Source: Paracoccaceae bacterium
GTDB taxonomy: Bacteria > Pseudomonadota > Alphaproteobacteria > Rhodobacterales > Rhodobacteraceae
DNA: 63,078 nt
Assembly (NCBI GenBank): GCA_020832655.1
Contig: JAFIEF010000014.1
Location: 1 to 63,078 of the forward strand
Direction of reading: 5' to 3'
Part shown: piece after piece, positions 1 through 63,078 of the stretch
Layout: the number at the start of each line of letters is the position of its first letter
Position numbering within the stretch: the first letter of the stretch is position 1
Made by a program: the position numbers and the translations under genes
Notes under the pieces: model-generated
Seen by the model: the letters and a program-made list of their open reading frames with translations, nothing else
The model's database searches: none
What the model was told of the DNA's origin: nothing

Positions 1-75
1 GGGCGGGGGGGGCGGGGGGGGCGGGGCGCCCCCCCCCCCCCCCCCCCCCCGCCCCCCCCCCCCCCCCCCGCGCCC
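1..75. repeat. G/C homopolymer low-complexity block
   Basis: The first ~28 bases are runs of G broken by single C, followed by about 40 bases of nearly uninterrupted C. No codon structure or hairpin with a defined loop is visible. It sits at the window edge directly upstream of gcvP. A sequencing or assembly artefact at a contig end is the most likely reading; a genuine poly-G/poly-C tract is possible but would be unusual. Confidence 0.8.
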
Positions 76-117
76 GGTCATGATCGGGGGCTTTCATTCC
101 TGAATTGGAGGGTGGCC

Positions 118-2958
<2,841 letters not shown>

Positions 2959-3166
2959 CGCCTTCCTTGTCCGCAGGGTCGCCGCGCTGCCTTGGCAGGC
3001 GGCAGGGCGCTCTGCCTTGCGCGGTTTCGTGACGCGATCAGGCCATGCTGCTGCCCACCCATTCCGGGGCAGCGGCAAGCTATTGCCCAGCTTGTGACAC
3101 AAGCCTGCCCGTTTTGGGTGGCAGCAAAAGCGCTGTAGCGACTGAGTAAATTCGGAAGGTCAGGGC

Positions 3167-4183
3167 ATGTTTGAGCTTCACAGGGGCGAGCGGATCGGAT
3201 TTGCGATCATTCTGTTTCTGGGCGTCGTGCTGGCACTGTTGCATTTGCGTGGCGAGGCCGAGATCGTCTGGGCGGCCTTCATTCATGGGTTTGTGGCCTA
3301 TGGGCTGATCATGGTTGCAGGGATGGGGCTTCGCGTCTGGGGGCGCTTGCCGCGCCTGTCGCTGACGATGGTTGCCGTGGGTTTCTATCCTATCTATGCC
3401 AGCCTGCTGGCGCTGATCGGCTACATGATGTTCCCGCTGGCGCGCCCGCTGATCGATGACCATCTGTTCGCGATTGACCGGATGCTGGGATATGACTGGA
3501 CAGTGGCGGTTGCATGGCTGGCGCATTACCCGGATCTGTCTTATCTGCTGAAGCTGATCTATGTCAGTTCACTGCCGCAACTGTTGATCCTGCTGCTGGT
3601 GCTGGGCGCGCTGGGACGGGTGCAGGCGCTGCACCGGATGATCGTGACCGGCATGCTGGCCGGGATTATCGTGTTCGCCTTCTGGGGGCTGTGGCCGTCC
3701 TTCGGGCCAAGCCCCTATCAGGATATCCCGCCAGAGATTGCGCAGGCAGCGGGGCTGCTGGTTACGCCTGAATATGGTGCCCAGCTCATGGATCTGGCAC
3801 AAAACGGTATTGGCCAGATCGAAAAGCACAAGGTTCTGGGAACTGTGGGCTTTCCGTCGTTTCATATCCTGATGGCCATGCTTGCGGTCTGGTTCTCGCG
3901 CGGCACATGGCTGTTCTGGCCCTATCTGGTGCTCAACACGCTGATGGTTCCGGCCACGCTGACGCATGGTGGCCACCATCTGGTTGATGTGCCCGGTGGT
4001 ATTGCGCTGTTTGCGCTGTCCTATGCCGCAGCCTGCGCGTTGCTGCCGCAGCCGGGCAGTCAAGGATTTGCGTGGGTGCTGCCGCAGCTGGCCGGGGCGG
4101 GGCCGGGATATGGCGCATACCGACCGCTGATGACACCGAACCACACCGGCAAGCCGGCGACATGCGCCGTGTCGAAAGACTGA
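3167..4183 (+). CDS. PAP2-superfamily membrane phosphatase
   Basis: A 338-residue polytopic membrane protein with about eight hydrophobic segments. The phosphatase motifs are recognisable in the C-terminal half: VGFPSFH near residue 227 corresponds to the PSGH motif, and THGGHHLVDVPGG near residue 265 to the SR-x5-H-x3-D motif, with the two catalytic histidines present. This arrangement resembles the inositol-phosphoceramide-synthase-like branch of PAP2, which acts on lipid phosphates or transfers lipid head groups at the membrane. The substrate cannot be told from sequence. GGAAGG eight bases upstream supports the ATG at 3167. It converges on trpE with an 11-base gap and is probably monocistronic. 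Confidence 0.8.
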   Translation: MFELHRGERIGFAIILFLGVVLALLHLRGEAEIVWAAFIHGFVAYGLIMVAGMGLRVWGRLPRLSLTMVAVGFYPIYASLLALIGYMMFPLARPLIDDHLFAIDRMLGYDWTVAVAWLAHYPDLSYLLKLIYVSSLPQLLILLLVLGALGRVQALHRMIVTGMLAGIIVFAFWGLWPSFGPSPYQDIPPEIAQAAGLLVTPEYGAQLMDLAQNGIGQIEKHKVLGTVGFPSFHILMAMLAVWFSRGTWLFWPYLVLNTLMVPATLTHGGHHLVDVPGGIALFALSYAAACALLPQPGSQGFAWVLPQLAGAGPGYGAYRPLMTPNHTGKPATCAVSKD

Positions 4184-4193
4184 TCTCGGGCCG

Positions 4194-5723
4194 TCAGCCC
4201 GCCTGCCCGCCAGAGAAGCGCCCCGCATCCTCTGCCGCACGGCGCAGCGCGCGCGACTTGTTGACGGTTTCCTGATATTCGGCTTCGGGGTCGCTGTCAT
4301 AGACCACGCCGCCCCCGGCCTGGATATAGAGCGTTTCATCCTTCAGGACGGCAGTGCGCAGGCAGATGCACATATCCATTTCCCCATTGGCGGCGAAATA
4401 TCCCGCCCCGCCCCCATAGACGCCGCGCTTTTCGGGTTCCAGCTCGTCGATGATCTGCATCGCCCGCACCTTGGGCGCGCCCGAGACCGTGCCCGCAGGC
4501 AGGCCGGCCAGCAGGGCTGACAGCGCATCCTGGCCCTCGGCCAGTTCGCCCACCACATTCGACACGATATGCATCACATGGCTGTAACGCTCGATGATGA
4601 ATTCCTCGGTCGGGTGAACCGTGCCGATCTTCGCTACGCGCCCGACATCATTGCGCCCCAGATCCAGCAGCATCAGATGCTCGGCCAGTTCCTTTTCATC
4701 GGCCAGCAACTCTGCGGCAAGGCGGCGATCCTCCTCTGGCGTGGCACCGCGCGGGCGCGTGCCCGCAATCGGGCGGATGGTAACCTCGCCATCGCGCAGC
4801 CGTACCAGAATTTCCGGGCTGGCCCCGACGATTTGAAATGGCGCATCGCCAGAGGCGAAATCGAAATAGAACATGAAGGGCGAAGGGTTGGTGCGCCGCA
4901 GTGACCGATAGAGCGCGAAGGGCGGCAGGGCAAAGCGCTGCGCCCAGCGTTGCGAGGGCACCACCTGAAAGATATCGCCCGCGCGGATATATTCCTTGGC
5001 CGTTTCCACTGCCGCCAGATAATCGCCCTTGTCGAAATTCGAGCTTGCAGGTCCGATGGCCGCAGCATCAGCGCCAAGCTGGCGCGGTGCCTGGGGCAGG
5101 GCACGTTCCAGATCGCGCACCGCATCCATGACCCGTTCGGCGGCCTGCGCATAGGCGGCACGTGCCGAAAGCCCCGAATTGGCCCATGCGGGCGAGACCA
5201 CGATCACCTCGCCCTTGACGCCATCAAGAACCACCACCACCGAGGGGCGCAGCATGATCGCATCGGGCACGCCGATCGGGTCGGGGTTGATATCGGGCAG
5301 ATGCTCGACCAGCCGGATCATGTCATAGCCCAGATAGCCGAACAGCCCCACCGCCGCGGCGGGCAGGTCATCAGGCATGTCCATGCGGCTTTCGGACAGC
5401 ACCGCGCGCAGCGTGTCCAGCGGGTGGCCATCCAGTGCCTGCCAGCCTTCGGGGTCGAAGCGCGCAATGCGGTTGATCCGGCTGGATTGGCCGCGACATT
5501 CCCAGATCAGATCGGGTTTCATGCCGATCATCGAATAACGGCCACGCACCTCTCCGCCGGTGACCGATTCCAGAATGAAGCTGTCGCGGCTGTTGCCTGC
5601 CAGCTTCAGGTATAACGAGACCGGCGTGTCCAGATCGGCCGCCAGGCGTGCGTATACAAGCTGGTTTCGGCCCTTGGCCCAGCCAGCCTCGAATTCGGCG
5701 AAGTCAGGGGTCAGATGTGCCAT
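4194..5723 (-). CDS. trpE: Anthranilate synthase component I
   Basis: A 509-residue chorismate-binding enzyme that makes anthranilate from chorismate and glutamine-derived ammonia, the first step of tryptophan synthesis. Recognisable blocks are PVSLYLKLAG (N-terminal tryptophan-feedback region), DIFQVVPSQRW, FASPEIL-type and IAGTRPRG motifs, LLDLGRNDVGRVAKIG, and GTVSGAPKVRAMQIIDELEP with GGGVVYDSDPEAEYQE near the C-terminus. It starts six bases after the stop of the foldase gene, so the two are probably co-transcribed and coupled; the SD before the ATG is weak. trpG, trpD and trpC, which often follow, are not here: the next gene downstream is the convergent PAP2 gene. PabB at 55949 is its paralogue in this window. 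Confidence 0.96.
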   Translation of the reverse strand: MAHLTPDFAEFEAGWAKGRNQLVYARLAADLDTPVSLYLKLAGNSRDSFILESVTGGEVRGRYSMIGMKPDLIWECRGQSSRINRIARFDPEGWQALDGHPLDTLRAVLSESRMDMPDDLPAAAVGLFGYLGYDMIRLVEHLPDINPDPIGVPDAIMLRPSVVVVLDGVKGEVIVVSPAWANSGLSARAAYAQAAERVMDAVRDLERALPQAPRQLGADAAAIGPASSNFDKGDYLAAVETAKEYIRAGDIFQVVPSQRWAQRFALPPFALYRSLRRTNPSPFMFYFDFASGDAPFQIVGASPEILVRLRDGEVTIRPIAGTRPRGATPEEDRRLAAELLADEKELAEHLMLLDLGRNDVGRVAKIGTVHPTEEFIIERYSHVMHIVSNVVGELAEGQDALSALLAGLPAGTVSGAPKVRAMQIIDELEPEKRGVYGGGAGYFAANGEMDMCICLRTAVLKDETLYIQAGGGVVYDSDPEAEYQETVNKSRALRRAAEDAGRFSGGQAG

Positions 5724-5729
5724 CCGGGT

Positions 5730-7592
5730 TCAGAAATTGGCCTGCACCGCGTCGATGACGCGCTGGTCAAGCTGGATCTGCTGGGTGTCGCGCAAGGCAT
5801 TCGCGAAATAGGCGAACAGATCCTGTTCGATACTCTGCGCAAGCTGGTCTGACAGCGCGTCGCGGAAGCGGGCAATGTCGTCCATCATCAGATCGGCGCT
5901 GGCGATGTCATGCAGCTTGACCAGATGCACCTGGCGCGCATCCTCGATCAGGCGCAGCTCTCCGGGCGCCATATCGAAGGCCGTGGCAATCAGATCGCGC
6001 GGCAAATCGGGCAGAAAATCGCTGCGCATGACCCCTTCGAAACGTTCCGGGGTCAGGTCAAGATCGGCAAAATCCGCGCCGGTTTCGATTGCCTCGATGA
6101 TTTCGGCCCCGCGCGCGCGCAGCATCTCGACCATGCGCGCATTGCGCCAGTCGGTGAAAACCTGGGTGCGGATATCATCAAGCGGCTGCGGGCTGGCGGG
6201 GATCACCTCGACCAGTTCCAGAGCAAACAGCCCGCCATCATCAAGGATCATGATTTCCGGGAAGTCATCGGGGCGCAAATCCTGCGCGGCGTCGCGAAAG
6301 GCTTCATAGGCGGCAATACCGTCGCTGTCGCCCCGGCGCCAGTCCAGCACCCCGCCGCGCATGGCGGTTTCCTCGGCCAGTTGCTGCACGGTTGCCCCGC
6401 CCGCCAGCAGATCTTCATAAAGGTCCAGATCATCCGACAGGATGCGCCGCGCGCGGTCCGAGACCAGCTCTTCGCGCAGTTCGGGGATGGCGTCTTCAAA
6501 ACTGGTTTCGCGCGCCGCCAGGATCGCGCTCATATTGAAGATCGCCGGGCCAAGCGATGTGTCGACCGGCCCGGCAACACCGGGTTCGGTCAGTGCAAAG
6601 ACCGCGTCGCCGGCTTCACGCAGTTGCGCGCGGGTGACATCGCCCATATCCGTGTCTTCAAGGCTCAGCCCGCGCTGATTGGCAAGCTCTTCAAAGCTGA
6701 CCTCGCCTGCCCGAAGACGCGCCATTGCCTGTTCGGCGCTGGCGGTGTCGGGAAATACCAGACGTTCGACCAGCCGCCGCTCTGGCTGGCGGAAGCGGTC
6801 GCCAGCGGCGTCATAGGCATCGCGCAGGATGTCTTCTTCCAGCTCGATGCTGTCGATCAGCATTTCCGGGCTCAGCCAGGCGTAGCGGATACGCTTGCCT
6901 TCGGGCTGGGTGTAATCCTCGATATTGGCGTCATAGAAGGCGCGAAGTTCGGTGTCATCGGGCCGCCCAACAGGGCTGTCCAGCGCTTCCACCCCCAGAC
7001 TCAGCACCGAGATGTCGCGGCTCTGGGCCTGATGCTCCAGCACTGTGGACACCAACATTTCCGGGGCATGGGCCGTGCCCATTACAGCAAGTTGAAGGAT
7101 GGTGCGCGCAACATCGTCGCGGATCGAGTTTTCGAACTCGGACTCGGTCAGGCCCGCATTCTGCAAGGCGAAGCGATAGGCTTCACGGTCGAACTGACCA
7201 CCCGCCCCCTGAAAGGCACGTACTTGCAGGATCTCTTGCTGGACAGTGGCGTCACCGGCGGAAACGCCCAGCCGGTCGGCCTCGTTCTTCAGCGCGGTCG
7301 CCGTGACAAGCTGTTCCAGCACCATCTGGTCCAGCCCAAAGAGCCGCGCCTGTTCCATCGTGACCGGCTGGCCGAACTGTGCTTGCAGCGCGCGCAATTC
7401 GTTCTGCAGGGCGCGGGCATATTCATCCGTGGTGATATTGCGCCCGCCGACACTGCCGATGGAGGTGGTGCGCCCGCCAAAACCGTCCACCCCGAAGCCC
7501 AGCAGGCTGACGGCCAGAATGGCCATCAGGAACCCGGCCGCGATATTCTTGGCCGACAGCTTCTTGCCGGATGGGGGCTTCTTGGTCGCCAT
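5730..7592 (-). CDS. SurA/PpiD-type peptidyl-prolyl isomerase, periplasmic foldase
   Basis: A 620-residue protein with a short cytosolic N-terminus, one membrane anchor (about residues 17-37, NIAAGFLMAILAVSLLGFGV) and a long periplasmic part. A SurA_N-like helical domain comes first, then a parvulin-type region in the middle, as in PpiD. Family role: chaperone and prolyl isomerase for outer-membrane and secreted proteins leaving the Sec translocon. The track start lies 23 codons upstream, but ATG at 7592 has AAGAGG at good distance and places the basic stretch MATKKPPSGKKL before the anchor. It precedes trpE by six bases, a gene order common in Rhodobacteraceae. The parvulin active-site residues are not obvious to me, so isomerase activity is less certain than the chaperone role. 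Confidence 0.88.
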   Translation of the reverse strand: MATKKPPSGKKLSAKNIAAGFLMAILAVSLLGFGVDGFGGRTTSIGSVGGRNITTDEYARALQNELRALQAQFGQPVTMEQARLFGLDQMVLEQLVTATALKNEADRLGVSAGDATVQQEILQVRAFQGAGGQFDREAYRFALQNAGLTESEFENSIRDDVARTILQLAVMGTAHAPEMLVSTVLEHQAQSRDISVLSLGVEALDSPVGRPDDTELRAFYDANIEDYTQPEGKRIRYAWLSPEMLIDSIELEEDILRDAYDAAGDRFRQPERRLVERLVFPDTASAEQAMARLRAGEVSFEELANQRGLSLEDTDMGDVTRAQLREAGDAVFALTEPGVAGPVDTSLGPAIFNMSAILAARETSFEDAIPELREELVSDRARRILSDDLDLYEDLLAGGATVQQLAEETAMRGGVLDWRRGDSDGIAAYEAFRDAAQDLRPDDFPEIMILDDGGLFALELVEVIPASPQPLDDIRTQVFTDWRNARMVEMLRARGAEIIEAIETGADFADLDLTPERFEGVMRSDFLPDLPRDLIATAFDMAPGELRLIEDARQVHLVKLHDIASADLMMDDIARFRDALSDQLAQSIEQDLFAYFANALRDTQQIQLDQRVIDAVQANF

Positions 7593-7802
7593 GCGTTGCC
7601 TCTTATGCGCTGAAGGGCGGAAAACTGCGCCTTGTGTAAGGAAAGCGCGCGAAAGGGGCAAGCGCTGTCGCGCAGTTGTCAGGCATTGGACATGTCACAA
7701 TCGCTTACGGATGCCGGGTCGGGGCAATACGACTGTCAAGCCATGATCTGAAGCCCCGATGCATGGCTGCACGGCTGGTGTCGCGATAACGCCTGAGGGC
7801 GC

Positions 7803-8384
7803 TCAATCTACAGCGGGGGAATTAAGTCGGGGCGGCTCGGCTTGCTTGGCCAGATCGAAGTCGATGCAGACCCCGGCCATGTCATCCTGCCCCAGAATGC
7901 TGTGGGTGCAGTGGCAATAGACCTCGCCCGAACGAGTCTTGCAATGCGCGCAGCTTGTGCAATTGCCGAAAGTGGGGGCATCACGCAACGCGGCCAGTTC
8001 TGCCGTGGCGTGATGCAGCGCATCTTCCAGAACGCGCCGCGTCTGTGGCGGCAGGCGCGACAGCACCGTGTTCAGATCGCGCAGCGGGTCTTCGCGCAGC
8101 ATTGCGTGGCCAGCCGCGGTCACTTCGATCAGGGTTGATCGCGCATCGCTGGCATTGCTCTGACGGCACAGCAACCCCATCGCGACCAGCGACTTGACGG
8201 TCTGCGAGGCAGTTCCGCGCGTGGTGGCGTGAAATTCCGAAAAGGCCGATGGCGTGCGCGAGAAGCGGTTTGCCCGCGCGAAGAAACGCAGCGCTGTCCA
8301 TTGCGCCGCAGTCAGCCCGGTATTGCCGCCATTCTGTGCCAGCCGGGCAAGATGCACGATCATGTTGGCAATATCGACAGTCAC
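7803..8384 (-). CDS. MarR-family transcriptional regulator with C-terminal cysteine cluster
   Basis: A winged-helix MarR regulator of about 193 residues. The DNA-binding part is visible as LTAAQWTALRFF, then TTRGTASQTVKSLVAMGLL and the wing SNASDARSTLIEVTAAGHAML. Unusually, the tail holds a run of cysteines and histidines (NCTSCAHCKTRSGEVYCHCTH), which could bind metal or an iron-sulfur centre, or sense redox. Frame analysis shows the reading frame open far upstream, but that part overlaps the sigma-factor gene on the other strand. I therefore start at GTG 8384, with an AGGA about nine bases upstream; ATG 8363 is the alternative. Divergent from the sigma factor at 8511, which it may regulate. 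Confidence 0.8.
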   Translation of the reverse strand: MTVDIANMIVHLARLAQNGGNTGLTAAQWTALRFFARANRFSRTPSAFSEFHATTRGTASQTVKSLVAMGLLCRQSNASDARSTLIEVTAAGHAMLREDPLRDLNTVLSRLPPQTRRVLEDALHHATAELAALRDAPTFGNCTSCAHCKTRSGEVYCHCTHSILGQDDMAGVCIDFDLAKQAEPPRLNSPAVD

Positions 8385-8441
8385 GGTGCGGGCATCCTGA
8401 TCACTTCCTTGCTGGGCGACCAGATAAGCGCCCTGGCGCGG

Positions 8442-8498
8442 TTGACAAGTGCCCGCGCAAGATGATAGCGATTCGATATAGTTTCGACCCGATATCAT
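8442..8498. promoter_or_regulatory. Divergent regulatory region between marR-like and sigma-factor genes
   Basis: TTGACA at 8442-8447 is a perfect -35 reading toward the sigma gene; the -10 is weak (TATAGT at 8477-8482 is too far away, ATAGCG at 8465-8470 is at 17-base spacing). CGATAT occurs twice (8474-8479 and 8490-8495), and GATAT/ATATC form short inverted arms around 12 bases, a plausible site for the MarR dimer. Functional assignment is inferred from position only. Confidence 0.35.
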
Positions 8499-8510
8499 TG
8501 TGGGGCCGCG

Positions 8511-9371
8511 ATGGAAGCCAGAGATGCACGTACCAGCCAGTTCATCCGTGATGCCATGCATCGCGAGATGCTGGATGCGACAACCGAGCATGCGCTGGCG
8601 CTGGCATGGCGCGACCAGCGTGACGAGGCCGCCCTGCACCGGCTGATCACCGCCTATAGCCGGTTGGCGATTTCGGTGGCGACGCGGTTTCGCCGTTACG
8701 GCCTGCCGCTGGATGATCTGATCCAGCAGGGCAATCTGGGGCTGATGCGCGCGGCTGAAAAATACGACCCCGATAATGGCGCGCGGTTTTCGACCTATGC
8801 GGCATGGTGGATCAGGGCGTCGATGCAGGAATATATCATGCGCAACTGGTCGGTGGTGCGCACTGCCACCAATGCGTCGCAGAAAAAGCTGTTCTTTCAT
8901 CTGCGCAAGACGCTGGCAAAGCTGGATGACGGGCAGCCACGCAACGAGGCGCTGTCGAAATCCGTCGCAAAGGAACTGGATGTCCCTGAAGAGCAGGTCG
9001 AGATCATGCTGGGCCGCATGTCGGGGCAGGATCTGTCGCTGAACGCGCCGCAATCAGATGGCGAGGAAGGCGGGCGCGACTGGATGGAAATGATCGAAGA
9101 TGACAGCGTGGCCACGGAAGAACAGGTGCTGGATGATCTGGAAACAAGGCGGCGCAGGCGCTTGCTGCATGACGCTGTTGATGCGCTGCCAGAGCGCGAA
9201 AAGCTGATCATCACCGAACGCCACCTTGTCGATGACCCGCGCACCCTGGCCCAGATCGGCGGCGATCTGGGCATATCGAAAGAGCGCGTGCGCCAGCTGG
9301 AAGAGCGCGCAATGGGCAGGATCACGCAAAGTTTGCGTCACAACGCACTCCCGATCCCAGCGCGAGCTTGA
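8511..9371 (+). CDS. rpoH: RNA polymerase sigma factor, RpoH (sigma-32) family
   Basis: A 286-residue group-3-like sigma-70 factor. Region 2 is intact (YSRLAISVATRFRRYGLPLDDLIQQG, then YDPDNGARFSTYAAWWIRASMQEYI), followed by SQKKLFFHLRKTLAKL, which matches the RpoH box that distinguishes sigma-32 from the housekeeping factor. Region 4 with its helix-turn-helix ends in LAQIGGDLGISKERVRQLEERA. It directs core polymerase to heat, oxidative or singlet-oxygen stress promoters. Rhodobacteraceae usually have two RpoH proteins; length and divergence from the classical heat-shock one make this more likely RpoH2, but I cannot prove that. The hsp20 gene at 41219 in this window has a plausible RpoH-type promoter. 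The ATG at 8511 has only a weak SD. Confidence 0.88.
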   Translation: MEARDARTSQFIRDAMHREMLDATTEHALALAWRDQRDEAALHRLITAYSRLAISVATRFRRYGLPLDDLIQQGNLGLMRAAEKYDPDNGARFSTYAAWWIRASMQEYIMRNWSVVRTATNASQKKLFFHLRKTLAKLDDGQPRNEALSKSVAKELDVPEEQVEIMLGRMSGQDLSLNAPQSDGEEGGRDWMEMIEDDSVATEEQVLDDLETRRRRRLLHDAVDALPEREKLIITERHLVDDPRTLAQIGGDLGISKERVRQLEERAMGRITQSLRHNALPIPARA

Positions 9372-9434
9372 AGTACAGGGCGGTTTCTGCCACGCAGCAG
9401 GATACCTTGCTGTCGCGATGATCAGGTGCCGCTG

Positions 9435-9863
9435 ATGCTCAACCCGCCACCAATAGCGCCCCACAAGCGCCGCGCTGCGGTGATCGCGGCGATTCTATTG
9501 CTGGTCTTGGTGACGGGCCTGCTGTTGATGCCGGTGCCGGATCACGGTTTGAAAACCCCGAAGCATATCGACAAGCTTGTGCATTTCATCGTGTTCTTCT
9601 GCGTGGCATTCCCGGCTTTCCTTGGGAAAATCCGCTTGTGGCCGCTAACCATGATTGCTCTGATCATCTATGGGGGTGTGATCGAATTGATCCAGCCGCA
9701 ATTCGGGCGCGATGCGGATTGGATTGATTTCGTAGCCAATTCGCTGGGCGTCGTCGCGGCCTTTCCGCCCGCATTGGCTGCGCGCTACTGGATCGGGTCA
9801 AAACACAGGCAACGCGCCCAACGCAACCGGACCAACGAAGATGGCGGAGTCGCGGATCTGTAG
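9435..9863 (+). CDS. VanZ-like family small membrane protein
   Basis: About 142 residues with four hydrophobic segments, and the family hallmarks DKLVHFIVFF in TM2 and the conserved glutamate in YGGVIELIQPQFGRDADWIDFVANSLG. VanZ-like proteins are envelope membrane proteins of mostly unknown function, named after a teicoplanin-resistance protein. ATG 9435 (CAGGTG seven bases upstream) is preferred over the in-frame GTG at 9426. The last 66 bases overlap the end of the convergent gene at 9798. Confidence 0.75.
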   Translation: MLNPPPIAPHKRRAAVIAAILLLVLVTGLLLMPVPDHGLKTPKHIDKLVHFIVFFCVAFPAFLGKIRLWPLTMIALIIYGGVIELIQPQFGRDADWIDFVANSLGVVAAFPPALAARYWIGSKHRQRAQRNRTNEDGGVADL

Positions 9864-10754
9864 CGGCAGGGTCAGCATGCCGCTTTCCTGATCCTGCATC
9901 GAGGCCGCCAGCATTCGCGCAATCTGCGCCTGATCCGGTAGCAGCAACTGCGCTTGTTCCACGACATCAAGGACAAGCTGGGCCTGAGCTGTTGTCAGCA
10001 TCATGTCGCCGGAAAATCGCCCAAGGCTGTCGCGGCGCAGCCGCCCCGTGCCCTCCAGCGTGATATCGCCCCATTCCATCACCAGATCGGTGATTTCCAG
10101 CCCGTTCACCGGATCATGGGTGCTGCCGTCAGAACCGGCAGCATCCAGATCGATCCTGCCCCGCAGCGCCAGTCGGGTCAGCATCGGGGGCAGCAGCGAT
10201 GTGGGGTCCAGTATGGCCCGCATCGCGGGGCCGGGCCGCAACCCGTGCAGTTCTATCGCGACTTGATGCGGGGCGTTTTCTTGCTGGCGCAGGGCCGCGC
10301 GGAAGCTGTCGGCGGAATGCAGGGCCGTTCCATCAGTGAATTCGAGCGTTTCAAACACCAGATTGGCGCGGTCGATCTGCGCCGGCAGCGCCGCATCAGA
10401 GATGATGCTGGCGCGCGCGTCAGAACTGGAAAGCCGCCACGGTATTCCGCCCAGCGTGATGATCTGCTCGCGTGGAAAGACGGCAATCACATGCTGTGGC
10501 CGGTAGGCGAGGGCATGAAGATGCAGTTGCTGCGCCTGCCATGTGACGGCACCACTTGCGCTGGTCAGCCTTGGGGCGGTCAGATCCAGATCGAAGCGAT
10601 AGGGAAACCCACCCAGATTGTGGTGTTCAACGTCCAGATGGCGGGCCGCTGTCAGAAACGCACTGATTTCGGCGTTCAGCACGCGCGCGGCGTAATGCCA
10701 GTAGGCGGTATATCCGAACACTGCCAGCAGGATGGTGATGACGATCAGTGGCAT
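9798..10754 (-). CDS. DUF2125-type conserved hypothetical envelope protein
   Basis: About 318 residues. A single N-terminal hydrophobic segment (MPLIVITILLAVFGYTAYWH) looks like a signal anchor; the rest is soluble and probably periplasmic, rich in beta-strand-like stretches (LTAPRLTSASGAVTW, LHALAYRPQHVIAVFP). The organisation matches the alphaproteobacterial family known as DUF2125, function unknown. ATG 10754 has GAGGGG four bases upstream; the longer frame reaches into the divergent ChaC gene and is a shadow there. The 3' end overlaps the VanZ-like gene by 66 bases on the opposite strand. Confidence 0.72.
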   Translation of the reverse strand: MPLIVITILLAVFGYTAYWHYAARVLNAEISAFLTAARHLDVEHHNLGGFPYRFDLDLTAPRLTSASGAVTWQAQQLHLHALAYRPQHVIAVFPREQIITLGGIPWRLSSSDARASIISDAALPAQIDRANLVFETLEFTDGTALHSADSFRAALRQQENAPHQVAIELHGLRPGPAMRAILDPTSLLPPMLTRLALRGRIDLDAAGSDGSTHDPVNGLEITDLVMEWGDITLEGTGRLRRDSLGRFSGDMMLTTAQAQLVLDVVEQAQLLLPDQAQIARMLAASMQDQESGMLTLPLQIRDSAIFVGPVALGALPVF

Positions 10755-10820
10755 CTGGCCCCTCTTTTCATTCCAGCTCAAAGCGTGTTTACACTGTGCC
10801 AGCAGGAAAGGGCCAGTCAC

Positions 10821-11378
10821 ATGCTGCGGCGCAACTCTGTGTGGATATTCGGCTACGGGTCCCTGATCTGGGATCCGGGGTTTTCCTATGCAAGTCGGCA
10901 GGTGGCGCGGCTGGACGGCTATGAGCGCTCTTTCTGCATGCGCTCGATCCATCATCGCGGCACAGTGGATCACCCCGGTCTGGTGCTGGCGCTGGATGAA
11001 GGGGCGGGCCATTGCGAGGGCGTGGCCTTCGAGGTGCCCCAGCGCATCGCCGAGGAATCGCTGGAATATCTGCGCGCGCGCGAATTGATTTCGGCGGCCT
11101 ATCTGGAAAAGCGCGAAGCGCTGAGCCTTCGCGATGGGCGCCGCGTCGAGGCCGTGACCTATGTCATCGACCGCCATCATGACCAGTATTGCGGCGGGCT
11201 GGCGTTGGAAGAACAGGCCCGGATCATCGCCCGCGCGCATGGCGGGCGTGGCCCGAACCGCGACTATCTGTTCAACACCGCCGCGCATCTGGCCGAGCTT
11301 GGCTTGCGCGACCGTCAGTTGGACTGGCTTTGCGCCAAGGTCCGCAAGCTGTGCTGCGCCCCGCCAGATTCAGCCTGA
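10821..11378 (+). CDS. ChaC-like gamma-glutamylcyclotransferase
   Basis: A 185-residue protein with the family entry motif VWIFGYGSLIWDP at the N-terminus, RSFCMRSIHHRGTVDHPGLVLALD (substrate pocket), the catalytic-glutamate region RARELISAAYLEK and YCGGLALEEQARII near the end. ChaC enzymes cleave glutathione to 5-oxoproline and Cys-Gly in the cytosol. ATG 10821 starts exactly at the family's usual N-terminus; an AGGAAAGGG stretch lies about nine bases upstream. A much longer in-frame extension exists, but it lies antisense to the DUF2125 gene and is rejected. Divergent from that gene, with a 66-base shared promoter region. Confidence 0.88.
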   Translation: MLRRNSVWIFGYGSLIWDPGFSYASRQVARLDGYERSFCMRSIHHRGTVDHPGLVLALDEGAGHCEGVAFEVPQRIAEESLEYLRARELISAAYLEKREALSLRDGRRVEAVTYVIDRHHDQYCGGLALEEQARIIARAHGGRGPNRDYLFNTAAHLAELGLRDRQLDWLCAKVRKLCCAPPDSA

Positions 11379-11453
11379 CCAGATTGTCTTAGATCAAGGC
11401 GACTGCCCCGCCGGACTGTTAGGGCTGTGCTGTCTGAAAAACCGGAGTCTCCG

Positions 11454-11699
11454 ATGTCGCATACCCCGCATGAACTGGCCGAAGAATTCCCGCACGCCGC
11501 GGAACTGATGCACAAGCTGAAACTGGAAGACGCGCATTTCGCGCGGCTGGCCGAGGAATATCACGAGGTCAACCGCGCTGTTCATCGCGCTGAAACACTG
11601 GTCGCACCAGTGTCAGAAGAGCATGAGCAGAAATTGCGCCGCAAGCGCATGGTGCTGAAAGACGAGATTGCAGCGATTCTGGCGCGTTCCGAAGCATAG
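11454..11699 (+). CDS. YdcH-family (DUF465) small protein
   Basis: An 81-residue, highly charged, probably helical or coiled-coil protein. HELAEEFPHAAELMHKLK and the basic C-terminal block EQKLRRKRMVLKDEIAAIL are typical of YdcH, whose biochemical role is unknown. ATG 11454 has CGGAG nine bases upstream and is preferred over 11427. It stands alone between the ChaC-like gene and the convergent FAH-family gene. Confidence 0.85.
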   Translation: MSHTPHELAEEFPHAAELMHKLKLEDAHFARLAEEYHEVNRAVHRAETLVAPVSEEHEQKLRRKRMVLKDEIAAILARSEA

Positions 11700-11745
11700 C
11701 TCTGATCATTGCGCTGCGGCCGGTTCCATCACTGGCCGCAGCACT

Positions 11746-12591
11746 TTAAGGCGCATCCACCACAGAGCTGAGTTGCTGGCCCAGCCCGTCCACCTCCAGC
11801 ATGACCTGATCGCCCGCGCGCAGGAATTGCGGCGGTGTCATGCCCGCGCCCACGCCCGACGGGGTGCCGGTGGCGATGACGTCACCGGGGCGCAATTCGA
11901 AGAATTGCGACATATAGGCGACCAGCGTCACCACCGGAAAGATCATGTCCGATGTGCTGGAATTCTGGCGCAGCGCGTCATTTACCCAGAGCCGCAAACC
12001 CAGCGCCTGGGGGTCGGGGATTTCGTCTGCCGTGACCAGCCACGGGCCGATCTTGCCGAAAGAGGGCGCGGATTTGCCCTTGATCCATTGCCCGCCGCGA
12101 TGCTTTTGGAAATCGCGCTCTGACACGTCATTGACCGCGACATAGCCTGCAATATGGTCGGGCACCTGATCTTCGGTGATGTTCAGTGCGCACTTGCCGA
12201 TCACGATGCCCAGTTCGACCTCCCAATCGGTTTTGGTCGATCCGCGCGGGATGATGATCGGGTCTTGCGGCCCGGCCAGCGCGGTGCTGGCCTTCGAGAA
12301 TATCAGCGGCTCTGCGGGCTTTTCTGCCCCGGTTTCAGCGGCATGAGCGGCATAGTTCAACCCGATGCAATAGAAATTCGGCACATGGGACAGCGGCGCG
12401 CCAAGGCGCGGGCTGCCTTCGACAATCGGCAATGCTGCGGGGTCAAGGCTCTTCAGCCGTGCCAGCGCCTCGGTCGAAACCGTATCCCCGCCCAGATCAG
12501 GGCATGCGCCGGACAGATCGCGCAGCGTGCCGTCAGCGGCCAGAAGCCCTGATTTTTCATGGTCTTGCGGGCCAAAGCGTAGAAGTTTCAT
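11746..12591 (-). CDS. Fumarylacetoacetate hydrolase (FAH) family protein
   Basis: A 281-residue FAH-superfamily enzyme. The C-terminal catalytic fold is complete: YCIGLNYAAHAAE, the metal ligands in KTDWEVELGIVIGK and NDVSERDFQ, and the late VIATGTPSGVGAGM loop. Such enzymes hydrolyse, decarboxylate or hydrate beta-keto or 2-oxo acids (fumarylpyruvate, acylpyruvate, 2-keto-3-deoxy sugar acids) using a divalent metal; the substrate cannot be chosen here. It follows the UspA gene by about 50 bases on the same strand and may share its transcript. Confidence 0.87.
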   Translation of the reverse strand: MKLLRFGPQDHEKSGLLAADGTLRDLSGACPDLGGDTVSTEALARLKSLDPAALPIVEGSPRLGAPLSHVPNFYCIGLNYAAHAAETGAEKPAEPLIFSKASTALAGPQDPIIIPRGSTKTDWEVELGIVIGKCALNITEDQVPDHIAGYVAVNDVSERDFQKHRGGQWIKGKSAPSFGKIGPWLVTADEIPDPQALGLRLWVNDALRQNSSTSDMIFPVVTLVAYMSQFFELRPGDVIATGTPSGVGAGMTPPQFLRAGDQVMLEVDGLGQQLSSVVDAP

Positions 12592-12640
12592 GAAGTTCGG
12601 CTGCCTTGTTGTGAAGGTGGTCTGGTGTCGGCTGCGCCTG

Positions 12641-13102
12641 TCAGCCTCTGGAAATCGTTTCCAGCCGGTCGCGGTTCATCTCGCCCGGAACGATGGTGAT
12701 CGGCACCGGCAAACTGCCGGAATTGCGCACAAGCTGGGTCACGATGGGGCCGGGATTGTTGCCATCACTGCCCGCACCCAGCACCAGAACGGCGATTTCC
12801 GGGTCTGCATCGATCTGGGCCAGAATCTCCTCTACCGGCTCGCCTTCGCGGATTACCAGTTCGGGGTTCAGCCCCTGGCGGTCACGCATCCATTTGGCGA
12901 ACACCTCGAAATGCACTTCGATGCGCTCGCGCGCTTCGGCGCGCATCACATCGCCGACCCCGATCCAGCCCTGAAACTCTTCGGGGCGGACGATTGACAG
13001 GATCTGGACCTCGCCGCCGGTTCTGGCCGCGCGCAAGGCGGCAAAGCGCATCGCGTTCAGGCATTCGCGGCTGTCATCCAGAACGACCAGGAATTTGCGC
13101 AT
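12641..13102 (-). CDS. Universal stress protein, UspA family
   Basis: About 153 residues starting at MRKFLVVLDDSRECLNAMRF, the standard Usp N-terminus. The ATP-binding-type glycine pattern appears as LVLGAGSDGNNPGPIVTQLV followed by SLPVPITIVPG. These cytosolic dimers accumulate under stress and may bind ATP. The open frame extends upstream, but the family start at ATG 13102 is clear; its SD is poorly placed (GTGAGG abuts the ATG). Likely first gene of a two-gene unit with the FAH-family gene. Confidence 0.86.
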   Translation of the reverse strand: MRKFLVVLDDSRECLNAMRFAALRAARTGGEVQILSIVRPEEFQGWIGVGDVMRAEARERIEVHFEVFAKWMRDRQGLNPELVIREGEPVEEILAQIDADPEIAVLVLGAGSDGNNPGPIVTQLVRNSGSLPVPITIVPGEMNRDRLETISRG

Positions 13103-13184
13103 CCTCACCCCGCAACCGGTTGTCGCGCCATCATGGCCAAAAGCCGCGCGGCTGTAAACAGAAACACAAACGGCATTGGCGGTT

Positions 13185-13889
13185 TCACTGCCAGGTGACA
13201 TCGCCCAGAAAGATATAGCCCGCGCCATAGATCGTCTTGATCAGGCGGGGGTTGCGCGGGTCTTCGCCCAGCTTTGTGCGCAGCCGCGAAATGCGCACAT
13301 CCATCGCCCGGTCGAAACTGTCCCCTGCCGCGCCGCCCAGCGAATCGAGCATCTGCGCGCGCGAGATCAGCCGCTTGGGGCTGCCCAGAAACAGGCGCAG
13401 CACCTCGCCCTCGGCATGGCTGAAGGGGGTTTCCGCGCCTTGCGCGTCAATCAGCACATAGCTGTCGAATTTGGCGGTCCAGCCATTGAAACGCGCGGTC
13501 ATCGGCGCGGCTTCGGGCGCGCTTGCCGGTTTGCGCAGCCTTGCGCGGATGCGCGCCACCACTTCGGCCGGGTCAAACGGCTTGATGATGTAGTCATCCG
13601 CCCCCAGCTCCAGCCCGGTGACACGGTCCTGCACCTGCGCCCGCCCGGAAATGATGATGATGGTGGCCCCCGATTCCAGCGCCAGCCGGTGTACCAGTGT
13701 CAGCCCGTCGCGATCAGGCAGCCCCAGATCGACCAGACAGACATCAGGGGTGATGCGCCGCAGCGCTGCTTCGAATTCAGTGGCGCGCGCAAAGCAAGAG
13801 GTTTCGAACCCCGCGTCCTGTAACGCCGAAGACAGGACCGCGCGAATCTCCGGCTCGTCATCGAGAATGGCAATATGCGGTTTGGTCAT
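13185..13889 (-). CDS. OmpR/PhoB-type response regulator
   Basis: A 234-residue two-domain regulator. The receiver domain has the acidic pair in ILDDEPEIR, the phospho-acceptor Asp near residue 52 (CLVDLGLPDRDG) and the lysine in DDYIIKPFDPAEV. The C-terminal winged helix has SHAEGEVLRLFLGSPKRLISR and DVRISRLRTKLGED with TIYGAGYIF. Its ATG overlaps the stop of the upstream kinase gene by four bases (ATGA), so the two are translated together and form a cognate pair. The longer open frame into the kinase gene is rejected. Confidence 0.93.
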   Translation of the reverse strand: MTKPHIAILDDEPEIRAVLSSALQDAGFETSCFARATEFEAALRRITPDVCLVDLGLPDRDGLTLVHRLALESGATIIIISGRAQVQDRVTGLELGADDYIIKPFDPAEVVARIRARLRKPASAPEAAPMTARFNGWTAKFDSYVLIDAQGAETPFSHAEGEVLRLFLGSPKRLISRAQMLDSLGGAAGDSFDRAMDVRISRLRTKLGEDPRNPRLIKTIYGAGYIFLGDVTWQ

Positions 13890-15814
13890 CCATACCCCTT
13901 GAGCAACTGTGCCAGCGCGGCGTCCCCGAAGGGTTTTGTCAGTACCGGAAATTCTGCCGCGGCGGCCTTGTGCAGCCTGTCCTGTGCCGGCAGCGCGGTC
14001 ATCAGGTAAAGCCGCATCATGCCGCGCGCGCGCAACCGGCGCAACAGGTCCAGCCCGGTCAGCGTGCCGGGCAGGTTGATATCGGACACAACCGCGCTCA
14101 GCCCCGGCAGATCGGCCAGGGCAAGCGCCTCGTCGGCGCTGGCGGCCTCTATCACCGAATGCCCCAGTTCGCACAGCATGGCGCGCACGGCTTCGCGGAT
14201 GGTATCGGTATCCTCGACCAGCAGCACCATGCCTGCGCCCCCCTGCTGGCCCGTGGTTTCCACCAGCTTCAGCGGCAGGCGCAGCGCGACCTTTGCGCCG
14301 CCTTCAGGCAGGTTTGACAGCCGCACAGTGCCCCCGGCCAGAGTGGTCTGGTCATAGACCATCGCCAGCCCCAGACCGGACCCATCCACCCCCTTGGTGG
14401 TGAAGAACGGGTCCAGCGCGCGCTCCAGCGCATCGGCACTGAAGCCGGGGCCGGTATCGCTGAGCACCAGTTCCAGCCAAGTATCGGCGACCGGGGCCAC
14501 CTGCAAGCTGATCTGGCCGGAACTACCTGCGATGGCGTCACGGGCGTTCAGGATCAGATTCAACAAGCTGTCCTGCACCATGCCCTGATCAAGCATCACC
14601 ATGCCAAGCTGCGGCGATATCTGCACATCAAGCGAGATCCGGTCCGGCAGGGCGGGGCGGGCCATCAGCAGGATGTCATCCAGAAGCGCCTGAAGATCGG
14701 TGGGTTTGAGATGCAATTCGCGCGGCCCCGAGATCGAGGCGATCCGGTCCAGCAACACCCCGCCGCGGCGTGCTGCGGCCATTGTGGACTGCACCATCGG
14801 GCGCAGGCTGGCGGCCAGATCGTCATGGCGCATCATCTGCCCCTGCAGGCCCAGAATGATCGTCAGCAGATTGCCGAAATCATGCACCAGCCCGGACGAT
14901 AGCTGTGCGGCCAGTTCGCGCTTGCGGGTCTGGGCAAGCGCCGCGCGCGCCTGAGCTTCCTCGGTGACATCCATCGACAGCACATAGATGCCGCGGATCG
15001 GCCCGCCATCGACCTGATCGGGGGTCAGTGCCAGCCGGACCCGCCGCCCGCTTTCGTCATGGGTGAATTCGTGAACCGCGTTTTCGCCCTGAAGAACTGC
15101 ATGCAGGAAGGGCGCGATCTTGTCATAGACGCTGCCCAGAACCTCGTTGGCGGGGCGGCCGATGATGTCCTGCGGCAGGCCCGGAAAGATCGAGGACAGC
15201 CGCCGGTTCGAATAGGTGTAGCACAGATCCCGGTCCATATGGGCGATATGGGCGGGCATCATTTCCGTTGTCAGGCGGGTGCGGGCTTCCATCTCGGTCA
15301 GTTCGCGCTTGGCTTGTTCCAGCGCCGCGTTGGAAGCAGCCAGTGCGCGGTTGGTCTGGGCCAGCCTTTCGGCATGGGCCAGCACCTCGCCCGACAGCTC
15401 TTCAGATCTGGCGCGCAGCAGACCTTCCTGCAACTTGATCTCGGTAATGTCGGTATAGACCGTGACCCAGCCGCCCTGCGGCAGAGGGGCACCTTCGACA
15501 CTGATCCAGCGGCCATTGGCGCGCAGCCGTTCCATGTAGTGCGGCACAAAGGCGCGCGCAGTCTTCACGCGCACCCGCACGGCTTCTTCGGGGTCATCGA
15601 CATGGCCATATTCGCCGCGCCCGACCAGATAGCTGATCGTGTCCTCGAACGCGGCTCCGGGCTGCACCAGATGGTCGGGAAATTCGAACATTTCCTGATA
15701 GCGCCGGTTTGAAACAGCCAGCCGCAGATCACTGTCGAAAATCGACAGCGCCTGCTGGATCATGTTCAGCCCCGCCCCCATCAGGTTTATGCGGGTCATT
15801 TCCGTCAGTGACAC
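13886..15814 (-). CDS. PAS-domain hybrid sensor histidine kinase with C-terminal receiver
   Basis: About 642 residues without an obvious membrane segment, so probably a cytosolic sensor. Two PAS-like modules come first (around residues 15-130 and 170-290), then a coiled-coil linker, the H-box LVHDFGNLLTIILG near residue 310, the ATP-binding domain (LNLILNARDAI for the N-box; SDTGPGFS and GSGLGLAMVYDQ for the G-boxes) and a receiver domain with VSDINLPGTLTG holding the acceptor Asp. I start at GTG 15814 because GGAGG lies six bases upstream; this places the first PAS module at the N-terminus. ATG 15799 is the alternative. The signal is unknown. The internal receiver plus the coupled OmpR-type regulator suggests branched phosphotransfer. 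Confidence 0.9.
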   Translation of the reverse strand: MSLTEMTRINLMGAGLNMIQQALSIFDSDLRLAVSNRRYQEMFEFPDHLVQPGAAFEDTISYLVGRGEYGHVDDPEEAVRVRVKTARAFVPHYMERLRANGRWISVEGAPLPQGGWVTVYTDITEIKLQEGLLRARSEELSGEVLAHAERLAQTNRALAASNAALEQAKRELTEMEARTRLTTEMMPAHIAHMDRDLCYTYSNRRLSSIFPGLPQDIIGRPANEVLGSVYDKIAPFLHAVLQGENAVHEFTHDESGRRVRLALTPDQVDGGPIRGIYVLSMDVTEEAQARAALAQTRKRELAAQLSSGLVHDFGNLLTIILGLQGQMMRHDDLAASLRPMVQSTMAAARRGGVLLDRIASISGPRELHLKPTDLQALLDDILLMARPALPDRISLDVQISPQLGMVMLDQGMVQDSLLNLILNARDAIAGSSGQISLQVAPVADTWLELVLSDTGPGFSADALERALDPFFTTKGVDGSGLGLAMVYDQTTLAGGTVRLSNLPEGGAKVALRLPLKLVETTGQQGGAGMVLLVEDTDTIREAVRAMLCELGHSVIEAASADEALALADLPGLSAVVSDINLPGTLTGLDLLRRLRARGMMRLYLMTALPAQDRLHKAAAAEFPVLTKPFGDAALAQLLKGYG

Positions 15815-15922
15815 GGGGAGCCTCCACCAAGCCTGCACATTGCGCAATACTGGAAAAGCCGGGTCTGCGCAAACAGCCGTGATGACCCCAAGCCATGCCG
15901 GAAGCAGAAAATCGGCATGTAA

Positions 15923-15938
15923 CAATTCGTAAGAATTG
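15923..15938. promoter_or_regulatory. Perfect palindrome, candidate operator upstream of the acyl-CoA ligase/ABC operon
   Basis: CAATTC-GTAA-GAATTG: 6-base arms and a 4-base spacer in an A/T-rich patch of the region between the divergent kinase and ligase genes. It is the right size for a TetR- or GntR-type dimer. No binding protein is identified. Confidence 0.4.
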
Positions 15939-15989
15939 GGCAAAACTGAAGCAAGAATCACCACGCCACATATCGCCAACAGTTTGGTC

Positions 15990-16019
15990 GGGCACAGATC
16001 AGGAGGGTGGTCTGTGCCC
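15990..16019 (+). promoter_or_regulatory. Hairpin in the 5' leader with an SD-like sequence in its loop
   Basis: GGGCACAGA (15990-15998) pairs perfectly with TCTGTGCCC (16011-16019); the 12-base loop contains AGGAGGG. The real SD of the next gene (GGGAGGAG at 16034-16041) lies just downstream and outside the stem. No T-run follows, so a leader element or mRNA-stability hairpin is more likely than a terminator. Confidence 0.4.
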
Positions 16020-16048
16020 AATGACCCGACAAAGGGAGGAGACGTCTC

Positions 16049-18031
16049 GTGAGCGCGACCGCCGCAACCAATTCGGTGCCGGCAGAGCTTTGCTCTGTGC
16101 CTGCACTTCTGGCCCGCAACGCCAGACAATACCCGCTTAACCCCGCCTATCGCGAAAAAGAGTTCGGCATCTGGCAAAGCTGGACATGGGCTGAAACCCA
16201 GGACGAAGTGCGGGCGATGGCGCTGGGATTTCTGGTGCTGGGGATGCAGCAGGGCGACTATGTCGCCATCATCGGGCGCAACCGTCCGGCGCTATACTGG
16301 TCAATGGTTGCAGCGCAGTCGGTGGGGGCGATTCCGGTGCCGCTTTATCAAGACGCGGTGGCAGAAGAGATGGCCTATGTGCTGGACCATTGCGGTGCGC
16401 GCTTTGTCGTGTGCGGCGATCAGGAGCAGGTCGACAAGGTTCTGGAGGTTCAGGAAAAGGTCAAATGCATCGAGGAGATCCTCTATCTCGACAAGCGCGG
16501 CATGCGCAAATACGACCACACCCACATGAACTGGCTGGAAGATGCCATGCGCGAAGGCCGCGCGGCGGAAACGCGCCTCGGGGCAGAGCTGGAAAAGCGC
16601 ATTGCAGCGCTGGGCTGGGACGATACCTGCGTGATGCTTTATACGTCGGGCACCACTGGCAAGCCCAAGGGCGTGGTGCTGAGCAACCGCAATATCATCA
16701 TCACCTCGAAGAACAGTTCTGAATTCGACCATCTGAAACCGGGCGACGAGATTCTGGCCTATCTGCCGATGGCCTGGGTGGGGGATTTCATCTTTGCCAT
16801 CGGGCAGGCCTATTGGACCGGCTTCTGTGTCAACTGCCCGGAATCGGCGCAGACCATGCTGACCGATCTGCGCGAGATCGGGCCGACCTATTACTTTGCC
16901 CCGCCGCGCATCTTTGAAAACATGCTGACCACCGTGATGATCCGCATGGAAGATGCCTCGCCGCTCAAACGGCGCCTGTTCCATTACTTCATGGAACAGG
17001 CCCGCAAGACCGGGCCGAAGCTGCTGGATGGCAAGCCGGTCGGTTTCGGGGACAAGCTGAAATATGCGCTGGGCAATCTGCTGGTCTATGGCCCGCTGAA
17101 AGACACGCTTGGCCTGCGCCGTATCCGTGTGGCCTATACGGCTGGCGAGGCTATCGGGCCGGAAATCTTTGAGTTCTACCGCTCTCTCGGGATCAATCTG
17201 AAGCAGCTCTACGGCCAGACCGAGGCCAGCGTGTTCATTACCCAACAGCCCGATGGCGAGGTCAGAAACGACACGGTTGGCGTCCCGTCACCAGGGGTCG
17301 AGGTGCGCATTGCCGAGAATGGCGAGGTGTTCTACCGCTCGCCCGGCACGTTCGAGAGCTATTACAAGAACCCCGAAAGCACCGCCTCTACCAAAGACCC
17401 AGAAGGCTGGGTCGCTACCGGCGATGCGGGCTTTTTCGAGGAAGGCAGCGGCCATCTGCGCATCATCGACCGCGCCAAGGATGTCGGCAAGATGGCCGAT
17501 GGCGGCATGTTCGCGCCCAAATATGTGGAAAACAAGCTGAAGTTTTTCCCCAATATTCTGGAAGCTGTGGTGTTCGGCAATGACCGCGACCGCTGTGTCG
17601 CCTTCATCAATATCGACCTGTCGGCCGTGGGGTCATGGGCGGAACGCAACAATATCGCCTATTCCAGCTATCAGGAACTTGCCGGCCTCAAGCGCGTGCT
17701 CGACACGATTCAGGAACATGTCGAGACGGTCAATGAAAGCGTGGCGCAGGACGAGATGCTGGCAGGCTGCCAGATCCACCGCTTTCTGGTGCTGCACAAG
17801 GAACTTGACGCCGATGATGGCGAGATGACACGCACCCGCAAGGTCCGCCGCCGCATCGTCGAAGAGAAATTCGCCGATCTGATCGACGCGCTCTATGGTG
17901 GCAAGGACAGCATCTACACCGAAACCGAAGTTACCTATGAAGACGGTCGCAAGGGCAAGCTGAAGGCGACGCTGGAAATCCGCGACGCCAGGGTCTTCGG
18001 TCAGGTGGCCGCGAAGGTGGCGGCGCAATGA
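16049..18031 (+). CDS. AMP-forming long-chain acyl-CoA synthetase family protein
   Basis: A 660-residue ANL-superfamily ligase that activates a carboxylic acid as acyl-AMP and then acyl-CoA. The P-loop-like motif is complete (VMLYTSGTTGKPKGVVLSN, near residues 196-214), as are the A5 block LYGQTEASVF and the hinge region WVATGDAGFFEEG...LRIIDRAKD. The length and the C-terminal extension resemble the long-chain (FadD15/ACSBG-like) group. Translation starts at GTG 16049, seven bases after GGGAGGAG. First gene of an operon with a complete liv-type ABC importer; its stop overlaps the start of the next gene (ATGA). The substrate is unknown; activation of whatever the importer brings in is an inference from context. 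Confidence 0.92.
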   Translation: MSATAATNSVPAELCSVPALLARNARQYPLNPAYREKEFGIWQSWTWAETQDEVRAMALGFLVLGMQQGDYVAIIGRNRPALYWSMVAAQSVGAIPVPLYQDAVAEEMAYVLDHCGARFVVCGDQEQVDKVLEVQEKVKCIEEILYLDKRGMRKYDHTHMNWLEDAMREGRAAETRLGAELEKRIAALGWDDTCVMLYTSGTTGKPKGVVLSNRNIIITSKNSSEFDHLKPGDEILAYLPMAWVGDFIFAIGQAYWTGFCVNCPESAQTMLTDLREIGPTYYFAPPRIFENMLTTVMIRMEDASPLKRRLFHYFMEQARKTGPKLLDGKPVGFGDKLKYALGNLLVYGPLKDTLGLRRIRVAYTAGEAIGPEIFEFYRSLGINLKQLYGQTEASVFITQQPDGEVRNDTVGVPSPGVEVRIAENGEVFYRSPGTFESYYKNPESTASTKDPEGWVATGDAGFFEEGSGHLRIIDRAKDVGKMADGGMFAPKYVENKLKFFPNILEAVVFGNDRDRCVAFINIDLSAVGSWAERNNIAYSSYQELAGLKRVLDTIQEHVETVNESVAQDEMLAGCQIHRFLVLHKELDADDGEMTRTRKVRRRIVEEKFADLIDALYGGKDSIYTETEVTYEDGRKGKLKATLEIRDARVFGQVAAKVAAQ

Positions 18032-18285
18032 CCCCGCCTGTGCACGAACGCCCCAAATTCCCGGTCGCCGCGATCATCGCCCTTGCTGGCCTGATCCTGT
18101 CCTTCGCGGTGGTGCGCTTCTTTCCTGAATTCCTGAAGCCTGCCATCAGCGGCGCGATCACCGGCGCTTTCGGAATACTGGCACTTCAGCGGATCTGGCC
18201 GGGGCTGCCGCTGACGCGCATTCACTACATCATCGGTTCGATCATCGCCTATGGGCTGGTGGTTGGCCTGGTTGGGAGGCTTTGA
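18028..18285 (+). CDS. Small two-helix membrane protein in the ABC/ligase operon
   Basis: 85 residues with two or three hydrophobic stretches (VAAIIALAGLILSFAVVRFF, and IIGSIIAYGLVVGLVGRL at the end). No family is recognised. Its ATG overlaps the ligase stop by four bases and its stop is three bases before the ATPase gene, so it is an integral part of the operon and perhaps an accessory subunit of the transporter. Confidence 0.75.
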   Translation: MTPPVHERPKFPVAAIIALAGLILSFAVVRFFPEFLKPAISGAITGAFGILALQRIWPGLPLTRIHYIIGSIIAYGLVVGLVGRL

Positions 18286-18288
18286 GCG

Positions 18289-19113
18289 ATGCTCGATACA
18301 AACACAGAAGATGGCTACACCACTGCCGATGGCCGCAAGATCGGGGGCGTTGCGATGGAATTGCGCAACATCACCCTGCGCTTTGGCGGTGTGGTGGCGA
18401 TCAAGGATATCAGCTTTGATATCCGCTGGGGGGAAATCCGCGCCATCATCGGGCCCAACGGTGCGGGCAAGTCGTCGATGCTGAACGTGATCTCGGGCTT
18501 CTATCACCCGCAGGAAGGAGAGGTGATCTACAAGGGCTATCGCCGCCCGCGCATGCGCCCCTATCAGGTGGCGCGGCAGGGGATCGCCCGCACCTTTCAG
18601 AATATCGCCCTGTTCGAAGGCATGAGCGTGCTCGACAACATCATGACCGGGCGTCTGCACCACATGAAGGCCAATATCTTCCAGCAGGCGTTGTGGTGGG
18701 GCAAGGCACAACGCGAAGAGCAGGAAAACCGCGAACAGGTCGAGAAGATCATCGATTTTCTGGAAATCCAGCATATCCGCAAGACACCCGTGGCGCGGCT
18801 GCCCTATGGCCTGAAAAAGCGGGTGGAACTGGCCCGTGCGCTGGCTGCCGAACCTTCGATCCTGCTGCTGGATGAGCCGATGGCAGGCATGAATGTCGAA
18901 GAAAAGGAAGACATGTGCCGCTTCATTCTGGATGTGAATGACGAGTTCAACACCACCACTGTTCTGATCGAGCATGACATGGGTGTGGTGATGGACCTGT
19001 CCGACCGAGTGGTGGTGATGGATTACGGCAAGAAGATCGGTGACGGCACCCCGGACGAGGTGCGGGGCAATGAAGAGGTCATCAAGGCCTATCTGGGGGT
19101 GTCACATGACTAA
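18289..19113 (+). CDS. Liv-type ABC transporter ATP-binding protein (LivG-like)
   Basis: 274 residues: Walker A GPNGAGKSSM, Q-loop QVARQGIARTFQNIALF, signature region LPYGLKKRVELARALA (a degenerate LSGGQ, common in LivG), Walker B ILLLDEPMAGMN and H-loop LIEHDMGVV. The C-terminal tail EEVIKAYLG is characteristic of LivG. GGGAGG lies nine bases before the ATG. It pairs with the LivF-like ATPase at 22627 to power import of the ligand bound by the periplasmic protein at 21268. Confidence 0.93.
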   Translation: MLDTNTEDGYTTADGRKIGGVAMELRNITLRFGGVVAIKDISFDIRWGEIRAIIGPNGAGKSSMLNVISGFYHPQEGEVIYKGYRRPRMRPYQVARQGIARTFQNIALFEGMSVLDNIMTGRLHHMKANIFQQALWWGKAQREEQENREQVEKIIDFLEIQHIRKTPVARLPYGLKKRVELARALAAEPSILLLDEPMAGMNVEEKEDMCRFILDVNDEFNTTTVLIEHDMGVVMDLSDRVVVMDYGKKIGDGTPDEVRGNEEVIKAYLGVSHD

Positions 19114-19151
19114 GCAAAGCACAGGGTGCCGGATGACGGGGGAACAGGACC

Positions 19152-20138
19152 ATGCCTGACACGCTTCTTTTCGCGATGGAGGCCGCGCTGAACGGCCTGA
19201 CGGCTGGCGTGATGTATGCGCTTGTGGCGCTGGGTTTCGTGCTGATCTTCAAGGCCAGCGGCATCTTCAACTTTGCCCAGGGGGTGATGGCGCTGTTTGC
19301 CGCGCTGACGCTGGTGGGCTTTCAGTCGGGCCAGATCCCGTTTTCACATCTGATCAATGCGATCCTGGGTACAAGGCTGCACCATTTCGGCTGGAATATG
19401 CCGACGCTTCTGGCGATCCCGGCCACGGTTGCGGTGATGATCCTTCTGGCCATCGTGATCGAGCGTTTCGTGCTCAAACATCTGGTCAATCAGGAACCGA
19501 TCATCCTGTTCATGGCCACCATCGGGCTGGCCTATCTGCTGGAAGGCTTTGGCGACATCATGTGGGGGGCGGAGGTCAAGGCGCTGGATGTGGGCCTGCC
19601 CAAGGGCATGTCCGACACTGTGGATGAGCTGACCTTCAACTGGTTCGGCTATGGCTTCTTCATCGACCGGCTGGAGTTGTGGGCTGCGGGCATCGCTGCC
19701 GTTCTGGTCGCGTCGCTGACGATTTTCTCGCAATACACCAAGCAGGGTCGTGCGCTGCGTGCTGTGGCCGATGACCATCAGGCGGCTTTGTCGGTGGGCA
19801 TCAGCCTGCGCTATATCTGGGTGCTGACCTGGTCGATTGCGGGCATCGTGGCGCTGGTGGCGGGCATCATGTGGGGCTCGAAATCCGGCGTGCAGTTCTC
19901 GCTGTCGCTGATCGCGCTGAAGGCGCTGCCGGTGCTGATCCTGGGTGGCTTCACTTCGATCCCCGGCGCAATTGTCGGCGGGCTGATCATCGGGGTGGGC
20001 GAGAAGCTGTTCGACTTCTTCATGAACCCCATCATCGGCGGCGCGACCGAAAACTGGTTCGCCTATATGCTGGCGCTGGTGTTCCTGCTGTTCCGTCCAC
20101 AAGGCCTGTTTGGCGAAAAGATCATCGAGAGGGTGTAG
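19152..20138 (+). CDS. Liv-type ABC transporter permease (LivH-like)
   Basis: A 328-residue inner-membrane permease with about eight hydrophobic helices. LivH signatures: NGLTAGVMYALVALGFVLIFKASGIFNFAQG at the N-terminus (split here between residues 10 and 40), and GGFTSIPGAIVGGLIIGVGEK near residue 265, with the EAA-like coupling loop TKQGRALRAVADDHQAALSVGI. It follows the ATPase gene by 38 bases and precedes the LivM-like gene by four. Confidence 0.93.
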   Translation: MPDTLLFAMEAALNGLTAGVMYALVALGFVLIFKASGIFNFAQGVMALFAALTLVGFQSGQIPFSHLINAILGTRLHHFGWNMPTLLAIPATVAVMILLAIVIERFVLKHLVNQEPIILFMATIGLAYLLEGFGDIMWGAEVKALDVGLPKGMSDTVDELTFNWFGYGFFIDRLELWAAGIAAVLVASLTIFSQYTKQGRALRAVADDHQAALSVGISLRYIWVLTWSIAGIVALVAGIMWGSKSGVQFSLSLIALKALPVLILGGFTSIPGAIVGGLIIGVGEKLFDFFMNPIIGGATENWFAYMLALVFLLFRPQGLFGEKIIERV

Positions 20139-20142
20139 AGAC

Positions 20143-21219
20143 ATGCTTTATCGTGAAGCAGGCGATTTCAAGACCAGCTATGTCGCTGACAGCCAGACCT
20201 TTCCGATCAGGTTCGACCGGTATGGATATTACTTCATCCTCGGTTTTGCCTTTCTGGTCATGCCGCTGATCATCAATGACTACTGGGCCAACTCGATCGT
20301 GGTGCCATTCCTGATCTATGCGATTGCGGCGCTGGGGCTGAACATCCTGATCGGCTATTGCGGGCAGCTTTCGCTTGGCACAGGCGGGTTCATGGCGGTG
20401 GGGGCTTATGCCAGCTACAAGCTGATGACGGCTTTCCCCGATTTCAACATCGTCTTTGTCATCATCACGGCGGGGCTGATCACGGCGGCTGTGGGGGTGC
20501 TGTTCGGCCTGCCCAGCCTGCGCATCAAGGGCTTCTATCTGGCCGTGGCCACGCTGGCGGCACAGTTCTTCCTGATCTGGCTGTTCACCCGTACGGCATG
20601 GTTCTACAACTATTCGCCCACGGGGATGATCTCTGCGCCCACGCGCGAAGTGTTCGGCGTTCCCGTGACCGGCCCGCGCGCCTCGGCTGTGTCGATGTAC
20701 ATGATCTGCCTGTGCTTTCTGGTGGTGACGGCATGGCTGGCGCGCAATCTGACGCGCGGCACCATCGGGCGGCAATGGATGGCCATTCGTGACATGGACA
20801 TCGCCGCAGAGATCATCGGGGTGAACCCGCTGATGGCGAAGCTGACCGCCTTTGCCGCGTCCAGCTTTCTTGTCGGCATTTCGGGCGCGCTTCTGTTCAC
20901 GGTCTATCTGGGCGCGGCCGAAGCAGGCGAGGCGTTCGGGATCGACAAGTCCTTCCTGGTGCTGTTCATGGTCATCATTGGCGGTTTGGGGTCGATCTTC
21001 GGGGCTTTTGCCGGGGCGTTCTTTCTGATTGTCGGGCCGGTGCTGCTGAAGCTGCTCTTGGTCAACGGGCTTGGCTGGCCTACCGATCTGGCCGCGCATC
21101 TGGAGATCATGATCATTGGTGCGCTGATCCTTGTGTTCCTGATCCTGGAACCGCACGGCATTGCCGCGTTGTGGCGCACCATCAAGGAAAAACTTCGCCT
21201 CTGGCCCTTCCCCTATTAA
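20143..21219 (+). CDS. Liv-type ABC transporter permease (LivM-like)
   Basis: A 358-residue second permease subunit. About ten hydrophobic segments, with the typical ALGLNILIGYCGQLSLG near residue 65, the coupling loop GTIGRQWMAIRDMDIAAEIIGV and VIIGGLGSIFGAFAGA. ATG 20143 is four bases after the LivH-like stop; the frame is open upstream inside that gene but gives no sensible N-terminus. Forms the heterodimeric channel with the LivH-like subunit. Confidence 0.92.
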   Translation: MLYREAGDFKTSYVADSQTFPIRFDRYGYYFILGFAFLVMPLIINDYWANSIVVPFLIYAIAALGLNILIGYCGQLSLGTGGFMAVGAYASYKLMTAFPDFNIVFVIITAGLITAAVGVLFGLPSLRIKGFYLAVATLAAQFFLIWLFTRTAWFYNYSPTGMISAPTREVFGVPVTGPRASAVSMYMICLCFLVVTAWLARNLTRGTIGRQWMAIRDMDIAAEIIGVNPLMAKLTAFAASSFLVGISGALLFTVYLGAAEAGEAFGIDKSFLVLFMVIIGGLGSIFGAFAGAFFLIVGPVLLKLLLVNGLGWPTDLAAHLEIMIIGALILVFLILEPHGIAALWRTIKEKLRLWPFPY

Positions 21220-21267
21220 GGGGGCGGGTCGTCGTTGAAACTGTCATCCAAATGGGAGGAGAACCAA

Positions 21268-22560
21268 ATGAAGATGACCAGACTGGCCGCAGCCATTGCG
21301 GCAACCATGATCGCAGCAGGGCCGACTTTGGCCGAGACGCTGCACTTCCCGTCGCTGAGCTATCGCACAGGGCCATTCGCCGCAGGCGGCATTCCCTTTG
21401 CCGACGGCTATTCCGACTATCTGACGCTGATCAATGAACGCGATGGCGGCATTGGCGGTGTTCCGATCCGTCAGACCGAATGCGAGACCGCCTATAACAC
21501 CGAACGCGGCGTGGAATGCTATCAGTCGATCCGCGGCGACAGCCCGCTGGTGCTGCAACCCCTGTCCACCGGCATCACCTATCAGCTGATCCCGCGCACG
21601 ATGGAAGATGGCATCCCCATGCACACGATGGGCTATGGCCGCACCTCGGCGGTGAATGGCGAAGTGTTCAACTGGACCTTCAACTACCCGGCCAATTACT
21701 GGGATGGGGCCAGCGTGATCATCAACTACCTTCTTGACGAAAATGACGGTTCGCTGGAAGGCAAGAAGATCGCGCTGCTCTATCACAACTCGGCCTATGG
21801 GCGCGAACCGATCCCGACCCTGACCCGTCTGGCAGAACGTCATGGCTATGAGCTTTTGACCATTGGTGTGGACAGCCCCGGTCAGGAACAGGGCAGCCAG
21901 TGGTTGCAGATCCGCCGCGAACGCCCGGATTATGTGGTGATGTGGGGCTGGGGTGTGATGAACCCGACCGCTATCCAGGAAGCCGCCAATATCCGCTTCC
22001 CGATGGAAAACTTCATCGGCGTGTGGTGGTCCGGCTCGCAGCAGGACGTTCTGCCCGTTGGCGCAGGCGCGCATGGCTACAAGGCGCTGGCGATGCACGG
22101 CACCGGCATGGACTACCCGATCTATGAGGACATGCAACGCTATGTCATTGATGCCGGAAAATATGCCGGCACGGGTGACGAGGTCGGCACGGTGCTCTAT
22201 TCGCGTGGCATGTATGCGGCGATGCTGGCAGTCGAGGCTGCGAAGAAGGCGCAGGAAATCCACGGCGTTGCGGCCATTACCCCTGCAATGATGCGCGATG
22301 GCATGGCCAATCTGGAAATCACCGAAGAGCTGATGGCCGAGCTTGGCCTGCCGAATTTCGGCCCTGCCTTCTCGGTCGCATGCGAGAACCACGGTGGTTC
22401 CGGTGCGGCGATGATCCAGCAATGGGATGCCAACGCCGGCGAGTGGAACCTGATCACCGACTGGATCGAGCCGGATCGTGAGTTGATCATGGAAATGGCG
22501 ATGGAAGACAGCCTCGCCTATGCGGCGGAAAACAACATCGAACCCGCCTGCCTGAACTGA
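21268..22560 (+). CDS. Periplasmic substrate-binding protein of the Liv-type ABC importer
   Basis: 430 residues with a signal peptide (MKMTRLAAAIAATMIAAGPTLA, cut before ET). The mature part has the two-lobed type I periplasmic-binding fold of LivJ/AmiC relatives: SYRTGPFAAGGIPFADGYSDYLTL, GKKIALLYHNSAYGREPI and PDYVVMWGWGVMNPTAIQEA. It is longer than LivJ (about 345 mature residues), and the binding site is rich in aromatic and acidic residues, so the ligand need not be an amino acid. ATG 21268 has GGGAGGAG six bases upstream. Expected to be the most abundant product of the operon; a hairpin follows its stop. Confidence 0.9.
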   Translation: MKMTRLAAAIAATMIAAGPTLAETLHFPSLSYRTGPFAAGGIPFADGYSDYLTLINERDGGIGGVPIRQTECETAYNTERGVECYQSIRGDSPLVLQPLSTGITYQLIPRTMEDGIPMHTMGYGRTSAVNGEVFNWTFNYPANYWDGASVIINYLLDENDGSLEGKKIALLYHNSAYGREPIPTLTRLAERHGYELLTIGVDSPGQEQGSQWLQIRRERPDYVVMWGWGVMNPTAIQEAANIRFPMENFIGVWWSGSQQDVLPVGAGAHGYKALAMHGTGMDYPIYEDMQRYVIDAGKYAGTGDEVGTVLYSRGMYAAMLAVEAAKKAQEIHGVAAITPAMMRDGMANLEITEELMAELGLPNFGPAFSVACENHGGSGAAMIQQWDANAGEWNLITDWIEPDRELIMEMAMEDSLAYAAENNIEPACLN

Positions 22561-22571
22561 TGAAGACAGCT

Positions 22572-22594
22572 GGTCCCGGCCATGTGCCGGGGCC
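22572..22594 (+). terminator. Intercistronic hairpin after the substrate-binding protein gene
   Basis: GGTCCCGGC (22572-22580) pairs with GCCGGGGCC (22586-22594): a 9-bp stem with one G-T pair and a 5-base loop. No T-run follows and livF continues 33 bases later. It probably attenuates read-through or protects the upstream mRNA 3' end, raising binding-protein output over livF. Confidence 0.55.
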
Positions 22595-22626
22595 ACGACC
22601 ACAAACGATAATGAAGGTCCGTCCCC

Positions 22627-23451
22627 ATGCTAGACGCAAGCCCGACTCAGACGACACTTCTGGAAGTCAACAATATCGAAGTGCTCTATAACCACGTCAT
22701 TCTGGCGTTGAAGGGGGTCAGCCTTGAAGTGCCCAAGGGCGGGATCACGGCCCTGCTGGGGGGCAATGGTGCCGGCAAATCGACCACGCTGAAGGCAATC
22801 TCCAACCTGATCCATTCCGAACGCGGCGAGGTCACCAAGGGCAGCATCCTCTATGACGGCCAGAATGTTGTCGGGCTGGACCCTGCCGATCTGGTCAAGG
22901 CGGGGGTCGTTCAGGTGATGGAGGGGCGGCATTGCTTCGAGCATCTGACCGTCGAGGAAAACCTGCTGACCGGCGCCTATACACGGCGCGACGGGCGCGG
23001 GGCCATCGCCGATGAGCTTGATCTGGTCTATCAGTATTTTCCGCGCCTGAAGGAACGCCGCAAGAGTCAGGCGGGCTATACTTCGGGCGGCGAGCAGCAG
23101 ATGACCGCAATCGGTCGCGCGCTGATGTCGCGCCCCAAGATGATTTTGCTGGACGAGCCGTCAATGGGCCTTGCGCCGCAGCTTGTCGAACAGATCTTTG
23201 AAATCGTCGCGCGGCTGAATTCCGAACAGGGCGTGACCTTCCTTCTGGCCGAACAGAACACCAATGTCGCGCTGCGCTATGCGACAACCGGTTTCATTAT
23301 GGAAAACGGGCGCATCGTGATGGAAGGCGCTGCCAAGGATTTGCGCGAAAACCCCGATGTGAAGGAATTCTATCTGGGCATGTCGGACAAGGGCCGCAAA
23401 AGCTACCGCGAAGTGCGGTCCTATCGTCGTCGCAAGCGTTGGCTTGCCTGA
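22627..23451 (+). CDS. Liv-type ABC transporter ATP-binding protein (LivF-like)
   Basis: 274 residues: Walker A LLGGNGAGKSTT, VQVMEGRHCFEHLTVEENL (LivF Q-loop region), signature YTSGGEQQMTAIGRALM, Walker B MILLDEPSMGLAP and H-loop LLAEQNTNVA. ATG 22627 has only a distant AAGG as SD. It partners with the LivG-like ATPase. The last residues are unusually basic (SYREVRSYRRRKRWLA). The following ligase gene begins 49 bases later. Confidence 0.93.
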   Translation: MLDASPTQTTLLEVNNIEVLYNHVILALKGVSLEVPKGGITALLGGNGAGKSTTLKAISNLIHSERGEVTKGSILYDGQNVVGLDPADLVKAGVVQVMEGRHCFEHLTVEENLLTGAYTRRDGRGAIADELDLVYQYFPRLKERRKSQAGYTSGGEQQMTAIGRALMSRPKMILLDEPSMGLAPQLVEQIFEIVARLNSEQGVTFLLAEQNTNVALRYATTGFIMENGRIVMEGAAKDLRENPDVKEFYLGMSDKGRKSYREVRSYRRRKRWLA

Positions 23452-23500
23452 CATGCCCGGTTCCGTGTTCACGCCAATTCAGCAGCCCAAGGCCAGTGCC

Positions 23501-24718
23501 ATGACCCCGTTTGACGCGTTGGAAACCCGTTCTGCCGATGAACGCAGCGATGCCCTTGCGCGCGCCCTGCCGCAAGCGATTTCCGCGGCGCTGAAGGCAC
23601 CCGGCCTTGCCGCCCATCTGGGCGAGATCGATCCTGCTGCGATCACCGGGCGCATCAGCTTGTCGCAATTGCCGGTGCTGCGCAAATCCGATCTGACCGG
23701 GGCACAGGCGCAAACCCCGCCTTTTGGGGGGTTGAATGCGCGCGCCTTGCAGGAATACGACCATGTCTTCCAGTCGCCGGGTCCGATCTATGAACCGGGG
23801 CGCGTGGGCCATGACTGGTGGCGGTTGGGGCGGTTTCTGCATGCCTCGGGCGTGGGCAAGGGCGATATCGTCCAGAACTGCTTTTCCTATCATCTGGTGC
23901 CTGCGGGCATGATGTTTGAAAACGCCGCCCGCGCCGTGGGGGCCACAGTGATCCCCGCAGGCACCGGCCAGACCGAATTGCAGGTCATCGCCGCGCGCGA
24001 TATCGGGGCCACCACCTATGCAGGCACGCCCGATTTCCTGAAGATGATCCTGGAAAAAGCTGACGAGATGGGCGTGCATCTTGGCTTCACCAAGGCCGTG
24101 GTGGGCGGCGGCGCGCTGTTCCCGTCGCTGCGCGCCTTCTATGCAGAGCGCGGCATCACCTGCCGCCAATGCTATGCCACGGCTGATCTGGGCAATGTCG
24201 CCTATGAAACCGATGCGATGGAAGGCATGGTCGTTGATGAGGGCGTGATTGTCGAGATCGTGCGCCCCGGCACCGGCGATCCGGTCCCCGAAGGCGAGGT
24301 GGGCGAGATTGTCGTCACCACGCTGAACACCGATTATCCGCTGATCCGCTTCGCCACCGGCGATATGAGCGCGGTCTTGCCCGGCGAAAGCCCCTGCGGG
24401 CGCAGCAATATGCGCATCAAGGGCTGGATGGGGCGTGCCGATCAGACCACCAAGATCAAGGGCATGTTCGTGCGCCCGGAACAGGTTGCAGCCTTGGTCG
24501 CGCATCATGACGAGGTGCATCGCGCCCGCGTCATCGCCAGCCGTTCGGGTGAAAAGGATGTGATGACCGTGCGCATCGAGACCCGTGCGACAAATCCGGC
24601 ATTGTATGAAGCGACGGTGCTGTCTACTCTGAAGCTTCGGGGGACGGTCGAACTGGTGCCGCCCGGTTCGCTGCCCAATGACGGGTTGGTGATCGAGGAT
24701 CTGCGCAGCTACGACTGA
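23501..24718 (+). CDS. Phenylacetate-CoA-ligase-like AMP-binding protein
   Basis: 405 residues of the PaaK branch of adenylate-forming enzymes, which make acyl-CoA thioesters from aromatic and other acids. The N-terminus MTPFDALETRSADERSDAL is typical of the group. FQSPGPIYEPG, CYATADLGNVAYETDAM, VTTLNTDYPLIRFATGD and GWMGRADQTTKIKGMFVRP with the C-terminal subdomain are visible, while the P-loop motif is reduced. I start at ATG 23501 because the family begins there; ATG 23453 and TTG 23444 are in frame but add a non-conserved leader. Last gene of the importer operon and the second CoA ligase in it. Confidence 0.87.
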   Translation: MTPFDALETRSADERSDALARALPQAISAALKAPGLAAHLGEIDPAAITGRISLSQLPVLRKSDLTGAQAQTPPFGGLNARALQEYDHVFQSPGPIYEPGRVGHDWWRLGRFLHASGVGKGDIVQNCFSYHLVPAGMMFENAARAVGATVIPAGTGQTELQVIAARDIGATTYAGTPDFLKMILEKADEMGVHLGFTKAVVGGGALFPSLRAFYAERGITCRQCYATADLGNVAYETDAMEGMVVDEGVIVEIVRPGTGDPVPEGEVGEIVVTTLNTDYPLIRFATGDMSAVLPGESPCGRSNMRIKGWMGRADQTTKIKGMFVRPEQVAALVAHHDEVHRARVIASRSGEKDVMTVRIETRATNPALYEATVLSTLKLRGTVELVPPGSLPNDGLVIEDLRSYD

Positions 24719-24754
24719 TGCCCGTTGCCGGAATCGGCCTTTGGGGGTGCGCCT

Positions 24755-26401
24755 ATGCGTGTGATTTCGATTGTCCTGCTGGTGCTTGGTGTTGCGCTTT
24801 GGGTGCGTCCGGCCACTGCCGCCGGAATCGCGCTGGTCATTGCAAATGAAGACTATGACCACATCCCTGATGCGCGCGGGGCTGATAGCGTGCTGGACAC
24901 GATTTCGGCGCTGGAGGTGGCAGGCTTCGATGTGTTTTCCGGCTACAATCTGACCACGGAAGAGATGCGCGCCCAACTGGCAGGCGCGTTCGGGCAGATG
25001 CAGCGCGATGGCGCGGCACGGTTCGTGGTGGTGCTGGCTGGGCATTTTGTTCATGCGCGCAGCGGCACATGGCTGTTGGGGGTGGACGCGGATGCGCCGG
25101 GGCTGGCGCTGGCCGATAGTGCGGGGCTGCGCCTTGACGGGGTGATGGAAATCGCAGCGATTGCGCAGGAAAACGCCCTGATCTGGCTGGCCCCCGCAGA
25201 GCTGCGCCGCCCCGCGCAACATTCAGGCGCCGCGTTGGAGGCCGGCTTGCCCGCACGGCTTCTGGTGCCGCAAGGGGTTGGGGTAGTGCGCGGCCCGGCT
25301 TCAGAGGTGGCGGCAGGGCTTGGCCGCACGCTTGCACCGGGGACATTGCTGTCCGATGTCGTCGATGGTGCCCGCGATCTGGCGGGCGAGGGCACGATTT
25401 CGCCGCTGGTGCCGTTCCTGCCCACCGGCTTTGCCCCGGTGGCGCGGGCCGACCGGCAGGCATGGGCCGCCGCGCAGGCCGAAAACACCGAAGATGCCTA
25501 TCGCGCCTATCTTTCCGCCTTCCCGAACGGGTTGAACGCGCAGGCCGCGCGCAATGCCATCGCAGAGCTGCGCAACACCCCCGAACGCATCGAGGACCGG
25601 CTGGATCTGACCCGTGACGAACGCCGCGCGATCCAGCGCGATCTGGTTACGCTGGGCTATAACACGCGCGGTATTGACGGTATCTTCGGCCCCGGCACGC
25701 GCAGCGCGATCCGCGGCTGGCAGGAACAGTCCGGGTTGGAGGCCACCAGCTTCCTGACCCGCGCGCAGGTGCTGCAACTGGCCGCGCAGGCAACCCGCCG
25801 CGCCGCCGAGATCGAGGCCGAGGAACGCGCCCGCCGCGAAGCCCTGGAACGCGAGGACCGGGCCTTCTGGGAAGCCACGGGCGCGGGCACGGACGAGCCG
25901 GGCTTGCGCGCCTATCTGGACCGTTTCCCGCGCGGGATATTCGCCAGCCTTGCGCGCGAGCGGCTGGCGGCGATCGAACAGGCCGCGGCTGAAGACCGGC
26001 TGCGTCAGGACCGCATGGATTGGCGGCGCGCACAGCGCCTTGACAGCATCGACGGCTATGAAGCCTATCTGGCGGACTGGCCCGAAGGTGCCTTTGCCGC
26101 CGAAGCAAGGGCGCGGCTACAGGCGCTGCGCCCCGCCCCCTCGCCCGAAGATCAGGCGCGCGCGCGCGACCGCGATGCCGAAGCCGCGCTGCATCTTGGT
26201 GCGCCCGCCCGCATCCTGATCGAACGGCGGCTGGCGCAGATGGGTTTTGACCCCGGCGCGATCAATGGCGCTTTCGACGCGGATACGCGCGAAGCAATCG
26301 CAGACGCGCAGGAAGAATTCGGGCTGGTGCCCACAGGCTTCGTGACGCAGGAACTTGTCAATCGCATGCTGGGCGATGCGCTGCGCGGCTTCCTGCGATA
26401 G
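24755..26401 (+). CDS. Secreted caspase-fold pseudoenzyme with repeats and two peptidoglycan-binding domains
   Basis: 548 residues. A signal peptide (residues 1-23) is followed by a caspase/metacaspase-like p20 fold beginning AAGIALVIANEDYDHIPDA with ALEVAGFDVF. The catalytic-histidine strand reads VVVLAGHFVHARSG (His about 97), but the strand that should end in the nucleophile reads ALIWLAPAEL, and the whole protein has no cysteine. Downstream are three short repeats with a common core (AYLSAFPNG, AYLDRFPRG, AYLADWPEG, each followed by an A-x2-AR segment), a charged helical stretch, and two PG_binding_1-like domains (LVTLGYNTRGIDGIFGPGTR near residue 300; LAQMGFDPGAINGAFDADTR near residue 500). 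An active protease is excluded; a periplasmic scaffold or wall-binding protein is inferred. ATG 24755 is 36 bases after the ligase gene, so it may be transcribed with it. Confidence 0.8.
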   Translation: MRVISIVLLVLGVALWVRPATAAGIALVIANEDYDHIPDARGADSVLDTISALEVAGFDVFSGYNLTTEEMRAQLAGAFGQMQRDGAARFVVVLAGHFVHARSGTWLLGVDADAPGLALADSAGLRLDGVMEIAAIAQENALIWLAPAELRRPAQHSGAALEAGLPARLLVPQGVGVVRGPASEVAAGLGRTLAPGTLLSDVVDGARDLAGEGTISPLVPFLPTGFAPVARADRQAWAAAQAENTEDAYRAYLSAFPNGLNAQAARNAIAELRNTPERIEDRLDLTRDERRAIQRDLVTLGYNTRGIDGIFGPGTRSAIRGWQEQSGLEATSFLTRAQVLQLAAQATRRAAEIEAEERARREALEREDRAFWEATGAGTDEPGLRAYLDRFPRGIFASLARERLAAIEQAAAEDRLRQDRMDWRRAQRLDSIDGYEAYLADWPEGAFAAEARARLQALRPAPSPEDQARARDRDAEAALHLGAPARILIERRLAQMGFDPGAINGAFDADTREAIADAQEEFGLVPTGFVTQELVNRMLGDALRGFLR

Positions 26402-26499
26402 CGGCATCCCGGATCGAGCCGCGTTTTGACTTGCAATCGGTGCAGGATCAGGAAAGTGTCGCGCCCGATTATGACCTGACCCAGCCCGGAGCCATGCCC

Positions 26500-27207
26500 A
26501 TGACCATGACCACCGCTGATGACCGACTGATCGTCGCGCTTGATCTGCCCGATGCCCTTGCCGGGCTGGAGCTTGCAGGCAAGCTGGGCGATGCGGTTTC
26601 GTTCTACAAGATCGGGCTGGGCATGCTGACCGGGGGCGGGCTGGCGCTGGCCAATGAGTTGAAGCAGGAACATGGCAAGCGCATTTTTCTGGATATGAAG
26701 TTCTTCGATATCGGCGCAACGGTCGCAGCGGCCGTGCGCGGGATCGCGCAGTTCGATCTGGATTTCCTGACCGTGCATGGTGATCCGCATGTGGTGCGCG
26801 CGGCGCGCGACGGGGCGGGCGGATCGGGGCTGAAGATTCTGGCAGTCACAGTGCTGACCTCGCTTGACCGGCAGGATCTGGATGATGGCCTGATTGCGCC
26901 GGGTGATATCATTCAGATCACGCTGGAACGTGCCGCGCGTGCGCTGGCCGCCGGGGCTGATGGCGTCATCGCCAGCCCGCAGGAGGCCCGCGCCATCCGC
27001 GCCCTGCCCGAAGCGGCAGGCAAGCTGATCGTCACCCCCGGCGTGCGCCCAGAAGGGGCAGCGCTTGGCGATCAGAAGCGCGTGGCGACACCTGCGCAAG
27101 CCTTGCGTGACGGGGCCGATCATATCGTGGTTGGGCGTCCGATCTGGCAGGCTGCGGACCCTGCCGCGACCGCGCGCGCGGTGCTGGACGAGATTTCGCG
27201 GATATGA
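26500..27207 (+). CDS. pyrF: Orotidine 5'-phosphate decarboxylase
   Basis: A 235-residue TIM-barrel enzyme that converts OMP to UMP, the last step of pyrimidine synthesis. RLIVALDLPDA at the N-terminus, the catalytic lysine/aspartate motif FLDMKFFDIGATV near residue 67, VTPGVRPEG and HIVVGRPIWQA (phosphate loop) are all present. Three in-frame ATGs lie close together (26494, 26500, 26506); 26500 has CGGAG at the best distance. It stands alone after the caspase-like gene, and an A/T-rich region with inverted repeats follows. Confidence 0.96.
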   Translation: MTMTTADDRLIVALDLPDALAGLELAGKLGDAVSFYKIGLGMLTGGGLALANELKQEHGKRIFLDMKFFDIGATVAAAVRGIAQFDLDFLTVHGDPHVVRAARDGAGGSGLKILAVTVLTSLDRQDLDDGLIAPGDIIQITLERAARALAAGADGVIASPQEARAIRALPEAAGKLIVTPGVRPEGAALGDQKRVATPAQALRDGADHIVVGRPIWQAADPAATARAVLDEISRI

Positions 27208-27219
27208 CCGAAAGCCGTG

Positions 27220-27327
27220 GTTAAAGCAATTTCAGAAAAAGTTGACAGACTTTGTCGGTTCGAAATTGCGACAAAACAAAAGGTTAAAGCATTGAAGGCG
27301 ATTCAACGAAAAGCCGAAATGCTTTAA
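27220..27327. repeat. A/T-rich intergenic segment with repeated TTAAAGCA motif and a 10-bp inverted repeat
   Basis: GGTTAAAGCA occurs near 27220 and again at 27282. TTAAAGCATT (27284-27293) is matched exactly by AATGCTTTAA (27318-27327), 24 bases away and overlapping the stop codon of the convergent permease gene. Base composition is sharply more A/T-rich than the genes on either side. It can act as a two-way terminator between pyrF and the permease or as a protein-binding site. Confidence 0.5.
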
Positions 27328-28145
27328 TGCTTGGCCGACCAGCTTAGCGAAATGCGCGTGCGGGTATAGAATTCCGCCATCAGCCCCAAAACCAGCACAC
27401 CAACGCCCACCACAAGCGGGTAATAGGCCCATGTGTGCATCGGGTTGTAATTGATGAAGGCATATCCGCGCGCCTGATCGATCCCCTGAAACAGCGGGTT
27501 CCACATGAAATAGGGCAGATAGGCAGGGGGCAGCGCATTGGCCAGAAAGAACTTGCCCGAGGCCACCATGTTCAGCCGGGTGTAGATGGTGGTGATCAGC
27601 TTGCTGGCCGCAGGCATCCAGGGGCGCATCGCATACATCACCACCCCGATGGCCAGCCCTGCAAACCACACCGACAGGAATATGCCAAAGGTCTGGACCG
27701 GCTTGTAGATGGTGACGGGTGTCCAGATCGCGTGATACATGAACAGAACCGAAATCACCGTCAGCACCTGAATGTAAAGCTCTGCCAGTGCGGCCCCGCC
27801 AATCGCGACAATGCTGTTCATCGGGCGATGTTTCATCATCGACGATGTCGGCCCTTCGGCCCCCGCCACTGCCGAGATTACCTTGATATGCGCCATGAAC
27901 ATGAACACGCCGGTCATCAGATAAAGCAGCACATCGCCCCGCACGGCGGCTGCGCGCATCCCCGCGAACAGGAAGATCACCAGAAACACCGCCACCAGAA
28001 TCAGGGTCTGGGCGATATTCAGCATCAGCCCGATAACGGCATTGCCATGCGACTTGCGCACATTGCGCACTGCCTGATTGAAGATCAGTTGCATCGTGGT
28101 CAGCAACTGACCCCAGAAACTCGGGCGCTGTGGCAATGAATACAT
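27324..28145 (-). CDS. ABC-2 type polysaccharide export permease (KpsM/Wzm-like)
   Basis: A 273-residue inner-membrane protein with six hydrophobic segments. MYSLPQRPSFWGQLLTTMQ and MRNVRKSH-type basic N-terminus precede NAVIGLMLNIAQTLILVAVF; the C-terminal part (ANALPPAYLPYFMWNPLFQG) carries the loop seen in capsule and O-antigen exporters. It would form the channel that moves a lipid-linked or free glycan across the inner membrane. The ATPase partner (KpsT/Wzt) and the periplasmic export proteins are not in the window. The much longer open frame toward 28598 runs antisense to cysQ and is a shadow; ATG 28145 gives the family start but has a weak SD. Confidence 0.83.
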   Translation of the reverse strand: MYSLPQRPSFWGQLLTTMQLIFNQAVRNVRKSHGNAVIGLMLNIAQTLILVAVFLVIFLFAGMRAAAVRGDVLLYLMTGVFMFMAHIKVISAVAGAEGPTSSMMKHRPMNSIVAIGGAALAELYIQVLTVISVLFMYHAIWTPVTIYKPVQTFGIFLSVWFAGLAIGVVMYAMRPWMPAASKLITTIYTRLNMVASGKFFLANALPPAYLPYFMWNPLFQGIDQARGYAFINYNPMHTWAYYPLVVGVGVLVLGLMAEFYTRTRISLSWSAKH

Positions 28146-28278
28146 CCGGGGCGGGTTTCTCTGATCTGGTGGTGTTGCGGGTTCTGCGATAAGGGGATGA
28201 TAACGCCAAAATAATTTCGCGGCAACAAGGGTGGGCCAAGGCCCGATTTGCATAGAACTGAAAAGGAGTATTCCGACG

Positions 28279-29085
28279 ATGACCGGAACCGCAGATTTTG
28301 CCCGTTTCGAGACCGCGTTCCGCAAGCTGGCGCTGGCGGCCGGCAAGGTCATCATGGAAGTGCGCGGCCGCCCCGATTTCGAGGCGCGCCGCAAATCCGA
28401 CAACAGCCCGGTGACCGAAGCCGATGAAGCGGCCGATGCGGTTATTGCCGCTGGCCTGCAAGCGGCCTTTCCCGATATTGCGCTGGTCACAGAGGAACAG
28501 GCCGCAAGCCATGATCTGACCGCCGCGCGCTTCCTGATCGTCGATCCGCTTGACGGGACCAGGGAATTCATCAACCGCAAAGAGGATTTCACCGTCAATA
28601 TCGCCTATGTCGAAGATGGTGTGCCGTTGCGGGGCGTGGTCTATGCCCCGGCCAAGGGGCGCATGTTCTACACCCGCGCCGATGGCAGCGCGGTCGAAGA
28701 GGTCGGGCCTTTCGACCCCGACAGGCCCGGCGCGCTGCGCCCGCTGCGTGTGCGAAAGGCCGACAACGCCGCGCTGATGGTGGTGGCGTCGAAATCGCAT
28801 CGTGATCAGGCAACCGATGACTATATCGCGCGCTACCGGGTCGCGGATCTGTGCAGCGCAGGCTCGTCACTGAAATTCTGCCTTGTGGCGTCGGGCGAGG
28901 CCGATCTCTATCCCCGGCTGGGCCGGACGATGGAATGGGACACGGCTGCGGGCGATGCCGTGCTGCGCGGGGCAGGGGGGCAGGTGGTGACATTCGACAC
29001 CCACAGCCCGCTGGCCTATGGCAAAGCAGGCTATGCCAACCCGTTCTTCATTGCCGCCAGCCCGTCAGTGACCTTGCTGCCCTGA
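28279..29085 (+). CDS. cysQ: 3'(2'),5'-bisphosphate nucleotidase
   Basis: A 268-residue member of the inositol-monophosphatase superfamily. It hydrolyses 3'-phosphoadenosine 5'-phosphate (PAP) to AMP, removing the inhibitory by-product of PAPS-using enzymes. Metal-binding motifs: VTEADEAADAVI, ALVTEEQ, VDPLDGTREFINRKEDFTVN and the late GRTMEWDTAAGDAVLRGAGG. AAAAGGAG lies ten bases before ATG 28279. Divergent from the export permease and 135 bases before galU. The sulfotransferase at 30168 is the likely local source of PAP. Confidence 0.94.
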   Translation: MTGTADFARFETAFRKLALAAGKVIMEVRGRPDFEARRKSDNSPVTEADEAADAVIAAGLQAAFPDIALVTEEQAASHDLTAARFLIVDPLDGTREFINRKEDFTVNIAYVEDGVPLRGVVYAPAKGRMFYTRADGSAVEEVGPFDPDRPGALRPLRVRKADNAALMVVASKSHRDQATDDYIARYRVADLCSAGSSLKFCLVASGEADLYPRLGRTMEWDTAAGDAVLRGAGGQVVTFDTHSPLAYGKAGYANPFFIAASPSVTLLP

Positions 29086-29184
29086 GCGGAGTCTGTCCTG
29101 CAGGAAAAATTCAGACAATTTGAAGATTGTCATGACGTGTCCGTGATTTCACCGCAAACTGGCCCCAATTGCCGGGTTTACCCG

Positions 29185-29210
29185 TCGTTAACGATTTGAC
29201 TCGCTAACGA
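29185..29210 (+). promoter_or_regulatory. Direct repeat directly before the galU SD
   Basis: TCGTTAACGA (29185-29194, itself a perfect palindrome) is repeated as TCGCTAACGA (29201-29210), nine of ten bases identical, at 16-base centre-to-centre spacing. The second copy abuts the SD of galU. A repressor or leader-binding site is possible; no protein can be named. Confidence 0.35.
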
Positions 29211-29220
29211 GGAGTGACAG

Positions 29221-30114
29221 ATGAAACGCAAGGTAACGAAGGCAGTTTTTCCGGTAGCAGGCATGGGCACACGGTTTCTGCCCGCCACGAAATCGGTCCC
29301 CAAGGAAATCATGACCCTGGTCGACCGCCCGTTGATCCAATACGCGATTGACGAGGCTCGCGCCGCGGGCATCACCGAATTCATCTTTGTCACCTCGCGT
29401 GGCAAAGGCGCGCTGGAGGATTACTTCGACCGCGCCCCGGAACTGGAAAGCTCGCTGAAGGCCAAGGGCAAGACCGCGCTGCTGGAAACGCTGGAAGCCA
29501 CCAATATGGATAGCGGCGCGATTGCCTATGTGCGCCAGCATCAGGCGCTGGGGCTGGGCCATGCGGTCTGGTGCGCGCGCCATCTGGTGGGCGATGAACC
29601 CTTCGCGGTGCTGCTGCCCGATGATGTTATCCAGGCCGACAAACCCTGCCTGAAGCAGATGGTCGAAGCCTATGAACAGACTGGTGGCAACATGATTGCC
29701 GCAATGGAAGTGGCCCCGGACAAGGCGTCAAGCTATGGGATCATGGATGTGCCGCCAAGCATTGGCCCGGTAATGCCGATGTCGGGCATGGTCGAAAAAC
29801 CCGCACCGGGAACGCAGCCTTCGAATCTGGCCGCGATCGGGCGCTACATCCTGTCGCCGGATGTGATGCGTCATCTGGGCCAGATCGATCCGGGTGTGGG
29901 TGGTGAAATCCAGCTTACCGATGCCATCGCCCGCGAAATCGCCGAGAAGCAGAATGTCTATGGTTACCGCTTCGAAGGCCAGCGTTTCGATTGCGGGTCA
30001 AAGGCGGGCTTCCTGCAAGCCACCGTCGCGTTCGGGCTGGCGCGCGAAGAACTGCATCAGGAACTTGACGAGTTTCTGGTCGACATGATGGCGCAGCGCC
30101 ACGCGGCCCAGTAA
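29221..30114 (+). CDS. galU: UTP-glucose-1-phosphate uridylyltransferase
   Basis: A 297-residue nucleotidyltransferase making UDP-glucose from UTP and glucose 1-phosphate. The signature FPVAGMGTRFLPATKSVPKE at residues 11-30 (read as two parts), the pocket LGLGHAVWCAR, the metal Asp in LLPDDVI, GMVEKP and the late GGEIQLTDAIAREIA are intact. SD GAGGAG lies before ATG 29221. UDP-glucose is the precursor for the glycosyltransferases that follow on the opposite strand and for the glucosylglycerol pathway's relatives. Ends at a strong hairpin shared with the convergent sulfotransferase gene. Confidence 0.96.
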   Translation: MKRKVTKAVFPVAGMGTRFLPATKSVPKEIMTLVDRPLIQYAIDEARAAGITEFIFVTSRGKGALEDYFDRAPELESSLKAKGKTALLETLEATNMDSGAIAYVRQHQALGLGHAVWCARHLVGDEPFAVLLPDDVIQADKPCLKQMVEAYEQTGGNMIAAMEVAPDKASSYGIMDVPPSIGPVMPMSGMVEKPAPGTQPSNLAAIGRYILSPDVMRHLGQIDPGVGGEIQLTDAIAREIAEKQNVYGYRFEGQRFDCGSKAGFLQATVAFGLAREELHQELDEFLVDMMAQRHAAQ

Positions 30115-30142
30115 CCGACAGTCCAGACAGGACGACAATGCA

Positions 30143-30165
30143 TCAGGGGGCGCGTTGCCCCCTGA
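30143..30165. terminator. Bidirectional terminator between galU and the sulfotransferase gene
   Basis: TCAGGGGGC (30143-30151) and GCCCCCTGA (30157-30165) form a perfect 9-bp stem with a 5-base loop, placed between two convergent stop codons. A short A/T stretch follows on both sides (AAACTATTT to the right, TGCATTG to the left). Stable and symmetric, so it can serve both genes. Confidence 0.7.
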
Positions 30166-30167
30166 AA

Positions 30168-31580
30168 CTATTTGCGCCAGTCGCGATAGCCCAGCCGCAG
30201 ATAGTCAGCCTCATAGGCCATCCGCCCGAGCGCTTCGATTTCCTCGTCATAAATGCTGTCCAGTGTCAGCCGGTTATGCTGTTCGGCGCGCTCGAAAGCG
30301 GGCAGATCAGCGCCCAGCCGCGTGCCGAGTGCGGGCAGGGTCTGGGCCAGCTCTTCGTGTTTCAGCAAGGCATGGATCGGGCATTGGGTGGTGATATCGG
30401 CAATCAGGTCTGATTGCGGTGCCCATGCTGGCAGGGTCATCATGCTGGTCTGGCCATGCAGATTGGCATGCACAAACCGCAAAAACGCCGCGAAACCGAT
30501 GCGGTGATCCTCAAGGCTGTAGCTGTCCAGTTCTGACTTCGGCGGCAGGGTGACGCCATGCACGCGCTCCATGAAGCGGCGCACATTCTCGCGCTGGCCA
30601 TGCAGCACCTGGCGCCGATACACCTCATGCGCGCGTTCCAGCGGGTGGGATGCGACCGAAAAACACAGATGCGGGGCATTGTCACGCAGCCAGCCCTGCC
30701 AGCTTTCCACGGTGAAATCCTGCAACAGGCCGTCGGGCGTATCGCCGTCCACCGCCTTCATCCATGCCAGAACATCGCTGTTGTCGCCCCCCGGCAGCGG
30801 CGCGAAGACCAAAGGCAGGTTGCGGCAGGCGCGATAGGCCCAGATCACCCCCCCGCGGCGTGGTTCAAACACCGGGCTGCGCGCCAGGTTGAAGCGATCC
30901 AGCCGCGCCATGCCGTCGCGCACGGCGTCGATATTGGTCAGCTTCTTTTCCAGCGGCTCCGGGTTCTGGCGCTTCAGCTTGGTGGATGGCCGCTCGATCC
31001 GCGCCTCAACGCCGAGCCATTTCGCCAGCCCGTTCAGCACCGCAATGTCATTGGCGTCCTCATAGGCCAGATAAAACGCGCTCTGCCCCGAGCTTTGCAG
31101 GGCATGCAAGATGTGCTGCTGAAACTTCTGCAACTGTGCGACATGCTTTTCGAATTCGATCGGGTCGAAGCTGACCTTGGCGACCCGGCGCGTCTTGACA
31201 TCGCCCAGCTTCCACTGGTTCGTCTGCTGCGCGATCTTCAGCGATACATAACTGTCCAGCGGGTTGCGGATCAGGATGATCTTGGCGCAGCGCGGGTCTT
31301 CCAGTAGGGTTGGCAGGATGCGCGGGTCATGATCGTTGAAGAAACGAAACCCCGTCAGCGCGTCCTGCGCGCGAATCGCATCCAGCAGCCGGAACGGGTC
31401 TTCCTCGCGTTGCGCGGCGGTGACGCCGAACAGCTCTTCATTGCCCTGATAGCCGATGAATGCCGGGTTGAAGGCTTCGCCAACGCAGGAAAGCCCCTCG
31501 AATTCGTTGAGATTCGCCTCCAGCAGGTTGGAGCCGGTGCGCATCTCGGCGAACAGAACGAAATAATCAAGGTCACGCAT
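30168..31580 (-). CDS. Sulfotransferase-family protein with two sulfotransferase-like halves
   Basis: 470 residues, about twice a normal sulfotransferase domain. The N-terminal half begins MRDLDYFVLFAEMRTGSNLL, where MRTGSNLL (residues 13-20) is the 5'-phosphosulfate loop of the Stf0-like group, and has the 3'-phosphate motif IILIRNPLDSYVSL at 101-114. The second half (from about residue 245) holds PLPGGDNSDVLAWM and FSVASHPLERAHEVYR (307-322), which resembles a second 3'-phosphate motif (R-HPLER) with Ser in place of the usual arginine. It would transfer sulfate from PAPS to a glycan or other acceptor. The gene follows the Branch-type glycosyltransferase by 47 bases on the same strand and faces galU. 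The second half may be a recognition domain. Confidence 0.78.
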   Translation of the reverse strand: MRDLDYFVLFAEMRTGSNLLEANLNEFEGLSCVGEAFNPAFIGYQGNEELFGVTAAQREEDPFRLLDAIRAQDALTGFRFFNDHDPRILPTLLEDPRCAKIILIRNPLDSYVSLKIAQQTNQWKLGDVKTRRVAKVSFDPIEFEKHVAQLQKFQQHILHALQSSGQSAFYLAYEDANDIAVLNGLAKWLGVEARIERPSTKLKRQNPEPLEKKLTNIDAVRDGMARLDRFNLARSPVFEPRRGGVIWAYRACRNLPLVFAPLPGGDNSDVLAWMKAVDGDTPDGLLQDFTVESWQGWLRDNAPHLCFSVASHPLERAHEVYRRQVLHGQRENVRRFMERVHGVTLPPKSELDSYSLEDHRIGFAAFLRFVHANLHGQTSMMTLPAWAPQSDLIADITTQCPIHALLKHEELAQTLPALGTRLGADLPAFERAEQHNRLTLDSIYDEEIEALGRMAYEADYLRLGYRDWRK

Positions 31581-31627
31581 TGTGGTTTTCTGCCCGGCCC
31601 TGTCGATGCCCGCGATACCGCGCGGGG

Positions 31628-33313
31628 TTAGATATAGTCATTCAGCAATGCCGCAGGCAGACCCTGATTGCGCAATCCGGCAATATACGCATCAAGCCTG
31701 TCCAGCGCGCGGATCTCTGGCGCCCCGATATCGGCCAGTGTTGCATCCGGCACTATGTCCTGTAACACTGTCGCCAGGTTTTGACTAGGCTCTGTCATAT
31801 ATTCGGCCAGTGTCCAGACCCGGATATTGGCCACCGCCCATTTCGAGTGAAGCGCATTGATGAAATCCTGCTCGCGGCGTTGCAGCCAGCCGATATGGCC
31901 AAGAATGTCATCCACCTTGTAATCACCGAAAAACAGGGGCAGCAGGAACCCGCCGCTGATCACTGCGATATGCGCGTTGCGATCCGTGGCCATGAACCAG
32001 TTCAGTTCAGCGGTCATGTTGTCGCGACTGCTATAGGCGAAGCACTGCCTTTCGCCGCGCGTGGCCCATAGAAGATTGGTCAGGAACATGCGCTGGTTGT
32101 AATCGCGCAGCCTGGCCGAATTGCTGATCGCGCCGTGATAGGTTCTTGCGCCGCCATGAAATTCGACCTTTTCGGGCGCGAAGAGATGGCCATGCGCACG
32201 CAGACCCGTGGCCTGGGTCAGCCAGAATTCCCAGTTGCGATACAGATGCCCGAAACCGCATAGCACCGAATAGGGTCCGGCGGATTTGGTCCGGCTGTCG
32301 GGATCATGCGGGAAGCGGCTTTGCATGTATAGCCCCGCGCGCCCTTCCTGACGCTGCCGCGCGGCCTGTTCGAAATAGCGGTCGATCTTGCGCGGCTCGG
32401 CGGGCAGGGGCGGGGTCTTGGCGACCTTTTCGGTCAGGAAGAAATCATAAAGCTTCTCGGCCTCGGGCCAGATCTTGCGCGCCAGAAACCGGTCAGAGCG
32501 GCGCAGAAGTTGCAGATGATCGTCATAGAACAGGTTCGGGCGGCCATTGCGGTCGAACTTCACCAGAGTCAGGGAATGGCTTTCGATCCGGTCCGAGACC
32601 ATCCGCACCAAGGTCTGGAAATAGCTTTCATCGGGGATCCATGTGCGCTTGAAATAGCGTTCATACCGCGCGCGCCTGGGGTGGTGCAGGATCGCGCGCA
32701 GGCTTTCGCGCGACAGGCACCACCATTGCGAGCCCATATGCGGCTGAAGCGGGCGCGGCACTTCGCGCCGGATCCCCCAGCGGCGCTGCAATTCGACCGA
32801 CTGGTCAAACAGCCAGCGCTGCCGGATCCAGGAAAACGGGAAATGCAGGGTAAAGCGTTCCTCTGACAGCCCGCCCTTGATCCAGGGAATATGCGAGATC
32901 GCCACGGATTCGATGAAATCGATGCCCTTGTGGCTTTGCAGCCAGGAAATCAGTTCATCCGCGGGCCGCAGCGGCAGGCAGGCGCCAGAGGTCAGCAGCA
33001 CATGGTCCAGACCCGGATGGGTGGCAAGCAATTCTTCCGCAGCCGCCTGCGTCGCCGCGACAATCGGCCAGCTTCCCCATTCGCAGCGAAACCGCTTGCT
33101 GAACTGCAAAAGCGGATGCGCGCCAAGATCACTTTGCAAGGCGCGCATATCGGCATCACTGACCGCGCGGTCGACATGGATGATCACCGGGCAACCTGCC
33201 TGCAACCAGAAGCGTGCAAGCTGCGCGGCGCGGTGCAGCGCCGTGTGGCACAGCATGATCACGCCCAGCGGGGCGGTCTGCTGCGGGGCAGGGGCGGGGG
33301 CCGAAGTGGTCAT
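31628..33313 (-). CDS. Branch-type (beta-1,6-N-acetylglucosaminyltransferase-like) glycosyltransferase with C-terminal domain of unknown function
   Basis: 561 residues. The first ~290 match the core-2/I-branching GT14 fold: LGVIMLCHTALHRAAQLARF, VIIHVDRAV, HPLLQFSKRFRCEWGSWPIV, LLTSGACLPLRP and the acidic WIPDESYFQTLV. The last ~220 residues (GPYSVLCGFGHLYRNWEFWL onward) form a separate domain, found attached to such transferases in Rhodobacteraceae, of unknown function. ATG 33313 overlaps the stop of the preceding gene by four bases, so the two are translationally coupled. No signal peptide; probably acts at the cytosolic membrane face on a lipid-linked glycan. Donor and acceptor are unknown. 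Confidence 0.8.
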   Translation of the reverse strand: MTTSAPAPAPQQTAPLGVIMLCHTALHRAAQLARFWLQAGCPVIIHVDRAVSDADMRALQSDLGAHPLLQFSKRFRCEWGSWPIVAATQAAAEELLATHPGLDHVLLTSGACLPLRPADELISWLQSHKGIDFIESVAISHIPWIKGGLSEERFTLHFPFSWIRQRWLFDQSVELQRRWGIRREVPRPLQPHMGSQWWCLSRESLRAILHHPRRARYERYFKRTWIPDESYFQTLVRMVSDRIESHSLTLVKFDRNGRPNLFYDDHLQLLRRSDRFLARKIWPEAEKLYDFFLTEKVAKTPPLPAEPRKIDRYFEQAARQRQEGRAGLYMQSRFPHDPDSRTKSAGPYSVLCGFGHLYRNWEFWLTQATGLRAHGHLFAPEKVEFHGGARTYHGAISNSARLRDYNQRMFLTNLLWATRGERQCFAYSSRDNMTAELNWFMATDRNAHIAVISGGFLLPLFFGDYKVDDILGHIGWLQRREQDFINALHSKWAVANIRVWTLAEYMTEPSQNLATVLQDIVPDATLADIGAPEIRALDRLDAYIAGLRNQGLPAALLNDYI

Positions 33314-34323
33314 GCCCAGTCTCCTTTCGACATCAACCCCAAAATCTCCAGCTGGCGCCAGTTGATATATTCCGTCGAATAGCTGCACCACAGATCGGCA
33401 TCCTGCTGCAAGCCCTTGTCATAGGCGGCATATTCGCGGCTTCCGGCATAATGTTCGCCGCGCTGCAGTTCCTCGCGGGCCTTGCCGATGATGGTGTCAA
33501 GAAACTTTGCATGCAGCAGCACGCCCGAGGCATGCTCGCCCCCGCGTTCGTCATAGACCTTGTTGAGACCGCGTGGCAGCAGCATATGGGTCGAACTGAC
33601 ATAGGCATATTTGCGCGACCAGTAAACCAGCGGGGTCTTGTTCAGCGCAGGTGCCTGTTCGGGCGTATCGGGCTGGAACACGCGTTGGCGCACCCCGCCC
33701 TGTATCCACAGATTCTGCATCAGCATGTTGCGTTTGACCGAATAGTTGCAGGCATCGAACCAGCGCGCGATTTCGAACGGGTTCTGTCCGCTGCGATAGG
33801 GCTGGGCGGTAACCGGCCCTTTCGGGTACATGTCCAGCAGCATGGCCGAGAATGACCTGCGCCCCTGGCTTTCCAGCCAGCCGGTCAGCGCGTGCAGGGG
33901 GCGGGTGTCGCAGAACGGATAGACCAGAAACTCATCGACATCGACCACCAGCGTCCAGTGCCCCGCACCATAGCGCCATTGCAGATGGTTCAGCCAGTCT
34001 ACCCCGAAGCTTGACGCCTTGTAGCTGGCCCCCGTCACCCAGAGCGAGACATCTTTCTGGGCTTCAAGATATTCGGTGGTGCCGTCATCAGAGGCATTGT
34101 CCACCATCAGGAAATGCCCCACCCCTTGCGCGCGGTAGTAATCCAGAAAATAGGGCAGGCGGACCAGTTCGTTGCGCAGCGTGGTGAAGGCAAGGATGCT
34201 GCCGGGTCGGATGTTGTCGGTCCGGTTGACCCGTGCGCGCAATTCAAGGCTTTTGCGCAGGGCACGCATCAGCTTGGCTTGTCGTCTGGCGCGCAGTCTC
34301 AGCTTGGTCCGAAATCCCGACAT
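33310..34323 (-). CDS. Family-2-type glycosyltransferase (paralogue 1)
   Basis: About 337 residues. GT-A fold signs: SILAFTTLRNELVRLPYFLDYYRAQGVGHFL, VDNASDDGTTEYL and the metal motif VVDVDEFLVYPF. It matches the group of predicted transferases with YKASSFGVDWLNHLQWRYG and MLLDMYPKGPV. ATG 34323 gives a clean basic N-terminus; a GTG at 34344 with ACAGGG upstream is an alternative. Its stop overlaps the start of the Branch-type gene. Residues around the metal site are shared with the neighbour at 34485, so the two are tandem paralogues. Substrate unknown. Confidence 0.82.
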   Translation of the reverse strand: MSGFRTKLRLRARRQAKLMRALRKSLELRARVNRTDNIRPGSILAFTTLRNELVRLPYFLDYYRAQGVGHFLMVDNASDDGTTEYLEAQKDVSLWVTGASYKASSFGVDWLNHLQWRYGAGHWTLVVDVDEFLVYPFCDTRPLHALTGWLESQGRRSFSAMLLDMYPKGPVTAQPYRSGQNPFEIARWFDACNYSVKRNMLMQNLWIQGGVRQRVFQPDTPEQAPALNKTPLVYWSRKYAYVSSTHMLLPRGLNKVYDERGGEHASGVLLHAKFLDTIIGKAREELQRGEHYAGSREYAAYDKGLQQDADLWCSYSTEYINWRQLEILGLMSKGDWA

Positions 34324-34484
34324 CTGCCCATTTACTCGAAACACCTGACCGAACCCTGTCGCGCGTGGGCGGTTGGTCTTGATTGTTGATTATGTTGAGT
34401 GACTTTGCCGCTTTGTCCCAGAAGATGCAACAATCCCCGAGAATATCACCAAGAAAAATGCACCAGTTGCAGCACTGTTGCCGC

Positions 34485-35516
34485 TTATCCCCAGCCCCCG
34501 CGCGACATCAGGCCGCGCGCTTCCAGATCCTGCCAGCCCTGATAGCGCGCAGAGTGGGGACACCACAGCACCGGCCCTTCGGTGACGGCATCGTAATAGG
34601 CGTCAAATACCGGGGCATTGCCGAAATGCTGGGCGCGTTGTTTTTCTATGGCGGATTTCTGCACGATACCGGGCAGGAATTTGGTGTGCAGCAGCGCGCC
34701 GGAAATCCATTCTTCGGAACCTTGGCGGGCATAGACCCGGTTCAGGGCGCGCGGCAATACCGAATGGGTGGAATTGACCCATGCGTTATGCCAGTTCCAT
34801 TTGATCAGCGGCAGCTTGGTCAGGGTGGGCGCGCGTTCGGGCGCGTCGGCAAAGAACACGCGCGCGCGCGGTCCACCCTGGATAAGCAGGCAATCCAGAA
34901 GCGGTTTGTGGCGGATCACGTAGTTGCCGGGATCAAACCAGTGAAGCACCTCCAGCGGGTCGGTGCCGGGGATGTAGGGCTGCGCGCCCAGCCGCCCCTT
35001 CGGGTAAAGCTCCAGCAACATGGCGGGCAGGGCGCTGCGCCCGTCGCGGTCCAGCCAGTCGGTCAGGGCGGGCAGGCGGCGCGTTTCCCAATGCGGGTAG
35101 ATCAGCAATTCATCGGCATCGGCCACAACGCACCAGCGCCCGGAACCATAGCGCAGCATCAGCGCCGTGATCCAGTCCATCCCGAAGCGCGATGCCTTGT
35201 AGCTGGCGCGCGTTGACCAGACCGAACAATCCGGCTGATCCAGCAATCTCTGGCGCGTGCCGTCCGTGCTGTCATTGTCGATGAACAGGAAATGCCCGAC
35301 CCCCAGCCCGCGGTAATGGGTCAGGAACCAGTCAATGCGTTCGGCCTCGTTGCGGATGGTGCAGAACAGCAGGATATCCGCCCGCCCCCAGCGCCCGCGC
35401 CGAATGCAACGCAATTCGCGCGCCTTCATGATCGCGCGCGCGCGCAGGCGACGGCGCTTCCAGCGCATGCGGAAATCGAACCAGAGATCCTGAGCAGGCG
35501 AAATCGGGGCGAACAT
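34485..35516 (-). CDS. Family-2-type glycosyltransferase (paralogue 2)
   Basis: 343 residues and clearly related to the gene just downstream: DILLFCTIRNEAERIDWFLTHYRGLGVGHFL, IDNDSTDGT, YKASRFGMDWITALMLRYG, VVADADELLIYPH and MLLELYPKGRL. A very basic N-terminus (KRRRLRARAIMKAREL) could contact the membrane. It lies 66 bases downstream of ptsN on the same strand, and the 140-base gap before paralogue 1 has no gene. Likely part of the same glycan pathway as the two genes that follow; donor and acceptor unknown. Confidence 0.82.
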   Translation of the reverse strand: MFAPISPAQDLWFDFRMRWKRRRLRARAIMKARELRCIRRGRWGRADILLFCTIRNEAERIDWFLTHYRGLGVGHFLFIDNDSTDGTRQRLLDQPDCSVWSTRASYKASRFGMDWITALMLRYGSGRWCVVADADELLIYPHWETRRLPALTDWLDRDGRSALPAMLLELYPKGRLGAQPYIPGTDPLEVLHWFDPGNYVIRHKPLLDCLLIQGGPRARVFFADAPERAPTLTKLPLIKWNWHNAWVNSTHSVLPRALNRVYARQGSEEWISGALLHTKFLPGIVQKSAIEKQRAQHFGNAPVFDAYYDAVTEGPVLWCPHSARYQGWQDLEARGLMSRGGWG

Positions 35517-35582
35517 GCACTTGTCATGCCACAGAATGCGCGCAAGGCAAGCGCTTAAACACCGCCGCGCAACAGGCCGTGG

Positions 35583-36047
35583 TCAGGCCGCGCGCGTGGC
35601 TTCCTTGCTGGAGAGCAGCTCAAACAGCTTGGCGGGGTCATCATTCGCCCGCAGCTTCTTGCAGGTTTCAGGGTTGCGCAAGGTGCGCGAGACATAGGCC
35701 AGCGCCTTCAGGTGTTCGACCCCGGCATTACGCGGGGCGAACAGCGCAAACACCAGATCCACCGGGATCTTGTCGACCGATGCATATTCCTGCGGCTTGT
35801 CCAGACGCAGAAAAACACCCACCACCTGATCCAGCCCGTCAATGCGGGCATGGGGCAGCGCCAGACCATGCCCGACACCGGTCGGACCAAGGCTTTCGCG
35901 TTCCTGCAACGCCTCGACCGCATGGCGCGCATCAATGCCATAGACGGAATGGGCAATTTCGCCCAATGTCTGCAACAGACGCTTCTTGCTGGTGATTGAC
36001 CCAAGGCTGCGCACGGCGTCGGGGTTGAGCAGGGTAGACATATCCAT
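35583..36047 (-). CDS. ptsN: PTS IIA-like nitrogen-regulatory protein
   Basis: A 154-residue EIIA-Ntr protein. The phospho-acceptor His66 lies in GHGLALPHARIDGL, preceded by the typical ERESLGPTGVG. In the nitrogen PTS it receives phosphate from EI-Ntr and NPr and regulates potassium transport and other targets rather than sugar uptake. It follows hpf on the same strand with a 74-base gap that holds a strong hairpin. Placement after lptB and hpf is the conserved order. Confidence 0.94.
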   Translation of the reverse strand: MDMSTLLNPDAVRSLGSITSKKRLLQTLGEIAHSVYGIDARHAVEALQERESLGPTGVGHGLALPHARIDGLDQVVGVFLRLDKPQEYASVDKIPVDLVFALFAPRNAGVEHLKALAYVSRTLRNPETCKKLRANDDPAKLFELLSSKEATRAA

Positions 36048-36070
36048 CGGGCGGCTCCATCAAAATGAAA

Positions 36071-36104
36071 TCCGCGCCGTCACCGGGGATGGATCAGGCG
36101 CGGA
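36071..36104 (-). terminator. Hairpin between hpf and ptsN, partial terminator
   Basis: TCCGCGCC (36071-36078) and GGCGCGGA (36097-36104) are perfect 8-base arms with an 18-base loop. Read on the minus strand the hairpin is followed by TTTCATTTTG, a weak T-run. It could end part of the transcripts after hpf and set the hpf:ptsN ratio. Confidence 0.5.
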
Positions 36105-36121
36105 GGTGCCGGAACAAGGGG

Positions 36122-36697
36122 TCAGTTTTGCGGATCGATCCAGCCGATATTGCCGTCATCACGGCGATAGACGACGTTCAATCCACCATGACGTTCATTG
36201 CGGAACACCAGAACATTGGCATGTGCCAGTTCCATCTGCATTACGGCTTCCCCTGCGGACAAGGATGGAATGCGGGTTTCCATCTCGGCGATGATTATCG
36301 GCTGAAGCGAACCACCATCGGCACCGCTCTCTTCAGCATTGTCTTCAGCCGACAGGATATACGAGGGTGCCCCGGCGAATTCAACCGGCGTCGTGCGCTC
36401 GCGGTGATGGTCCTTCAGGCGACGCTTGTAGCGGCGCAACTGCTTGTCCAGCTTTTCGCGGCATGATTCGAACGCGGCATAGATTTCACCGGCTTGCGCC
36501 TTGGCCTGCGCGGTCAGCCCGGTTGACAAGTGAAAGGTTGCTTCGCACACGAACAGATGTGCGTTTCTTGAAAATACGACAACGGCTTCGGTGGGGCGCT
36601 GCTGATACTTCTCGACCAGTTCGCCAAGCTCTGACTTGACATGGGTCTGAAGGGCTTCGCCAACATCTATCTGTCTGCCGCTGATCTGATACCGCAT
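36122..36697 (-). CDS. hpf: Ribosome hibernation-promoting factor, long form
   Basis: 191 residues. The N-terminal ~100 carry the S30AE fold (MRYQISGRQIDVGEALQTHV, then KLDKQLRRYKRRLKDHH), and the C-terminal ~55 the dimerisation domain of long HPF (MQMELAHANVLVFRNERHG, then DGNIGWIDPQ). Long HPF dimerises 70S ribosomes into inactive 100S particles in stationary phase. Of two close ATGs, 36697 is chosen because AAGGAG lies six bases upstream; 36703 abuts it. The open frame extends further upstream without conservation. About 193 bases separate it from lptB, including a GC-rich dyad (CCCCCT...AAGGGGG, around 36765-36800), so it may have its own promoter. Confidence 0.93.
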   Translation of the reverse strand: MRYQISGRQIDVGEALQTHVKSELGELVEKYQQRPTEAVVVFSRNAHLFVCEATFHLSTGLTAQAKAQAGEIYAAFESCREKLDKQLRRYKRRLKDHHRERTTPVEFAGAPSYILSAEDNAEESGADGGSLQPIIIAEMETRIPSLSAGEAVMQMELAHANVLVFRNERHGGLNVVYRRDDGNIGWIDPQN

Positions 36698-36890
36698 GCG
36701 CATCTCCTTGGTTGTTATTCGTGTCGGCCTGCGTTTCCGACACGCGTGAATCCCTGCGCCGTTCCCCCTGCGGCGGTTCGGAATCCGACCCGCAAGGGGG
36801 GTGCCTGTTGACCCCATTTGGCGCTTAATCAGGGGATATTGTCAATGCCCAAGCTGGACCGGGTCAGCCCGGCATTCTGGCCGGACAACA

Positions 36891-37670
36891 TCAGTCAAGA
36901 CGAAAATCTGCTCCCAGATAGACCCGGCGCACATTCTCATCGGCCACGACCTCTGCCGGATTGCCGGATTTCAGAACCCCGCCATCATGCAGGATATAGG
37001 CCCGGTCCACGATGGCCAGTGTTTCGCGCACATTATGGTCGGTGATCAGAACCCCCAGCCCGCGTGTCTTCAGATCCGCGACCAGAGCGCGGATCTCGCC
37101 CACCGCGATCGGGTCCACCCCGGCAAAGGGTTCATCCAGCAGAATGTAGCGCGGACTGGCCGCCAGCGCGCGCGCGATCTCGGTGCGCCGCCGCTCGCCG
37201 CCGGACAGCGCAAGGGCGGGCTGGTCGCGCAAATGTCCGATCGAAAACTCTTCCAGCAACGCCTCCAGCCGGTCGCGCCGGGCATGTTTGTCAAGCTGTT
37301 GCAGTTCCAGCACTGCCATGATGTTCTGCGCCACGCTCAGCCCGCGGAAGATCGACATCTCTTGCGGCAGATAGCCCAGCCCCATCCGGGCGCGGCGATA
37401 AAGCGGTAACCCGGTTGCATCCTGCCCGTCAATCCGCACCGCCCCGCCTTCATGCTTGACGATCCCGGCGATGCAGTAAAAGCAGGTCGTCTTGCCGCAG
37501 CCATTGGGGCCAAGCAGGGCCACCACCTCGCCGGGATGAAGGGTCATCGACATGTCGCGGATGACGATACGCTTGCCATAACGCTTTTGCAGATGCAGGA
37601 CTTCAAGACAGCCCTGCACATGTTCCGGGTCGGTGTTGCCGCGCGGCTGCGCGTGTTCCGTGACTGTCAT
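36891..37670 (-). CDS. lptB: LPS-export ABC transporter ATP-binding protein
   Basis: A 259-residue ATPase that, with LptF and LptG, drives lipopolysaccharide from the inner membrane onto the LptC-LptA bridge. Walker A LLGPNGCGKTT, Q-loop LGYLPQEMSIFRGLSV (characteristic of LptB), signature LALSGGERRRTEIARAL, Walker B YILLDEPFAGVDP and H-loop VLITDHNVRETL. A short extra N-terminus (MTVTEHAQPRGNTDPEHVQG) precedes the conserved part. It starts seven bases after lptA and is co-transcribed with it. Confidence 0.95.
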   Translation of the reverse strand: MTVTEHAQPRGNTDPEHVQGCLEVLHLQKRYGKRIVIRDMSMTLHPGEVVALLGPNGCGKTTCFYCIAGIVKHEGGAVRIDGQDATGLPLYRRARMGLGYLPQEMSIFRGLSVAQNIMAVLELQQLDKHARRDRLEALLEEFSIGHLRDQPALALSGGERRRTEIARALAASPRYILLDEPFAGVDPIAVGEIRALVADLKTRGLGVLITDHNVRETLAIVDRAYILHDGGVLKSGNPAEVVADENVRRVYLGADFRLD

Positions 37671-37677
37671 CGCAACC

Positions 37678-38205
37678 TTATTGATTTGTCTGAATTATTG
37701 TACGCACGCGGCCTTCCATGCGCCCCTGTTCGGTTAGCACATTGACGAACAGCCGATCACCCGACAACACGTTCTGGCCCTGGGTCAGCAACACATCGCC
37801 GCTCATGCGGACTGTGCCGGCCTCGACCTCATAGACAGCGTCGCGGGCTTCGGCAGCTTCGGCGGCGGTGACCAGGGTCACCCCGCCCGACGCTTCCAGC
37901 CGTTCGATCCGCCCATCCCCTGCGGCCGCATAGAAAACACGAATGACCGGCGCTGCCAGACGCATATCGCCCTGACCCAGCACCGCATCGCCTGAAAACA
38001 CGGTTTCGCCGGTCTGGTTGTTGACCTGCAACTCATCGGCGCGAATTTCAACCGGCAATCCACGGACATTGCGCAGCCCCGAAAAGCTAAGCCCCATGCC
38101 CTGTGCGCTGCTGGTGGGGCTGGTCTGGGCCACGGCCGGGGCGGATGCGCCGATCAGCAACAATGCGGCCCCAGTGATCAGAGAGAGTATCTTGCGACGA
38201 TCCAC
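37678..38205 (-). CDS. lptA: LPS-transport periplasmic bridge protein
   Basis: About 175 residues with a signal peptide (DRRKILSLITGAALLLIGAS, cut after AVAQ). The OstA/LptA beta-jellyroll is visible as LPVEIRADELQVNNQTGETV, FSGDAVLGQGDMRLAAPVIR and VRMSGDVLLTQGQNVLSGD. It oligomerises in the periplasm to carry LPS. I choose GTG 38205, with AAGGAG eight bases upstream; in-frame upstream sequence overlaps lptC. Order lptC-lptA-lptB is conserved. Confidence 0.9.
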   Translation of the reverse strand: MDRRKILSLITGAALLLIGASAPAVAQTSPTSSAQGMGLSFSGLRNVRGLPVEIRADELQVNNQTGETVFSGDAVLGQGDMRLAAPVIRVFYAAAGDGRIERLEASGGVTLVTAAEAAEARDAVYEVEAGTVRMSGDVLLTQGQNVLSGDRLFVNVLTEQGRMEGRVRTIIQTNQ

Positions 38206-38218
38206 TGTGCACGCTCCT

Positions 38219-38845
38219 TCAGTGTTGCGGTTGATATATGAGCCTGACATCGCCCCTGAAATCAAGCAGGTATCCGCCCTGCTCATCGTCAATTGCAGTG
38301 ATGTCCAGCGTATCTGATTGAATCTCTCCGGCGGGGCCATGCCCGAACACCCCGCCTGTGGCGCGCATGTTCGTGCGGTCGAACTGTACGACCAAGCGTT
38401 CCATATCAAGCTGATAACCATTGGAGCTTTTCAACCACACAGCTTCGGACAAAGTCAGAATCCGGGCCTGTTCGTCGATCTGCCCGCTTTTGGCGCGGAA
38501 ATCGATATACGAGCTATCAATGAAACGTGCAGTGCCATCCGGGTGTTCAAGGAATAGCTGGATGGGGTCGCTTGCCTGAGGGTCAACTGGCGAGCGCACC
38601 GAAGCAGCAACCACCGAAAGCTCTGACTGATCGGCGGTGACGCCGGCCAACCGCGCGGTGCCGATGCGCGGTTCGCGCGCAATTTCGGTCAGTTCCAGAT
38701 CGCTTAGGTCCACGGCGCGGCTGGGGTCGATATTGTCCGACAACATGAAGACAGTGGACAGCAACCCCAACCCGCCAAGCGGCAGGATCAGCCGCAGCGC
38801 CCGCGACAGGCGATGACGCATCAGCGCGGAAGGTCGCAAGGGCAT
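38219..38845 (-). CDS. lptC: LPS export protein LptC
   Basis: 208 residues with one N-terminal anchor (RLILPLGGLGLLSTVFMLS) and a periplasmic jellyroll of the LptC type (SSYIDFRAKSGQIDEQARIL, GYQLDMERLVVQFDR, GYLLDFRGDVRLIYQP). It joins the LptBFG transporter to LptA. CAGGA seven bases upstream supports ATG 38845. Its stop is 13 bases before lptA. Confidence 0.88.
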   Translation of the reverse strand: MPLRPSALMRHRLSRALRLILPLGGLGLLSTVFMLSDNIDPSRAVDLSDLELTEIAREPRIGTARLAGVTADQSELSVVAASVRSPVDPQASDPIQLFLEHPDGTARFIDSSYIDFRAKSGQIDEQARILTLSEAVWLKSSNGYQLDMERLVVQFDRTNMRATGGVFGHGPAGEIQSDTLDITAIDDEQGGYLLDFRGDVRLIYQPQH

Positions 38846-38858
38846 GGCTATATCCTGA

Positions 38859-39470
38859 TCAATGCGCGAAGATATCCGTATCCGGCCAGCCCGCAAGGTC
38901 AAGCTCTGCGCGCGTGGGCAGGAAGTCGAAGCAGCGCTGCGCCAATGCGCTGCGCCCCTCGCGTTGCAGCATCTGGTCCAGCGCCTCGCGCAGCCGGTGC
39001 AGATGCAGCACATCCGAGGCCGCATAATCCTGCTGGGCGCGGCTGAGTTCGCGCGCGCCCCAATCCGAACTTTGCTGCTGCTTCGAGATATCCACGCCCA
39101 GAAGCTCTGACAGCAGGTACTTCAGCCCATGCCGATCCGTATAGGTGCGCACCAGCTTTGACGCTATCTTGGTGCAATAGACAGGGGCCGTTGTCACCCC
39201 GTAGCTGTGGCGCAACAGCGCAATATCAAAACGCCCGAAATGAAACAGCTTCAGGCGGTTCGGGTCGGCCAGCAGCCGCGTCAGATTGGGCGCAGGGCGG
39301 ACAGGGTTGGCCACCTGCACCAGATGCGCATCGCCATCGCCAGACGACAACTGCACCACGCATAGCCGGTCGCGATGCGGGTTCAGCCCCATCGCCTCGC
39401 AATCAATGGCGACAATGGGGCCAAGATCCAGATCATCAGGCAGATCATCGGCATAGAGGTGAACAGTCAT
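38859..39470 (-). CDS. rnd: Ribonuclease D family 3'-5' exonuclease
   Basis: A 203-residue protein made of the DEDDy exonuclease domain only; the HRDC domains of classical RNase D are absent, as in the short alphaproteobacterial form. Catalytic residues: D and E in IVAIDCEAMGL (near residues 22-24), D in LFHFGRFDIALL and the Y-D pair in AQQDYAASDVLHL. It trims RNA 3' ends. GGAAGG before ATG 39470 fixes the start. Ends 13 bases before lptC and probably heads the lpt transcript. Confidence 0.88.
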   Translation of the reverse strand: MTVHLYADDLPDDLDLGPIVAIDCEAMGLNPHRDRLCVVQLSSGDGDAHLVQVANPVRPAPNLTRLLADPNRLKLFHFGRFDIALLRHSYGVTTAPVYCTKIASKLVRTYTDRHGLKYLLSELLGVDISKQQQSSDWGARELSRAQQDYAASDVLHLHRLREALDQMLQREGRSALAQRCFDFLPTRAELDLAGWPDTDIFAH

Positions 39471-39619
39471 CTTGGCCTTCCCTTGAATGGTTCCCCTGCG
39501 CCTAGGGGGGAACGGGTCGAAAATCAAGCGGGTTGGTACGATTTGCCTGTCGCAAGGTCACGCCTATCCTTATGCAGATCATGCTTTGTTCCTGATCGGT
39601 TTGGCGGCATACTGCGATC

Positions 39620-40294
39620 ATGACTGCTGGCCTGTTCCTGAAATCCCCGCGCATGGGGTATTCGCGTGCCGAAACGCGCATGGATGCCGCGATTCATGTC
39701 GCCGGTCTGATCTGCGCCGCGCTGGCTGTGCCGGTTCTGATCGCTGCGGCCCTGATGATCAGCCAGATCGCGCAGCGACCGGAAGCCTTCCTGGCGGTGA
39801 TGATTTACGGGCTGAGTTTCATTGCCATGATCGGCGCCTCGGCGCTTTACAACCTGACGCCGCAGGCGGGGTTGAACTGGCTTTATCGCAGGCTGGATCA
39901 TTCGGCGATCTATCTGAAGATTGCAGGCACCTATACCCCCTTCACGCTGATTTCCGGGCAGGGCTTGTGGTTGCTGGCGGGCTTGTGGGGCGCAGCGGCA
40001 CTGGGGATCGTGATCAAGGCGCTGAGTTTCGACCGCTTCCACTGGCTGGCGGTGCTGCTGTATCTGGGCATGGGCTGGGCCGGGGTGATGATCTTGCCGC
40101 AGATGCTGCAAAGCTTCCCCCCGCTGGTGGTAGGGCTGATCATCGCTGGCGGCAGTGTCTATACGCTGGGGGTGGTGTTCTATCTGTGGCAGCGGCTGCG
40201 CTTTCATTACGCGATCTGGCATATCTTTGTGCTGGTGGCGTCGCTGCTGCTTTACGGGGCGGTGTTGCTGGCGGTGCTGACTGTCACGCCATAA
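39620..40294 (+). CDS. PAQR/hemolysin III family membrane protein
   Basis: A 224-residue, seven-helix membrane protein. Family residues: DAAIHVAGLICAALA, SALYNL in TM2-3, LDHSAIYLKIAGTYTPF and the last-helix FHYAIWHIFVL with the metal-site histidines. PAQR proteins have an adiponectin-receptor-like zinc site and may act as hydrolases on membrane lipids; the old name hemolysin III does not prove haemolysis. Divergent from the rnd-lpt operon with a 149-base gap. The SD is weak. Confidence 0.88.
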   Translation: MTAGLFLKSPRMGYSRAETRMDAAIHVAGLICAALAVPVLIAAALMISQIAQRPEAFLAVMIYGLSFIAMIGASALYNLTPQAGLNWLYRRLDHSAIYLKIAGTYTPFTLISGQGLWLLAGLWGAAALGIVIKALSFDRFHWLAVLLYLGMGWAGVMILPQMLQSFPPLVVGLIIAGGSVYTLGVVFYLWQRLRFHYAIWHIFVLVASLLLYGAVLLAVLTVTP

Positions 40295-40303
40295 CCCCCG
40301 CGC

Positions 40304-41092
40304 CTATGGCGCGCTATCGCCATGCCACATGCCGCGTTGGCGCAAGACCTGCCGCAAAAGCGTGGGGCAATCGCTCATCAGCCCATCCACACCGATATCC
40401 AGCAGCGCGTTCATCTGCGCGGGGTCGTTGATGGTCCAGACCTGCACATGCACGCCGCGCGCATGGGCGACCTGAACGAAGCGGCGGGTAACAACCGGAA
40501 TGCCGCGCCATGTGGCGGGCACCTGGACCAGCGCGAAGTCATCCAGGGCAAGCGGCAGTCCGAAGCCGCGCGCCCAAATCCGCGCCACCTGCCCATGTGC
40601 GGGCGACCACAACAAACCCGGCCCCAAGAGCTTGCGAGCCTGCGCGGTGCGCACAGGATTGAATGCCCCGACCGAGACCCGCCCCAGCGCTGCCTGCCGC
40701 GTGATCACCTGCGCCAAGGGGTCGACCACCGCGTCGGATTTCGCCTCTATGGCGATGAACAGATCCGGGAACTCCTCCAGCAGCGCTTCCAGCCGGGGGA
40801 TATGCGCGCCGCCCGTGGTGCGTAGATGCCGCAACTCGGCCCAGTCAAGCTGCGCGATTGCGCGCGGGTCACCGCAGATGCGCTGCAAATCCGGGTCATG
40901 ATGGATCACCACCACCCCGTCGCGCGTGGCGTGGACATCCAGTTCGACATGGGTATAGCCAAGCGCCACCGCATGGCGAAAGGCGGGCAGGGTGTTCTCT
41001 TCGACCTCGTGCGCGCCACCGCGATGCGCAATGGCGCGCGCACCGGGCGCGGTCAGCAGGGGATGGGCATGCAGGGTCGCCAGCCTGGTCAC
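40304..41092 (-). CDS. Glycerophosphodiester phosphodiesterase family protein
   Basis: About 262 residues of the GDPD TIM-barrel family: AIAHRGGAHEVEENTLPAF with the catalytic HRG...EEN, HVELDVHATRDGVVVIHHDPDL with the metal and acid/base residues, and VQVWTINDPAQM near the end. It hydrolyses glycerophosphodiesters to glycerol 3-phosphate and an alcohol. No signal peptide, so cytosolic. The start is uncertain: GTG 41092 fits the family length, while ATG 41182 in frame would add 30 non-conserved residues. Convergent with the PAQR gene, 10 bases apart. Confidence 0.87.
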   Translation of the reverse strand: MTRLATLHAHPLLTAPGARAIAHRGGAHEVEENTLPAFRHAVALGYTHVELDVHATRDGVVVIHHDPDLQRICGDPRAIAQLDWAELRHLRTTGGAHIPRLEALLEEFPDLFIAIEAKSDAVVDPLAQVITRQAALGRVSVGAFNPVRTAQARKLLGPGLLWSPAHGQVARIWARGFGLPLALDDFALVQVPATWRGIPVVTRRFVQVAHARGVHVQVWTINDPAQMNALLDIGVDGLMSDCPTLLRQVLRQRGMWHGDSAP

Positions 41093-41156
41093 TATCGGGA
41101 TGGTCCTGTTGCGGCCCGCAACAGCAGGCAGTGGTTGCAAAATCTGATTTGGATCA

Positions 41157-41184
41157 TTGTGCGGCCCAAGGCTGATTTCCATAT
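41157..41184 (+). promoter_or_regulatory. Candidate RpoH-type promoter for hsp20
   Basis: TTGTGC (41157-41162) and CCATAT (41179-41184) are separated by 16 bases; the CCATAT -10 resembles heat-shock sigma promoters. It lies 35 bases before the hsp20 ATG. Assigned by resemblance and by the function of the downstream gene only. Confidence 0.4.
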
Positions 41185-41218
41185 ATGCAGCGTTGGTATT
41201 ACAGTGATGGAGGGCACC

Positions 41219-41635
41219 ATGATCGACAAGACCCCGATCAGCCATTTCTGGCCGTCTCTGGCCGATCCGTTCCGTCAGTTCGGCCAGAAACTGGCGGAAT
41301 TCCTGTCCCCGGCATCGGAAGCGTCATCGGATGGCGATGCCTACCGCATTTCCGTCGAACTGCCGGGCGTTGCCGAAGACGACATCCATGTCAGCATGGA
41401 TGATGGCGTGATGACGATTCGCGGTGATAAAAGATCCAGCCACCATGAAGAGGGCGACACCTGGTATTTCACCGAGCGGCAATATGGCAGTTTCTCGCGC
41501 AGCTTCCGCCTGCCTGCCGATGCTGATGAAGGCGCAATCAAGGCTGCGCTGAGGGATGGCGTGCTGGAAGTCAGCATTGCGCGCAAGGCAGCGGCGCCGC
41601 CCGAATCCCGACGTATCCCGATCTCGAAAGGCTGA
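41219..41635 (+). CDS. Hsp20/alpha-crystallin family small heat-shock protein
   Basis: A 138-residue ATP-independent holdase. The alpha-crystallin domain spans about residues 38-125: DAYRISVELPGVAEDDIHVS, MDDGVMTIRGDKRSS, GSFSRSFRLPADADEGAIKA and ALRDGVLEVSIARK. The C-terminal RRIPISKG contains the I-x-I motif that links dimers in oligomers. GGAGG six bases before ATG 41219 fixes the start. It is divergent from the GDPD gene; the long upstream open frame is antisense to it and false. Confidence 0.92.
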   Translation: MIDKTPISHFWPSLADPFRQFGQKLAEFLSPASEASSDGDAYRISVELPGVAEDDIHVSMDDGVMTIRGDKRSSHHEEGDTWYFTERQYGSFSRSFRLPADADEGAIKAALRDGVLEVSIARKAAAPPESRRIPISKG

Positions 41636-41760
41636 AGGCCGGACTGAAATGCCACAGGCGGCGCGTGCTGCGCGCCGTCTGATCTGATGCGCTGCCTGCG
41701 GGGTGGATATTCGCACTCAAATGTTTAACTTGTGTCCAAATAACCCCGACCGGAGTCATC

Positions 41761-42468
41761 ATGTCCGCAGAAATAGAGCTTTTCTACTGGCCCACACCCA
41801 ATGGCTGGAAGATTTCCATCGCGTTGGAAGAAATGAAGCTGCCCTACAAGGTGCGCTATATCAATATTGGCGCCGGGGATCAGTTCGCCCCCGATTTCCT
41901 GAAAATCGCGCCCAATAACCGCATGCCTGCGATCATCGACCCCGAAGGGCCAGAGGGGCGGGCGGTCTCTATCTTCGAATCCGGGGCGATCCTGCAATAT
42001 CTGGCGCGCAAGACCGGCAAGTTCTATGGTGTCGGCGAAGAGGCGCACATCGCGGTTGATCAATGGCTGATGTGGCAGATGGGCGGTGTCGGGCCGATGG
42101 CGGGGCAGGCGCATCATTTTCTGAAATACGCCCCCTCGCTGACCCCGCCGCAGGATCTGCCCTATGCCAAGGACCGCTACCGCAACGAGGTCGCGCGGCT
42201 TTACGGGGTGCTCGATCGGCAATTGGCGGATAACGCCTATGTTGCGGGCGATTTCTATTCGATTGCCGATATGGCGATCTGGCCCTGGGCCAGCCTGTGG
42301 GAAGGGCAGGAACAAACGCTGGAGTACAAGCCGCATCTGGCGCGCTGGCTGCAAGAGATCGGCGCACGCAAGGCGGTGCAGCAAGGGCGCGCGCTTGGCG
42401 CGGATCGTCGCGCCGATGTCAGCACGGACAAGAACGCGCAGAAAATCCTGTTCGGCAAGCGCGGCTGA
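41761..42468 (+). CDS. Glutathione S-transferase family protein (YfcG/YghU-like)
   Basis: A 235-residue, two-domain GST. N-terminal thioredoxin-fold: IELFYWPTPNGWKISIALEE with the NGWK stretch of the nu class at the catalytic position, NNRMPAIIDPEGPEGRAVSIFESGAILQYLA (split, glutathione-binding cis-Pro and SES-like). C-terminal helices: GDFYSIADMAIWPWASLW. Such proteins reduce disulfides or conjugate electrophiles with glutathione in the cytosol. The A/T-rich leader includes a candidate -10, but the SD (CCGGAG) is seven bases upstream. Confidence 0.9.
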   Translation: MSAEIELFYWPTPNGWKISIALEEMKLPYKVRYINIGAGDQFAPDFLKIAPNNRMPAIIDPEGPEGRAVSIFESGAILQYLARKTGKFYGVGEEAHIAVDQWLMWQMGGVGPMAGQAHHFLKYAPSLTPPQDLPYAKDRYRNEVARLYGVLDRQLADNAYVAGDFYSIADMAIWPWASLWEGQEQTLEYKPHLARWLQEIGARKAVQQGRALGADRRADVSTDKNAQKILFGKRG

Positions 42469-42522
42469 ATGGTTGAGCGATGCAAGCGCGGGCCATGCGC
42501 GGCGCGTATGGCCCGACACCGT

Positions 42523-43140
42523 TCAGGATGCAGAACTGTCGTGACTGTCGCTGCCCAGCTTGTGGCGTTCGAACAGCTTGGCTTGCAGCATGAAGAACAC
42601 AAACAGCGCAAAAGGCAGCACGAAAGTGCGGAAATTGACCCAGGCATCGGTTGACAGGCTGCGCCAGACAATTTCGTTGGCACAGGCCATCAGCACGAAC
42701 ATCAATGCCAGCCGCTTTGTCAGCAGCATCCAGCCTTCATGGGTCAGCGGCAATGCGCCCTCCATCACCAGTTCCAGCCAGCTTTGCCCGCGCATGATGC
42801 CAATTCCCAGCAACAGCGCGAACAGCCCGTAAACCGCAGTCGGTTTCATCTTGAAGAAGCGCTCGTCATTCAGCGTCACGGTCAGCCCGCCAAACACTAC
42901 CACCATGATCAGCGTGACCAGTTGCAACCGGCTCAACCGCCCCGACAGCTTCCACAACACAAAGGTTGCCAGCGCCATGACCGGGATGAAGGCGGCGGTC
43001 AGCAGGATGAAGGCGTCATATTCCGTGCCCATTACCGTGTAGACCTGTCCGCGCGTGCTGATATAGCCCAGAAAGAAGGCCAGCACCGGGCCGAATTCCA
43101 GCGCCAGCTTGGTGGTGGCGGAAACGTGTTTTTCAGACAT
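42523..43140 (-). CDS. yciB: YciB/IspZ-type inner-membrane septation protein A
   Basis: 205 residues with about six hydrophobic helices. KLALEFGPVLAFFLGYI, then LQLVTLIMVVVFGGLTVTLNDERFFKMKPT and the conserved ANEIVWRSLSTDAWVNFRTF (each quoted in part) are hallmarks of YciB, which influences envelope integrity and septation. The start ATG 43140 is plausible. Convergent with the GST gene and separated from the large envelope gene by 65 bases. Confidence 0.9.
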   Translation of the reverse strand: MSEKHVSATTKLALEFGPVLAFFLGYISTRGQVYTVMGTEYDAFILLTAAFIPVMALATFVLWKLSGRLSRLQLVTLIMVVVFGGLTVTLNDERFFKMKPTAVYGLFALLLGIGIMRGQSWLELVMEGALPLTHEGWMLLTKRLALMFVLMACANEIVWRSLSTDAWVNFRTFVLPFALFVFFMLQAKLFERHKLGSDSHDSSAS

Positions 43141-43205
43141 CAGGCGGGGTCCAGTTCATCTAGGTCGGGCGTTGGGGCGCGTTTGTCAGGTTCTATGCCA
43201 CCGGC

Positions 43206-46106
43206 TCAGGACGGAAAGCGCAGCACGACATCGCGCCCGCGCCGGTTATAGCGCAACTCGGTCTCGCTGATGGCCGTGACGGTTCCGCCATCCAGGGTTT
43301 CGCCAACGCGCACAGTGACCACGCGCCCATTCGACAGGCGCACCAGCGCGCGGCGGTTCGACGGCGTGCCCATCACGCCGATCAGATTGACCTGCCGCAG
43401 ATTGATCGCGCGGGTCTGGGTTGCCTCGCGCGAGACCGAGGCCGAGCTTGGAATGCGTGGCGCAGCCGCAGCGGCAGCCGTTTGCACAGGGGCCGCGCTT
43501 TGTTCGGGGGCGGCCTGCAATGTCCGCTGAACGATTGTCGCGAACTGGCTGGGGCGGCCTGCGGGGCGCAAGGAATTGGCGACAGCTTGCGGTGTCAGAT
43601 CCTCTGACACCGCCGCAGGGGTTTCATCGGGGCGTTGTGCTGCCAGATCATCCGGGCGCATCTCTGGGCGCAGCGCCGACAGCGCCAGCCCGCCCGGCGT
43701 GGGGGCGACGCCGCTCTGGGCTTGTTCGATCTCGCCTTCTTCTGCTTCGGGTGCCGGGGTCTGGCGGGCTTCATCGGCCTCGGGTATCGCTTCGGCAGGA
43801 CGGACAGGGGGGACAACGGGCGGCGTGCCGGGTGTGATAGTGATTTCCAGCTGCGATTCATCGGGCAGGGCATCTGGCGCAGGCGCCGCCGGGGCGTCGG
43901 GTTCCGGCGCGGCCGGGGTTTCGGGGATTGTGAAGCGCACGGGTTTTTCTGGCGGCGCAACCGGCGGGCGGCCCGGTGTCACCGTGATTTCCAGCGCTTC
44001 CTCGCCTGCGGGCAAGGCACTTTCCGGTTCGCCAGCAAGCTCGGGCACGGCCTCGGCGGCGTCAGGGGGCGCAGCCTCGGGCTGCTGTTGCAGCGCCAAT
44101 GCTTCGGGCGAGCCGCGCAGCGGCGGTAAAGCATCGGCGTCGAATGGGGGTGGTGCAGTCGGCGCCTGCGGCAGTGCCGCCATATCCTGTGGGCGCACCA
44201 ACTCGGCAGAGCGCAGCCCCGCGATGCGACCTTGCAATGCTTCGGCATCTGGGGCCGAAGCACCCTCGGCCCTGTCAACCAGGGCAGGTTGGTCCGGCGC
44301 ATCCGGCGCCGCAGGCTGCGCCTCCATCTCTATGCCCGGCTCGGCAGTGTCGACAGGCGCAAGCGCAGCCTCGATCGCCTGTTCTTCGGTCATGCCAAGC
44401 TCTGCGGCCAACTCTTCCGGGCGCTCAATTCCCAGTTCGGCAGCCGGAATTTCAGCCAGTTCAGGCGCCGGGACAGTGGGGCGTGTGAAATAAAAGGCCC
44501 AGACCGCCGCGGCCAGCAGGATCATCAGCAGCCCACCACCAACCAACAATATCCGATAGCGTCCGGGCAGTTCCGTTTCACCGCGACCGCGCGCGCCGAA
44601 AATGGTCAGCTTCTCGGCTTCCGGATCGGGGTCTTTTGCAGGGCTGGTGCCGCCCGATGCCAGAGCACGCAACCTTTCCAGCGGGTCGATGCGTTGATCC
44701 TTGGCCGTTCCTGGTGGGGTCGCCTTGGCGCCAAATCCCGAACCCGCGCCGGCACCGCCAACCGCCCCGGCGGGCGCTTTTGGTGTGGGGGCCGCGCTTT
44801 TGGCCGCATGGTCTGTTCTGGTCGCACCCGGCGTTGCCTGCTCTGATTTGCGGGCTTTCGCGGCGGCGGCTGGTGGCACCACATCCGATGACATCGGCGC
44901 GGCCTTGCCCTTGTCCATTTTTGGGGCTTCGTCCGCTTTTGTCTGGTTCACGTCCTTGCGCAAACGCTGCATGGCGCTGCTGATACGTTCATTGGTCGCG
45001 GCCAGCTTGGCCTTCAGATCAACCGCAAGCCGCGCTTTTGTCATGCCAAAGAGATCAGTTGCGGATTTGACGGAGTTCCCGGCCAGCGCGAATTGGCGGG
45101 TGATCCGAGGAGTGGACGACTTCGAGGTGCGGGCTTTCCGATCAGCCACGGCCCCGATTGCGCCCACTGCGGGCTGACGCCGGGACTTGAAGTTCAGCGC
45201 GTCTTCTTCGGGCAATGGCCCGACCCCGTTCGGCGCAGTTGGTTCAGGCTTTGCGGCGGGCGGGACAAGCGGCAATTCGTTTGCGGGCCGCGCGTCCGGC
45301 ATGTCTGCCTTGGGGGGAAGCACAGGCGTTAGCCGATGTGCGGATGTCTTGTCATCCGTCGCAGCAGTCTTTGGCGAAATGCCCTTGCTGAGCGCCTCGA
45401 CAGAAGCCGTGCCTGCGACCGTGTCCGCGCCGGTTTTCGCGGCTATTTCCGCATCGGGCGGCAGGGGGGGTGTCAGCGGGGCTGCCATGCCAGCGGGTGC
45501 CGAACCCCGGTTGCCATCCTGCTTAGCCTTGGTGCCCGTGGCCGGATCGTCAAGGCTGGCAATGCCGATTTCCCGCAACACCGCATCATCACGCTCCAGC
45601 GCGTCAAGGCTGCCCAGAATGCTGCGCGCGCAGCGCGTGGTCCCGAAAAACGGCTCTAATGCAAAGATACCATTTGCAGGCGCGGCCACGAAGCTGACCG
45701 GGTTCAGCCCCTGTGCCTTGGCAAACTCCTCGGCCTCGATCAGGGTTTCGCGCGCAACGACGGCCACATCCGGCTCTGGCCCGGTGCCGGTCCAGTCGAA
45801 ATCCAGTTCTTCTACCGGGAAGGGGGTGCGCCCGGCCAGCCCGTCACGGATCTGCGCGCGTTGTTCTTCGGGGTCCGTTGCCGGGGCAGGCACCCGACAA
45901 TACAGAATCTGGTCATCCGGGATCACCAGCTTGGTCAGGATCTGGCCCGGCTCCAGCTTGCGGGCTGTCTTGACCACCTCTGAAAAGGCGGCCTCCATAT
46001 CCGGATGGTCCAGCGCGACCGCACCGACACGCAACCAGCCTTGTGGCGCGCGCTGCCACAGCGTTACGCCGGTTTCTGAAATGCCAAGGGCGAAATTAGG
46101 TTTCAT
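43206..46106 (-). CDS. Large envelope protein: GspL/PilM-like N-terminus, one TM helix, Pro/Ala-rich linker, PilP/GspC-like C-terminus
   Basis: 966 residues of low overall similarity to anything I can name. Residues 1-165 look like the actin-like cytoplasmic domain of GspL/PilM (MKPNFALGISETGVTLWQRA, LTKLVIPDDQILYCRVPAP, RTPFPVEELDFDW). A basic, Ser/Lys/Ala-rich linker follows, with repeated KTA/KSA segments. One membrane helix lies at about 520-541 (RILLVGGGLLMILLAAAVWA), then ~350 residues of acidic Pro/Ala/Glu-rich sequence with two copies of a motif (EITVTPGRPPVAPPEKPVRF and EITITPGTPPVVPPVRPAEA). The last ~70 residues (RQVNLIGVMGTPSNRRALVR, TVRVGETLDGGTVTAISETE) resemble the small beta-domain of PilP/GspC. 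Domain identities are inferred; no pilus or secretion genes are adjacent. AAGG lies eight bases before the ATG. Confidence 0.7.
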   Translation of the reverse strand: MKPNFALGISETGVTLWQRAPQGWLRVGAVALDHPDMEAAFSEVVKTARKLEPGQILTKLVIPDDQILYCRVPAPATDPEEQRAQIRDGLAGRTPFPVEELDFDWTGTGPEPDVAVVARETLIEAEEFAKAQGLNPVSFVAAPANGIFALEPFFGTTRCARSILGSLDALERDDAVLREIGIASLDDPATGTKAKQDGNRGSAPAGMAAPLTPPLPPDAEIAAKTGADTVAGTASVEALSKGISPKTAATDDKTSAHRLTPVLPPKADMPDARPANELPLVPPAAKPEPTAPNGVGPLPEEDALNFKSRRQPAVGAIGAVADRKARTSKSSTPRITRQFALAGNSVKSATDLFGMTKARLAVDLKAKLAATNERISSAMQRLRKDVNQTKADEAPKMDKGKAAPMSSDVVPPAAAAKARKSEQATPGATRTDHAAKSAAPTPKAPAGAVGGAGAGSGFGAKATPPGTAKDQRIDPLERLRALASGGTSPAKDPDPEAEKLTIFGARGRGETELPGRYRILLVGGGLLMILLAAAVWAFYFTRPTVPAPELAEIPAAELGIERPEELAAELGMTEEQAIEAALAPVDTAEPGIEMEAQPAAPDAPDQPALVDRAEGASAPDAEALQGRIAGLRSAELVRPQDMAALPQAPTAPPPFDADALPPLRGSPEALALQQQPEAAPPDAAEAVPELAGEPESALPAGEEALEITVTPGRPPVAPPEKPVRFTIPETPAAPEPDAPAAPAPDALPDESQLEITITPGTPPVVPPVRPAEAIPEADEARQTPAPEAEEGEIEQAQSGVAPTPGGLALSALRPEMRPDDLAAQRPDETPAAVSEDLTPQAVANSLRPAGRPSQFATIVQRTLQAAPEQSAAPVQTAAAAAAPRIPSSASVSREATQTRAINLRQVNLIGVMGTPSNRRALVRLSNGRVVTVRVGETLDGGTVTAISETELRYNRRGRDVVLRFPS

Positions 46107-46196
46107 GCGATGGCCTTAGCACAGGAAGCGCGCAAGACGGGAGTCTCAATAGCGGCACCGGCGGCGCGATAGCGAAAAATTGCGCAGCCCACGCCA

Positions 46197-46228
46197 ACTG
46201 TGCCGCCACCGCCCTGCGGCGGCACAGT
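46197..46228 (-). terminator. 11-bp perfect inverted repeat between metY and the large envelope gene
   Basis: ACTGTGCCGCC (46197-46207) and GGCGGCACAGT (46218-46228) with a 10-base loop. It lies after the metY stop (metY is read on the minus strand) and before the envelope gene on the same strand. No T-run follows, so it may be a factor-assisted terminator. Confidence 0.5.
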
Positions 46229-46249
46229 CCGGCCGGTTTGCACCGGCGC

Positions 46250-47539
46250 CTAGCTGCAAGCCGCGCTCAGCGCCTGATCCAGATCGGCGATCAGATCATC
46301 AGGGTCTTCCAGCCCGATCGACAGACGCACGACATCAGGGGCCGCGCCAGCGGCGATCTGCTGGGCTTCCGACAATTGCCGATGCGTGGTCGAGGCCGAA
46401 TGGATGATCAGCGACCGCGTATCGCCAAGATTGGCTACATGGCTGAACAGATTGACCGAATCAATCAGCTTGACGCAGGCGTCATAGCCATCCTTCAGCG
46501 AGAAGGTGAACAGCGAGGACGCGCCTTTGGGGCAGATACGATCCTTGCGCGGGTAATAGGGCGACGACGGCAGCCCGGCATAGGTGACATAGGCCACGCG
46601 GGGATCATGCTCCAGCCATTGTGCGACCTTCAGCGCGTTGGTGCAGTGGCGTTCCATGCGCAGCGACAGGGTTTCAATGCCCATCAGCGTGTAATGCGCG
46701 GCTTGCGGGTTCAACGTCATGCCCAGATCGCGCAAGCCCACGGCAATGGCGTGGAAGGTAAAGGCAAGCGGGCCGAAGGTTTCGTGAAATTTCAGCCCGT
46801 GATAGGCGGGTTCCGGGGCCGAGAGAGAGGGGAACCTGTCGCTGGCCGACCAGTCGAACTTGCCCGAATCGACGATGCAGCCGCCTGTGACGGTGCCATT
46901 GCCGGTCAGGTATTTGGTCATCGAATGCACCACCAGCGTGGCGCCATGTTCAATCGGGCGGCACAGATAGGGCGTTGCGGTGGTGTTGTCGACAATCAGC
47001 GGCACGCCATGCTTGTCGGTAACGGCCGAAACCGCGTCCAGATCCGTGATATACCCACCCGGATTGGCGATGGATTCGCAAAATACTGCGCGGGTGTCGT
47101 CATCTATTGCTGCTTCCAGCGCGTCCAGATCGTCGAAATCAACGAATTTCGCATTCCAGCCGAAGCGGCGGATGCTTTGGCTGAACTGGGTTACCGTGCC
47201 ACCATAAAGCCGGTTCGACGCCACGACATTCTTGCCCGGAGCCATCAGCGAAAACAGCGCCATGATCTGGGCCGCATGGCCGGATGAGCAGCACACCGCC
47301 CCCGCACCCCCTTCCAGCGCTGCCATACGTTCCTGCAAGGCAGCAACTGTCGGGTTGGTCAGGCGCGAATATATGTAGCCCACCTCTTGCAGGTTAAACA
47401 GCGCGGCGGCGTGATCCGCATCGCGAAAGACAAAGGCGGTGGATTGATAGATCGGCACCTGACGAGCGCCGGTGGCCGGGTCGGGGCGGGCACCGGCATG
47501 GATTTGCAGCGTTTCGAATCCCAATGGCTTTTCTGTCAT
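46250..47539 (-). CDS. metY: O-acetylhomoserine aminocarboxypropyltransferase (sulfhydrylase)
   Basis: 429 residues of the PLP-dependent Cys/Met-metabolism family, in the O-acetylhomoserine sulfhydrylase branch. GFETLQIHAGARPDPATGAR at the start, YSRLTNPTVAALQERMAALEG, the PLP Lys in VHSMTKYLTGNGTVTGG (about residue 205) and SLIIHSASTTHRQLSEAQ near the end. It joins sulfide to O-acetylhomoserine to make homocysteine for methionine synthesis. The start is ambiguous: ATG 47539 (AAGGA ten bases upstream), ATG 47548 and GTG 47557 are all in frame; the family N-terminus favours 47539. It belongs with sulfur metabolism as cysQ does, but no other met gene is nearby. Confidence 0.94.
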   Translation of the reverse strand: MTEKPLGFETLQIHAGARPDPATGARQVPIYQSTAFVFRDADHAAALFNLQEVGYIYSRLTNPTVAALQERMAALEGGAGAVCCSSGHAAQIMALFSLMAPGKNVVASNRLYGGTVTQFSQSIRRFGWNAKFVDFDDLDALEAAIDDDTRAVFCESIANPGGYITDLDAVSAVTDKHGVPLIVDNTTATPYLCRPIEHGATLVVHSMTKYLTGNGTVTGGCIVDSGKFDWSASDRFPSLSAPEPAYHGLKFHETFGPLAFTFHAIAVGLRDLGMTLNPQAAHYTLMGIETLSLRMERHCTNALKVAQWLEHDPRVAYVTYAGLPSSPYYPRKDRICPKGASSLFTFSLKDGYDACVKLIDSVNLFSHVANLGDTRSLIIHSASTTHRQLSEAQQIAAGAAPDVVRLSIGLEDPDDLIADLDQALSAACS

Positions 47540-47632
47540 GTCATTCATGTCCTTCACTTGATTTGCCAGACGCTACGCCAGCGCGTGTTAAGGCGCAAGC
47601 ATTGTGCCTGCCAAAGCATCACAGCGCAAAGG

Positions 47633-47896
47633 TCAGGATCGGGCCCCTGTCTGGCCAGCGCTTGCGACATCGACTTGCCGGTCGGGGGCGGGCAGCGCCC
47701 TGGCTTCATCGGGCATCTGTTCGGGCAGGTCGATGGTGAAGCTTCCCTCTTCGGGATAGACCGTAATCCTGGCCTTGGGGGTCAACTGCACCAGTATCTC
47801 GTTAATCTCTGCCTGCGCGCGCAAGATCGTCTCGCGTTGGGTTTCGCGCTTGATTTCCGGGGCTGCGGCCTTGTTTCCGAACAAGAATTTGAACAT
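47633..47896 (-). CDS. Conserved small hypothetical protein
   Basis: 87 residues beginning MFKFLFGNKAAAPEIKRETQ, with a charged amphipathic segment (RETILRAQAEINEILVQLTP) and a short beta-like stretch (KARITVYPEEGSFTIDLPEQ), then a Pro/Ala-rich end. AGGA seven bases before ATG 47896 supports it. No known domain is recognised; the composition suggests a soluble cytosolic protein. It lies 93 bases before metY on the same strand. Confidence 0.65.
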   Translation of the reverse strand: MFKFLFGNKAAAPEIKRETQRETILRAQAEINEILVQLTPKARITVYPEEGSFTIDLPEQMPDEARALPAPDRQVDVASAGQTGARS

Positions 47897-47994
47897 CGTT
47901 TTATCCTGTGACTGACAATGCTTCAGCCATAGCCAATTCTGCGCGGTGACGAAAGTCACATTGCTGCGTTGCAGCGCCGGTCATGTGACAAGGG

Positions 47995-49026
47995 TCAGCA
48001 AAACCCCGCCGCAGCCGATACCCGCCCTGTCACCACGCCGCGCCGGTTGGGCAATGCGCCCAGATAGTGTTGCACGACCGGATGGGTCGCGGGCAGCCCG
48101 GCATGGCGCATCAACAGCGCGGTGATCGCGGCCTCGGCAGCGCGGGTGCCGCCATCCACGATCTTCAGCGCGATGCCAAGGCGCGATTCGGGCAAGATGG
48201 CCACAAAAACTGCCTCGGCCCCGAACTTGACTGCCGCGCGCCCTTTCAGCGCGCGCATCAGATCGGTGCAGGCGCGGGTTTCACCCGCCACCAGTGACGG
48301 GTGCTGCATCATCGCATTGCGCAACGCCACCATCGCGCGGGCGCGGGCATCGCCGCTGTCGTCCGCCGCCGCGAAGCGCGCCGCCGCCAGTGCCAGAGCC
48401 GACAGGCGCGTGGCGAAATTCGGGGCGGAACAGCCATCGATTCCGTAACCGGGCGACGGCATGCCGGTCGCTTCCTCAAACGCCAGCCGCACCGCGCGCT
48501 GAACCGGGTGGTCGGGGTCGACATATTCGGCGTCCCCCCGCAAATGCTGGTTGAGCATCAGAAAGCCCGCATGCTTGCCTGAACAGTTGTTGTGTAACTG
48601 GCAGGGGCGCGCGCCCGCGCGGATCAGGCGGTCGCGCTCTGGCAAATCCTGCGGATCCTGACAGCCGCAGCGCAGATCACCCTCGTCCAGGCCCAGATCG
48701 GCCAGCCAGCGCGCCACGGATGTGACATGCTCGTCCCCCCCGCTATGGGATGCGCAGGCCAACGCCAGATACTCGTCGGGCAAGCCCCGCCCGACCCCGC
48801 TTTCCAGCAATGGCAGCGCCTGCACCATCTTGCAGCTGGAGCGCGGATAGATCAGCGCATCGGCGCGCCCCCAGCTTTCGACAATCTCGCCGGTGTCGCG
48901 CATGACTACGGCATGGCCGTGATGCAGGCTTTCCAGAAATTCACCACGCCACAGCTCGATCAGCGGCGCAGCGCCTGTATCAATTCGGTCGTTACTTGTC
49001 TGGGAATTAGGCATTTTGTTGCTCAT
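47995..49026 (-). CDS. L-asparaginase II family protein
   Basis: About 343 residues of the thermolabile asparaginase II (rhizobial type) family: LIELWRGEFLESLHHGHAVV, RSSCKMVQALPLLESG with the catalytic-type serine/lysine, CHNNCSGKHAGFLML-like QLHNNCSGKHAGFLML and GIDGCSAPNFATRLSALALA. It hydrolyses asparagine to aspartate and ammonia. The conserved cysteines are retained. ATG 49026 is chosen; ATG 49014 is close. The further upstream frame is antisense to the IalB-like gene's promoter region. Monocistronic and divergent from the IalB-like gene. Confidence 0.9.
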   Translation of the reverse strand: MSNKMPNSQTSNDRIDTGAAPLIELWRGEFLESLHHGHAVVMRDTGEIVESWGRADALIYPRSSCKMVQALPLLESGVGRGLPDEYLALACASHSGGDEHVTSVARWLADLGLDEGDLRCGCQDPQDLPERDRLIRAGARPCQLHNNCSGKHAGFLMLNQHLRGDAEYVDPDHPVQRAVRLAFEEATGMPSPGYGIDGCSAPNFATRLSALALAAARFAAADDSGDARARAMVALRNAMMQHPSLVAGETRACTDLMRALKGRAAVKFGAEAVFVAILPESRLGIALKIVDGGTRAAEAAITALLMRHAGLPATHPVVQHYLGALPNRRGVVTGRVSAAAGFC

Positions 49027-49199
49027 TTTCCGTTTCGGTTGGTCACCTGGCCTCACGGCTGCGCGATTAAGTGCCAAGAGGGCTTTGAATTCTTGGCAGC
49101 TTGACGGTAAGAAACCTGAACAGGTTGAACATGATCGCTGCGTGCAGGCATCATGGGTGACGCAAAATGCAGGCCGGGTCAATTGGAGGCACAGGGCAT

Positions 49200-49742
49200 A
49201 TGGTGTTTAACTGGCAAATCGGATCGACAGTTGCGGGTGCCGCGCTGTTCGTGGGGATGACCGTCATCGGATCGGCGGCATCGGCCGAAGAGTCGACCAA
49301 TCGCGTCGCAGCGGACACAGCCTGGAGCGTGTTTGTCGAAGATGACCCAAAGGAATGCTGGGCGGTGTCGGCCCCGCGCGAAACGGTCAACACGCGCGGG
49401 GGCAGCCCGGTGCAGGTGCGGCGCGGCGATATCCTGCTGTTTGCCACCTACCGGCCGGGACGTGATGTGCCGCAGATCTCTTTCACCGGCGGCTATCCGT
49501 TCGCGCCGGATTCGACTGTTGATGTGACCATCGGCAATGACGAATTCCAGCTTTTCGTTGACGGCCAATGGGCGTGGGCCGGCTCGCCGGAAGAAGACCA
49601 GCGCCTGTTGCAGGCGATGCGCGCGGGCGCGGATGCGGTGGTGCGCGCGCGTTCATCACGCGGGACGGATACGCGGGACACGTTTTCGCTGTTCGGGTTC
49701 ACCGCCTCGACCGAGGAAGCGGAGCGGCGCTGCGCCGATTAG
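49200..49742 (+). CDS. IalB-like invasion-associated locus B family protein
   Basis: 180 residues with a signal peptide (about 1-29, VAGAALFVGMTVIGSAASAE). The mature protein has AWSVFVEDDPKECWAVSAPR at its start and ISFTGGYPFAPDSTVDVTIG in the middle, matching the IalB family of secreted proteins, found in many non-pathogenic alphaproteobacteria. Function unknown. Two cysteines (ECWA near the start and RRCAD at the end) could form a disulfide. GGAGG is ten bases before ATG 49200. Followed by a terminator hairpin. Confidence 0.78.
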   Translation: MVFNWQIGSTVAGAALFVGMTVIGSAASAEESTNRVAADTAWSVFVEDDPKECWAVSAPRETVNTRGGSPVQVRRGDILLFATYRPGRDVPQISFTGGYPFAPDSTVDVTIGNDEFQLFVDGQWAWAGSPEEDQRLLQAMRAGADAVVRARSSRGTDTRDTFSLFGFTASTEEAERRCAD

Positions 49743-49767
49743 GCAGGTCCACAATCCGTGGAAAATT

Positions 49768-49800
49768 GCCGTCCGGGCTGTAAACACCGGGCGGCTTTGT
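49768..49800 (+). terminator. Rho-independent terminator after the IalB-like gene
   Basis: GCCGTCCGG (49768-49776) and CCGGGCGGC (49787-49795) pair with one T-G, around a 10-base loop, followed by TTTGTT. The hairpin overlaps a possible promoter for rlmN: CTGTAA (49778-49783), 17 bases, TATATT (49801-49806). Confidence 0.65.
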
Positions 49801-49834
49801 TATATTGCAGGGATCATCCGTCAAAGAGGCCACC

Positions 49835-51013
49835 ATGACCGCGACTCCCCCGATCACGCAGGATGTCCTGACCCTGCCGCGCAAGCTGCCTGACGCGGGC
49901 AGGCGCAACCTTGTCGGGCTGACGCGGGCGCAGATGGCAACGGCGCTGGCCGGTATCGGCACGCCGGAACGCCAGATCAAGATGCGCGTGGGCCAGATCT
50001 GGCAGTGGATCTATCATTGGGGCGTGCAGGATTTCGATGCCATGACCAATCTGGCCAAGGCGTATCGCGCGCAGTTGGCAGATGCGTTCGTGATCGAACG
50101 CCCCAAGATTGTCACCCGCCAGATATCGGAAGACGGCACGCGCAAATACCTGCTGCGCATTACCGGTGGGCACGAGGTCGAGGCCGTCTACATACCTGAA
50201 GAAAGCCGTGGAACGCTTTGTATTTCCAGCCAGGTTGGCTGCACGCTGACCTGTTCCTTCTGCCATACCGGCACACAGAAGCTGGTGCGCAACCTGACCG
50301 CCGCCGAAATCGTCGGGCAGGTTCTGGTGGCGCGCGATGATCTGGGGGAATGGCCCCAGCCGGGTGCGCCCAAGGATGAAACCCGCCTTGTCAGCAATGT
50401 GGTGCTGATGGGAATGGGCGAGCCGCTTTACAATTTCGACAATGTCCGCGACGCGATGAAAGTGGTGATGGATGGCGAGGGGCTGTCCATTTCGCGCCGC
50501 CGGATCACGCTGTCCACCAGCGGCGTAGTGCCCGAAATCGCGCGCACGGCGCAGGAAATCGGCTGCCTGCTGGCGGTCAGCTTTCACGCCACCACGGATG
50601 AGGTGCGCGACAAGCTGGTGCCGATCAACAGGCGCTGGAATATCAAGGCGCTTCTGGACGCCTTGCGCGAATATCCCCGGCTTTCGAATTCCGAACGCAT
50701 CACCTTTGAATATGTCATGCTGGACGGGGTGAATGATTCTGACGCCGATGCAAGGCGGCTGGTGAAGCTGATCGCGGGTATTCCCGCCAAGATCAATCTG
50801 ATCCCGTTCAATGAATGGCCCGGCGCGCCCTATCGCCGTTCCAGCTGGGAGCGGATCGAGTCCTTTGCCGATATCGTCCACAAGGCCGGTTATGCCAGCC
50901 CGATCCGCACCCCGCGCGGCGAGGATATCATGGCCGCCTGCGGGCAATTGAAATCCGCCACCGAACGGGGCCGCAAATCCCGCGCCGAAATCGCGGCCGA
51001 GGCGGGGGCATAG
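49835..51013 (+). CDS. rlmN: 23S rRNA (adenine(2503)-C(2))-methyltransferase (dual-specificity with tRNA)
   Basis: A 392-residue radical-SAM methyltransferase that methylates A2503 of 23S rRNA and A37 of some tRNAs. The cluster motif C-x3-C-x2-C is in [16 protein letters not shown] near residues 134-142, [14 protein letters not shown] binds SAM, and the second catalytic cysteine is in DIMAACGQL near the C-terminus. GAGG is six bases before ATG 49835. A small membrane-protein gene follows after three bases. Confidence 0.96.
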
Positions 51014-51016
51014 AAG

Positions 51017-51256
51017 ATGCCAGTGGTTCTGCTGATCGTTGTCGGCGCATTGGCGGGCGTGCTGGCGACCCGGCTGATGCGTGTGAATGCGGATTTGCCC
51101 ACCGCAATGGTGATCGGGGTGCTGGGCGCGGTGATCGGCGGGATGGGGTTTCGCTTTCTTGCCACCTCGGCGTCCTGGGTGGGCGTGTTTGTACTGGCGC
51201 TGCTTGGTTCGCTGGCGCTGATCTGGGTCTGGCAGATGTGGCAGCGGCGCCGCTGA
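51017..51256 (+). CDS. Small membrane protein downstream of rlmN
   Basis: 79 residues with three hydrophobic stretches (VVLLIVVGALAGVLATRLM, TAMVIGVLGAVIGGMGFRFL, VGVFVLALLGSLALIWVWQM) separated by glycines. Composition resembles the transglycosylase-associated/GlsB-YmgE-type small membrane proteins, but the match is not certain. Starts three bases after the rlmN stop, so co-transcribed. Confidence 0.65.
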   Translation: MPVVLLIVVGALAGVLATRLMRVNADLPTAMVIGVLGAVIGGMGFRFLATSASWVGVFVLALLGSLALIWVWQMWQRRR

Positions 51257-51270
51257 GGCGCGCCGCGGCA

Positions 51271-51426
51271 CTATTTCGTCAGGATCAGCTTGCCCGACTT
51301 GGTGATGCGCAATTGATAGACCTTGCCATCAAGGATGATTCGCGCCAGCTTCCCGCCTTTGGTCAGGGTCAGCACGTCATGCACAGGCGGGGTTTCGGTC
51401 ATCGGAAAATGGGAGATCGCGTTCAT
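51271..51426 (-). CDS. hemP: Hemin uptake protein HemP
   Basis: A 51-residue protein translated by hand from the minus strand: it begins MNAISHFPMTETPPVHDVL and ends KVYQLRITKSGKLILTK. The C-terminal YxLRITKxGKLILTK motif is the HemP signature. HemP is a small cytosolic protein that accompanies haem-uptake systems and is normally induced by iron limitation; its mechanism is poorly defined. It stands alone, with no haem receptor or hmu genes nearby, 15 bases after the convergent small membrane protein gene. The SD (AGAG, about ten bases upstream) is weak. Confidence 0.82.
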   Translation of the reverse strand: MNAISHFPMTETPPVHDVLTLTKGGKLARIILDGKVYQLRITKSGKLILTK

Positions 51427-51492
51427 GGTCAGGACATCTCTTCGGGTTGATATGGGCGAGCTGGCTGACTTGCAATGCTGGCTTCTTTGGAT

Positions 51493-51520
51493 AAGTTACT
51501 AAAACAGTCGGATATGTCAA
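51493..51520 (-). promoter_or_regulatory. Promoter for hemP
   Basis: On the minus strand TTGACA (51520-51515) and TAACTT (51498-51493) are separated by 16 bases, a near-consensus sigma-70 promoter 67 bases before the hemP ATG, in the A/T-rich gap shared with the divergent GAPDH gene. No obvious Irr, Fur or RirA box was found. Confidence 0.5.
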
Positions 51521-51571
51521 TTGTCTTCTTGCGAGGCAGATCCGGCGGGCGTTGAAAAGGGCAGGCAGGGC

Positions 51572-52552
51572 ATGGCGAAGATCGCGATCAATGGTTTTGG
51601 GCGCATCGGGCGCACTGTACTGCGCGCCTGGTTGCAAGGCGGCTGGCCTGATCTTCAGATCACGGCGATCAACGACATCGCCAGCGCCAAGGATTGTGTC
51701 TATCTGTTCGAATATGATTCGGTGTTCGGCCCGTTTCGTGGCCGCGTTGAACTTGCAGATGGTGTGCTTTCGATCGATGGTCGCACCCTGACGCTGACCC
51801 ATGCCGCCGATATCTCTGAGCTTGATCTTTCGGATATCGACATCGTCATGGAATGCACAGGCCGCGCCGACCGGACCGAGGTCGCCCGGCGCGGCTTGCG
51901 GGCCGGGGCACGCAGGGTGCTGATTTCCGGCCCATCGGATGCAGCGGAAGTGACTGTGGTGCTGGGCGCGAATGATCAGCGTCTGTCGCCGGAACACTGC
52001 CTGATCTCGAATGCGTCGTGCACCACCAATGCGCTGGCCCCGCTGGCGGCGCTGCTTGAACGGGAATTCGGCATTGTCACCGGCTGGATGACAACCATTC
52101 ATTGCTATACCGGCAGCCAGCCCACTGTGGATGCGCCGCGCGGTGATCCGGCGCGCTCGCGCGCGGCTGCGCTGTCGATGGTGCCCACGACGACGAGCGC
52201 GCAACGCCTGCTGGGCGAGATTCTGCCGCAGCTTGAGGGGCGGTTGCAGGGTGCGGCGGTTCGTGTGCCCACGGCCTCTGTTTCCGCGATTGATCTGGCG
52301 GTGATGCTGGCGCGCCCAGCCACGCCAGAGCGCGTCAACAGGGTTCTGCGCGATGTCGGCGGGGTGATCGGCTGGACCGACCGGCCGCTTGTGTCGTCCG
52401 ATCTGCGTGCGCGGCCTGAAAGCGTGGTCATGGCCCTGCCGCAGACACAGATGACCGAAGGCGGTTTGCTGCGCGTCTTTGGCTGGTATGACAATGAATG
52501 GGGGTTTTCGTGCCGGATGCTGGATATGGCGCAGCGGATTTCGCGCATCTGA
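51572..52552 (+). CDS. Glyceraldehyde-3-phosphate dehydrogenase family protein (divergent paralogue)
   Basis: 326 residues with the GAPDH layout: Rossmann start AKIAINGFGRIGRTVLRAWL, catalytic Cys (about residue 150) in ISNASCTTNALAPLAALL, His in WMTTIHCYTGSQPT, and the end WYDNEWGFSCRMLDMAQ. It departs from housekeeping GapA: the usual YTNDQ..LD segment is YTGSQPTVDAPRGDPARSRA, and INDIASAKDCVYLFEYDSVF replaces the common INDL.D....A..L.YDS.HG. It may oxidise glyceraldehyde 3-phosphate or a related aldehyde. It stands alone, not in a pgk or tkt operon. ATG 51572 gives the family start. Confidence 0.87.
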   Translation: MAKIAINGFGRIGRTVLRAWLQGGWPDLQITAINDIASAKDCVYLFEYDSVFGPFRGRVELADGVLSIDGRTLTLTHAADISELDLSDIDIVMECTGRADRTEVARRGLRAGARRVLISGPSDAAEVTVVLGANDQRLSPEHCLISNASCTTNALAPLAALLEREFGIVTGWMTTIHCYTGSQPTVDAPRGDPARSRAAALSMVPTTTSAQRLLGEILPQLEGRLQGAAVRVPTASVSAIDLAVMLARPATPERVNRVLRDVGGVIGWTDRPLVSSDLRARPESVVMALPQTQMTEGGLLRVFGWYDNEWGFSCRMLDMAQRISRI

Positions 52553-52717
52553 GTATCGATTTTCCTTGCAATTTGGCCCGCAAGCCGTCATGAATGTCGC
52601 GCGACGTTACCACTATCGACCACTGTTCTCCGTCACCGGCTACAGTCACTTCGATCTTGCACTGACTGAGCCGGGCTGCCGCATTTCGTGGGCAGCATTT
52701 TGACAGGAGTACTCACA

Positions 52718-52924
52718 ATGGCCAATGGCACAGTGAAATGGTTCAACGCCACCAAAGGTTATGGTTTCATCCAGCCTGAAGGCGGGTCCAAGGACGTTTT
52801 CGTTCACATCTCGGCAGTCGAGCGTGCAGGTCTGCGCGGTCTGGATGATGGTCAGAAAGTGACCTTCGATCTGGAAACAAGCCGCGATGGCCGTGAATCG
52901 GCAAGCAATCTGGCACTGGCCTGA
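52718..52924 (+). CDS. Cold-shock domain protein (CspA family)
   Basis: A 68-residue OB-fold RNA chaperone. RNP motifs are intact: KGYGFIQP and [10 protein letters not shown]. It starts [20 protein letters not shown], and AGGAG lies about eight bases before ATG 52718. The 165-base gap after the GAPDH gene allows a long leader, as is usual for csp mRNAs, although no specific thermosensor fold could be assigned. A strong terminator follows. Confidence 0.95.
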
Positions 52925-52967
52925 TCGCTGATCGCTCTGGCAGTTGCCATTTGTGCAATTGCCATGC

Positions 52968-53003
52968 AAGCCGCCCATATTCTGGGCGGCTTTCTCTTTT
53001 TTT
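52968..53003 (+). terminator. Rho-independent terminator after the cold-shock gene
   Basis: AAGCCGCCC (52968-52976) and GGGCGGCTT (52984-52992) form a perfect 9-bp stem with a 7-base loop, followed by TTTCTCTTTTTTT. The best intrinsic terminator in the window. Confidence 0.93.
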
Positions 53004-53069
53004 GGCCAGAGTCGGGCCAGACGCGCCGCATGACTTTGCGATGCTGCGCTGCCGCGTTACCCTTGGCAT

Positions 53070-53852
53070 GTGCAGCAAACGACACAACATATTGTAGGTG
53101 CCGCCGAGCCAGCGCTTGTACTGGCCACAGATCTTGACGGAACTTTCCTTGGGGGCAGCGCGCGGGACCGTGCTGATCTTTACGCATGGCTGCGCCACCA
53201 CGCCCCGCGCATCCGCCTGATCTATGTGACCGGGCGCGATCCGGGCTTTGTTTCTGAATTATGCGCGGATGGTCAGGTGCCTGCGCCAGAGCTGGTTATT
53301 GGCGATGTCGGCACCACGATCGGGGTGTTCCGTGCGGGGCGGGTTGAACCGGATCCCTGGCTGGAAGCCCCGATCAGACGACGCTGGGACGGCATGGCAG
53401 AGCGCGTGCGCACAAGGCTTGCGGGGCTGCGCGGGCTGTGGCTGCAACCCACCGCATTTCGTCATCGCCTGTCATATGAATATGATCACCGCTTCCAGCC
53501 GGATTCGTTGCAGGTGCTGGCCGATCTTGATGTCGATATCCTGATCTCGCATGGCTGCTTTGTCGATATCCTGCCCAAGGGGGTCAGCAAGGGGCCGTCA
53601 CTCTTGCGTTTGCTGGAGGCAATGAAGCTGCCGCGCGCGCGGGTGCTGGTGGCGGGCGACACGCTCAATGACTTGTCCATGTTCGAAACCGGGCTGAAAG
53701 GCGCTGTCGTGGGCGGCGCCGAAACCGAACTTCTGGCCGCAACACGCGCCCTGCCAAATGCCCATCATTGCGTCCGCCCCGGCGCGGGCGGCATTCTTGA
53801 AGCCATCGCCGCCCACGGCTTTTCCGCAACCCTGCCAGAGGTATCTTCATGA
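53070..53852 (+). CDS. HAD-family sugar-phosphate phosphatase, probable glucosylglycerol-phosphate phosphatase
   Basis: 260 residues of the HAD superfamily, sucrose-phosphate-phosphatase-like (Cof/type IIB) branch: nucleophile motif I VLATDLDGTFLGG (Asp 21 and Asp 23), motif II LIYVTGRDPGFVSEL, the Lys of motif III in LPKGVSKGPSLLRLL and motif IV VLVAGDTLNDLSMF. Its stop overlaps the start of the GgpS gene by four bases (ATGA). In the fused GgpPS enzymes known from other bacteria the phosphatase also lies N-terminal to the synthase. Hence the inferred role: removal of phosphate from glucosylglycerol phosphate. The start is uncertain: GTG 53070 has no clear SD. Confidence 0.8.
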   Translation: MQQTTQHIVGAAEPALVLATDLDGTFLGGSARDRADLYAWLRHHAPRIRLIYVTGRDPGFVSELCADGQVPAPELVIGDVGTTIGVFRAGRVEPDPWLEAPIRRRWDGMAERVRTRLAGLRGLWLQPTAFRHRLSYEYDHRFQPDSLQVLADLDVDILISHGCFVDILPKGVSKGPSLLRLLEAMKLPRARVLVAGDTLNDLSMFETGLKGAVVGGAETELLAATRALPNAHHCVRPGAGGILEAIAAHGFSATLPEVSS

Positions 53853-55378
53853 AATCCGACCTTGTCATCGTCTATCATCGCCAACCCTATGAAGAGGTCG
53901 AGACGCCGCAGGGCACCATCTACCGCGAAAACACCAGCCCCAACGGCATTGTCCCGACATTGAAAGGGTTTATGGGGCATGCCGAACGCGGCGCATGGGT
54001 GGCCTGGAAAGAGGCCGAGGACACCTCCAACCCCGGTTTCGACCCGGTGATCGAAATCTCGGACAGTTTCGGCACCTACAATGTCAGCCGCCTGCCGCTG
54101 ACAAGGCAACAGGTCAGAAGCTTCTATCATGTGACCTCGAAAGAGGCTTTCTGGCCGATCCTGCACGGCTTCAAGGAACGCTACAATTATGACCCCGTTG
54201 ACTGGCCCACCTTTCGGCAGGTGAACTGGGCCTTCGCCGAGGCCGCTGCGGAACAGGCCACCGATGATGCGGTGATCTGGGTGCATGATTACAATCTGTG
54301 GCTGGTGCCAGCCTATCTGCGCCAGCTCAAGCCCGATGCCACGATCTGCTTTTTCCACCACACGCCATTTCCGGGGCCGGATATGTTCAATGTGCTGCCC
54401 TGGCGGGTAGAGATCGTGGAAAGCCTGCTGGCTTGCGATTCGGTGGGCTTCCACATCCCGCGCTACGCACAGAACTTTGCCGCCGTGGCGCGCAGCCTGA
54501 CCGGTGCGCGGCTGATAGAGGAAGAGGATGCGCCTGCCGGTCTGGCTGCGACCGGGGTCGCGCTGAATGATCGCCGGGTGCCGCTGACGCTGGATCACAA
54601 GGGCCGGGCCGTGGCCATCCATACCAGCCCGGTGGGGGTGAATTACGGCTACATCCAGTTGCTGGCCCAAAGCCCAGAGGTGCGCGCACGCGCGGTCGAA
54701 ATCCGCGCTGATATGGGCGCGTGCAAGCTGTGCCTGTCGGTGTCGCGCACGGATTACACCAAGGGTAATATCGAACAGCTGGAAGCCTTTGAGCGCCTGT
54801 TGCAGCGCCGCCCCGAAATGCGGGGCACGATCAAGCTGATGCTGGTTTCGGTCGGGGCCAATCGCAACATGACCGCCTATGCAGAGGTGCAGGAACGCAT
54901 CGAGTCGCTGGCAGGGCGCATCAATGGCAGCTATGGCAGCCTTGAATGGCAGCCCGTGGCGCTGATCAGCCAGGCAATGCCGCTGGCGCAGCTTGTGGCC
55001 TATTACCGCGCGGCTGATCTTGCCTCTATCACGCCGCTGGCCGATGGGCTTAATCTGGTGGCGTCAGAGTTTTGCGCAGCGCGCGACCCCGACCATCCCG
55101 GCGCGCTGGTGCTGTCGGAATTTGCAGGCTGCGCGGTGCTGCTGGAAGGGGCGGTGCCGGTGAACCCGTTTTCGCATGCTTCGATGGATGCGGCACTGGA
55201 TCAGGCGCTGGCCATGTCGCCCGAGGAAGCCGCCTCGCGCATGACGGCGCTGCAACGCTCGGCCAGAAGATGGGATATTGCCGCCTGGACCGAAGCCGAG
55301 ATCGCGCATTTCCGCGATCTGCGCGCCGCGCGCCATGCCCATCTTCGCGCGGTTGGGGCCACGCGCCCTGCGGCCTGA
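53849..55378 (+). CDS. ggpS: Glucosylglycerol-phosphate synthase
   Basis: A 509-residue GT20 enzyme related to trehalose-phosphate synthase, but with the GgpS-type N-terminus (LVIVYHRQPYEEV, then ENTSPNGIVPTLKGF). It transfers glucose from ADP-glucose (or another NDP-glucose) to glycerol 3-phosphate. GT20 motifs: VIWVHDYNLWLVPAYLRQ, CFFHHTPFPGPDMFNVLPWR, SVSRTDYTKGNIEQLEAFER, and DGLNLVASEFCAARDP with VLSEFAG. Glucosylglycerol is a compatible solute of moderately halophilic bacteria and cyanobacteria, so this supports salt tolerance. Coupled to the phosphatase gene upstream. The sequence does not show the nucleotide preference. Confidence 0.91.
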   Translation: MKSDLVIVYHRQPYEEVETPQGTIYRENTSPNGIVPTLKGFMGHAERGAWVAWKEAEDTSNPGFDPVIEISDSFGTYNVSRLPLTRQQVRSFYHVTSKEAFWPILHGFKERYNYDPVDWPTFRQVNWAFAEAAAEQATDDAVIWVHDYNLWLVPAYLRQLKPDATICFFHHTPFPGPDMFNVLPWRVEIVESLLACDSVGFHIPRYAQNFAAVARSLTGARLIEEEDAPAGLAATGVALNDRRVPLTLDHKGRAVAIHTSPVGVNYGYIQLLAQSPEVRARAVEIRADMGACKLCLSVSRTDYTKGNIEQLEAFERLLQRRPEMRGTIKLMLVSVGANRNMTAYAEVQERIESLAGRINGSYGSLEWQPVALISQAMPLAQLVAYYRAADLASITPLADGLNLVASEFCAARDPDHPGALVLSEFAGCAVLLEGAVPVNPFSHASMDAALDQALAMSPEEAASRMTALQRSARRWDIAAWTEAEIAHFRDLRAARHAHLRAVGATRPAA

Positions 55379-55379
55379 C

Positions 55380-55997
55380 TCAGGCGATAAACCGTGCCGG
55401 GATCAGCCCGCGCAGCGCATTGCCGACCCATAGCCGCACATGCGGCAAGTCACGCGCGGGCAGAACCTGTTCGGGGCAGGCCAGTGCTGCGCGCAGCACA
55501 CCGGGCAGCAACCCGCAAGACAGCGGCGGCGTGCGCATGCCATCGCCTGCATCGAAAAACACCGTAGTGATCGTGCCGTCGCAGACCTCGTCGCGTTCAT
55601 TGAGGAAGATGACTTCATCCAGATGCGCAGGCAGGGCAGCGCGGGCCGCGTCATATGCTGCGCGTCGGGTCGATTTGATACGCAACCACGGATCGGACGA
55701 ATCCAGCCGCGCCTGCGCCAGCCCGACCCGCCACTCTTCGGCTGCTTGTGGCAGCGGCCCGGCCTGAAACACGATCTTTCCGGCAGCGGACAGGGTCAGG
55801 CGCAACCGCGCGGGGTGATCGGGGGCCAGGCGGGCAATCGGGCCGATGGAAGGGCATTGCCAGCCCAGCGCATGCGCGCCCGCCTGCAACCGCGCCAGAT
55901 GCAGCGACCAGTGCCGCACGGCATGGCCATCCCAATACATGGTTTCGATCAGCCGCAAGCCGGGGTCGTCAGCGCCTGCAAGTAGCGGGTTTTCCAC
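55380..55997 (-). CDS. pabC: Aminotransferase class IV protein, probable 4-amino-4-deoxychorismate lyase
   Basis: About 205 residues of the fold-type IV PLP family: RLIETMYWDGHAVRHWSLHL, the PLP Lys in WLRIKSTRRAAYD (about residue 107), DEVIFLNERDEVCDGTITTV (DExxxxN/E-R-E-V-x-E/D-G-T) and the end VRLWVGNALRGLIPARF. Small size and position after pabB suggest ADC lyase (p-aminobenzoate for folate), the usual partner. GTG 55997 with GGGAGG seven bases upstream is preferred over ATG 56012. It overlaps the end of pabB by 49 bases in a different frame. Confidence 0.85.
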   Translation of the reverse strand: MENPLLAGADDPGLRLIETMYWDGHAVRHWSLHLARLQAGAHALGWQCPSIGPIARLAPDHPARLRLTLSAAGKIVFQAGPLPQAAEEWRVGLAQARLDSSDPWLRIKSTRRAAYDAARAALPAHLDEVIFLNERDEVCDGTITTVFFDAGDGMRTPPLSCGLLPGVLRAALACPEQVLPARDLPHVRLWVGNALRGLIPARFIA

Positions 55998-57097
55998 AAG
56001 GCTTCCTCCCATTCGCCCGCAGCCGTGCTGTCATGGACGACACCGCCGCCGACATTGGCCAGTATCTGCCCACCATCGAACAGGCGCAAGCTGCGAATGG
56101 CCACCGACCAGCATTGCGCCCCATCCGGGGCGGCCCAACCAATGGCGCCGCAATAGACGCCGCGCGGGGCGGGCTCCAATTCGGCAATGATCTGCATGGC
56201 GCGGATTTTCGGTGCCCCTGTGACCGACCCGCAAGGAAACAGTGCGGCCATCAGATCCCCCAGCCCGGCATCGCGCGCAGCCAGCGTGCCCCGAACGCGG
56301 CTGCTCATCTGGTGGACGGTGGCGAAACTGTCAATTTCGAAGAGTTCGGGCACATGAACCGAGCCAGGCGTGCAAAGCCGCGCGATGTCATTGCGCAGCA
56401 GATCGACGATCATCAGGTTTTCAGCCTGCACCTTGGGGCATTCGGCCAGTTCCCGCTTAAGCGCGGCATCCTGTGCCGGGTCGGGATGGCGCGGGGCAGT
56501 GCCCTTCATCGGGCGGGTTTCGATCTGGCCGCCTGCGCATTGAAAGAACAGCTCCGGGCTGCGCGACAGGATCACCGGACCAACCCCCATATCCACAAAC
56601 GCCCCATAGCCCACGGGCTGGCGCGCCCGCAGCGCACCGTAAAGCCCCAAGGCCGAGCCATTTTGCAGCCGGGTTTCCACCGGGAATGTCAGATTGACCT
56701 GATAGCAATCGCCCGCAGCAATATAGTCCTTCAGCCGCGCGAAGGCGGCGTCATAGTCGGTGCGCGCGACCCGGCAGTGCAAGTCCGGGGCAAGCCGTGC
56801 CTCTGCCGCCTGATCTGCGGCCTTGTTCAGCATTGCCGTTGCGGGCCGGGGCGCTGCATAGACGCCCAGCACGGCAAGCGGCGCGTCATCGGGCTTGAGC
56901 AGCGCGCGCAGGCGCGGTTCAAAAGCGTAACCGGCCTCATAGGCCAGATATCCGGCCACCCAGAACCCGTCGCGGCGGGCCGCCTCTGCCCGATCCAGCA
57001 CCGGGATTACCTCGTCCAGGCTGGTGGCGACCAACTGCGTTTGGGGTCGCTCGAACAGGGCTGGCTGCCCTTCTGGCCCGTGTTCGATCAGGATCAC
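55949..57097 (-). CDS. pabB: Aminodeoxychorismate synthase component I
   Basis: 382 residues of the chorismate-binding family, shorter than TrpE and without the tryptophan-binding N-terminus. GDCYQVNLTFPVETRL, ILSRSPELFFQC, TRPMKGTAPRHPDPAQD, MIVDLLRNDIARL, GSVTGAPKIRAMQIIAELEP and GGGVVHDSTAAGEWEEALWK are all conserved. The PIAGT site is PMKGT, with the lysine typical of PabB. It makes 4-amino-4-deoxychorismate with a glutaminase subunit (PabA/TrpG) not present here. GTG 57097 has GGAGG five bases upstream, so the longer open frame is rejected. Confidence 0.93.
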   Translation of the reverse strand: MILIEHGPEGQPALFERPQTQLVATSLDEVIPVLDRAEAARRDGFWVAGYLAYEAGYAFEPRLRALLKPDDAPLAVLGVYAAPRPATAMLNKAADQAAEARLAPDLHCRVARTDYDAAFARLKDYIAAGDCYQVNLTFPVETRLQNGSALGLYGALRARQPVGYGAFVDMGVGPVILSRSPELFFQCAGGQIETRPMKGTAPRHPDPAQDAALKRELAECPKVQAENLMIVDLLRNDIARLCTPGSVHVPELFEIDSFATVHQMSSRVRGTLAARDAGLGDLMAALFPCGSVTGAPKIRAMQIIAELEPAPRGVYCGAIGWAAPDGAQCWSVAIRSLRLFDGGQILANVGGGVVHDSTAAGEWEEALWKTRYLQALTTPACG

Positions 57098-57302
57098 CCG
57101 TGCCTCCGTCGGTTTTCTGTTGCCATGCGCCGCCCGCATATAGACCTGTCGGGCACGACGCACAGGCCCAAAAGCGCAGCGTTATTGCCTGTTCGCGCCG
57201 CAAAGCACAACACGTTGCTGCGACATTTGGTCTGGGCAGGTGCGTCAGCATTGCTTTCAGATGCAGTTGGAATATCTGTTTGCAATGACGGGAGGTGCAG
57301 CC

Positions 57303-57605
57303 ATGCCCAAGCTTGTGAAAGTCTATATCCAGCAAGTCGCCATCGGATTCGCGCTCTCGGCGGTGTTTACCGGTATCCTGCTTTACTGGAATGTTGCCAA
57401 TCTGCGCCATCTGCTGCTGGGTTCGAGCGAGGGCTGGCTGGGCCTGTTCCTGATCTTCTTCTTCAACGGTCTGGTCTTTGCCGGCGTGCAATTCGCCATC
57501 CGCATCATGCGCATGGGCTATGAAGACGATGATGACGACGACCCACGCGGCGGCAGCCGCGTGCGCCATACCGAACCTTTGGCCGTCCGCATCGGCGCAA
57601 AATAG
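57303..57605 (+). CDS. Small two-helix membrane protein with acidic C-terminal cluster
   Basis: 100 residues. Two membrane helices (VAIGFALSAVFTGILLYW and LFLIFFFNGLVFAGVQFAI) are followed by a six-aspartate patch (EDDDDDDP) and a basic tail. GGAGG about eight bases before ATG 57303 supports it. Function unknown. The 57606-57854 region that follows holds a structured-RNA candidate and the mmcB promoter. Confidence 0.72.
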   Translation: MPKLVKVYIQQVAIGFALSAVFTGILLYWNVANLRHLLLGSSEGWLGLFLIFFFNGLVFAGVQFAIRIMRMGYEDDDDDDPRGGSRVRHTEPLAVRIGAK

Positions 57606-57606
57606 C

Positions 57607-57780
57607 TGTCGGCAGGCCCGCAGCGACCGTGGTGGCGGGAATTTCCCGAGAGCCTGACGTATCAGGTGGGCGCCAGATAACAGGGCCAGGACCCCGCCAG
57701 AGCCAGCTCCCTCGGAAATGCTTATCGGCCACTGGAAAAGGGCCACACACGCGAAGAGCAGAACCTGCCTGCCTTCACAG
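57607..57780 (+). ncRNA. Candidate structured non-coding RNA, rod-like (6S-RNA-like shape)
   Basis: About 165 bases fold as a long imperfect hairpin. Stem A: 57611-57617 with 57767-57773 (GGCAGGC/GCCTGCC, perfect 7 bp). Stem B: 57628-57636 with 57742-57751 (9 bp, one bulged A). Stem C: 57641-57650 with 57711-57719 (9 bp, one bulged C). A 4:22 asymmetric bubble lies between B and C, and a small hairpin (57653-57657 with 57662-57666) is inside. A TTGGCC-N17-ATAGCT promoter at 57579-57607 would start near 57613. No T-run terminator. The overall shape is that of 6S RNA, but I cannot verify a conserved 6S sequence. Confidence 0.45.
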
Positions 57781-57819
57781 TTAGGGCAGGGAAGCAATCA
57801 GTTCAAGGTGCAAAGCAGC

Positions 57820-57848
57820 TTGACCCGTGTTCATGAATTGTTCATTTT
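57820..57848 (+). promoter_or_regulatory. mmcB promoter with LexA (SOS) box
   Basis: GTTC-N7-GTTC (57829-57843), the alphaproteobacterial LexA box, lies between TTGACC (57820-57825) and CATTTT (57843-57848), which are 17 bases apart. LexA bound here would block polymerase. The start point expected ~7 bases after the -10 coincides with the mmcB ATG. Confidence 0.82.
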
Positions 57849-57854
57849 TGCGGA

Positions 57855-58301
57855 ATGGATCAAGCCGCCCGCAGCGACCAGCTTCACCCCGGCCAGCTTC
57901 TGGCGCGGGGCGTGTGTCGGCATCTGCGCCAGCTTGGCTTTGCCCCGCTGAATGAATTTGTGCCGCGCCGGGGCTTGCGGGTGGATGTGATGGCGCTTGG
58001 CCCGAAGGGCGAATGCTGGGTGGTCGAATGCAAGTCCAGCCGCGCGGATTTTACCTCTGACCGCAAATGGCAGGGCTATCTGGAATGGTGCGACCGGTTT
58101 TTCTGGGCCGTGGATACCGCCTTTCCCAGCGATATCCTGCCGCCAGATGGCGGGCTGATTCTGGCCGACAGCTTCGGGGCAGAGATCCTGCGCATGCCCG
58201 CGGAAACCCGCCTTCCCGCGCCACGGCGCAAGGCCGTGATGCAAAGCTTCGCGCGGCAGGCAGCGCTGCGGCTGCATCGGCTGGATGATCCGCGGCTATA
58301 G
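57855..58301 (+). CDS. mmcB: MmcB-family DNA repair protein
   Basis: 148 residues of the MmcB family, alphaproteobacterial proteins with a PD-(D/E)xK-type nuclease core: LRVDVMALGPKGECWVVECK (D-(x)n-E-x-K) near residues 42-60, followed by DFTSDRKWQGYLEWCDRFFW. MmcB is linked to DNA-damage tolerance. It is preceded by a LexA box. No proper SD lies before ATG 57855 and the predicted transcription start falls on or near the ATG, so the mRNA may be leaderless. Confidence 0.88.
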   Translation: MDQAARSDQLHPGQLLARGVCRHLRQLGFAPLNEFVPRRGLRVDVMALGPKGECWVVECKSSRADFTSDRKWQGYLEWCDRFFWAVDTAFPSDILPPDGGLILADSFGAEILRMPAETRLPAPRRKAVMQSFARQAALRLHRLDDPRL

Positions 58302-58331
58302 GCGTGGGGCAGGGGCGCAGCGGGCCGTGCA

Positions 58332-59282
58332 TCATACCGCGTTTGGCGGCGCGCGCCCTTCCAGATAGGCAATCGCGTTTTCCACGGCCATCATCCCCAT
58401 CCCCTCGCGCACATCCAGCGCGGCGGTGCCCAGATGCGGCAGAAGGGTGACATTCTCCATCCCGCGCAGGGCATCGGGCACGCTTGGTTCAAATTCATAG
58501 ACATCCAGCCCGGCACCTGCGATCAGGCCATCGCGCAAGGCTGCGATCAGCGCGGCTTCATCAACCACATCGCCGCGCGCGATATTGATCAGATGCGCAT
58601 GGGGCTGCATCTGCGCCAGCTCTGTCGCGCCGATCAGATGGCGGGTTTTCCGACCTCCGGGGACGGCCAGAACAACGATGTCGGACTTGCCCAGCAAATC
58701 AGACAGGCTGTCCAGTTGCCGGGACTCGAAATCCAGCGTCTTTTCCGAGCGGTTGACATAAACCACCTGCATCCCCAGCCCGAAATGCGCGCGCCGCGCA
58801 ATCGCCTGCCCGATGCGGCCCATGCCGATGATGCCGCAGGTCTTGCCGCCCAGATGCAGGCCCAGCATCTGCGTGGGGTGCCAGCCTGACCACTTCCCCG
58901 ACCGCACCAGCCTTTCGCCTTCACCGGCGCGGCGCGCGCTCATCAGCATCAGCATCAGCGCGATATCGGCGGTGGCATCGGTGACCGCGCCGGGGGTGTT
59001 GGTGACGGCGATGCCTGTATCACGCGCCGCCGCGACATCGATATGGTTATACCCTACCCCGAAATTCGCCAGCAACCGGCAGCGGGCATCTTGCATGCCC
59101 GCGAAGACATCGGCGGAAAACAGATCGCCCAGTGTCGGGATGATCACGTCATATAGCACAAGTGCCGCGCGCATCTCGCCCTTCTTCAGTGGTGTGGTCT
59201 GGTCGCGCAATGTGACGTTGAACCGGCTTTGCGCATGCGCGATGACGCGATCCGGTAGCGGGCGGGTGATATAGAGTTCCAT
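58332..59282 (-). CDS. D-isomer-specific 2-hydroxyacid dehydrogenase (glyoxylate/hydroxypyruvate reductase type)
   Basis: About 316 residues of the NAD(P)-dependent family. NAD loop GKTCGIIGMGRIGQAIARRA; catalytic Arg in LINIARGDVVDEAAL, Glu in GLDVYEFEPSVP and His in VTLLPHLGTAALDVR. The N-terminal sequence around NFGVGYNHIDVAAARDTGI is also typical. Likely reduces glyoxylate or hydroxypyruvate. ATG 59282 is preferred because AAGG lies eight bases upstream; ATG 59300 is in frame. Single gene, convergent with mmcB. Confidence 0.9.
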   Translation of the reverse strand: MELYITRPLPDRVIAHAQSRFNVTLRDQTTPLKKGEMRAALVLYDVIIPTLGDLFSADVFAGMQDARCRLLANFGVGYNHIDVAAARDTGIAVTNTPGAVTDATADIALMLMLMSARRAGEGERLVRSGKWSGWHPTQMLGLHLGGKTCGIIGMGRIGQAIARRAHFGLGMQVVYVNRSEKTLDFESRQLDSLSDLLGKSDIVVLAVPGGRKTRHLIGATELAQMQPHAHLINIARGDVVDEAALIAALRDGLIAGAGLDVYEFEPSVPDALRGMENVTLLPHLGTAALDVREGMGMMAVENAIAYLEGRAPPNAV

Positions 59283-59572
59283 CAAAGCTACCTTGTTCAT
59301 TAGCGCAGCGGCCGGGTTGCCAGATCATGGCCATGCCCCGGCAGCACGCCGTCTGGCCTGGACAGATGCAGACCCCCATGACACTGGACTGCCCTGGGCG
59401 ATACTATGCACCCGGCGATGCAACGCCAAGCCCTCATGCGCTGCTGGCGAGGGGGCAGGTCGGTTTGGGGCGTAATCTCTTCTGTGCCCGCAATCAAAGC
59501 GCGCAGCTTGCGTGGCTGCGCTGCTTGGCCTAAAGCAGTTCAGACAGAGTATCAGCAAGGAACAACAGGACA

Positions 59573-60394
59573 ATGGCGATGTTGATGGAAGGCAAACGCG
59601 GCCTGATCATGGGGCTGGCAAATGACAAGTCGATCGCCTGGGGGATTGCCAGGGCATTGGCCGAACACGGGGCAGAGCTTGCATTTTCCTATCAGGGCGC
59701 GGCGCTGAAGAAGCGCGTTCTGCCGCTGGCCGAGCAGCTTGGCACGCCGCATCTGTTCGAATGCGATGTCGCTGACATGGACTCGCTTGATCAGCTTTTT
59801 GCCGGGATCGAGGCGCTGTGGGGCAAGATCGATTTCGTTGTCCACGCCATCGGCTTTTCCGACAAGAGCGAATTGCGTGGGCGCTATGTCGACACTTCGC
59901 GCGACAATTTTGCCATGACGATGGACATCTCGGTCTATTCCTTCACCGCAGTCTGCCAGCGCGCCGCGAAGTTGATGCCGGAAGGCGGCAGCATGCTGAC
60001 GATGACCTATTACGGAGCCGAGCAGGTGATGCCGCATTACAACGTGATGGGGGTGGCCAAGGCGGCGCTGGAAGCTTCGGTCAAATATATCGCCGAAGAC
60101 TTGGGCAAGGACGGCATTCGCTGCAACGCGATCAGCGCGGGGCCGATAAAGACGCTGGCGGCATCCGGCATCGGCGATTTCCGCTATATCATGAAATGGA
60201 ACGAGCTGAACTCGCCCCTGCGGCGCAATGTAACGCAGGAAGAAGTCGGCAAGGCCGCGCTTTATCTGCTGTCGGATCTGGGGTCGGGCACCACGGGCGA
60301 AAACCTGCATGTCGATGCGGGCTATCATGTCGTGGGCATGAAGGCCGTGGATGCGCCCGATATCGATGTGGTGACCGGCAAGAAGGACGCATGA
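59573..60394 (+). CDS. fabI: Enoyl-ACP reductase [NADH] (FabI)
   Basis: A 273-residue SDR-fold enzyme that carries out the last reduction of fatty-acid elongation. GLIMGLANDKSIAWGIARAL is the FabI dinucleotide loop, and the catalytic Tyr-x6-Tyr-x6-Lys pattern is in YYGAEQVMPHYNVMGVAKAA (about residues 145-163). AGPIKTLAASGI and the C-terminal GYHVVGM follow. The gap of 290 bases upstream (59283-59572) holds no gene I can support. It heads an operon with two exporters four bases downstream, and gpt. Confidence 0.96.
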   Translation: MAMLMEGKRGLIMGLANDKSIAWGIARALAEHGAELAFSYQGAALKKRVLPLAEQLGTPHLFECDVADMDSLDQLFAGIEALWGKIDFVVHAIGFSDKSELRGRYVDTSRDNFAMTMDISVYSFTAVCQRAAKLMPEGGSMLTMTYYGAEQVMPHYNVMGVAKAALEASVKYIAEDLGKDGIRCNAISAGPIKTLAASGIGDFRYIMKWNELNSPLRRNVTQEEVGKAALYLLSDLGSGTTGENLHVDAGYHVVGMKAVDAPDIDVVTGKKDA

Positions 60395-60398
60395 GCCG

Positions 60399-61052
60399 AT
60401 GACGCTGGCCCATCTTCTGGCCTTCAACATCACGCTGCTGGCAGCGTTTCTAAGCCCCGGCCCGGCGATGCTTTATGCGCTGCGCAACACGCTGCGCGGC
60501 GGGGTCGGGCTGGGCATGGCGACGGGCTGCGGCTTGGCGGTGGTGGCTGCAGGCTGGACGCTGATGGCGTTTTTGGGGTTGCAGGCCGTGTTCGTGCTTG
60601 TGCCCTGGGCATACGGGGTTCTGAAAGTTGCGGGCGCGGCCTATCTGATCTGGCTGGCCTGGCATATCTGGCGCGATACAGGCGCGGCGCTGCCTGATGC
60701 GGCGGACAGACCCACCGGCCGCGTGGCGTGGCGGGCCTTTGCGATGGGGATGCTGGTCAATCTGGCCAACCCCAAATCGGTGTTGTTCGCGGCTGCCGTG
60801 CTGGTGGTCATCTTTCCTGCCGGTTTGCCGCCTGCGCAGATCGCGCTGATTGTCGGCAATCATCTGCTGCTGGAATTGCTGGGCTATGGCCTGCTGGCCT
60901 GGGCGCTGTCGAGGCCGGTTCTGCGCGCCCGCTATCTGGGTGCGCGGCGCTGGCTGGACCGGCTGGCCGCGCTGGTGCTGGGCGCGCTTGGTGTGCGGCT
61001 GGCATGGCCTGAAGGGCAGGGCGGCGCCGCGATGTCGGGAGCCGCGCCATGA
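60399..61052 (+). CDS. LysE-family transporter (RhtB type), first copy
   Basis: A 217-residue inner-membrane exporter with about six helices. Family signs: LAAFLSPGPAMLYALRNTLRGG at the N-terminus (LysE motif), LKVAGAAYLIWLAWHIWRD and GMLVNLANPKSVLFAAAVL. LysE/RhtB members export amino acids or related metabolites; the substrate is unknown. Four bases after fabI, so co-transcribed. A paralogue follows 25 bases later. Confidence 0.87.
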   Translation: MTLAHLLAFNITLLAAFLSPGPAMLYALRNTLRGGVGLGMATGCGLAVVAAGWTLMAFLGLQAVFVLVPWAYGVLKVAGAAYLIWLAWHIWRDTGAALPDAADRPTGRVAWRAFAMGMLVNLANPKSVLFAAAVLVVIFPAGLPPAQIALIVGNHLLLELLGYGLLAWALSRPVLRARYLGARRWLDRLAALVLGALGVRLAWPEGQGGAAMSGAAP

Positions 61053-61077
61053 TCGCGCCTATGACAAGGGGTAGCCC

Positions 61078-61689
61078 ATGTCTGCGCTGATCGCAGCCTG
61101 GCTGGCGCATCTGGTTGCCGCGGCCAGCCCCGGCCCGGCAATCCTGCTGGCGGCCCGGACCGGCGTGACCCAGGGCTTTGCCACTGGCTTCTGGCTGTCG
61201 GCAGGGCTGGCACTGGGGGGGCTGATCTGGGCCGTGGCGGCCCTGTTCGGGCTGGCCGCGCTGTTCCAGTTCGTGCCCACACTGTTTTGGCTGTTCAAGC
61301 TGGCGGGGGCGGGGTTCCTGATCTGGCTGGCGGTGCAGATGTGGCGTCATGCGCGCGACCCGATGGACATGACCGCACCGGCGGTTGCCGCCCCGAAATC
61401 GGGCTGGGGCGCGTTTCGGCTGGGGCTTCTGGCGCAGCTTGCCAACCCCAAACCGGCAGTGTTTTTCGGTGCGGTATTCGCCGCGGCAGTGCCACCGGGA
61501 ACCGCGCTCTGGGCGGTGGCACTGCTGTTGCTGGGCGTGTTCTTCAATGAACTTCTGTGTACGCTGGGGGTGGCGCGTGCCTTCAGCTTCGCGGCCCCGC
61601 GCCACGCCTATCAGCGCTTCAAGCATCATATCGACCGCGTTTTCGGCGGCTTTCTGGCGGGTTTGGGCGTCAAGCTTGCCACAAGTTGA
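61078..61689 (+). CDS. LysE-family transporter (RhtB type), second copy
   Basis: 203 residues, paralogous to the previous gene: AAASPGPAILLAARTGVTQG, LFKLAGAGFLIWLAVQMWRH and LLAQLANPKPAVFFGAVFAA occur in the same positions. The pair could be a heterodimer or have different substrates. It is followed by gpt after 12 bases. Confidence 0.87.
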   Translation: MSALIAAWLAHLVAAASPGPAILLAARTGVTQGFATGFWLSAGLALGGLIWAVAALFGLAALFQFVPTLFWLFKLAGAGFLIWLAVQMWRHARDPMDMTAPAVAAPKSGWGAFRLGLLAQLANPKPAVFFGAVFAAAVPPGTALWAVALLLLGVFFNELLCTLGVARAFSFAAPRHAYQRFKHHIDRVFGGFLAGLGVKLATS

Positions 61690-61701
61690 GGATCGAATAT
61701 C

Positions 61702-62205
61702 ATGACCGACCGTCTGCCCCACGAAAAAGGCTTTCATATCAGCTGGGATCAGATCCACCGCGATAGCCGCGCGCTTGCCTGGCGGCTGGACAAGCAGGGA
61801 CCGGGTGACGGCGCATGGCGCGCTGTGGTGGCAATTACCCGCGGCGGCCTTGCCCCGGCGATGATCATCTCGCGCGAGTTGGACATCCGCGTGGTCGATA
61901 CGATCAGCGTCAAATCCTATGACAAGCAACAGCAGTCAGAAGCCGAGGTTCTGAAAGCCCCACAAGCCGATCTGATGGCCCCCGATGGTGAAGGCATCCT
62001 GATCATCGACGATCTGGTCGATACCGGCAAGACGCTGGAACTGGTGCGCCAGCTTTATCCCAAGGCGCATTTCGCCACTGTCTATGCCAAACCCAAGGGG
62101 CGTGACATGGTCGACAGCTTCATCACCGAGGTCAGCCAGGACACCTGGATTTTCTTCCCCTGGGACATGGCACTGCAATATGTCGAACCCTATCGCGGCA
62201 CCTGA
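61702..62205 (+). CDS. gpt: Xanthine(-guanine) phosphoribosyltransferase
   Basis: A 167-residue purine-salvage enzyme. It converts xanthine and guanine with PRPP to XMP and GMP. The PRPP motif is [18 protein letters not shown], with [19 protein letters not shown] near the N-terminus and WIFFPWDM near the end (base recognition). A GAGGATCG stretch serves as SD. Last gene of the fabI operon. Confidence 0.93.
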
Positions 62206-62278
62206 TCGCGAAAGGGGCGCAGAATTGCATGGCATGAGTTTTGCCGGTCCGGCCTTGCGATAGGCGTCGGCGGCCTGC

Positions 62279-63007
62279 CTATTCCATCATGATGCGGCTT
62301 CGTCTGGCCGGGTCGGTGGCGGCTGATTGTCGGGCCTGTTGGCCCGCGGGAAGAACAGCATTCGCCAGTTCGATGGCCGCCGCCAGATCGCGCAACGATT
62401 GCGCCGCGCCAAGCTGCTCCAGGCAGTATTGCTGCAACTGATCGCGGGTCAGTGACGGATAGGCATTCGCTGTCGGATGGGCAGTAACCAGCCGCGCGCG
62501 CAGCGCGGTTTCGTCGACGAAGACATCGCCAGTAATCCCGGCAAATTCACGCACACGCGCGATGCGTTCTTGCGTGCAATCCAGAAGTGCCGCCAGCGCC
62601 TTGGTCTTGCCCATCTGCACTGTATCCCCGACATAGCCGCATGGCGCATTGTCAGAGCGTTTCAGGACACGGTTCATGATCGGGTCGATCACCGTGACGA
62701 TGTCGCTGATCCCGCAGCGGCGGGCATAATCCAGCGTCGCGCTCATCAACTCTGACGTTGCGCGCGCCACCGAACCCGGCCCGCGCGCCTGCGCATCCAG
62801 CCTTTCGGTATCGACGCAGAAGCGCGTTGATTCCCAAAGATCGGGCGCGCGCAGTGGCGGCTGACCCTGAAGGATGTCGCTGAACACATCGGCCAGCATA
62901 TGCGGGCCGTTGGTCTGCAACAGCCGCACACAGGAAACGACCCGATCATCAGTATCAAGACCCACCAGATAGACCGGATCCAGCGCATCGAAGGCGTCAA
63001 TCTCCAT
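62279..63007 (-). pseudogene. LuxI-family N-acyl-homoserine-lactone synthase, 5'-truncated at the window edge
   Basis: 242 codons remain. The LuxI core is good: YLVGLDTDDRVVSCVRLLQT, LWESTRFCVDTERLD, ELMSATLDYARRCGISDIVT and VMNR-type IDPIMNRVLKRSDNAP, as in the rhodobacterial CerI/RaiI group. In frame, the reading goes up to TGA at 63058-63056; the first start codon below it is ATG 63007, placing residue 1 at MEIDAFDALDP. The upstream block of LuxI that holds the invariant Arg, Phe and Trp (about 30-40 residues) is missing, so as it stands the protein should be inactive. Either an insertion or assembly break lies just beyond 63078, or the gene is a remnant. luxR is not in the window. Confidence 0.7.
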
Positions 63008-63078
63008 TCCATCGGTGATCTGGGAGCTATTGTCAAATCTGGTGTTTGGGGCTTGTCATGCGGCGGCCTGATCTGGGG

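Follow-up and report, generated by a model that had tools for sequence, protein, structure and literature searches.

A Liv-type importer operon with a long-chain-type acyl-CoA synthetase and a PaaK-like protein in a Paracoccaceae bacterium

What does a Liv-type importer take up when its genes lie between two relatives of AMP-forming CoA ligases? The question is raised by an operon on contig JAFIEF010000014.1 (assembly GCA_020832655.1) of a Paracoccaceae bacterium; the whole 63,078-nt stretch of DNA that was analysed is referred to below as the window. Literature searches found no description of the operon among the papers they listed. In the parts available, a Roseobacter proteome study (PMC4103551) lists a PaaK and a branched-chain substrate-binding protein (SBP) that could not be linked to the operon, and PMC6759758 holds reference entries only. 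As far as was found, the components are familiar, and their combination with an odd enzyme-like partner has been little explored.

Gene content and upstream region

The eight genes of the operon (16049–24718) all lie on the + strand, in the order that the first-pass annotation had claimed, as judged from open reading frames and Pfam domains (Table 1). Likely starts were picked by position and upstream sequence, and the length first given for the binding protein matches the start chosen here. The SBP has an N-terminus resembling a signal peptide (putative), and smp overlaps acs by 4 bp.

Table 1. Features of the operon and its upstream region (positions in the window).
Feature	Position	Strand	Start and supporting evidence
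OmpR-type response regulator	13185..13880	-	exact start not fixed; PF00072 71.1 and PF00486 64.7 bits on 13185-13847 (receiver and Trans_reg_C)
PAS hybrid histidine kinase, divergent from operon	13886..15799	-	PAS_7, PAS_4, HATPase_c, Response_reg
Conserved 29-bp element, upstream of acs	15919..15947	+	consensus GTTACAATTCGTAAGGATTGCGCAAAACT
Long-chain-type AMP-forming acyl-CoA synthetase (ACS)	16049..18031	+	GTG 16049; PF00501 AMP-binding 237.9 bits
Optional small membrane protein (SMP), 85 residues	18028..18285	+	ATG 18028; no family in Pfam and NCBIfam searches
LivG-type ATPase	18289..19113	+	ATG 18289; ABC_tran 112.2 bits; BCA_ABC_TP_C PF12399 41.8 vs 25.5 bits
LivH-type permease	19152..20138	+	ATG 19152; BPD_transp_2 98.4 bits
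LivM-type permease	20143..21219	+	ATG 20143 (not TTG 20110); BPD_transp_2 115 bits
Substrate-binding protein (SBP), 430 residues	21268..22560	+	ATG 21268; Peripla_BP_6 138.6 bits
LivF-type ATPase	22627..23451	+	ATG 22627; ABC_tran 94.6 bits
PaaK-like ANL-fold protein, non-canonical phosphate loop SPGPIYEP	23501..24718	+	ATG 23501 or earlier; AMP-binding 37.5 bits

The divergent kinase is a probable regulator of the operon. Kinases with 40% identity or more occur at 13 of 33 type-1 (window-type) loci, and the response regulator adjoins the operon in 12 of 14 loci of the same family. All 30 readable kinase/ACS intergenic regions (from 40 loci) carry the 29-bp element with 0–9 mismatches, compared with a best match of 12 mismatches in base-shuffled regions; its core has a single match in the window, where the mean expected by chance is 0.04. 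The element is a candidate operator and probably acts as such. Control would probably be exerted by the kinase/regulator pair in Rhodobacteraceae and by a Crp/Fnr regulator in many others.

Conservation of the importer with the acyl-CoA synthetase

Among 56 named loci with enough flanking sequence, the ACS was kept in every one and the seven-gene order in 50. Conservation of the eight-gene order in other genomes had been proposed as a check; the seven-gene order is conserved far above chance, and at least 589 matching stretches were found across genomes. ACS matches of at least 46% identity occurred in 33 of 299 genomes, each with an SBP match within about 6 kb (33/33). PaaK-like genes at the same threshold were present in 42 of the 299, and each of these 42 genomes contains an ACS relative too (39% identity or more). 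Homologous importers lacking the ligase were not equally common: the ACS adjoins 34 of 44 SBP matches and is missing beside 10. The SBPs of those ten loci show 31–42% identity, those of ACS-bearing loci at least 41%, bar one at about 30%.

Controls were 20 paired-permease loci from five of eight genomes, with sugar-type importers among them. Such an ACS was found at one of the 20 and a PaaK-like gene at none; the rate of 1/20 is likely low because the genomes left out include G217 and G139, both of which carry other ligase-linked Liv loci. The retention of the ACS in 56/56 loci and of the gene order in 50/56, against 1/20 (ACS) and 0/20 (PaaK-like gene) at control loci, argues for a coupling of import to CoA activation. 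As judged from these gene neighbourhoods, the coupling is well supported, and the tie between a Liv-type importer and an AMP-forming CoA ligase proposed at first pass stands. Fatty acid uptake by FadL–FadD is likewise coupled to CoA activation; the principle would be the same here, with an ATP-driven binding-protein importer in place of FadL. The SBP is found in only 26 of 37 genomes of the genus (16 of 24 counting those of good quality), so the function of the operon is dispensable.

Two control loci carry other acyl-CoA genes. One (L226) combines a CoA ligase relative of another kind (34% to 2-hydroxyisobutyryl-CoA ligase) with thiolase, crotonase and thioesterase matches, and the other (L225) has a 34% relative of isovaleryl-CoA dehydrogenase; all of these are below the thresholds used. 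Ligase-linked Liv operons are thus not confined to the operon family of the window.

The catalytic motifs of the ACS are intact in the window (TSGTTGKPKG and MTRTRKVRR), the A3 loop and A10 lysine being as in long-chain-type ANL acyl-CoA synthetases. Among 129 ACS relatives, the A10 pattern is present in 128 and the strict A3 pattern in 118; the other 11 come from six type-2 loci and from L046, L162 and L166–L168. The best NCBIfam match of the ACS is FadD11 (278.3 vs 950 bits), and none of the best 25 of 91 matches reaches its cut-off.

The PaaK-like protein and the small membrane protein

The last gene had been counted as the second of two CoA ligases, a view that its sequence does not support. 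Its nearest solved relative by sequence is PaaK (4r1l, 2.5e-34), and the fourth is 2-hydroxyisobutyryl-CoA synthetase (6hdw, 3.6e-19); the relationship extends over about 310 residues. Unlike these enzymes, the window protein lacks the phosphate loop SSGTTGxP, which is replaced by SPGPIYEP, and in the PaaK model TIGR02155 it scores 101.8 vs 646.3 bits, short of the cut-off. An SGTTG loop is found in none of 124 sequences of the family, all of which carry an SPG loop at this place; the PaaK-like protein is, on this ground, probably not a normal ligase. The A10 position was taken from the C-terminal lysine of E. coli PaaK, which is presumably catalytic. Here the window protein and 15 other members of its genus have Leu, and across all 124 sequences the residue is Lys in 80, Leu in 16, Arg in 6 and another in 3, with 19 unread by the simple pattern. 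The family presents an ANL-fold protein that is strongly conserved despite missing the usual phosphate loop.

The same comparisons bear on whether the system imports an aromatic acid of the phenylacetate or benzoate type. In the PDB, PaaK enzymes are the closest relatives of the last gene, and several Liv-fold SBPs with aromatic ligands occur among the structural matches of the binding protein (12–19% identity), but the loss of the loop throughout the family and the low PaaK score make this quite improbable, and no recurrent ring-cleavage or paa cluster was seen by eye among the partly annotated flanking-gene representatives. An aromatic reading taken from the PaaK name was ranked low on motif and score.

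According to alignment and hydropathy, the small membrane protein is Gly-rich in the middle and has two segments of strong hydrophobicity. It was first taken for an extra subunit; instead, it occupies a variable slot and is absent from most of the relatives examined. Of 37 genomes of the genus, 5 gave a match, as did 7 of 198 from the family, with five of these seven at the acs-livG junction. This junction was readable in 16 of 20 genus loci fetched, and consisted of an 18-bp gap in ten, a small membrane protein in three and a methyltransferase-like ORF in three. With a small membrane protein at only 3/16 junctions, a fixed subunit was rejected.

The ligand of the binding protein

The modelled SBP (pLDDT 88.4, pTM 0.89) has as its nearest solved structures, in order, 4ru0, 3lkb, 3eaf and 4n03. 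The first, an SBP from the Pseudomonas fluorescens group, belongs to the same subfamily (E 1.8e-94, TM 0.87). By eye its N-terminus is closest to the SBPs of L067 and L068, two loci at which neither an ACS nor a PaaK-like gene turned up, the contig of L068 being short. As 4ru0 resembles this ligase-free subtype and its title names no ligand, it was set aside as a direct guide to the ligand.

The importer shares with the Liv/HAAT system of E. coli (LivKHMGF) the five-part architecture in one operon, a Peripla_BP_6 SBP, two BPD_transp_2 permeases and the LivG C-terminal domain. This architecture, the Pfam families overall and the valine bound in 3lkb would all suit a branched-chain amino acid importer into whose operon unrelated ligases had been swept. 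In contrast to Liv/HAAT systems, however, the window importer shares its operon with a CoA ligase, one kept at all 56 loci, and its LivG, LivF, LivH and LivM score below the four curated Liv cut-offs of NCBIfam (250.3 vs 362, 210.4 vs 441, 91.6 vs 379 and 114.4 vs 366). Glu226 of LivJ, which we take to be the residue binding the α-amino group of the ligand, corresponds to an invariant Met in the SBP, and the Ser79 position to an invariant Thr; these equivalences are provisional, the hhalign alignment to LivK being weak (probability 15.5). An amino acid ligand is very improbable.

A carboxylate is the probable ligand. The preferred reading, to which we give about even chances, is that the operon imports a small monocarboxylic acid and traps it, the most likely acid being a branched short-chain one of the isovalerate, isobutyrate, 2-methylbutyrate or pivalate class; for the branched short-chain nature of the ligand taken singly, the chances are a shade below even. 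In the periplasm the SBP would capture the acid, LivH and LivM together with LivG and LivF would move it inward at the expense of ATP, and the ACS would convert it to a CoA thioester that is retained in the cell and enters acyl-CoA catabolism. A probable helper is the PaaK-like protein, putatively binding acyl-CoA, acyl-AMP or the ACS.

The first-pass annotation had suggested an aromatic or medium/long-chain acid, but short branched acids are favoured by the gene context. The flanks of orthologous operons in several lineages, though a minority only, carry B12 mutases that act on isovaleryl/pivalyl-CoA or isobutyryl-CoA, or genes of isovalerate/valine pathways (antisense ORFs of the simple gene caller, present in the flanking-gene clusters, were disregarded). 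Xanthobacter Py2, Roseovarius THAF8 and Diaphorobacter HDW4B encode a B12 acyl-CoA mutase and MeaB upstream of the ACS, in the same orientation. Thioesterase and PaaK-like genes separate them from the ACS in Py2; a PaaD-like thioesterase is present at the Xanthobacter locus. This mutase seems rare, with 7 matches in 72,556 plasmid records at 1e-100 and none in 398 genomes at 1e-150 (a search run with no positive control). Three of the seven records (Py2, THAF8, HDW4B) adjoin the operon, and in two others the mutase has carboxylase, crotonase and acyl-CoA dehydrogenase genes as neighbours. IcmF, for which the available part of one account gives isobutyryl-CoA and pivalyl/isovaleryl-CoA as substrates (PMC10481361), was found near the operon above its curated cut-off in L169 and L189; at L174 and L060 the neighbour is a close homologue.

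Downstream of the PaaK-like gene, Peteryoungia encodes isovaleryl-CoA dehydrogenase, a carboxylase pair and HMG-CoA lyase, and at L031 a 3-hydroxyisobutyryl-CoA hydrolase (427 vs 274 bits), a thiolase and an acyl-CoA dehydrogenase lie downstream. No branched-chain acid genes were seen near the operon in the window. The genome to which the window belongs encodes a methylcrotonyl-type carboxylase subunit (85% identity), adjoined by the other subunit and the end of an isovaleryl-CoA dehydrogenase (83% over 71 residues). Branched-chain genes flank type-1 loci in 2/33, 4/80 and 4/7 cases of three sets, the set of seven comprising L136, found via the mutase search itself, and six loci picked from 187 plasmid records; the rate at control loci was 0/20, not by itself significantly lower.

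A small hydroxy acid, such as lactate or 2-hydroxyisobutyrate, is an improbable ligand. An L-lactate ABC transporter of Phaeobacter inhibens, whose gene order is believed to be LivF, SBP, LivM, LivH, similar to the operon, was reportedly assigned by mutant fitness, and in Methylibium PM1 some 20 kb separate the operon from a B12 mutase/ligase/MeaB set, but lactate needs no CoA ligation. Locus tags ascribed to the Phaeobacter transporter occur in none of the papers searched, and the passages covered in one candidate paper (12 of 20) do not mention it.

Uptake of long-chain, possibly methyl-branched, fatty acids is unlikely, though less so. The SBP would then carry the acid across the periplasm and the ACS would activate it, in an ABC analogue of FadL/FadD. 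This would agree with the long-chain, FadD11-like type of the ACS (278 bits, below the cut-off) and with 4n03, a Thermomonospora curvata protein titled as the SBP of a fatty acid ABC transporter, a carboxylic acid by title; it has the Liv-type fold and is a structural and weak sequence match, although with only 16% identity to the window SBP. In some genomes (L087, L088), operons of the order LivGHM-SBP-LivF-ACS also have beta-oxidation-like genes close by (matches of 33–64% identity). Against this, the neighbours that can be named at type-1 loci serve C4–C5 branched acyl-CoAs. The LivGHM-SBP-LivF-ACS order is a second operon type, and is present in the window's own genome as well, at C31.

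Should a branched short-chain acid prove to be the ligand, the operon would account for the way aerobes recover products of amino acid fermentation, and it would offer a genetic handle on the uptake of tert-alkyl acids. A wider proposal, rather unlikely as a whole, sees here a dedicated and widespread ATP-driven system for importing short branched-chain carboxylic acids. Some strains would use it to bring in quaternary-carbon acids such as pivalate, to be rearranged in a B12-dependent step, and the PaaK-like protein, once a ligase of the PaaK type and now with the rebuilt loop SPGPIYEP, would serve as a new accessory, passing the acid to the active ACS or regulating that enzyme. The amino acid and phenylacetate names given to these genes probably mislead in many genomes. 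The records opened name them as branched-chain amino acid permease, ABC transporter and AMP-binding protein, and once as putative phenylacetate-CoA ligase.

Gene order and linkage of importer and ligase

The eight genes of the operon (ACS-SMP-LivG-LivH-LivM-SBP-LivF-PaaK-like) lie where the first-pass annotation had placed them, with starts that need small corrections; the genes for the long-chain-type acyl-CoA synthetase (acs) and the small membrane protein (smp) overlap by 4 bp, and 3 bp separate smp from livG. Of 299 genomes from the phylum searched with the binding protein (SBP), 41 gave matches at E ≤ 1e-30, 44 in total. Among those listed, all 15 same-family genomes match, and the non-matching ones begin with genomes of the same class. 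The SBP was found in 26/37 genus genomes (16/24 of good quality), and is therefore common, not universal.

Thirty-three of the 44 neighbourhoods, the window included, have the window-like order with or without SMP (type 1). ACS is present in all 33 and the PaaK-like gene in 28; one of the other five (L059) stops at a contig end, and its LivF and PaaK-like gene open another contig (L090). Such an ACS was absent at 10 of the 44 loci, where the SBPs are of 31–42% identity, L072 has a 24% relative and the contig of L068 is short. The only locus of a second type among the 44 is L073. This type (LivG-ACS-LivH-LivM-SBP-LivF-PaaK-like, with a diverged SBP) comprises 12 loci (L073–L084), with ACS in 12/12 and PaaK-like in 11/12. 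A third order, LivG-LivH-LivM-SBP-LivF-ACS, includes a second ligase-linked Liv operon of the window's genome (L085, contig C31), its ACS being of 33% identity. In a scan of named genomes the best 80 of 589 passing stretches were taken as loci; 56 of these have enough flank, and all 56 carry ACS and 50 keep the complete order. The PaaK-like protein was matched at no less than 46% identity in 42 genomes, each of which also holds an ACS relative of at least 39%.

By comparison, 20 paired-permease control loci from five genomes showed ACS once and PaaK-like never. Two genomes known to hold ligase-linked loci lie outside this set of five, so that the 1/20 is likely low. Control locus L226 carries another kind of CoA ligase relative. 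In the window's own genome, seven other permease loci, some of them truncated at the end of a contig, lacked both ACS and PaaK-like, and ACS was present on C31. The coupling of import to CoA activation, first proposed from the sequence of the window, is thus well supported by conserved gene linkage.

Several of the ligase-free importer relatives (L063–L070) lie, by eye, near acyl-CoA-dehydrogenase-like and flavin-monooxygenase-like genes, and perhaps serve sulfur acquisition. A contig labelled as a Klebsiella pneumoniae MAG (L165) has an operon resembling the betaproteobacterial ones and is probably misbinned or mislabelled.

The ligase, the PaaK-like protein and the small membrane protein

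The earlier description of two CoA ligases was too generous: by their motifs, ACS is clearly a CoA ligase, and the PaaK-like product is an ANL-fold protein of an atypical kind. When 124 PaaK-like members were aligned with E. coli PaaK, the phosphate loop SSGTTGKP of the latter corresponded to SPGPIYEP in the family. A tight loop pattern fits 120/124, the other four being close variants; SPG occurs in all 124 and SGTTG in none. That the altered loop is so strongly conserved speaks for an altered function rather than decay. By a simple pattern, the C-terminal Lys position holds Lys in 80 members, Leu in 16 (the window plus the 15 further sequences from its genus among the 124), Arg in 6 and other residues in 3, with 19 unread. 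ACS retains the A10 pattern in 128/129 sequences and the strict A3 pattern (SGTTG-type) in 118/129; of the 11 sequences without the latter, six come from type-2 loci (L074–L078 and L080) and the rest from L046, L162 and L166–L168.

A family III CoA transferase, possibly an alpha-methylacyl-CoA racemase, comes after the PaaK-like gene at L174, L175, L182, L184, L187, L189 and L200, overlapping it at L174, L182 and L189; this direct succession is seen in several loci of Rhodocyclales-like type.

The small membrane protein, previously viewed as an extra subunit, is optional. Matches were found in 5/37 genus genomes and 7/198 family genomes, five of the seven at the acs-livG junction and the two weakest elsewhere. 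Diverged copies occupy the same junction at L039, L041 and L116, and the copies align with a common Gly-rich middle. In three genus loci (L118, L120 and L121) a methyltransferase-like ORF (about 1 kb, by eye) replaces it.

Ligand and catabolic neighbours

The structure model of the SBP, a confident one (pLDDT 88.4), has as nearest solved structures 4ru0 (no ligand in its title), 3lkb (valine), 3eaf and 4n03 (a fatty acid SBP). In a weak alignment with LivK, an invariant Met takes the position of the amine-binding Glu, and an invariant Thr that of Ser79; these replacements would favour a carboxylate without an alpha-amino group.

In Xanthobacter Py2 the genes for a B12 subunit, mutase, MeaB, thioesterase, PaaK-like protein, ACS and transporter lie together; this mutase is reported to be a pivalyl-CoA/isovaleryl-CoA mutase. 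In Roseovarius THAF8 and Diaphorobacter HDW4B, ACS is immediately preceded by the same set of mutase genes. Homologues of the mutase occur in 7 of 72,556 plasmid records, so the three adjacencies are unlikely to be due to chance, although the Diaphorobacter locus was reached through the mutase search itself; a search of 398 genomes at 1e-150, run without a positive control, gave none. Among the seven plasmid records, viewed with the exception of Natronorubrum, two others adjoin carboxylase, crotonase and acyl-CoA dehydrogenase genes, and that of Sphingobium adjoins an AMP-binding protein and a thiolase. The Sphingobium YC-XJ3 plasmid (L135) carries the B12 mutase/MeaB module twice, with IS elements around.

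At L169, L174, L189 and L060 the operon has IcmF or a close homologue in its vicinity; the substrates of IcmF include isobutyryl-CoA and pivalyl/isovaleryl-CoA (PMC10481361). Isovalerate degradation genes follow the operon in Peteryoungia, and methylcrotonyl-type carboxylase genes and a 3-hydroxyisobutyryl-CoA hydrolase cluster were seen at L195 and L031, respectively. Branched-chain neighbours total 2/33 type-1 loci, 4/80 named loci (best of 589) and 4/7 plasmid loci, six of these seven having been selected among 187 records in which the SBP was matched. At the thresholds used, none was found in the Ciceribacter, Methylibium and Aminobacter plasmid stretches, and branched-chain acyl-CoA enzymes were found at 0/20 control loci. 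No branched-chain catabolic neighbour was seen in the window; elsewhere its genome has a methylcrotonyl-type carboxylase (85% identity) with the end of an isovaleryl-CoA dehydrogenase beside it. Catabolic neighbours are uncommon, yet they point one way, to branched acyl-CoA. A branched short-chain acid is the best reading of the ligand, though taken on its own it falls somewhat short of an even chance.

Flanking regions

Two regulatory genes lie upstream of the operon, one for a PAS hybrid kinase, which is divergent, and one for an OmpR-type regulator. The 29-bp element between kinase and ACS is conserved in 30/30 readable intergenic regions (40 loci), two Rhizobiaceae plasmids included. A Crp/Fnr regulator is nearby in 13/33 type-1, 37/80 named (best 80 of 589) and 7/12 type-2 loci.

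Features in and around the operon (window positions)
Feature	Position	Remark
29-bp element	15919-15947	conserved intergenic element
Operon	16049-24718	+ strand
C-terminal part of PaaK-like protein	24660-24718	Leu at A10 Lys position
Caspase-domain protein	24758-26401	3′ of operon; peptidoglycan-binding domains

A relative of the caspase-domain protein is found at the same place in those genus loci that reach so far.
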